Source of the DNA: Deltaproteobacteria bacterium
Lineage (GTDB): Bacteria; Desulfobacterota_B; Binatia; UBA9968
Assembly: GCA_005879255.1 (NCBI GenBank)
Contig: VBKY01000147.1
Span: 1 to 24,973 of the forward strand
Length of the DNA stretch: 24,973 nt
Direction of reading: 5' to 3'
The position numbers and the translations under genes are program-made. The stretch's first letter is position 1; every line of letters starts with the position of its first letter. The notes beneath the pieces are model-generated. The model had not been told where the DNA came from and ran no database searches. It saw only the letters and a list, made by a program, of their open reading frames with translations. Below, piece by piece: positions 1-24,973 of this stretch.

Positions 1-118
1 CGTGTGCTTTAGGTTCTCTTTGCTACTATTCACTTTAGCCTCCTCTCCGTTGAGCCACGAGCGGTTCACCGGATTGGAGGCTTTCTCTCGATTGCCGTAA
101 ATGTCAAACTTTCTCAGT

Positions 119-137
119 CCCCCAGCAAAGCTGGGGG
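119..137. other. Perfect 8-bp GC-rich hairpin in the left flank
   Basis: CCCCCAGC and GCTGGGGG pair perfectly around an AAA loop. On the plus strand the stem is followed by TTTA, and on the minus strand by ACTGAGAAAG, so neither side has a convincing U-tract. It lies about 150 bases beyond the stop of the TPR gene. It could be an imperfect terminator, a REP-like palindrome or a hairpin from the end of an IS200/IS605-type element. A second, looser inverted repeat (AGCCTCC at 37-43, GGAGGCT at 76-82) lies next to it. I see no convincing gene in 1-285. Confidence 0.45.
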
Positions 138-285
138 TTTACCCTCGATTAATTACAAACGCCGAGCTTCTGCTAAAAATGTCAGCAACGGATGATGGCT
201 CGGTCGCCGGGGCTTCCTAGAAGGGTACCCTTTCAAACTCCCTTCGTCCTCCCGATACCGACAAAACACCGTCAAATCCACCGGG

Positions 286-2475
286 CTATTTCGAACCCAG
301 CGACTCAAGAAGTTTTTTCGCCTCCGCAGCCTCCGGGAAATTCTGGCCCAATGCGACTGCCTTCTGGACGCTTTCTCGGGCGAGTTTTTCCTCACCGTTC
401 TTATCGTGGGCAAGAGCAAGGTGATAGAGAACCGTTGGATTTTGGCCTTTGAATTTTTCATCGCTCTCCTTCAAAAAGGCAATCGCGGTCGCATATATCC
501 CCTTTTTGAAATGGATCCAGCCCAAGGTGTCGGCGACACCAGGATCATTGGGGTTTGCCTCGCGCGCTTTCTGCGCCAAAGTAAGCGCGACATCCAGATT
601 GCCGCCGTGCTGGGAGTAATTGTAAGCGAGATTGTTTGCCGCAGGGGCAAAGTTTTTATTCAGGTCGAGTACTTTTTGATAATACCCGTTGGCTTTCTGC
701 GGCTGCTTCTTCATGTCGTAGAGCATACCGACCATCATCAGCGGCTGGATCGCTTTGGGATTTGTCTTAATTACTTTTTCATACTGATCGATTGCGGTAT
801 CGAATTGCTTTTGTGCGGCATAAGCGGTACCGATCAGGAAATATGCAGAGGAGAGGTCCGGGTTCAGATGAACCGCCTTCTCGAGATACTCAATACCCCT
901 CGCGTATTCCTTAATGCGGATACTCAGCTGCCCCAGCAGCTGATATATGGCAGCGTGGTTTTTAGCCTTACTTAGTTGCTGTTCGATGCGTTGAAAAGCC
1001 GCCTTCGGGTTGCCTTGCAATTGATAAACCTGAGCCATGGAACTAAGAGCGTCGATACGGTTGGGGTCGAGTGTCAAAGCCTGTTCGTATTCCTTCAAAG
1101 CCTCAGGATAATTTTTTTTAACAGCATAGACGGCCGCCATATTGATATGCGCCGCGGGATTTTTTGGGTTGACTTTCTGGGCCTGTTGAAACGTCGTCAA
1201 CGCCTGATCGGTCGTCCCTTTCCTTATGGCGATTGCGCCCTTCATCAATAGCGCGTCTTCATTGTTCGGTTGAACCCTCAAGACCTTTTCAACTTCCTCC
1301 GCGGCCAGCTCATGGTCTCCTGAAGCGAGATGAAGTTGCCCTAAAGTAATCTTCGGCTCGATCCAATTAGGTGCTAATTCGGCAGCTTTAGCGATGCTCT
1401 TTTTTGCTTCGTTGATCTCGTTTTGTCGTATCTGCGCTTGCCCGAGAAAATAAAACCCGAATGGGAATTGCGGCGCATCACGTGTCACAGCGTAAAGATC
1501 TTCAATCGCCTTTTTTGGATCATTTTCGATTAGATTTAACCGACCGCGAAAAAACAGGCCATCTTTATCACCCGGATTGGCCTTGAGAATATCATCCACA
1601 TACTGCCGGGCCTGTTTACGCTCGTTTTTGGCCAAATAGAGCTCGGTGAGGCGCTTCTTCGCAATGATCGAATCGGGCTTTTTCTTAACCAGATCCTGAT
1701 ACAACTTTTCCAGATCATCAAAGCGCCGCCTACTGGAGTAAAAGTTCCCCAATATATGAAGCAATGCTTCATTCTCAGGATCCCCCTGGGTCGCCAATAG
1801 CAATTCCTGCTCGGCTTTTTCCTGATTGCCCGTGCCAGCGTAAAGCTGCGCCAAGGCCACCCGTGCACGGTGGAACTTAGGATCGATCTCAAGCGTTTTG
1901 CGATAAGCCGACTCCGCGGCTGGATAATCTCTTTTAGCCGCATACACCTGACCGATGTCGAAATGGATCGCTGCCTGGTTGGGTTCCTTGTTCAGCGCTG
2001 CTTCGAGCTCTTGAATCGCCATATCCGGCTGCTTCTCAGCCATCGCGATCTGCGCCGCGAGATAATGTCCTTCTTTGGCCTCTTTGTCTTGTTGGCGAAT
2101 TTTTTCCAACTCTTCCTTAGCGCGCTTTGTGTCCTTACTTGCCGCATGCATTACGGCGAACTGGTAGCGCGCTTTGATGAAATCAGGCTTTAAATCCGTA
2201 GCACGTACTAGTTCTCGATAACCCGCACGTACGTCGCCCTGCTTGAGCAAGGCCATGCCGAACTCATAATGAACCTCGGCCGAATTCGGATCCGCGCGTA
2301 ATGCATTCCGATATTCAATGATTGCCTCGTTGATTTTCGCTTCAGCCAAATATGCTTTTGCTTTCTTAAGCGCTCGATCGCGTTTGACTTCAGGAGATCC
2401 GCCGAACTGGGTGTACGCGACCACTCCGCCACCGAGCAGGAGCAGCGCAACTATGCCGAGAAGGATTTTTCTCAT
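286..2475 (-). CDS. Membrane-anchored TPR-repeat protein of the exosortase/EPS locus
   Basis: This 729-residue protein has an N-terminal hydrophobic segment (about residues 4-24), then tandem tetratricopeptide repeats from about residue 35 to the C-terminus, roughly 20 by length. TPR arrays form superhelical scaffolds for protein-protein contacts, here probably periplasmic and tied to EPS assembly or export. Large TPR proteins (TIGR02917/PrsT type) are regular members of PEP-CTERM/exosortase loci, but those are usually lipoproteins. This one has no cysteine anywhere, so no lipobox, and must be held by its N-terminal helix if it is anchored at all. The ATG at 2475 is preceded by a strong GAGGAAAG ribosome site. 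It starts 37 bases after the epimerase stop and is the last gene of the minus-strand unit. The TPR assignment is firm; the partner proteins are unknown. Confidence 0.88.
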   Translation of the reverse strand: MRKILLGIVALLLLGGGVVAYTQFGGSPEVKRDRALKKAKAYLAEAKINEAIIEYRNALRADPNSAEVHYEFGMALLKQGDVRAGYRELVRATDLKPDFIKARYQFAVMHAASKDTKRAKEELEKIRQQDKEAKEGHYLAAQIAMAEKQPDMAIQELEAALNKEPNQAAIHFDIGQVYAAKRDYPAAESAYRKTLEIDPKFHRARVALAQLYAGTGNQEKAEQELLLATQGDPENEALLHILGNFYSSRRRFDDLEKLYQDLVKKKPDSIIAKKRLTELYLAKNERKQARQYVDDILKANPGDKDGLFFRGRLNLIENDPKKAIEDLYAVTRDAPQFPFGFYFLGQAQIRQNEINEAKKSIAKAAELAPNWIEPKITLGQLHLASGDHELAAEEVEKVLRVQPNNEDALLMKGAIAIRKGTTDQALTTFQQAQKVNPKNPAAHINMAAVYAVKKNYPEALKEYEQALTLDPNRIDALSSMAQVYQLQGNPKAAFQRIEQQLSKAKNHAAIYQLLGQLSIRIKEYARGIEYLEKAVHLNPDLSSAYFLIGTAYAAQKQFDTAIDQYEKVIKTNPKAIQPLMMVGMLYDMKKQPQKANGYYQKVLDLNKNFAPAANNLAYNYSQHGGNLDVALTLAQKAREANPNDPGVADTLGWIHFKKGIYATAIAFLKESDEKFKGQNPTVLYHLALAHDKNGEEKLARESVQKAVALGQNFPEAAEAKKLLESLGSK

Positions 2476-2512
2476 CGACTTTCCTCTATGCTAAAATTCA
2501 TGACATCAAGAA

Positions 2513-3457
2513 TTACTTCGCAATCATATTCTTGTAGGCAGCAACCGTTCGGCGCAGCCCTTCTTCGACCGTGATTTTGGGTTGGTAGTGCAATATCGCT
2601 TTTGCCCGCTCGATGTCGGCTAACGAATGGCGCACGTCGCTCGCCTTGGGCGCCGCATGGATCACCTGGGCATTGATCCCAAGTTGTTGTTCGAGAAGCG
2701 TAACCAAGCGATTGAGTGTGATACGCTCGCCGCAACCGATGTTACACATCGTGCCGGCCGCATTGGGCGCTTTGAGCGCCAGAAGATTGGCCTCGACAAC
2801 GTTGTCTATAAACGTGAAGTCACGCGATTGCTCGCCGTCGCCATGGATCGTGATCGGCTGGTTGGCCAGCAAGCGCGTGATGAATTTTGGAATAACTGCG
2901 GAATACTCCGAGTGGGGATCTTGCTGGGGACCGAAGACATTGAAATACCTCAAGCAGACCGTCTCTACACCGTATAGATCGTGATACAGTTTGCAGTACC
3001 GCTCCCCAACCAGTTTTTGCAAAGCATAAGGTGAAAGCGGGTTGGGCGGCATGTCCTCGTGCTTTGGAAGTACCTCCGTGTCGCCGTAAGCGGACGACGA
3101 CGCCGCGAAGACAATTCTACGGATTTGGACCTTACGGCAGGCTTCAAGGAGATTGATGGTCGCGGTGACATTAGCTCGATTGGTGGCAACGGGATCCGCC
3201 ACCGAGCGCTGCACCGACGGCACAGCCGCTTGATGAAGCACAAAATCCACACCGTCGACTACTTCTCGAGCTATCACTTCTTCGGCCAAGTCGCCTTTGA
3301 CAAATTGAATCGCCGAGCGCAGCGGTTCGAGGCGACGCGCCTCTCCCGTAGAAAGATTATCCACAACCCGAACCTCGGCCCCATCATCGACCAACCGTTT
3401 AACGATGTGTGAGCCGATAAATCCGGCTCCGCCGGTGACCAAAAATTTATTCCCCAT
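2513..3457 (-). CDS. NAD-dependent nucleotide-sugar epimerase (SDR, WbpP/GalE-like)
   Basis: This is an extended short-chain dehydrogenase/reductase of 314 residues. It has the Rossmann motif TGGAGFIG at 8-15, the SSSAYGD segment at 120-126 and the catalytic pair Tyr144-x3-Lys148 (YALQK). The blocks YFNVFGPQQDP, the GDGEQSRDFTF segment and DVRHSLADI closely match WbpP-type UDP-GlcNAc/GalNAc 4-epimerases. UDP-glucose or UDP-glucuronate 4-epimerase activity cannot be excluded from sequence. It would interconvert a cytoplasmic nucleotide sugar used for the polysaccharide. I chose the ATG at 3457 because GAAGAG lies 7 bases upstream; an in-frame TTG at 3472 is possible but would place that site inside the gene. 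It sits between the exosortase and TPR genes. Confidence 0.9.
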   Translation of the reverse strand: MGNKFLVTGGAGFIGSHIVKRLVDDGAEVRVVDNLSTGEARRLEPLRSAIQFVKGDLAEEVIAREVVDGVDFVLHQAAVPSVQRSVADPVATNRANVTATINLLEACRKVQIRRIVFAASSSAYGDTEVLPKHEDMPPNPLSPYALQKLVGERYCKLYHDLYGVETVCLRYFNVFGPQQDPHSEYSAVIPKFITRLLANQPITIHGDGEQSRDFTFIDNVVEANLLALKAPNAAGTMCNIGCGERITLNRLVTLLEQQLGINAQVIHAAPKASDVRHSLADIERAKAILHYQPKITVEEGLRRTVAAYKNMIAK

Positions 3458-3534
3458 CAAATGACTCTTCAAATAAACATTGCCGACTCGGCGTATCCTA
3501 GAGCCCGCAGGATCGTCATGCAGATAGTAACTAT

Positions 3535-5106
3535 TTATGCCGGAAGAATTTTTGTGAGTCGAGAATAGAGTTGAACACTCAGCAGTCGGAGCCGTTCTTG
3601 TGCTTGTTCGACCGACTCTCCATCTAACAAGGGAGTAGCGATTCTGACCACTGCTCCATCCGTCCGTCGTTCAAGGAAAGCCCTCTGAAGCTGACGAATT
3701 CTATTTTCGAATTCTCCTGAAAATGTGTCTTCTGCGATCTGGTACCAATATATTACTAAGCGCGCCGAATTTCCTTTGCGAGTTAGCATCCAGGTACCAC
3801 GAATCGACGTGTCGCCAGCGACTTCCACATTCGCGGGTTTGAGCCAAACCGAATTCCAATGCTCGGGAAAATTGATCTTGGGAGATCCGAGCCGAATACC
3901 CCCGGCTTGTTCGCCTCGATAGCCAACGAAAACTTCAATGGGATTCTCGTCTTGTGAAGTCGTGACCACTGATAATGCCTCATCAGCATTCGCGTCTTGG
4001 TAAAGATCTGGGAATTTTGATTGGACTAAGCCATGCGTTTCAGGGCTCACGAGCAAGCGCAAATCAGAATTGAGGTGCATCTTTTGCCCATTACCGAGCG
4101 AGTTCGCCAAGATCAGCGTCGCGGTAAAAACAAATATGCAGACCCCATGCGGCAGCCAGCTCGAGACCACAGACGTATCTCTCGAATCGAAATCCGCGGC
4201 AATCTCATTTCTTCCAGCATCGCGCACCACCGTTAGCGAAAACTTTCGGCGCAAGAGCTCGCCGGTCGAAATCAGCATCAGCAGCGCTAATAGAAAAACG
4301 GTCGTTCCAGTGAGCCAGTGGAAAGTCGATTGAAACACAATGGCGCCAAGGTTATAAGCCAACACGGCGATCACTACGATGCGAATCAAGTTGGCAGCCA
4401 TGGCAAACGGGAAAGTGCACACTGCTAGAAAAACTTTCAAACTGGCCCGTATCGGCAGGAAATAGGCGTAGACAGTACCCAAAGCAAATAGCGCAAACAC
4501 CGAGGACATACCGCTGCAGACATCGGCAACCTCCAGGGTCATGTTTGGTAAGTGAATGAAATAGGCCTCGACAAATACCGGGATGCCGAGAAATTCAAGA
4601 ATATTCGCGCCATGGGCCGCGTCCAGATAACGTAGATGATATGTCAGGTTTTTAATGAGTACGTAAGGAGGGGGGATCATCAACATGAGATAAAGGAGCG
4701 GGAACCAAAGAGGTTTGAAAAACTCCCTGCCCAGCAGTAGATAGAATGTGCTGGCCAGCGCCATAATCATCGACACTCGCGTGGAGAACACGTCTCCGAT
4801 GGCCTGTCCGATAAGTCCCAACAGCAGCGCGATTAACAAAGGGAAGGCTGCCCAAAAAGACGGCTTTGGTGAAATCAATTTGAGGCGATCTCGGCTTTGC
4901 CAGACCAGATAAGCAGCGATAAATGGAACCAGGAACCCGTATGAAAAAGTCTCATACCGGTACCAGTCGGCGACCAGTTCCGCGACAACACGGCCGTAAA
5001 ACAACGCGAACAACAAAACGATCGCGAGCCACTTGGCCCATCGGAGAATAGTCAAATTGCTAAATCTAAAACTGATCCTTCGAGGAGTAACGGCGTTATC
5101 AATCAT
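3535..5106 (-). CDS. xrtA: Exosortase A with C-terminal EpsI domain
   Basis: This polytopic inner-membrane protein (523 residues from ATG 5106) has about eight hydrophobic segments, then a soluble C-terminal region of the EpsI (DUF3485) type. Exosortases are transpeptidase-like enzymes that recognise PEP-CTERM tails. The expected triad is visible: Cys197 in ADVCSGMSS, Arg242 in ANLIRIV and His263 in FHWLTG. The fused EpsI domain (about 310-515) and the surrounding exosortase-A-associated families point to the XrtA subclass. The start is uncertain. ATG 5106 begins 17 bases after the dehydrogenase stop; an in-frame TTG at 5133 would overlap that gene by 10 bases, and neither has a clear ribosome site. 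Tight packing suggests co-transcription with algD. No PEP-CTERM substrate is encoded in the window. Confidence 0.93.
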   Translation of the reverse strand: MIDNAVTPRRISFRFSNLTILRWAKWLAIVLLFALFYGRVVAELVADWYRYETFSYGFLVPFIAAYLVWQSRDRLKLISPKPSFWAAFPLLIALLLGLIGQAIGDVFSTRVSMIMALASTFYLLLGREFFKPLWFPLLYLMLMIPPPYVLIKNLTYHLRYLDAAHGANILEFLGIPVFVEAYFIHLPNMTLEVADVCSGMSSVFALFALGTVYAYFLPIRASLKVFLAVCTFPFAMAANLIRIVVIAVLAYNLGAIVFQSTFHWLTGTTVFLLALLMLISTGELLRRKFSLTVVRDAGRNEIAADFDSRDTSVVSSWLPHGVCIFVFTATLILANSLGNGQKMHLNSDLRLLVSPETHGLVQSKFPDLYQDANADEALSVVTTSQDENPIEVFVGYRGEQAGGIRLGSPKINFPEHWNSVWLKPANVEVAGDTSIRGTWMLTRKGNSARLVIYWYQIAEDTFSGEFENRIRQLQRAFLERRTDGAVVRIATPLLDGESVEQAQERLRLLSVQLYSRLTKILPA

Positions 5107-5123
5107 GGTGTCGAGGAAGAACG

Positions 5124-6434
5124 TTACCAGCAAATGCCGCGGTATGCAGAAGGAGTTTGCTCCAGTCCAAAGAATCGCGCCAGATCCAACACGCGCACGT
5201 TACCATTTAAGCGCATCAGCTTGTCCTTGAGTCCGTCATAGCGATGACCCAAGATGATGAATTCATTTTCGGCCATTAGCTCGTCAAACGAATCACAAAG
5301 CAATCGACCGATGTGCGGCAGTTGTTCCTCAATAAATATCTTATTTGCGCCAACCAAATTATTTAGCACGAGGTTGGGATCATAGATTCTCAAATCAATG
5401 CCCTTTCCGATCAATGCCTCGGACAAGCTCACGAGGGGACTCTCGCGCAGATCATCCGTACCGGGTTTGAAAGTAAGTCCGACCATACCAACTTTCTTCA
5501 CGCCACTATCCACCACGAAATCAATTGCTCGCTGAATCTGCAACTGGTTACTCTGCGCCACTCCGGTCAGGAGCGGAGTTTGCACGTCAAGAGTTTTGGC
5601 TTGGTAGAGTAGCGCCCTGAGATCCTTCGGTAAACAGGACCCGCCAAAGGCAAAACCCGGCTTGAGATAGGCCGGCGAAATGTTCAGTTTGGTATCACGG
5701 CAAAACAGATCCATGACTTCGTGGCTATCGACACCGACAGCCTGACAGATACTGCCAATTTCATTGGCGAAGGTGATTTTTAACGCGTGAAACGTGTTGC
5801 ACACGTATTTCAGCATTTCCGCCGTTTTTATCGTGGTGTGGCAAACCGGACCGGTTCCCTCATAAAGCTTTTCTAAGAGAAAACCATCCGTGCCCTCGGC
5901 GTTACCGATAACGACGAAGGGCGGATTGTCGAAATCATGCAATGCGGAACTTTCGCGCAGAAATTCTGGGTTGGTATGGACGGTAAAATCGATTCCAGCT
6001 TTTTTTCCCGAACTATTTTGTAGCGCCGGAATCAGCATACTTTCAGTTGTACCCGGCAGCACCGTACTTCTGATCGCGACGACATGATTACCATTTTTCC
6101 GCTTGATTCCCTCGCCGACCTCCGTGATCGCGCTAAGTAGATGCCTATAATCGAAACTGCCATTCTTCTTGGCCGGGGTACCGACACAGACTAAGGAAAG
6201 ATCAGTTTCAACCACCGCCGCAGCCCCATTGGCGGTTGCGCGCATTCTACCGGCGCGCACGCTTTCCGCCACTAATTCGACAAGGCCCTTTTCGAGAACC
6301 GGCGCTTCTCCGCGATTGACCATCTGAACTTTCTGTTGATTGACGTCCACGCCTACAACATAGTTGTCACGGCGACTCAGCGCCGCCGCCGTCACACAAC
6401 CCACATAACCCATACCAAAAACGCTTATTTTCAT
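5124..6434 (-). CDS. algD: GDP-mannose 6-dehydrogenase (AlgD family)
   Basis: This UDP-glucose/GDP-mannose dehydrogenase family protein has 436 residues, the length of Pseudomonas AlgD. It shows the N-terminal NAD motif FGMGYVG at 6-12, CVGTP at 83-87, the TNPEFLRES substrate segment and the catalytic Cys267 in FAFGGSCLPKD. AlgD hallmarks are CVGTPAKKNGSFD, the GTDDLRESPLV segment and the C-terminal GICW, so GDP-mannose is preferred over UDP-glucose as the substrate call. The product, GDP-mannuronate, is a sugar donor for uronic-acid polymers such as alginate. The ATG at 6434 follows GGAAGAAGG almost directly. It is first in the minus-strand unit, with a sigma-54 promoter and a possible TATAAT promoter upstream. 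The rest of the alginate machinery is absent from the window, so the polymer need not be alginate. Confidence 0.9.
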   Translation of the reverse strand: MKISVFGMGYVGCVTAAALSRRDNYVVGVDVNQQKVQMVNRGEAPVLEKGLVELVAESVRAGRMRATANGAAAVVETDLSLVCVGTPAKKNGSFDYRHLLSAITEVGEGIKRKNGNHVVAIRSTVLPGTTESMLIPALQNSSGKKAGIDFTVHTNPEFLRESSALHDFDNPPFVVIGNAEGTDGFLLEKLYEGTGPVCHTTIKTAEMLKYVCNTFHALKITFANEIGSICQAVGVDSHEVMDLFCRDTKLNISPAYLKPGFAFGGSCLPKDLRALLYQAKTLDVQTPLLTGVAQSNQLQIQRAIDFVVDSGVKKVGMVGLTFKPGTDDLRESPLVSLSEALIGKGIDLRIYDPNLVLNNLVGANKIFIEEQLPHIGRLLCDSFDELMAENEFIILGHRYDGLKDKLMRLNGNVRVLDLARFFGLEQTPSAYRGICW

Positions 6435-6505
6435 CCTTCTTCCATTATCCTTTTTACGGCTCTTCCCCTTAGCAATACCTTACGGTCGGAAGCAAATTTT
6501 TAGGA

Positions 6506-6536
6506 ATTATAGCTCATCCTAACATACTTAATCCAA
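6506..6536 (-). promoter_or_regulatory. Possible sigma-70 promoter in the algD leader
   Basis: Reading on the minus strand, a perfect TATAAT lies at 6511-6506 and TTGGAT at 6536-6531 could be a weak -35 box. The 19-base spacing is longer than ideal. If real, it would give a short leader of about 65 bases for algD and basal expression independent of sigma-54. Confidence 0.35.
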
Positions 6537-6656
6537 AGAATCGGGATGTCCTGCCACAAGAGCGCCCGGGCTCACCTCTCATTCTTAGAAGTGTCTCCAA
6601 GAACTACAGGAAATCACAGCATTTATTGGTCCATTGGAGCTGGCGTTTAAATACTG

Positions 6657-6672
6657 AGCAACCGACATGCCA
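6657..6672 (-). promoter_or_regulatory. Sigma-54 (-24/-12) promoter for algD-exosortase operon
   Basis: On the minus strand TGGCAT (6672-6667), five bases, then TTGCT (6661-6657) match the RpoN consensus TGGCAC-N5-TTGCW. The invariant GG and GC are separated by exactly 10 bases. Transcription would begin near 6646, giving a leader of about 210 bases before the algD ATG at 6434. A bacterial enhancer-binding protein would be required. In exosortase systems the PrsK/PrsR pair is the known partner of RpoN, but neither gene is in the window. Confidence 0.72.
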
Positions 6673-6749
6673 CCCTAGTAATCAAGATGCGACTATTTTC
6701 GTTGGCCCTTCTTCACAGATTTGAACATCAAAACCGTGTATTCCCCGAA

Positions 6750-6759
6750 AGCACGTGCT
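6750..6759. promoter_or_regulatory. 10-bp palindrome AGCACGTGCT between divergent promoters
   Basis: This perfect palindrome lies in the 129-base gap between the two divergent sigma-54 -24 boxes. It is about 43 bases from the plus-strand box and 77 from the minus-strand box. Its position would suit a shared activator or repressor site. No known regulator site is recognised, and a single 10-bp palindrome could be chance. Confidence 0.25.
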
Positions 6760-6801
6760 CATAAGCTTCAGATTTACATGCATATTTTTCGTCGGATCGA
6801 T

Positions 6802-6817
6802 TGGCACTGCGCTTGCT
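6802..6817 (+). promoter_or_regulatory. Sigma-54 (-24/-12) promoter for the riboswitch-controlled secreted protein
   Basis: TGGCAC (6802-6807), five bases, then TTGCT (6813-6817) is an essentially perfect RpoN promoter with GG and GC 10 bases apart. The start site would be near 6828, about 20 bases before the c-di-GMP-I aptamer, so the transcript begins just ahead of the riboswitch. That spacing supports both calls. It needs an ATP-dependent enhancer-binding activator, which is not encoded here. Confidence 0.8.
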
Positions 6818-6845
6818 CGTTACTGATGACCGAATCCCGAAATGG

Positions 6846-6960
6846 GTTTCCGAAAAAGGCAAACCAACCGAAAGGCTGGGACGCAAAGCTTCTGGCCTAA
6901 CTCCTGAACTGTTGGCTCCAGCCACGAACTTCAGGACAAGGTAGCAGGGCCGCCGGAAGG
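6846..6960 (+). ncRNA. Cyclic di-GMP-I (GEMM-I) riboswitch aptamer
   Basis: The conserved GEMM-I core is present in order. GGCAAACC (6858-6865) is followed by a GAAA tetraloop (6870-6873) capping a short stem, then GGGACGCAAAGC (6878-6889) and GGCCTAA (6894-6900) as the tetraloop-receptor strand. An extended arm follows, closed by CTCCTGAA and TTCAGGA with an inner TGGCT/AGCCA hairpin, and then GGTAGCAGGGC (6940-6950). The closing stem pairs TTCCG (6848-6852) with CGGAA (6954-6958). This class binds cyclic di-GMP and commonly controls matrix, motility and surface genes. It lies between a sigma-54 start near 6828 and the GTG start at 7026. Confidence 0.93.
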
Positions 6961-6993
6961 ACACACACTGCCCGCTCAGTTTGTGCAACTTCC
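6955..6993 (+). promoter_or_regulatory. Hairpin mutually exclusive with riboswitch closing stem (expression platform)
   Basis: GGAAG (6955-6959) can pair with CTTCC (6989-6993). Inside this, CACACACTG (6962-6970) pairs with CAGTTTGTG (6977-6985) apart from one C-U mismatch, around the loop CCCGCT. The outer strand is the same GGAA that closes the aptamer stem, so the two structures compete. A T-run (TTTTT) lies some 14 bases after the hairpin rather than directly behind it. Whether it acts on transcription or on access to the GGGGG ribosome site near 7016-7020 is open. Confidence 0.55.
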
Positions 6994-7025
6994 TCTGTTC
7001 CAGATTTTTCATAGCAGGGGGTAAT

Positions 7026-8912
7026 GTGCGTTGCTGCTTATCTAAATTTTTACTTTTTAGCTTTTTAGTCATTCTTTCCGTTGCGACCCTATCACTATTC
7101 TCCGAAGATCAGGCAACAGCTGCGACTCTGCAACTCTCGTGGGCCGACAATTCTTCCGATGAAACCGGCTTCCATGTCGAGCGAAAACTTGGCGTCGCCG
7201 GCGAGTATAGCGTCATTGCAACGACTGACGCCGATGTGACTTCGTATGATGACTCGAGCTTGGCGGACAATACAACTTACTGTTATCGCGTAAATGCGTT
7301 CAATAGCGCGGGCAGCTCCCCTTACGCGCCCGAGCTTTGCGCTACGACACCGGCGGCGCCCATCGCCACGTTCAATTTAACCGTTTCGTCTCAAGGCAGC
7401 GGCACGATCACCAGCGCTCCTGCGGGAATTAATTGCGGCACGACGTGTACCGGTCGCTTTACTAACGGCGCGAGCGTCACTTTACAGGCCGTCGCCGCCA
7501 GCGGCTATACATTTTCCCGATGGAGTGGCCATGCTGACTGTGTCGACGGCTCGGTTACGATGAACACCAATAAAACTTGCACCGCTACTTTCACACGGAC
7601 CACTGCCCAAAGCCCCAAGCTAACCGTCAACATTGTAGCCACCGCAACCGCCGCCGGCACCGGTAAGGGAGTCGTAACGAGTAGCCCGGCAGGGATCAAC
7701 TGCAAGACCAATTGTTCGGCAAATTTCGCTAGTGGAACTTCGGTCACTCTCATAGCGACTCCTAATCCCGGCTCGGTTTTCTCCGGCTGGAGCGGAGACG
7801 CTGATTGCTCCGATGGAGCCGTCACCATGAGTAGCAGCAAGTCGTGTACAGCCACATTTACTGTCGATGGATACTTCATTAACGTTATCCTCAAAGGTAA
7901 CGGAAAAGGGCAGGTCACCGGCAACCCGGGCTCGATTAACTGCGTCACCGATTGCTCAGCACGCTATGCCACGCCAACTCGAGTCGCGTTGCGAGCCGTT
8001 CCTGCCCTTGGCTCGGCCTTCACCGGCTGGAGCGGCGATCGCAATTGCGGCGGCGGTGTTGTCGTCGCAAATGGCAGTACGTCGTGCGTCGCCACGTTCG
8101 AGCAGCGCCCCTCCAGCATTGGCGTTTTCAAAACCACCACACACGAGTGGCAATTGAAGCGTAATATTACGGCCAGCAATGGATGTAATACAGACTCGTG
8201 TATCAATCCGTGGAAAAAGAAAAACATACCAACCCTGGGCTCGGTATTGGTTCCGATCGTCGGAGACTGGCACGGATCCGGCGCCGATGATCTCGGCATT
8301 TACTCGTCTTCCACTACCGGTAACAAAGGAAGCCGCTGGTACTTGGACCGCAACGGCAACGAAAGATGGAATGGCTGCGACGGCGATCGCTGCATTCGCT
8401 CCTTTGGACAGCAGGGAGACATCCCCGTTGCCGGGGACTGGAACGGAGCGGGCAAAAGCAAGATCGGTGTGTTCCGACCGACTACCGGCGAGTGGTTTCT
8501 TGACCTCGATGGCGACGGCAGACTGGATGGTTGCAGTGTCGATCGGTGTCTCGCTTCCTTTGGTCAGCAAGGTGACCTACCCGTGGCCGGTGACTGGGAC
8601 GCCACCGGAACCAGCAAGATCGGCCTATTCAGACCCAGCACTGGTGAATGGTTCCTCGATCGGAACGGAAATGGGATCTGGGATGGCTGCACTGTTGATC
8701 AATGCGTCACGACGTTCGGCCAGCCAGGCGATCTGCCCGTAGCGGGCGACTGGGACGCCACCGGAACCAGCAAGATCGGTCTGTTCAGAGCCGCGACCGG
8801 AGACTGGTTCCTGGATTTCAATGGAAATGGACAGTGGGACGGCTGTGGCGTCGATAAGTGCGTCACGAGCTTCGGACAGGAAGGCGATTTGCCGGTGGCG
8901 GGGAAGTGGTAA
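7026..8912 (+). CDS. Secreted mosaic protein: FN3, three InlB-like repeats, Asp-rich tandem repeats
   Basis: The protein has 628 residues from GTG 7026. A signal peptide (about 1-32, hydrophobic FLLFSFLVILSV then an ATA-type cleavage region) is followed by a fibronectin type III domain (about 33-109). Three Cys-containing InlB B-like repeats follow (about 116-190, 198-279 and 283-359, with GxGxVTSxPAGINC and FSGWSGDADC blocks). From about 361 to the end are five FG-GAP/VCBS-like units with the pattern IGLFRPSTGEWFLD, an Asp/Asn-rich loop such as DLDGDG, and paired cysteines. It is probably an extracellular adhesin or matrix protein; no enzyme motif or PEP-CTERM tail is seen. GGGGG lies 5 bases before the GTG. 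A TTG at 6981 would start inside the regulatory hairpin and is disfavoured. Expression should respond to c-di-GMP. Confidence 0.85.
   Translation: MRCCLSKFLLFSFLVILSVATLSLFSEDQATAATLQLSWADNSSDETGFHVERKLGVAGEYSVIATTDADVTSYDDSSLADNTTYCYRVNAFNSAGSSPYAPELCATTPAAPIATFNLTVSSQGSGTITSAPAGINCGTTCTGRFTNGASVTLQAVAASGYTFSRWSGHADCVDGSVTMNTNKTCTATFTRTTAQSPKLTVNIVATATAAGTGKGVVTSSPAGINCKTNCSANFASGTSVTLIATPNPGSVFSGWSGDADCSDGAVTMSSSKSCTATFTVDGYFINVILKGNGKGQVTGNPGSINCVTDCSARYATPTRVALRAVPALGSAFTGWSGDRNCGGGVVVANGSTSCVATFEQRPSSIGVFKTTTHEWQLKRNITASNGCNTDSCINPWKKKNIPTLGSVLVPIVGDWHGSGADDLGIYSSSTTGNKGSRWYLDRNGNERWNGCDGDRCIRSFGQQGDIPVAGDWNGAGKSKIGVFRPTTGEWFLDLDGDGRLDGCSVDRCLASFGQQGDLPVAGDWDATGTSKIGLFRPSTGEWFLDRNGNGIWDGCTVDQCVTTFGQPGDLPVAGDWDATGTSKIGLFRAATGDWFLDFNGNGQWDGCGVDKCVTSFGQEGDLPVAGKW
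8265..8909 (+). repeat. 156-bp in-frame tandem repeats
   Basis: Units begin with GAC-TGG at 8265, 8436, 8592 and 8748. The last three are exactly 156 bases (52 codons) apart; the first is 171 bases because of a five-codon insertion. The 32-base stretch beginning GACTGGGACGCC is identical at 8592-8623 and 8748-8779, which indicates recent duplication or gene conversion. Each unit carries an Asp/Asn-rich loop resembling a calcium-binding turn and two cysteines (as in DGCSVDRC). Confidence 0.85.
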
Positions 8913-8944
8913 CGCGATAGCTGAACAGAAAAAATCGTCGCGTT
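8911..8944 (+). terminator. Weak hairpin just after the mosaic-protein stop
   Basis: AACGCGA (8911-8917) pairs with TCGCGTT (8938-8944) across a 20-base A-rich loop, starting inside the stop codon. Only a TTT follows, so it is a poor intrinsic terminator. The three plus-strand genes could still be read through together. Confidence 0.25.
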
Positions 8945-9057
8945 TGAAGAAACCATTAACGGGAAAGGTGCATAGGTCTAGTTTAAATGGTGCAACAGCC
9001 TGGGCTGGCTTTGGTTTCAGATTCAATTGAGCAGAAAGTGAACAACCGATAATTAAA

Positions 9058-11475
9058 ATGAACTACCTGATTTTATTTTTTTTACTTTTATTACCCGTAA
9101 GTGCCTTCGGTTCAACGCTATCCGCCCTTGCCGCTTCGCTTAAACCAGGCCAATGGGCCGAGGTATCGACCAGCAACTTCAACGGCGGACGTGGATTCAT
9201 TGGGGATCCAAATTCATCATGTGATTACACCATTTCCTACACCGACAAGATGGTGTGGGACTCGACGACGAAAAAACTGTTTTTCCTCGGCCAGAGCCAC
9301 TGCAAAACTAGCTACTATCAGCTTGCGATCTACGATTCTGCAACCAACAGTTGGAGTGTCGGAGCCAGCACCCACACTTATTTTGGTCCTCTTGGCGGCC
9401 CATCGCATAGTTATAACAACATGGCTGGAGTAAGAAACGGCAAACTTTATTACAAGCTCTATTCCAGTAAAACGATCCACACTTACACCATAGCTACAGA
9501 TACTTGGGACAGCACGACGGTCCCGCCGATCAACATGGGCGTTAGTCCCAACTGTTGCGGGCAGTTGGATTATTTTCCAGAACGCGATTCCCTGATCTAT
9601 GTGGATGGCGATTGGGGCATGTTTGAATATACCTTCAGTAACAACACCTGGACTAATACTCACAAGACCACCGTCGGTGGCGAAGCGCCCATGGGGGATT
9701 ATGAAAACATCGGACGTTATAATCCGGTAACGCATGAATTGGCCTTTGGTGGTGGGGCAATCAGCGGGCCGGGTGTGCCGAATCGTTTTTACAAGCTGTC
9801 ATCATCAAATACCACTGCCCGACTTTCGGACATTCCCAGTGGATACACGCTTGCGAATTCAGGTATCACTAGCTCTGGTATTTTGAGTGTCGATCCGGCA
9901 AGCGGCAAGTATCTCGCGTTCTTAATTCATGGGAGTACTAGTGTTCCAGCCATTTTTACTCTCGATTCGACAGACACCTCAAATCCGTGGGTCCAGCAAC
10001 CGAGCTCCAGTAACCCGCCATGGTTTACTAATTCGGTTGATGGGCCGATTTTCGGCACCGCGGCCGCAACCATACCCGAATACGGTGTCATGGCGTTTTT
10101 AAATTTCGAGTTTAACGGTCAATCAAAGCTTTGGCTTTACAAATTCGCCGCAGCGCCGCCCGACTCCGCACCACCCTCCACGCCGATTAATTTGGTAGCA
10201 ACTGCAGCATCGCTGTCGCAGATCAATCTTTCGTGGACTGCATCGACTGACAACGTTGGGGTTGTCGGTTACAAGATTTATCGTAACAACTCTCAAGTGG
10301 GAACGTCGTCTACTTCGACTTATCAAGACACAAACTTGCAACCCGGCACCACCTACAATTATACCGTCACAGCCTATGATGCAGCCAATAACGTTTCAGC
10401 GGAATCGTCCGTCGTTAGTTCTACAACTCAGTTAAGCTCTTCGAGTCCAACGCAGGACTTTGCAACGAGATGCGCGCAATCTGGGGTAGTACGTTGCTTC
10501 GGGTTCGACACCAACGCCGATTTAGGAGGCCCCTTCGGCAGCAATTTCGGGTCCTTTAATAACTGCGAGGGTACTCAACCCCGTGGCTGTGGATTGCTGC
10601 CGACCATCGATAATAGTCTTTCGGCATCTGGCGCGGGATCTCTCAAATTTGTTATTCCCTCGCAATCCGGTGCCGGTGCATCAGGTCAATGGTTTGCAAA
10701 CTTTTCTCCCGATCTTCTCACTCGGTTTGGCGCTAATTCGGAATTCTATATCCAGTGGCGTCAGCGGTTTTCTTCGGATTTTCTAAATACCTACTATCAA
10801 GTCGGCGCTGGTTGGAAACTTTCCATCATAGGTGTTGGGGATACTGCAGGATCAGGCTGTACGGCGAGCACTACTGTTCCATGCGCGAGTTCCTGTACGG
10901 CAAATGACGTGGTTGTGCAAAACACGAATCTCAGGGGATTCCCGCAAATGTATAACTCTTGCAGCGGCTCCGCCTCACATGGTCCATACGATCCGTTTGA
11001 GATCGGTGGAATTTTCAACGGTAATTTTGATGTTCAATTCCAAAACAATCGTCCATCTCCTTACTGCCTCTATTCGCAGGGCCTAACTGATCCCAAGACG
11101 TTTTTGCCGCCGTCAGGGAATTGTTTTGGATTTTTTCCGAATGAGTGGATGACTTTTCAAATCCATGTGAAGACAGGTCCATATGTCAATGGAGAGTTTC
11201 AGAACAGCCACATAGATCTGTGGGTAGCGCGCGAAGGACAACCCAGCCAGCAAATATATAACTGGGGTCCCTACAATCTAAGTGCAGGTGCTAATGAGCC
11301 GTACGGCAAGGTGTGGCTGTTGCCATATCATACGGGCAAAAATCCGACACAGGCAACTCCTATTGCTTATACATGGTACGACGAACTGATTATATCTCAT
11401 CAAAAGATTTCGGACCCAGCAGCCTCTGGAGCACCTCGAGCTCCCAAGGCTCCAAGTAGTTTAACACTAAAATAA
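9058..11475 (+). CDS. Secreted kelch-propeller / FN3 / jelly-roll (polysaccharide-lyase-like) protein
   Basis: This is an 805-residue exported protein. The signal peptide is about residues 1-18 (LILFFLLLLPVSAFG). A kelch-like beta-propeller (about 22-365) has repeats such as MVWDSTTKKLFFLG, IYDSATNSWS and YNPVTHELAFGGG. An FN3 domain (about 372-458) follows, then a C-terminal module (about 465-790) beginning DFATRCAQSGVVRCFGFD. That module contains SEFYIQWRQRFS, NEWMTFQIHVKTG and YTWYDELIIS, which recall concanavalin-like jelly-roll folds of polysaccharide lyases. Catalysis is not proven: binding only is equally possible. The ATG lacks a good ribosome site but sits exactly at the signal peptide. 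It is a paralogue of the gene at 11828 and lies in an EPS locus, so EPS binding or trimming is the likely role. Confidence 0.8.
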   Translation: MNYLILFFLLLLPVSAFGSTLSALAASLKPGQWAEVSTSNFNGGRGFIGDPNSSCDYTISYTDKMVWDSTTKKLFFLGQSHCKTSYYQLAIYDSATNSWSVGASTHTYFGPLGGPSHSYNNMAGVRNGKLYYKLYSSKTIHTYTIATDTWDSTTVPPINMGVSPNCCGQLDYFPERDSLIYVDGDWGMFEYTFSNNTWTNTHKTTVGGEAPMGDYENIGRYNPVTHELAFGGGAISGPGVPNRFYKLSSSNTTARLSDIPSGYTLANSGITSSGILSVDPASGKYLAFLIHGSTSVPAIFTLDSTDTSNPWVQQPSSSNPPWFTNSVDGPIFGTAAATIPEYGVMAFLNFEFNGQSKLWLYKFAAAPPDSAPPSTPINLVATAASLSQINLSWTASTDNVGVVGYKIYRNNSQVGTSSTSTYQDTNLQPGTTYNYTVTAYDAANNVSAESSVVSSTTQLSSSSPTQDFATRCAQSGVVRCFGFDTNADLGGPFGSNFGSFNNCEGTQPRGCGLLPTIDNSLSASGAGSLKFVIPSQSGAGASGQWFANFSPDLLTRFGANSEFYIQWRQRFSSDFLNTYYQVGAGWKLSIIGVGDTAGSGCTASTTVPCASSCTANDVVVQNTNLRGFPQMYNSCSGSASHGPYDPFEIGGIFNGNFDVQFQNNRPSPYCLYSQGLTDPKTFLPPSGNCFGFFPNEWMTFQIHVKTGPYVNGEFQNSHIDLWVAREGQPSQQIYNWGPYNLSAGANEPYGKVWLLPYHTGKNPTQATPIAYTWYDELIISHQKISDPAASGAPRAPKAPSSLTLK

Positions 11476-11827
11476 ACGAGGATTTCATCGCCGGCATTCA
11501 CCATCCGATACGCGCGCGATCCCATCCGTTCTTCAAGCCTGAGCGTTCAGAACTTAGGTCAAACAGCGTTAGCGATCATTTTCGCTAAGTTGCCTTTCCG
11601 TTCGTAGTGACACCTACTAAAATCGCTATTGAATGGTGCACGAGAAAATTCTGGTCTAGATCTTGTGTGCTAACGTGGGCATCAATATTGGCTTTACATA
11701 CAAAACTCAAGTAGGCTAGGCCGAAGATGCCATCCGATTCGTATCGACTTTGCACGGGCTATAACGATCCGTGGAATGAGTCGGCGCTGGAAATCAAGCT
11801 CCGCACGAAAACCTGGAGGAACAACGC
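11476..11827. other. 352-base gene-free spacer between the two kelch paralogues
   Basis: I see no convincing coding sequence here. TTAGCGA (11569-11575) and TCGCTAA (11582-11588) form a 7-bp hairpin with a 6-base loop, followed by GTTGCCTTT; it could be a weak terminator for the first paralogue. TGGTCTAGATCTTG around 11652 and TGGGCATC...TTGGCT around 11675 look like sigma-54 elements, but each breaks the invariant GC or the spacing. The spacer ends with the strong GGAGG site of the next gene. Confidence 0.4.
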
Positions 11828-13999
11828 ATGCGATATCGCCGCCCGTCATGGGTACCTTTGTATCATATAATTTGGCTTTTGCTCCTACCAATGTTGCAGA
11901 GCTTCAGCTGGGCAGACACTGCCCTTAGAGATTTGGCAGCCAAGCTCCAGCCGGGCCATTGGGCAGAATTAAAAACCAACGGATTCGACGGTGGTCGGCT
12001 TCTTGTTGAAGGCGCGGCATACATCATCCAATACACTGATGAAATTATCTGGGATTCATCCACCAAACGCCTCTACTTTCTCGGTGCCGGGCATGGAGCC
12101 GGAGCGGGTGCGGGAAAGTTCATACGGTATGAAGAGGCGACAAATACTTGGACATCCCTGAACAGCGGCGTTAACTATTTTCGCCCGTTCGGTGGTCCCT
12201 CCCACTCCTACAATCACCAGACCGTCAGAGCCGGTAAATATTACTACCGTTTATATCTATCGAAGCAAATCCACACGTACGACGAGGCAACTGACACGTG
12301 GAGCAAAGAACTTCCTGATCTGCCGGATGCACCGTATACTTGCTGCAGTGCTCTCGAATATTTCCCGGATATTGACTCGCTCATCTTTGTAGACTCCGAT
12401 TGGAGCGGATGGCGCTACGATTTCGCTTCGCGGCGCTGGGGCTGGATTTTTGCAACCAACGGTGGACCATGCTCGCCCGGGCCCTGCTACAAGATGAGTT
12501 ATGAAAACTTCGCGCGATACAATCCAGTGAAACATGAGCTTCTTTTCGGTGGCGGAAAAAATATTTATGTCCTCGACGCCAAAGGGAGGGTAACCATCAA
12601 ACGTCCCGCTCCAGTTAATATTCAAAACAGCGGGGCGTCCGGCTCTGGCATCGTAGTCGCTGATCCGCTGACCGGCACGTACCTTGTTTTCGGGGACAAA
12701 TCTGATGGCGTGTCCGGGGTATTTTACGAATACAACTCCACGTCAGATACTTGGACACTTCAGGATCCAAGCAGAAATCCTCCGTGGTTTCAAAACTCCG
12801 TGGACGGCCCCATTTTTGGTACAGCGGCCACGGCTATTCCTGATTACGGGGTGACTTTGTACGTCAATTTTGAGAATCCTCCCAACGGCAAAGTTTGGCT
12901 TTACAAGCACTCCTCTGGTTCTGTAACAACCGGTTTTCCAGCCGCTCCTGTCGCGACACCAAGGCTCGCCTCCGCCCCACCGTCGCCGCAATTGACCCCT
13001 CAAGACTTTGCGGCACGCTGTGCTATGCCCGGCGTGATTCTGTGCAATGGTTTTGATTCGGCAACGGATATTACCGGCGACTACGGTGACAATAAGGGCA
13101 CAATGCCGGGTGCTTCGGCTCCGCAAGTCGACGGGACCATTAAGGCAAGCGGCTCGGGGTCTTTGAAGTTTACAATTCCCAGTAACTCTCCAGCTAATTC
13201 CAGCGGAGAGTTTTTTACCAACTTTTCAAAAGACCTAAGCGTTCAATTCGGAGAGAACAGCGAATTCTACATTCAATGGCGTCAGCGATTCTCTCCAGAG
13301 TTTTTGAACACGTACTACCAAGGCGGCGGCGGCTGGAAACAGGCAATTATTACCACCGGTGACAAGCCTGGATGCAATTCTCGCGCGACGGCACGCGGCT
13401 TCTGTTATCCGTCCTGCGTCGCGACAACGATTGTGATCCAAAATACAAATCAGCGGGGATTCACGCAGCTTTATAATTCGTGCACCGGATCAGCGTCCCA
13501 CGGTCCCTATACCGGTTTTGAAGAGACCATCAACAAAGGTGCAGACATTAAGTTACAAAATGCTCGTCCAAACCCGTACTGTTTATACTCGCAGCAAAGC
13601 ACAAAACCGCCCTCATTTTTCCCACCCAAAGGCAATTGTTTTGGTTATTTTCCAAACGAGTGGATGACTTTTCAGATTCACGTAAAGGTAGGCCCGCGCG
13701 ACGGCGATGAATTCAAGAATAGTTATGTCGAACTGTGGATCGCCAGGGAGGGGAAGCCCTCCGAGCAGGTTTTTAATTGGGGACCATATAACCTTTCAGC
13801 CGGGCCGGCAAACGAGAACCAACGATATGGCAAAATCTGGTTGCTCCCCTACCATACGGGCAAAGACCCCAACCAAATCCACCCGATCGGCTATACTTGG
13901 TACGATGAGTTGATCGTATCTCGGCAAAAAATTCCAGATCCTCCAGCCTCCCGCTCGGACCAAACTTCCAAAGACGCCGATACCGTAAACACGAGGTAA
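11828..13999 (+). CDS. Secreted kelch-propeller / jelly-roll (polysaccharide-lyase-like) protein, FN3-less paralogue
   Basis: This 723-residue exported protein is paralogous to its neighbour throughout. The signal peptide is about residues 1-29 (IIWLLLLPMLQSFSWA). A kelch-like propeller (about 30-375) shares blocks such as FGGPSHSYN, NPPWF and NSVDGPIFGTAA with the first copy. Where the first copy has an FN3 domain, this one has only a short Pro/Ala-rich linker (about 380-400). The C-terminal jelly-roll module (about 405-710) has SEFYIQWRQRFS, GNCFGYFPNEWMTFQIHVK and YTWYDELIVS. The ATG at 11828 follows GGAGG with an 8-base spacer, a much better ribosome site than the first copy has. It ends 49 bases before the convergent FkbM gene. 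Polysaccharide binding or cleavage is inferred, not shown. Confidence 0.82.
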   Translation: MRYRRPSWVPLYHIIWLLLLPMLQSFSWADTALRDLAAKLQPGHWAELKTNGFDGGRLLVEGAAYIIQYTDEIIWDSSTKRLYFLGAGHGAGAGAGKFIRYEEATNTWTSLNSGVNYFRPFGGPSHSYNHQTVRAGKYYYRLYLSKQIHTYDEATDTWSKELPDLPDAPYTCCSALEYFPDIDSLIFVDSDWSGWRYDFASRRWGWIFATNGGPCSPGPCYKMSYENFARYNPVKHELLFGGGKNIYVLDAKGRVTIKRPAPVNIQNSGASGSGIVVADPLTGTYLVFGDKSDGVSGVFYEYNSTSDTWTLQDPSRNPPWFQNSVDGPIFGTAATAIPDYGVTLYVNFENPPNGKVWLYKHSSGSVTTGFPAAPVATPRLASAPPSPQLTPQDFAARCAMPGVILCNGFDSATDITGDYGDNKGTMPGASAPQVDGTIKASGSGSLKFTIPSNSPANSSGEFFTNFSKDLSVQFGENSEFYIQWRQRFSPEFLNTYYQGGGGWKQAIITTGDKPGCNSRATARGFCYPSCVATTIVIQNTNQRGFTQLYNSCTGSASHGPYTGFEETINKGADIKLQNARPNPYCLYSQQSTKPPSFFPPKGNCFGYFPNEWMTFQIHVKVGPRDGDEFKNSYVELWIAREGKPSEQVFNWGPYNLSAGPANENQRYGKIWLLPYHTGKDPNQIHPIGYTWYDELIVSRQKIPDPPASRSDQTSKDADTVNTR

Positions 14000-14024
14000 A
14001 CTGTAATTCTGCTCTAGAGGGCCT

Positions 14025-14043
14025 TGTCCTGGTAGCCGGGACA
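14025..14043. terminator. Hairpin between convergent genes
   Basis: TGTCCTGG (14025-14032) and CCGGGACA (14036-14043) form an 8-bp stem (one G-U pair) with a TAG loop, in the 49-base gap between the convergent stops. On the plus strand GTGGTTTATT follows, a weak U-tract. Its position suits a terminator for the plus-strand kelch gene; bidirectional use is possible. Confidence 0.5.
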
Positions 14044-14048
14044 GTGGT

Positions 14049-14846
14049 TTATTGGCGGCGATTCTGGTTTCTCGATTGGGGGTGCAAAAAGAAATAGTTC
14101 GAAAATTCTCTGTCGCGATAAGCGTCGACCGGAATCAGCTGGCCGGAATAGACAAAAGCCTGGTATCCCAGCTCGTGAAAAAGCCTAAAAATCTCTTCAC
14201 TCGTCTCTCGGCTCACCTCCATCAGCCATCCAGGACGATGAGAATGAACCAGATTTATTGCTCCGCGCAGGACCTCCAGCTCGCCGCCTTCAACATCACA
14301 CTTGATGAAGTCGAGATGGTCAATCGCCCGATGCTTGAAGAGTTCGTCAATCATCAAAACATCAACCATCTCTCTGCCTCCCTTATCTCCAGGAGAAGCC
14401 AAATGGGCCCAATAGAAACCAGTAAAACCGCTCATTTCTGGAATGAGCATTTCGCATTGCGTCTCTCTCGACCCCACAGCCGCCCGATAGGAAAATACAT
14501 TGTCGAGTCTCGCTTTGCGTAGCAACGCAGCCAGAATGTCGTAATTTTCACGCAATGGTTCGAACGAATAGACTTTCCCTTTTTGACCCACGGCGAGCGA
14601 GAGCTCCCGTGTATAAACACCGACATTCGCTCCTATATCTGCGACGTAATCGCCGGGCTGCACAAGAGATCCGATTAGAGCCATTTCTGGCTCGCGTGAG
14701 TATGTGTTGTGCATTATCTGATAAAGTGAATACATGCGTCGCAATCTGTGCTGTAACTTGGGGCGGCAACTCTTGAAGATCACCCACTTGAGAACGCGCT
14801 TAGCTGTAAAAGCACCTGGCAGCATGACGAATGAATTAATTTGCAT
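14049..14846 (-). CDS. FkbM-family SAM-dependent methyltransferase
   Basis: A 265-residue class I methyltransferase of the FkbM family. The SAM-binding motif DIGANVG is at 70-76, the acidic end of the second strand is in SFEPL (94-98), and the family signature DFIKCDVEGGELEVL follows (Asp184, Glu186). FkbM enzymes O-methylate sugars or similar hydroxyls, so methylation of an EPS residue is the likely role. The ATG lies 11 bases inside the end of the upstream glycosyltransferase gene, which indicates translational coupling. It is the last gene of the right-hand minus-strand operon and faces the plus-strand kelch genes. Confidence 0.88.
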   Translation of the reverse strand: MQINSFVMLPGAFTAKRVLKWVIFKSCRPKLQHRLRRMYSLYQIMHNTYSREPEMALIGSLVQPGDYVADIGANVGVYTRELSLAVGQKGKVYSFEPLRENYDILAALLRKARLDNVFSYRAAVGSRETQCEMLIPEMSGFTGFYWAHLASPGDKGGREMVDVLMIDELFKHRAIDHLDFIKCDVEGGELEVLRGAINLVHSHRPGWLMEVSRETSEEIFRLFHELGYQAFVYSGQLIPVDAYRDREFSNYFFLHPQSRNQNRRQ

Positions 14847-15840
14847 CCTGCCAGATCAACAGACGAAGCTCATTTTCCACGGCTTCCCATTTATTTAACT
14901 TTTCCTGCCTCAATTGCCGCACCTCATCTTGATAAGTCTTAAGGTTGCCTTGCATCTTTAGAATTCCTTCGACAATGCTGTCGACGGTGCAATCAACATG
15001 GACCGCTCCTTTGGCAAAAGAGTTCTTAAGCACCTCCGTATTCGACGTCACCACAGGTTTTCCAAGATAAACCGCTTCGTAGGCGCCGCGCTGCATCGTG
15101 TGGTCTAACGTTGTCAAACAAATGATAGCGTCGGAGTCCAGCAGCAAGCCCGCATATTCTGACTTCGATAAAAAGCCGGTAAAGTCGACGTTTTTTGGCT
15201 TCGCTTGAACAATCCTTGGATCAGCGCTCCTGAAATCACCCGTCACATAAAACTGGATCTGCGGTAAACGCTTTGCCGCTTCGAAAAAAAGGGAGAGAGG
15301 TTCATCTTTTGTGAAGCTGCTGATAAAGGTCATCTTTGTTTTGTCAATGAATTGCACGATCTTGGCTTCAACAAAGTCAATAGGGACATCGCCAACAATA
15401 GTTGCGGTAGCGCCCCATGCCGTGACAATCCCCTTTAAATACTCATTGGTAACGATAGTCGTGCGTGCGTGCTGCGAGAAAAAACGATGGAGAAAGATAA
15501 TTGACCGCCAGCGCGGATCCAAGAATGCTGCCGTGTGTGCATCGATCGCATAAGCGCCTGCTGTAAGTCTGGCGTAAAGCCAGACAGGGAAGCAGGCCGC
15601 TACGGGGGGCGTCATTACAAAGACAAACCGGGGTCTTTCCCGAAACAAAACTCGGAAAGTTTTTATGACTTGAGAGATATACTTGAATACTATCGTCGAA
15701 TATCGGCTTCCCCAGAAACCGGAATAGATCATAAAGGACTTACCGCCTAACTTCTTGGCTATGCCGTCGCTTCGAGCGCAGTCCGATGCCCAAGATATAT
15801 ATATAAGGCATTCCTTACGGGTATCAGTCATGCCTGCCAT
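14836..15840 (-). CDS. GT-B glycosyltransferase (GT4/group 1-like)
   Basis: This 334-residue protein has the two-domain layout of GT-B glycosyltransferases. The C-terminal half contains MTFISSFTKDEPL, FTGFLSKSEYAGLLLDSDAIICL and GAYEAVYLGKPVVTS, the last being the nucleotide-sugar donor region of GT4-type enzymes, although the first acidic residue of the usual E-x7-E pair is replaced. It probably adds one sugar to the lipid-linked EPS repeat on the cytoplasmic face. I prefer ATG 15840, which overlaps the preceding TGA as TGATG and has GGAG upstream, over a GTG at 15843. Donor and acceptor are unknown. Confidence 0.82.
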   Translation of the reverse strand: MAGMTDTRKECLIYISWASDCARSDGIAKKLGGKSFMIYSGFWGSRYSTIVFKYISQVIKTFRVLFRERPRFVFVMTPPVAACFPVWLYARLTAGAYAIDAHTAAFLDPRWRSIIFLHRFFSQHARTTIVTNEYLKGIVTAWGATATIVGDVPIDFVEAKIVQFIDKTKMTFISSFTKDEPLSLFFEAAKRLPQIQFYVTGDFRSADPRIVQAKPKNVDFTGFLSKSEYAGLLLDSDAIICLTTLDHTMQRGAYEAVYLGKPVVTSNTEVLKNSFAKGAVHVDCTVDSIVEGILKMQGNLKTYQDEVRQLRQEKLNKWEAVENELRLLIWQDAN

Positions 15841-17018
15841 CACTCCGGCGCTGCGTTCTGTAAGCGCCGACCACGGACTCCGATATTTCGCCTGTAATCA
15901 TCTTGCTCCACGGTTGGCATGACTTTCCAGTCAACGATTTCGACATCGGTAAATCCCAACTCTTTGAACCATTCGGATATTTCCGTCGACTCATGGCGGT
16001 GCGCATATTTCGGCGTGAACCGATCTCTTGCTGCATGTACCGCTCTGCCAAAATCATAAGTCTGAACCCGTGGATCTTGTATGCGGCGCAATTTATTTAG
16101 ACCTAAATATCCCAAAGCCATAAGGGCCAGCAAAACCTTGGAATACGTACTGTCTGGCCTTTCGCTTAGGATCGGACGAAGTACGCTTTCTAATGAGTAC
16201 GCAGCTACGCGGAAGTGGTTGTCGTCGATGGATCTCTTTCCGTAAACCCAAAGGTACAAACAACCCCCAGGACGGCAGTAACTCGACAATGATTTGAAGG
16301 CCTCGTATGTCGAAAAGGTGTGGTGCAAGACGCCCCGAGAGTAGACTGAAGCAAAACTGATTTTCTCGAAAGGCAAATGAAAAACCGAAGCTTGGACGAA
16401 GTGAAGAAAAGGATTTTCTTTATAATGTTTGGATGCCTGCAGCACCGAGTGGCTAAGATCTACACCAACGGCATCAACGCAGTAATTCTTTTGCGCTAAG
16501 TACGTGGTAATTCCCAGGCCGCATCCGACTTCCAGGAAGTTGAGATTGATCTGCTCTTGTGCCGAAGGATTCATTTCCCGCAAGAATCGTTGCTCAAGAT
16601 CTTGGTAATTTGCCTCCCACAGCACACCATCATATTTATATTCGACCCATTCCTTTGAAAAAGACTCCAAAACAAATTGTTCCCCGGTAACTGGCTCGCC
16701 ATGAGGAAGATTAAACCGCCTTAATTCAAGCCGCGAAAGCTGCTCGCTAAAATCGGCGAGAAACCGATCGTGAAGCCGGGTCTTATACGTAAGCAGGATT
16801 GGCAATCCACTACTTATAGGAAACCAGAGCCTGCACTCGTCACAGAGCAATACACCTTCATCGACGTACTGATTGAACTCGCTATTGAGCAACCCCTTTT
16901 CCCGAGCAGCGGTTAAATGGTCATCCTGGAGCTGGCGCGCACTGCATTGAAAAACGGTTAATTCCAGTTGATTTACACATACTGGGCAGCGCAAAGTCCT
17001 ATGAAAACGCTTCCACAT
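15840..17018 (-). CDS. Trm112-like zinc ribbon plus class I SAM methyltransferase
   Basis: A 392-residue protein. The N-terminus carries a Trm112-like zinc ribbon (Cys11-Pro-Val-Cys14 and Cys59-Asp-Glu-Cys62). A Methyltransf_11-type domain follows, with FLEVGCGLG at 161-169, GVDLS at 185-189 and the SVYSRGVLHH block. Similar proteins are common in surface-polysaccharide loci, where they probably methylate glycans or glycolipids; the substrate here is unknown. The ATG lacks a strong ribosome site. Its stop overlaps the start of the next glycosyltransferase. It begins 55 bases after the stop of the TIGR03087-type glycosyltransferase, the largest gap in this operon. Confidence 0.85.
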   Translation of the reverse strand: MWKRFHRTLRCPVCVNQLELTVFQCSARQLQDDHLTAAREKGLLNSEFNQYVDEGVLLCDECRLWFPISSGLPILLTYKTRLHDRFLADFSEQLSRLELRRFNLPHGEPVTGEQFVLESFSKEWVEYKYDGVLWEANYQDLEQRFLREMNPSAQEQINLNFLEVGCGLGITTYLAQKNYCVDAVGVDLSHSVLQASKHYKENPFLHFVQASVFHLPFEKISFASVYSRGVLHHTFSTYEAFKSLSSYCRPGGCLYLWVYGKRSIDDNHFRVAAYSLESVLRPILSERPDSTYSKVLLALMALGYLGLNKLRRIQDPRVQTYDFGRAVHAARDRFTPKYAHRHESTEISEWFKELGFTDVEIVDWKVMPTVEQDDYRRNIGVRGRRLQNAAPE

Positions 17019-17073
17019 CTAAAATTGGCTTTGGGGAAGTCCGAGCGGGTATCCTAATATCAACCCCAATGAA

Positions 17074-18315
17074 CTAGTGTGCCAGTCCGGGGATGCTCGC
17101 AGCGAGACCCTGAACCGCGGAACCGCCAGTGGCAGTAACAGCCTTTTGGAGGATACCATCCAAAATTTGCATGGAAACCGACCAAGCATGAGTCTCCTCC
17201 ACTCTCTTCCGGCCAGCCTCCGATAACAGCTTTTGCAACGTCGGGTTTTCAAGTACGCGAACGACCTGATCGGCGAATGACTCAGCATCATCTCCTACTA
17301 ACAAGTGTTTCTGCGGGATAGCTTGTATGCCCTTTGCCGCTTGCGGCGTTGCAACTACCGGAACACTCATGGCCATCGATTCAAGGATCTTATTCTGGGT
17401 TCCTCTTGCCATCCGCAGTGGTGCAATGGATACTGCGGCATCATGCAGATATGGCCTCACATCGGGCACGTGACCGGTCACTGAAATGCCCGTCATCGCT
17501 TGCAATTTCTTGATGGCGCGCGATGGCTTTGATCCAACGATATGGAACTCCGCTCTTGGGATCTTTCTACGAATCAGCGGGAAGATCTCTTTAGCGAAGT
17601 ACAAGACACCATCGATATTCGGAAAGTAATCCATACGTCCGAGAAACACGATAATAGGTGCGTCCCCACCGCGCTGTTGACTGTGCTGAAAGTAGCTGGA
17701 ATCTACCCCGTTGGGAATCACTGATGAGGGAAGCCCGAGCTTCAATTTCTTAAACTCTTCCAATTCTCCGTATGTGGTCAACGTGCAGTGTTGGAATTTT
17801 TGCGCCACTTTTTTTTCATATTTGCGTAGTTTGCGCGCCTCTATTCCAAATACCCGAGAGAGGGGAAAAGCTCGCTCTTTTTCATAGTCAAACCACTTGG
17901 CCGAATCGAGATCCCCGAAATCCAGCATACCGAACTTTGTCGGGATTCCGACTGCATACTGAGCCGCGAAAGCACAATGAACCAGGACCGCATCAAAGTC
18001 TTTATGGCGAGCGGCTTCCTCAACTCTGCGGCGCAAATGCGGCGACCAAAAATATGCAACAGATGACGGAGTCGCCGTCAGGAGTGCGCGGCAGGCGCGT
18101 CTCCAGCGAACCGAGTTCGGGACGACCTCCGTGATCACATCAGCGCAATAATTCTTCAGTTCTAAACTCTCTTTAAGCTCGTCTTCCGTAAAAGCTAGAC
18201 TGGCCACGGTCACGGAATGCTTTTGCCCAAGATGCCGAATCATGTTGAAAGGACGAATCTTGCCGCCCCTATTTGGCGGGTAGGGTAGCCGATGACAAAC
18301 AAAGAGAATTTTCAT
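17074..18315 (-). CDS. PEP-CTERM/exosortase A-associated sugar transferase (TIGR03087 type)
   Basis: This GT-B glycosyltransferase has 413 residues. The N-terminus FVCHRLPYPPNRGGKIR, the segment GMLDFGDLDSAKWFDYE (about 129-145), IPNGVD at 200-205, VFLGRMDYFPN (about 223-233) and the donor-site block GTQNKILESMAM at 305-316 fit the Stp1/TIGR03087 family. That family is found almost only with exosortase A EPS systems. It should transfer a sugar from a nucleotide donor onto the growing lipid-linked unit. The ATG starts 7 bases after the amidotransferase stop. Its genomic company strengthens the XrtA classification. Confidence 0.92.
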   Translation of the reverse strand: MKILFVCHRLPYPPNRGGKIRPFNMIRHLGQKHSVTVASLAFTEDELKESLELKNYCADVITEVVPNSVRWRRACRALLTATPSSVAYFWSPHLRRRVEEAARHKDFDAVLVHCAFAAQYAVGIPTKFGMLDFGDLDSAKWFDYEKERAFPLSRVFGIEARKLRKYEKKVAQKFQHCTLTTYGELEEFKKLKLGLPSSVIPNGVDSSYFQHSQQRGGDAPIIVFLGRMDYFPNIDGVLYFAKEIFPLIRRKIPRAEFHIVGSKPSRAIKKLQAMTGISVTGHVPDVRPYLHDAAVSIAPLRMARGTQNKILESMAMSVPVVATPQAAKGIQAIPQKHLLVGDDAESFADQVVRVLENPTLQKLLSEAGRKRVEETHAWSVSMQILDGILQKAVTATGGSAVQGLAASIPGLAH

Positions 18316-18322
18316 TCAACAT

Positions 18323-20266
18323 CTATCCGTCAAGCGTCATTTCGCTCGCGTCGCGATAATCCTTCCCGTCCAGAAATATTCGACACCACAACTCAAGATT
18401 GATCAACGCCAGTAGATGATCGGTGTAGTCGCTCTTTTGAGCCATGTGCCTACCGACCATTTCCTCGATAACCGGCCAATTAAAGAGGCCTCTCTTCTTT
18501 ATTTGAGCCTCAGATATCAGGTTTTTTACAAGTGGCCCGAGATCATTGCGAATCCAAGAACCCATAGGCGCGCCGAATCCTCGTTTTTTGCGGTGTACGA
18601 TTTCGCTCGGCAACCAGGGCCCGACAACCTTTTTAAGCAGATACTTCATAGTGAAGCCATGCACCTTAAGCGAACTTGGCATCCCAGCCGCAAGCTCGAC
18701 TAACTCCTGGTCCACAAAAGGCGCGCGACATTCGAGTGACACCGCCATAGTCATTTTGTCGGTTAAAGCCAATAGATCGTCCGCAAGCGATGTCTTGATG
18801 TCCACATATATGAGTTGATTCAGTCCAGTACATTCTCGATGGTTTTGAAAATAACTCTCCATGATCTCTGACCCAAATCCGTTCGATCTTGATCTCTCCC
18901 TTGCCGCTCCATTTCCAAAAAGGGCCTCTTGAAGATCCGATGAAAACAGCGTCACGTAACTCATATATCGTGATGACGGGTTCGATTCAGCGGACTTCAG
19001 AAACGCGTCAGCATATCGAATGTAATTCTTCATGCTTGAATGCCGGTCTTGGGGCAGGGCCGCGACGAGAGCAGGGAGCCATTTCCTTCGCACGACATCT
19101 GGAAACCATCGGTAATATTGCACCAAACGATCTCCAAGATAACGTCGGTAGCCTCCGAACAGCTCGTCCCCTCCTACGCCGGACAGAATAACCTTCACGC
19201 TTTGACTCGCTAATCTGGCCACGAGATAGGTCGTAATCAACGCAGAATCTGCAATGGGCTCATCCAAATGCCATATCAAGGTAGGAAGCAGCTGGGCGAC
19301 ATCTGGGCGAACGATGATTTCATGATGATCCGTGGCAAACGCCTTTGCCACAATGCGTGCGTAAGGCAGTTCATTATAGAAACGATCATTGCCTTCGAAT
19401 CCAATAGAATAGGTTTTGACCGGCCTGTCAGTCATGCCGGCCATCGCCGCCACGATGGCGCTGGAATCGATCCCGCCACTCAGGAAAGCACCCAAGGGCA
19501 CATCGCTGACGAGTCGAATTCGCACAGATTCGAGTAGTTTTTCGCGGACGCGCTCGATCCATTCTCGTTCGGAGCAACCTTTTACGGCGCCACGTGGAAC
19601 ATCCCAATAGCGTTGGTGTTGCAGCCCGCTCTGGTCGGCAATTAAGTAACTACCGGGTAGGAGTTTTTCGATTCCCTCGAAAAGAGTCCACGGCGCCGGC
19701 ACGTACCCCAGTGCAAGATACTCTTGAAGGGCACGGACGCTTAAGCTGCGGGAAACGCCACAAACTTCCAGAATGGACTTGATCTCTGATGCAAACAAAA
19801 TACGATATGGCTCACGACAAATATAAAGGGGCTTTTTCCCGAGCCGGTCGCGCGCCAGGATGAGCCGAGATTGGTTAGCGTCCCAAAGCGCGATTGCAAA
19901 CATCCCGCGAAGCCGCTTGAACAGGCCTATTCCTTCTTCCTCATACAGATGAACAATAACCTCGGTATCAGACCGAGACCGAAATACGTGGCCGCGGCTT
20001 TCCAGATCGGCACGCAGTTCCTTGAAGTTGTAGATCTCCCCATTGCAAACCACCCATACGGTTTGGTCTTCATTGGCGATGGGTTGGTGTCCTCCTGCAA
20101 CATCTATAATGCTGAGACGGCGCATCCCAAGCGCGATTTGATCTTTCGTATAGTGACCGTAATCGTCAGGTCCTCGATGGCGGATAACTTCCCCCATCTT
20201 AACCAACAGCTTTTCAGCGGGTTGAGAACCCTGCTGCCATTCAAACATTCCGTATATGCCACACAT
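18323..20266 (-). CDS. Exosortase A-associated asparagine-synthase-like amidotransferase
   Basis: A 647-residue class II glutamine amidotransferase fused to an asparagine synthase domain. Cys2 of MCGIYGMF is the N-terminal nucleophile exposed after Met removal, RHRGPDD (29-35) and CNGEIYN (74-80) line the glutaminase site, and the ATP pyrophosphatase loop SGGIDSS is at 263-269. The length and context match the TIGR03108 group of exosortase A loci. The likely reaction is glutamine- and ATP-dependent amidation of a carboxyl group. In an AlgD-containing locus a uronic acid carboxyl is an attractive target, but this is inference; plain asparagine synthesis is less likely here. It is packed between the O-ligase (15-base gap) and a glycosyltransferase (7-base gap). 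Confidence 0.92.
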   Translation of the reverse strand: MCGIYGMFEWQQGSQPAEKLLVKMGEVIRHRGPDDYGHYTKDQIALGMRRLSIIDVAGGHQPIANEDQTVWVVCNGEIYNFKELRADLESRGHVFRSRSDTEVIVHLYEEEGIGLFKRLRGMFAIALWDANQSRLILARDRLGKKPLYICREPYRILFASEIKSILEVCGVSRSLSVRALQEYLALGYVPAPWTLFEGIEKLLPGSYLIADQSGLQHQRYWDVPRGAVKGCSEREWIERVREKLLESVRIRLVSDVPLGAFLSGGIDSSAIVAAMAGMTDRPVKTYSIGFEGNDRFYNELPYARIVAKAFATDHHEIIVRPDVAQLLPTLIWHLDEPIADSALITTYLVARLASQSVKVILSGVGGDELFGGYRRYLGDRLVQYYRWFPDVVRRKWLPALVAALPQDRHSSMKNYIRYADAFLKSAESNPSSRYMSYVTLFSSDLQEALFGNGAARERSRSNGFGSEIMESYFQNHRECTGLNQLIYVDIKTSLADDLLALTDKMTMAVSLECRAPFVDQELVELAAGMPSSLKVHGFTMKYLLKKVVGPWLPSEIVHRKKRGFGAPMGSWIRNDLGPLVKNLISEAQIKKRGLFNWPVIEEMVGRHMAQKSDYTDHLLALINLELWCRIFLDGKDYRDASEMTLDG

Positions 20267-20281
20267 ACTTTAAGCGAATCT

Positions 20282-21622
20282 TTACTTCTTCATCGCCATG
20301 GCGGGACGACTGAGCACCGGACCGGCTACAGCGGGAGTGGCTGATGGTGACAATGCCGTCCGGGAAGCAGTCACGATGATCTCTTTGGCAATGACAATCA
20401 TGCCGACCAGATAGTAAAACATGTCAAAATAGGCTGCATCTAGGAAAGTTCCTATGACCATATAGGCAATTAAAGCGGCTTGAATCGAATCGGCGTAGAA
20501 CTCAGCCCATGCCATTTCTGGATGCGTTCTGCCGAAGCGGCGCAACTGCCGTAAACTGAACAGGCAAGAAGCCATGAGAGAAATCCAAAGCATGAATGTC
20601 GGAACGCCATGCTCCCCGAGCACGCTAAGCCATGTGCTATGACATGTCCATTCTTTGCCCGGCCAACGCTGCAGGAACTCGGGATAATAGGCTGCATAGG
20701 TCTCAAGATCCGAGAACTTGAAGCCGCCGCCCGTGAACGGCCTCGCTAGCCCGACCCGTTTACAAAACTCCCAGTTCCATAATCGGCTTTCGGCCGAATC
20801 ATCTTCCTCGTAGTTTACGAGCTGGTCATAGCGACTAAACAAACGGTGAGGCAGTAATTGCGGCACCGCGCTAGCAATCACAATAGCAGCCATCCCCGCG
20901 GCCGCAACGACTAAGAATTTATGCCGTATTTTTAGAAAAACCATGGCCGTCACCATGGCGAGCCCTAGCCATGCACCACGCGAATACGTACACACCACAG
21001 CCGGAAATGAAAACAATAACATTGCTTTAATGAGCCATCGCAACCATGTTATTGTTTCCGTTTTGAGCAGGTAGTAGAGGAGCGGAATATTCATAACAAG
21101 TGCGAGACCGATTGAATTGTTCGCCGCGAGGAAACTTTCGTCCGGTCCATAGACGTTGTATGACCCGCCGCTGACGAATGCAAAAATACCTCCCTTTAAC
21201 CCATAAATGCCCAGCGAAAGCGCGACGATCCGAACGAGTAGATGCAGTCTTGACGCGTTGTTAATCAAAGTAGTCGCAATAAAGACCATGAGAAGAATCT
21301 TCGAAATATAGATCAATTCACTGTTTGCACGATCTGGAAAGAGCGCAACAAGAGTCGAAAACCCAAACCCCACCCACAAGCCTAATAATAGAATGGTTTC
21401 CCTCCACACTGGAAATCGCTTTGTTTCCTTGCCCAAGAAAAGTCCAGCCATCGTCGCAAGAGCGACAATCTGTGACAGCGGAAGCGTCCTTGCTATCCCC
21501 CACGTGTGACTCTGAGGACTGAAAAATCCCAGCCAGACAAAAAACAGCATTCCAACAACTGGCCGAAATAGAGCTACCGGTGCAAAAAGGGCAACGATCG
21601 TAAGAAGAATGATATCTCTCAT
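20282..21622 (-). CDS. O-antigen ligase/polymerase family protein, exosortase A-associated
   Basis: This is a polytopic inner-membrane protein of 446 residues with about ten to eleven hydrophobic segments. The N-terminus MRDIILLTIVALF with FRPVVGMLFFVWLGFFSP matches the TIGR03097 'putative O-glycosylation ligase, exosortase A-associated' group (DUF5935 plus Wzy_C). The large periplasmic loop holds FTGGGFKF, then TCHSTWLSVLGEHG, the His-containing block typical of Wzy/WaaL enzymes. It would polymerise repeat units or ligate glycan to an acceptor, possibly an exosortase-processed protein; the two roles cannot be told apart by sequence. The ATG is 4 bases after the upstream glycosyltransferase stop. 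Confidence 0.9.
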   Translation of the reverse strand: MRDIILLTIVALFAPVALFRPVVGMLFFVWLGFFSPQSHTWGIARTLPLSQIVALATMAGLFLGKETKRFPVWRETILLLGLWVGFGFSTLVALFPDRANSELIYISKILLMVFIATTLINNASRLHLLVRIVALSLGIYGLKGGIFAFVSGGSYNVYGPDESFLAANNSIGLALVMNIPLLYYLLKTETITWLRWLIKAMLLFSFPAVVCTYSRGAWLGLAMVTAMVFLKIRHKFLVVAAAGMAAIVIASAVPQLLPHRLFSRYDQLVNYEEDDSAESRLWNWEFCKRVGLARPFTGGGFKFSDLETYAAYYPEFLQRWPGKEWTCHSTWLSVLGEHGVPTFMLWISLMASCLFSLRQLRRFGRTHPEMAWAEFYADSIQAALIAYMVIGTFLDAAYFDMFYYLVGMIVIAKEIIVTASRTALSPSATPAVAGPVLSRPAMAMKK

Positions 21623-21626
21623 GGTA

Positions 21627-22883
21627 TTAAGTCGATCGGCTATTGTAAGTTAGCTCGTTAAGCGTTCTTGCGAGGTCGCACGCTTGGCGACTGCGGGCGT
21701 AACGCCGCACCGCCTCACTGCTGCAAAGGGGGTGTCTGCCGCTGCGTACTCGATTTATGAATTCGGGGATGGCAGAGACCAACGCGGCTACATCCGCCAA
21801 ATCGACCACCGTCGCGCCGCCAACTTCATCCAGTAGGGCAGCCGTATCACCCTCATGCGGGGTAAGAGCGAGAATCGGTTTCCGCAGTCTGAGGTACTCG
21901 TAAACTTTTGCCGGAATCTGGTGATTACAGGAAGCCGCTTGAAATAGCAGCAGAGCGTCCGCATCCGCGCATTCCTGCAAAGCCTTCTGGTGGGATAGCG
22001 CGGGGAGAAGACGCACAATATCGTCGACTCCCAGTTGCTTGATCATCTCAGCATAGTAGCGCTCGGAGCCGCTGGCCATGAGGTCGATATTCACCAGTGT
22101 TGAATTAATCTTACCCTCGCTTTTTAATCTTGATAGCGCCGTAAAAAAGGCACTCGGATCTCTGTCATCCGTATAGATGACGCCAGCATGGAGCAATCGG
22201 ATCGGCCGTGCCTCTAGATCTAGGGAAGTCCCAGAAAGGACAATATTTTTGAAATCATCCTCGTCGTATCCGTTGGGCACCAAAAGAGCGCGATCCGGAG
22301 CAAGAGTCGGATACCGCTCCAGGTACATTCGCCGCGTGGACTTAGTTGTAAAGACAAGACGGAGGCTATATCTGACCACGCCCCTCTCAATCCAACGGTA
22401 GGTACGACGCGACCAGATATCGCGGGGATAGTTGTCCTCGGTCATGGAGTCCCTAAAATCGGCAATCCATGGAATACCTGTTAAGCGATGTAACGTGAAA
22501 CCGATTAAATGAGCGGTGGCAATCGGGTACGTTGACCAAAGAACTTCGGGTTTATACTTACGTATTAGTCGCAACCCCGACCACAGAGCTCCAGTCCACC
22601 AGCTGACCCATTGGTCAGGCAACGCCATTAAGCGCCAATAGCGCCCCCGCACGGAAAGATGCCTTGCCGTATCTAGGGCAAAGGCGTGTTCGACTATCAC
22701 ATCCTCCGGTATCTTTTCCGACTGTTCCTTTCCAACGTTTAGGTACGCCCGCGGGTTAGCGCTCATGACAATTGGTTGCCAGCCATGCTCGGGCAGATAG
22801 CGCGAGAACTTGAGAGTCCGATAAACTCCACTACCACCTTGATACGGCGGGTAGTGAAAAGCGATCATTAGAATCTTTCGCAC
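21627..22883 (-). CDS. Exopolysaccharide glycosyltransferase (GT4-like)
   Basis: This GT-B glycosyltransferase has 418 residues from GTG 22883. The N-terminal FHYPPYQGGSGVYRTLKF is the glycine-rich acceptor-domain loop of GT4 enzymes. WIADFRDSMTED, VPNGYDEDDF and the donor-site block PAKVYEYLRLRKPILAL follow in the expected order. Start choice: GTG 22883 has AAGG about 9-10 bases upstream and gives a normal RKILMIAFHYPP beginning. ATG 22868 would remove the first strand, and GTG 22913 only adds an unconserved leader. With this start it overlaps the aminotransferase by 53 bases, unusually long for this operon. It probably adds a sugar to the EPS repeat; specificity is unknown. Confidence 0.85.
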   Translation of the reverse strand: MRKILMIAFHYPPYQGGSGVYRTLKFSRYLPEHGWQPIVMSANPRAYLNVGKEQSEKIPEDVIVEHAFALDTARHLSVRGRYWRLMALPDQWVSWWTGALWSGLRLIRKYKPEVLWSTYPIATAHLIGFTLHRLTGIPWIADFRDSMTEDNYPRDIWSRRTYRWIERGVVRYSLRLVFTTKSTRRMYLERYPTLAPDRALLVPNGYDEDDFKNIVLSGTSLDLEARPIRLLHAGVIYTDDRDPSAFFTALSRLKSEGKINSTLVNIDLMASGSERYYAEMIKQLGVDDIVRLLPALSHQKALQECADADALLLFQAASCNHQIPAKVYEYLRLRKPILALTPHEGDTAALLDEVGGATVVDLADVAALVSAIPEFINRVRSGRHPLCSSEAVRRYARSRQACDLARTLNELTYNSRST

Positions 22884-24066
22884 GAGCCACGACCTTGTCA
22901 CGTAAGATTTCACCTAGAATATCGGTCATTGCAGCCAAATCGCGCTCATCCATGCTTTGATGGATCGGCAAAAACACCAGGTTTTCATATAGGAATTGAG
23001 CGTTGGGAAACTGTTCCAGTGGGAGACTTGCATGAATGACTCCGCTCCATGTGGTCGCAGGTATTCCTCTTTCTCTAAGCACAAGATGCAGATCCTTAAC
23101 TTCATTCACCAAAAGAGGAAATACCCAAGGGCAAGTATTTTCCGGGAGATTCGGATAGACTGGAGCGACTCCCGCCATATTGCGAATCTCCGCACAGACC
23201 CGTTCATAATTGGTCCGCCTTTTTTCGACCACATCGGTAATTTTCGTATGTCGCAGAATGCGCCTCGACACACTGGACATTCGGAGGTTTGCGGAAGCAG
23301 GATCGAATTCGAGATCGTAACTATTGAGTTTGACCGCGCTGGCAATATGACTATGCAAAGAAAACCAACGTCGTATGATACTCGATGGCAGGGTCCAAAG
23401 AGCAGCCGGCCACCCTAACTGGCCGAGACTCGAGTCCACGATCAATTTATCCAACGTGTTTTTAGCTACCTTCAGAGAAAAGAAAGCATTTGCCTTTTTC
23501 CAATCGACTTTCAGTGTGACTTTAGGATTATTAATGACCAATTGCCCGCCGTCGTACAGCGGCAAAAATTTACGCCAACTGAAAATGCTAATGTCACCGT
23601 AATCGCCCAATGCGGTGCCTTCACTGCTTCGCCCCGCCAAGACGTGCGCACAATCCTCTATCAGGTAAAGGCCGTGCTCTTGACACAGTTCTCTGAACTG
23701 TCGAATGGGTTGAGGAAAGCCAAAATAATGCACAGCCAAGATCGCTCGCGTCTTGCCGTCAATCTTGCTCTTGATATCCGTGAAGTCAGGTTTGAGATCC
23801 AAACTGACGTTGTAGAACTTCACCTCACCGCCGTATTTCAATATTGGCTCGACGACCGACGTACAATGAAAAGACGGAACTAGCACATTCTCGCCAGCCC
23901 TGATCCCTAGCGCAGCTAAGCCATGATAAATGGCATTTCGCGCCCAAAAAACGTAGTGAATCGGCCGACCATTGAGCGCAGGAAAAAACTCATCGTTGCC
24001 AAAATTTGGCAGCAGCATTTTCCAGTGCAGCCGCGGCTCTTTTGGGACAATAAACTTCTCAATCAT
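22831..24066 (-). CDS. DegT/DnrJ/EryC1/StrS-type PLP aminotransferase
   Basis: A 411-residue fold-type I PLP enzyme. It shows ENVLVPSFHCTSVVEPIL (about 59-76), the PLP-pyridine-binding Asp138 in IEDCAH and the Schiff-base Lys166 in FSWRKFLPLYDGG. This family transfers an amino group to a keto nucleotide sugar, giving amino sugars for surface glycans. The second-domain part (about 280-390) is shorter in conserved motifs, so a sugar substrate is probable but not certain. The ATG is 9 bases after the decarboxylase stop, without a clear ribosome site, which suggests coupling. The C-terminal tail overlaps the next gene by about 53 bases. Confidence 0.87.
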   Translation of the reverse strand: MIEKFIVPKEPRLHWKMLLPNFGNDEFFPALNGRPIHYVFWARNAIYHGLAALGIRAGENVLVPSFHCTSVVEPILKYGGEVKFYNVSLDLKPDFTDIKSKIDGKTRAILAVHYFGFPQPIRQFRELCQEHGLYLIEDCAHVLAGRSSEGTALGDYGDISIFSWRKFLPLYDGGQLVINNPKVTLKVDWKKANAFFSLKVAKNTLDKLIVDSSLGQLGWPAALWTLPSSIIRRWFSLHSHIASAVKLNSYDLEFDPASANLRMSSVSRRILRHTKITDVVEKRRTNYERVCAEIRNMAGVAPVYPNLPENTCPWVFPLLVNEVKDLHLVLRERGIPATTWSGVIHASLPLEQFPNAQFLYENLVFLPIHQSMDERDLAAMTDILGEILRDKVVARAKDSNDRFSLPAVSRW

Positions 24067-24075
24067 TGATACGTT

Positions 24076-24973
24076 TCACGAGACATCGCCTGGGATGTCG
24101 TTCAGAAGATCCTCATATGTTCCTCGACGTCGAATCAAACGGAGTTCGCCATCTTCGACCAGCACCTCGGCCGGAGTGGGATAACTGAGGAAACCCAGCG
24201 GGCTTGCGGTTCGCGCGTAGGCACCAGACTGAAATACCCCGATCAAGTCACCAACCTCTGTTCGGGGAAGCTCTATATCTCTGGCCAAGACATCAAGTGG
24301 CGTACAAAGCGGTCCCACGATGTCAACGATCTCTTGAGGTTGCTCAGTCAACCGGTTCAAAACTGCGACAGGAAAGTTGCGCTTGATGACCTGCCCCAGA
24401 TTTCCCGAAGCGGCCAGATGATGATTCATTCCGCCGTCAACGACCAAGAATTTCTTACCCTTGGACGACTTTATATCGGTGACCTGAGCAACATAAATTC
24501 CGGCCTCAGCCACCAAGTACCGCCCCGGCTCCACGACAAACTGTGTGCCCGAGAACGCGGGTTGATCGCGAATCTCTAAAAATAGCAGCCTCAGCTCTTG
24601 GGCAAATTTGATCATATCGAGAGGTTGTTCTCCAGCATAGTACGGGATGCCCAGACCACCACCAAAATCTATCGTTTGCAGAATCTTCTGCATACGATCA
24701 GCGACGCGAATAGCTACCCGCAAGACTTGCCGGTATTGTCGGATCAAAACAGAGTAATCAAGAATCTGAGTGCCTAAGTAAAAATGTAATCCTCGAAAAT
24801 CCAGCAGACCATAAGACGTTATGCGATCAAGAACGCAATCCAAATGTTCCTCGTCAATGCCGAATGGAACTGCCTTTCCGCCCATCCTCATAGCCCCCCC
24901 TTGGGCGATAGAGTCAGGGTTTACGCGGACAGCGACTCGCGCTCGTCGCCCGTGACGTCGGCATATATTTCCA
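24076..24973 (-). CDS. Exosortase A-associated PLP-dependent decarboxylase (5' truncated by window)
   Basis: This is the C-terminal part of a fold-type III PLP decarboxylase related to diaminopimelate/ornithine decarboxylases, of the TIGR03099 group. The open frame runs to the right edge: upstream of the internal ATG at 24891 it reads RVAVRVNPDSIAQGGAMRMG, a typical family segment, so that ATG is not the start. The segments FGGGLGIPY, VVEPGRYLVAEAG (phosphate and substrate contacts) and GPLCTPLDVLA with the active-site Cys are visible. The PLP lysine lies outside the window. Family members decarboxylate amino acids; the role in exosortase A EPS loci is not settled. It heads the visible part of the nine-gene operon. 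Confidence 0.9.
   Translation of the reverse strand, partial: GNICRRHGRRARVAVRVNPDSIAQGGAMRMGGKAVPFGIDEEHLDCVLDRITSYGLLDFRGLHFYLGTQILDYSVLIRQYRQVLRVAIRVADRMQKILQTIDFGGGLGIPYYAGEQPLDMIKFAQELRLLFLEIRDQPAFSGTQFVVEPGRYLVAEAGIYVAQVTDIKSSKGKKFLVVDGGMNHHLAASGNLGQVIKRNFPVAVLNRLTEQPQEIVDIVGPLCTPLDVLARDIELPRTEVGDLIGVFQSGAYARTASPLGFLSYPTPAEVLVEDGELRLIRRRGTYEDLLNDIPGDVS

Follow-up and report, generated by a model that had tools for sequence, protein, structure and literature searches.

Organization of the locus

The DNA analysed here (the window, 24,973 nucleotides) contains genes for an exosortase and for exopolysaccharide (EPS) synthesis on both sides of a gene for a secreted-looking repeat protein. 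On the left side, the minus strand encodes a UDP-glucose dehydrogenase family protein (UGDH, 5124..6434, assigned by Pfam and NCBIfam) as the first member of a divergent operon, an exosortase-EpsI fusion (3535..5133, TIGR02602 and TIGR02914 above cut-off), an epimerase and a PrsT-type TPR protein (286..2475, TIGR02917 with 363.6 bits, cut-off 312.2). The fusion passes the general exosortase models and none of the listed typed models (XrtW 268 bits, cut-off 425) and may therefore be of an untyped kind. Two features of the Prs/PEP-CTERM regulon, the exosortase (TIGR02602) and PrsT (TIGR02917), are both encoded in the locus above cut-off. Despite this, no PEP-CTERM match was obtained among the 16 window proteins scanned with Pfam, and PrsK-PrsR were not among the window genes scanned. 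On the right side, two related secreted-looking proteins are followed by EPS genes, which include a TIGR03087 glycosyltransferase and a TIGR03097 O-ligase-like protein, both above cut-off. These secreted-looking proteins (9058-11475 and 11828-13999, plus strand) share their N-terminal and C-terminal parts as judged by eye, and the second had no Pfam match at E 0.001.

The target gene (7026..8912, plus strand) encodes 628 amino acids with a hydrophobic N-terminus, a weak fn3 match, InlB B-repeats and C-terminal repeats, as seen from Pfam, the translation and the homologues. The GTG start codon at 7026 is preceded by AGCAGGGGGTAAT, in agreement with the start and ribosome-binding site that had been proposed from the sequence alone. 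The N-terminus looks by eye like a signal peptide. The InlB B-repeats have an E-value of 8.6e-25, the fn3 match stays below the threshold of Pfam (22.4 bits, under 25), and a PEP-CTERM tail is absent by eye. Homologues reach 94% identity, one of 79% belongs to Candidatus Binatia, and those of about 50% come from Binatia, Alphaproteobacteria and Deltaproteobacteria; a Binatota-type genome is therefore the probable source of the window. The secreted-looking InlB-repeat product and the surrounding EPS and exosortase genes uphold the earlier description of a secreted repeat protein in an EPS locus.

Two divergent sigma-54 sites and a c-di-GMP-I-class aptamer

The intergenic region 6435-7025 holds two divergent sigma-54 sites. 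The first, TGGCACTGCGCTTGCT (6802..6817, plus strand), has the GG and GC of the -24/-12 elements at the correct spacing and matches the consensus exactly; the sequence-only reading had called it near-perfect. It is the sole exact TGGCAC-N5-TTGCT match in the whole window (about 25 kb), and the exact motif occurred in 5/100 dinucleotide shuffles of the whole window (shuffle mean 0.05). Transcription is predicted to start near 6828, 12 nt past the GC. The second site, TGGCATGTCGGTTGCT (TGGCAT-N5-TTGCT, 6657..6672, minus strand), which the sequence-only reading had not reported, faces the UGDH-exosortase operon and has one mismatch to the TGGCAC form and none to the TGGCAY form. The two sites are 129 bp apart and could share an activator, for which the stretch between them (6673..6801) is a possible binding region. 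No activator site was identified in this stretch; a single hexamer of the TTTACA type occurs in it, at 6773 and thus at a distance of 23 nt from the -24 box. A consensus scan of both strands of 6400-7100 found no sigma-70-like promoter.

The aptamer begins 31 nt past the sigma-54 site. Rfam assigned 6849-6958 to RF03167 (c-di-GMP-I-GGC) as the best family (64.5 bits, gathering score 59, E 2.3e-13), and inspection extended the P1 helix by one pair, so that UUCCG at 6848-6852 pairs with CGGAA at 6954-6958 and the aptamer spans 6848..6958 on the plus strand. One overlapping match of the same clan, its family unnamed in the Rfam output, also exceeded its own gathering score and is probably RF01051, which belongs with RF03167 to clan CL00126. 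The covariance search that had been suggested for this region thus confirmed the aptamer proposed at 6846-6960 and corrected its assignment from RF01051 to RF03167.

Recurrence of the sigma-54 site upstream of aptamers

To assess how far this layout recurs, we used 106 RF03167 loci whose genomes had been selected without regard to sigma-54; 104 of these loci had 75 nt upstream of the aptamer. This set comprised 27/30 initial loci and 79 further ones, the best by E-value among the matches listed; L102, L104, L105 and one row of genome G019 were left out, sigma-54 having been the reason for including their genomes, and one row of G113 was missed. Some genomes contribute more than one locus, and L135 has its target gene in common with L222. 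Among the matches listed, an exact sigma-54 site lay within 75 nt upstream on the coding strand of 11/104 aptamers (0.0 in shuffles), and allowing up to one mismatch outside the fixed GG and GC raised this number to 17/104 (0.055 in shuffles). The sites among these matches peaked 25-49 nt upstream of the aptamer, and the opposite strand held one such site within 75 nt. Given 11/104 against 0.0 in shuffles, the pairing of sigma-54 site and aptamer is not accidental.

When the genome collection was scanned with a pattern combining the site and the aptamer core, 96 stretches were obtained, 41 of which were judged by eye to contain aptamers. Rfam confirmed 40 of these 41 units, with L051 as the exception, and found no aptamer at the site in any of the 12 stretches checked among the other 55. 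A regular expression run by script flagged 40 stretches; compared with the judgement by eye, it wrongly took L081 and L087 and missed L051, L065 and L078. Judged by record titles, the sources of confirmed units include Deltaproteobacteria, Desulfobacterales, Rokubacteria, Methylomirabilota, Acidobacteria, Brocadia, Omnitrophota, Ignavibacteria and Armatimonadetes bins. The unit in L049 belongs to the strain NaphS2. The distance from site to aptamer is 13-41 nt in the 40 confirmed units, a range partly set by the search pattern, and the base following TTGC is T in 33/41 sequences (the confirmed units and the window) though the pattern also allowed A. The proposal that a sigma-54 motif feeds a c-di-GMP-I-class leader was supported, and its occurrence in other genomes greatly exceeds the chance expectation.

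Geobacterales-type carriers were rejected: with the strict pattern, 147 relatives of a Geobacteraceae genome yielded 0 true units. The two matches in these genomes were the seed sites themselves: L004, in which Rfam detected no aptamer, and L048, whose only Rfam aptamer lies away from the site. An exosortase scan of the genome-collection contigs gave no relative. Among 30 loci of P0001 homologues from other genomes (L268-L297, limited flank), one (L296) has a convincing aptamer-like core without a sigma-54 site; a regular-expression match in L280 was unconvincing.

Several observations concern the aptamers themselves. Tandem aptamers stand behind one sigma-54 site in L039 (three, 2032-2447, minus strand) and L059 (two, 3132-3386, plus strand). 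Two RF03167 core types with a swapped pair occur among L127-L232, GGCAAACC with GACGC and GCCAAACC with GACGG. The Brocadia genomes G026 and G030 contain 38 and 47 RF03167 matches, exceeding the other 36 genomes searched. Eight Fibrobacter stretches (L010, L014, L033, L061, L066, L077, L094 and L095) share a near-identical sigma-54-like site with GGCAAACC about 36 nt past it, the next element of the aptamer being absent, and perhaps represent another conserved sigma-54 leader.

Putative target genes of the units

The longest nearby ORF was taken as the target, which may not always be the true one. Among the unselected loci, 97 gave an ORF and 9 were dropped. At a Pfam E-value of 0.01 and among the matches listed, fn3 was found in 7/19 targets with a sigma-54 site vs 3/78 without (p 3e-4), and PEP-CTERM in 5/19 vs 7/78 (p 0.055). 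Our own FnIII HMM gave 8/21 vs 5/83 (p 5e-4), likewise among the matches listed; the Pfam counts are preferred because this HMM missed the weak domain of the window. When L127-L232 were divided by RF03167 core type, the same HMM detected FnIII in 10/26 vs 1/49. In the pattern-selected set, 32/41 units were used, among them L051, since no usable ORF was available for the other 9; Pfam assigned fn3 to 16/32 targets and InlB B-repeats to 7/32. On these Pfam counts, secreted adhesin-like proteins are frequent targets of the arrangement and PEP-CTERM proteins are occasional ones, with other kinds of target also present.

Candidate activators and the link to the Prs/PEP-CTERM system

Sigma-54 boxes have been described ahead of proteobacterial PEP-CTERM genes, and the PrsK-PrsR pair was named in the same work (Haft 2006, PMC1569441); expression of pepA is RpoN-dependent (Xia 2023, PMC9850573). 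In our data, three genomes have PrsR at no more than 6 kb from a unit. In G037 (L238), the unit faces away from genes for a TPR protein, a PrsK-like kinase, PrsR, two PEP-CTERM proteins, an exosortase and UGDH, a second exact sigma-54 site precedes the first PEP-CTERM gene, and the target of the unit is 43% identical to the window target over residues 11-150. In G004 (L298), an InlB-repeat gene stands behind a sigma-54 site with three aptamers in tandem; a second, divergent site of this kind is followed by PEP-CTERM, exosortase, PrsK-like and PrsR genes, beside which lies an HD-GYP response regulator with HHERMNGSGYP. In G130 (L299), a PEP-CTERM gene with sigma-54 site and aptamer is 2.5 kb from PrsR. 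By a rough Poisson estimate, 0.15 such proximities were expected among the 11 genomes with PrsR above cut-off (p 5e-4). PrsR above cut-off was present in 4/17 genomes with a unit vs 2/38 without (p 0.066).

PrsR as a universal activator was rejected, most unit-bearing genomes having no PrsR above cut-off (absent from 33/38 and 13/17); a PrsR-type regulator is perhaps the activator in some genomes only. The chance that another enhancer-binding protein acts here and that the exosortase neighbourhood is incidental is substantial, if somewhat short of even. PrsR exceeded its cut-off in only 5/38 and 6/55 genomes, all 93 genomes contain many other related response regulators (E <= 0.001), and the units have no common upstream box: the published end of the PrsR box, a TTTACA-type hexamer, was not enriched upstream of them (6/41, shuffle mean 4.0). 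A search for shared k-mers or inverted repeats among the window, L238 and L039 gave nothing convincing. Motif 1 of the Prs/PEP-CTERM regulon ends in TTTACA and is placed 32-92 nt upstream of its sigma-54 box; judged by the terminal hexamer, the window has no copy at this distance. Against such an unrelated activator stand the three close linkages of unit and PrsR and the fact that, in both L298 and the window, a divergent sigma-54 site faces PEP-CTERM or exosortase genes; a PrsR-type activator is retained as a candidate.

Predicted folding of the leader and probable direction of the switch

Two helices downstream of P1 would decide the state of the window leader. GGAAG at 6955-6959 can leave P1 to pair with CUUCC at 6989-6993 (6955..6993, plus strand), enclosing a hairpin at 6962-6985, and this alternative helix is present in the minimum-energy fold of the free leader. 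In the predicted fold, UCCUCUGUU at 6991-6999 pairs with AGCAGGGGG at 7013-7021 (6991..7021, plus strand) and sequesters the Shine-Dalgarno (SD) sequence. The predicted probability of an unpaired SD is 0.22 with the anti-P1 helix forced, 0.14 without constraint and 0.07 with P1 forced; the overall stability of the leader is ordinary (z -0.77).

Thirty relatives were aligned (alignment A1; L065 and other leader types left out). In this alignment, which leans towards the structure because its members were chosen as translational-looking platforms, 85.4% of the cells of the SD helix are paired and 8/10 of its pairs have changed on both sides (0/500 shuffles; slid versions at most 54% paired). A small hairpin competing with the SD helix is paired in 85.3% with both-side changes in 4/5 pairs, and 121/500 shuffles equal its number of doubly changed cells. 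A third helix, formed by the P1 3' strand and a downstream GCRCGG, is paired in 81% (slid versions at most 45%) and covaries weakly, as 98/500 shuffles reach its pairing. Removing the P1 3' strand, as the ligand would, increased the SD helix in 9/30 leaders and decreased it in 0. In a cruder comparison of 43 sigma-54 leaders including the window, occupation of the aptamer made the SD less exposed in 7 and more exposed in 3.

The sequence-only reading had proposed an AND-type gate. Its two inputs, promoter and aptamer, are retained; the conserved platform of the relatives points to repression on binding, so that activator AND NOT ligand is the likelier logic than a plain AND. A true AND, in which the ligand-stabilised P1 favours an open ribosome-binding site and turns the gene on, appears doubtful, with perhaps something over one chance in four. 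Matrix genes are commonly favoured at high c-di-GMP, 3/43 leaders responded in this direction in the cruder comparison, and in some other sigma-54 leaders (e.g., L171 and L208) a stretch that could pair with the 3' part of the aptamer is followed by a terminal T-run, an arrangement that by eye resembles a terminator overlapping the aptamer, which binding would prevent from forming. Both the direction of the conserved translational platform (9 to 0) and that of the window's own fold argue against it and for repression by the ligand.

A different cyclic dinucleotide as the ligand, or a variant of altered specificity, is unlikely. At the position where c-AMP-GMP aptamers have A, the window aptamer has, in what we take to be the correct numbering, G, and an HD-GYP regulator adjoins the unit in G004; HD-GYP proteins are normally c-di-GMP phosphodiesterases. 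In favour of altered specificity, the best-scoring family is the GGC variant RF03167, and c-AMP-GMP variants of the c-di-GMP-I class have been described (PMC7266159).

A chance -24/-12 match, with the transcript beginning at another place, is very improbable: one exact motif did arise somewhere in 5/100 window shuffles, but the enrichment beside aptamers is specific for position and strand, no sigma-70-like site is present in 6400-7100, and the G037 unit precedes a homologous gene.

Proposed mechanism

Our preferred reading, held with moderate confidence, is a composite leader in which an enhancer-dependent sigma-54 start is followed by a c-di-GMP-I-class aptamer, with activator AND NOT c-di-GMP as the net logic. 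Sigma-54 RNA polymerase would start near 6828, but only after the promoter had been opened by an enhancer-binding protein, which may be a response regulator of the PrsR type from the exosortase/PEP-CTERM system; the divergent UGDH-exosortase-PrsT operon is probably under like control. The nascent RNA would begin with the aptamer. Without ligand, the P1 3' strand would pair with the downstream CUUCC and leave the ribosome-binding site less sequestered; with ligand, P1 would keep its 3' strand, UCCUCUGUU would be free to pair with AGCAGGGGG and translation would fall. The output would be a secreted FnIII/InlB-repeat protein made beside the exopolysaccharide. Counted against this reading was that GEMM and FnIII gene pairs in Geobacter occur without this promoter pattern (0 true units in the 147 genomes).

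More tentatively, and with rather less than even confidence, the leader may belong to a recurring module that couples the exosortase/PEP-CTERM envelope programme to c-di-GMP in several phyla, as an AND-NOT gate with a conserved translational platform of P1 3' strand, anti-anti-SD hairpin and SD helix.

Relation to known systems

The window shares with the Prs/PEP-CTERM sigma-54 regulon (PMC1569441, PMC9850573) the sigma-54 promoters in exosortase/EPS loci, PrsT, and envelope or matrix proteins as targets. It differs from this regulon, which as published has no riboswitch, and also in that its target has no PEP-CTERM tail by eye and PrsK-PrsR were not seen in the window. Aptamer fold and core are those of the c-di-GMP-I (GEMM-I) riboswitches RF01051/RF03167; the predicted position behind a sigma-54 promoter distinguishes the window aptamer. 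In Geobacter, GEMM-controlled fibronectin type III genes have been reported (PMC2996986, PMC10599522, PMC13194489), and in G. sulfurreducens GSU1945 is near PrsR (GSU1940) and PrsK (GSU1941). Here too, this aptamer class stands ahead of FnIII genes, whereas the strict sigma-54 pattern was not found ahead of them in the 147 relatives of the Geobacteraceae genome. Methylophaga has c-di-GMP riboswitches ahead of PEP-CTERM genes (PMC12530212), the same coupling of gene class and riboswitch, in a report whose accessible text does not contain the words sigma54 or RpoN. The word riboswitch is absent from the accessible text of the Geobacter RpoN regulon paper (PMC2725144) and appears only in a reference in that of PMC12316311. 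No paper joining sigma-54 promoters to c-di-GMP riboswitch leaders was found in the literature searched, which included few subscription papers. Two well-known parts are joined in a way that seems undescribed in this literature and that recurs beyond the window.

A leader in which an enhancer-dependent promoter is combined with a riboswitch of the c-di-GMP class would be a compact, testable two-input device. Its layout of sigma-54 site and aptamer provides a genomic signature by which the remaining members of such a regulon could be traced, and secreted FnIII/InlB-repeat proteins of unknown role gain a common regulatory setting.
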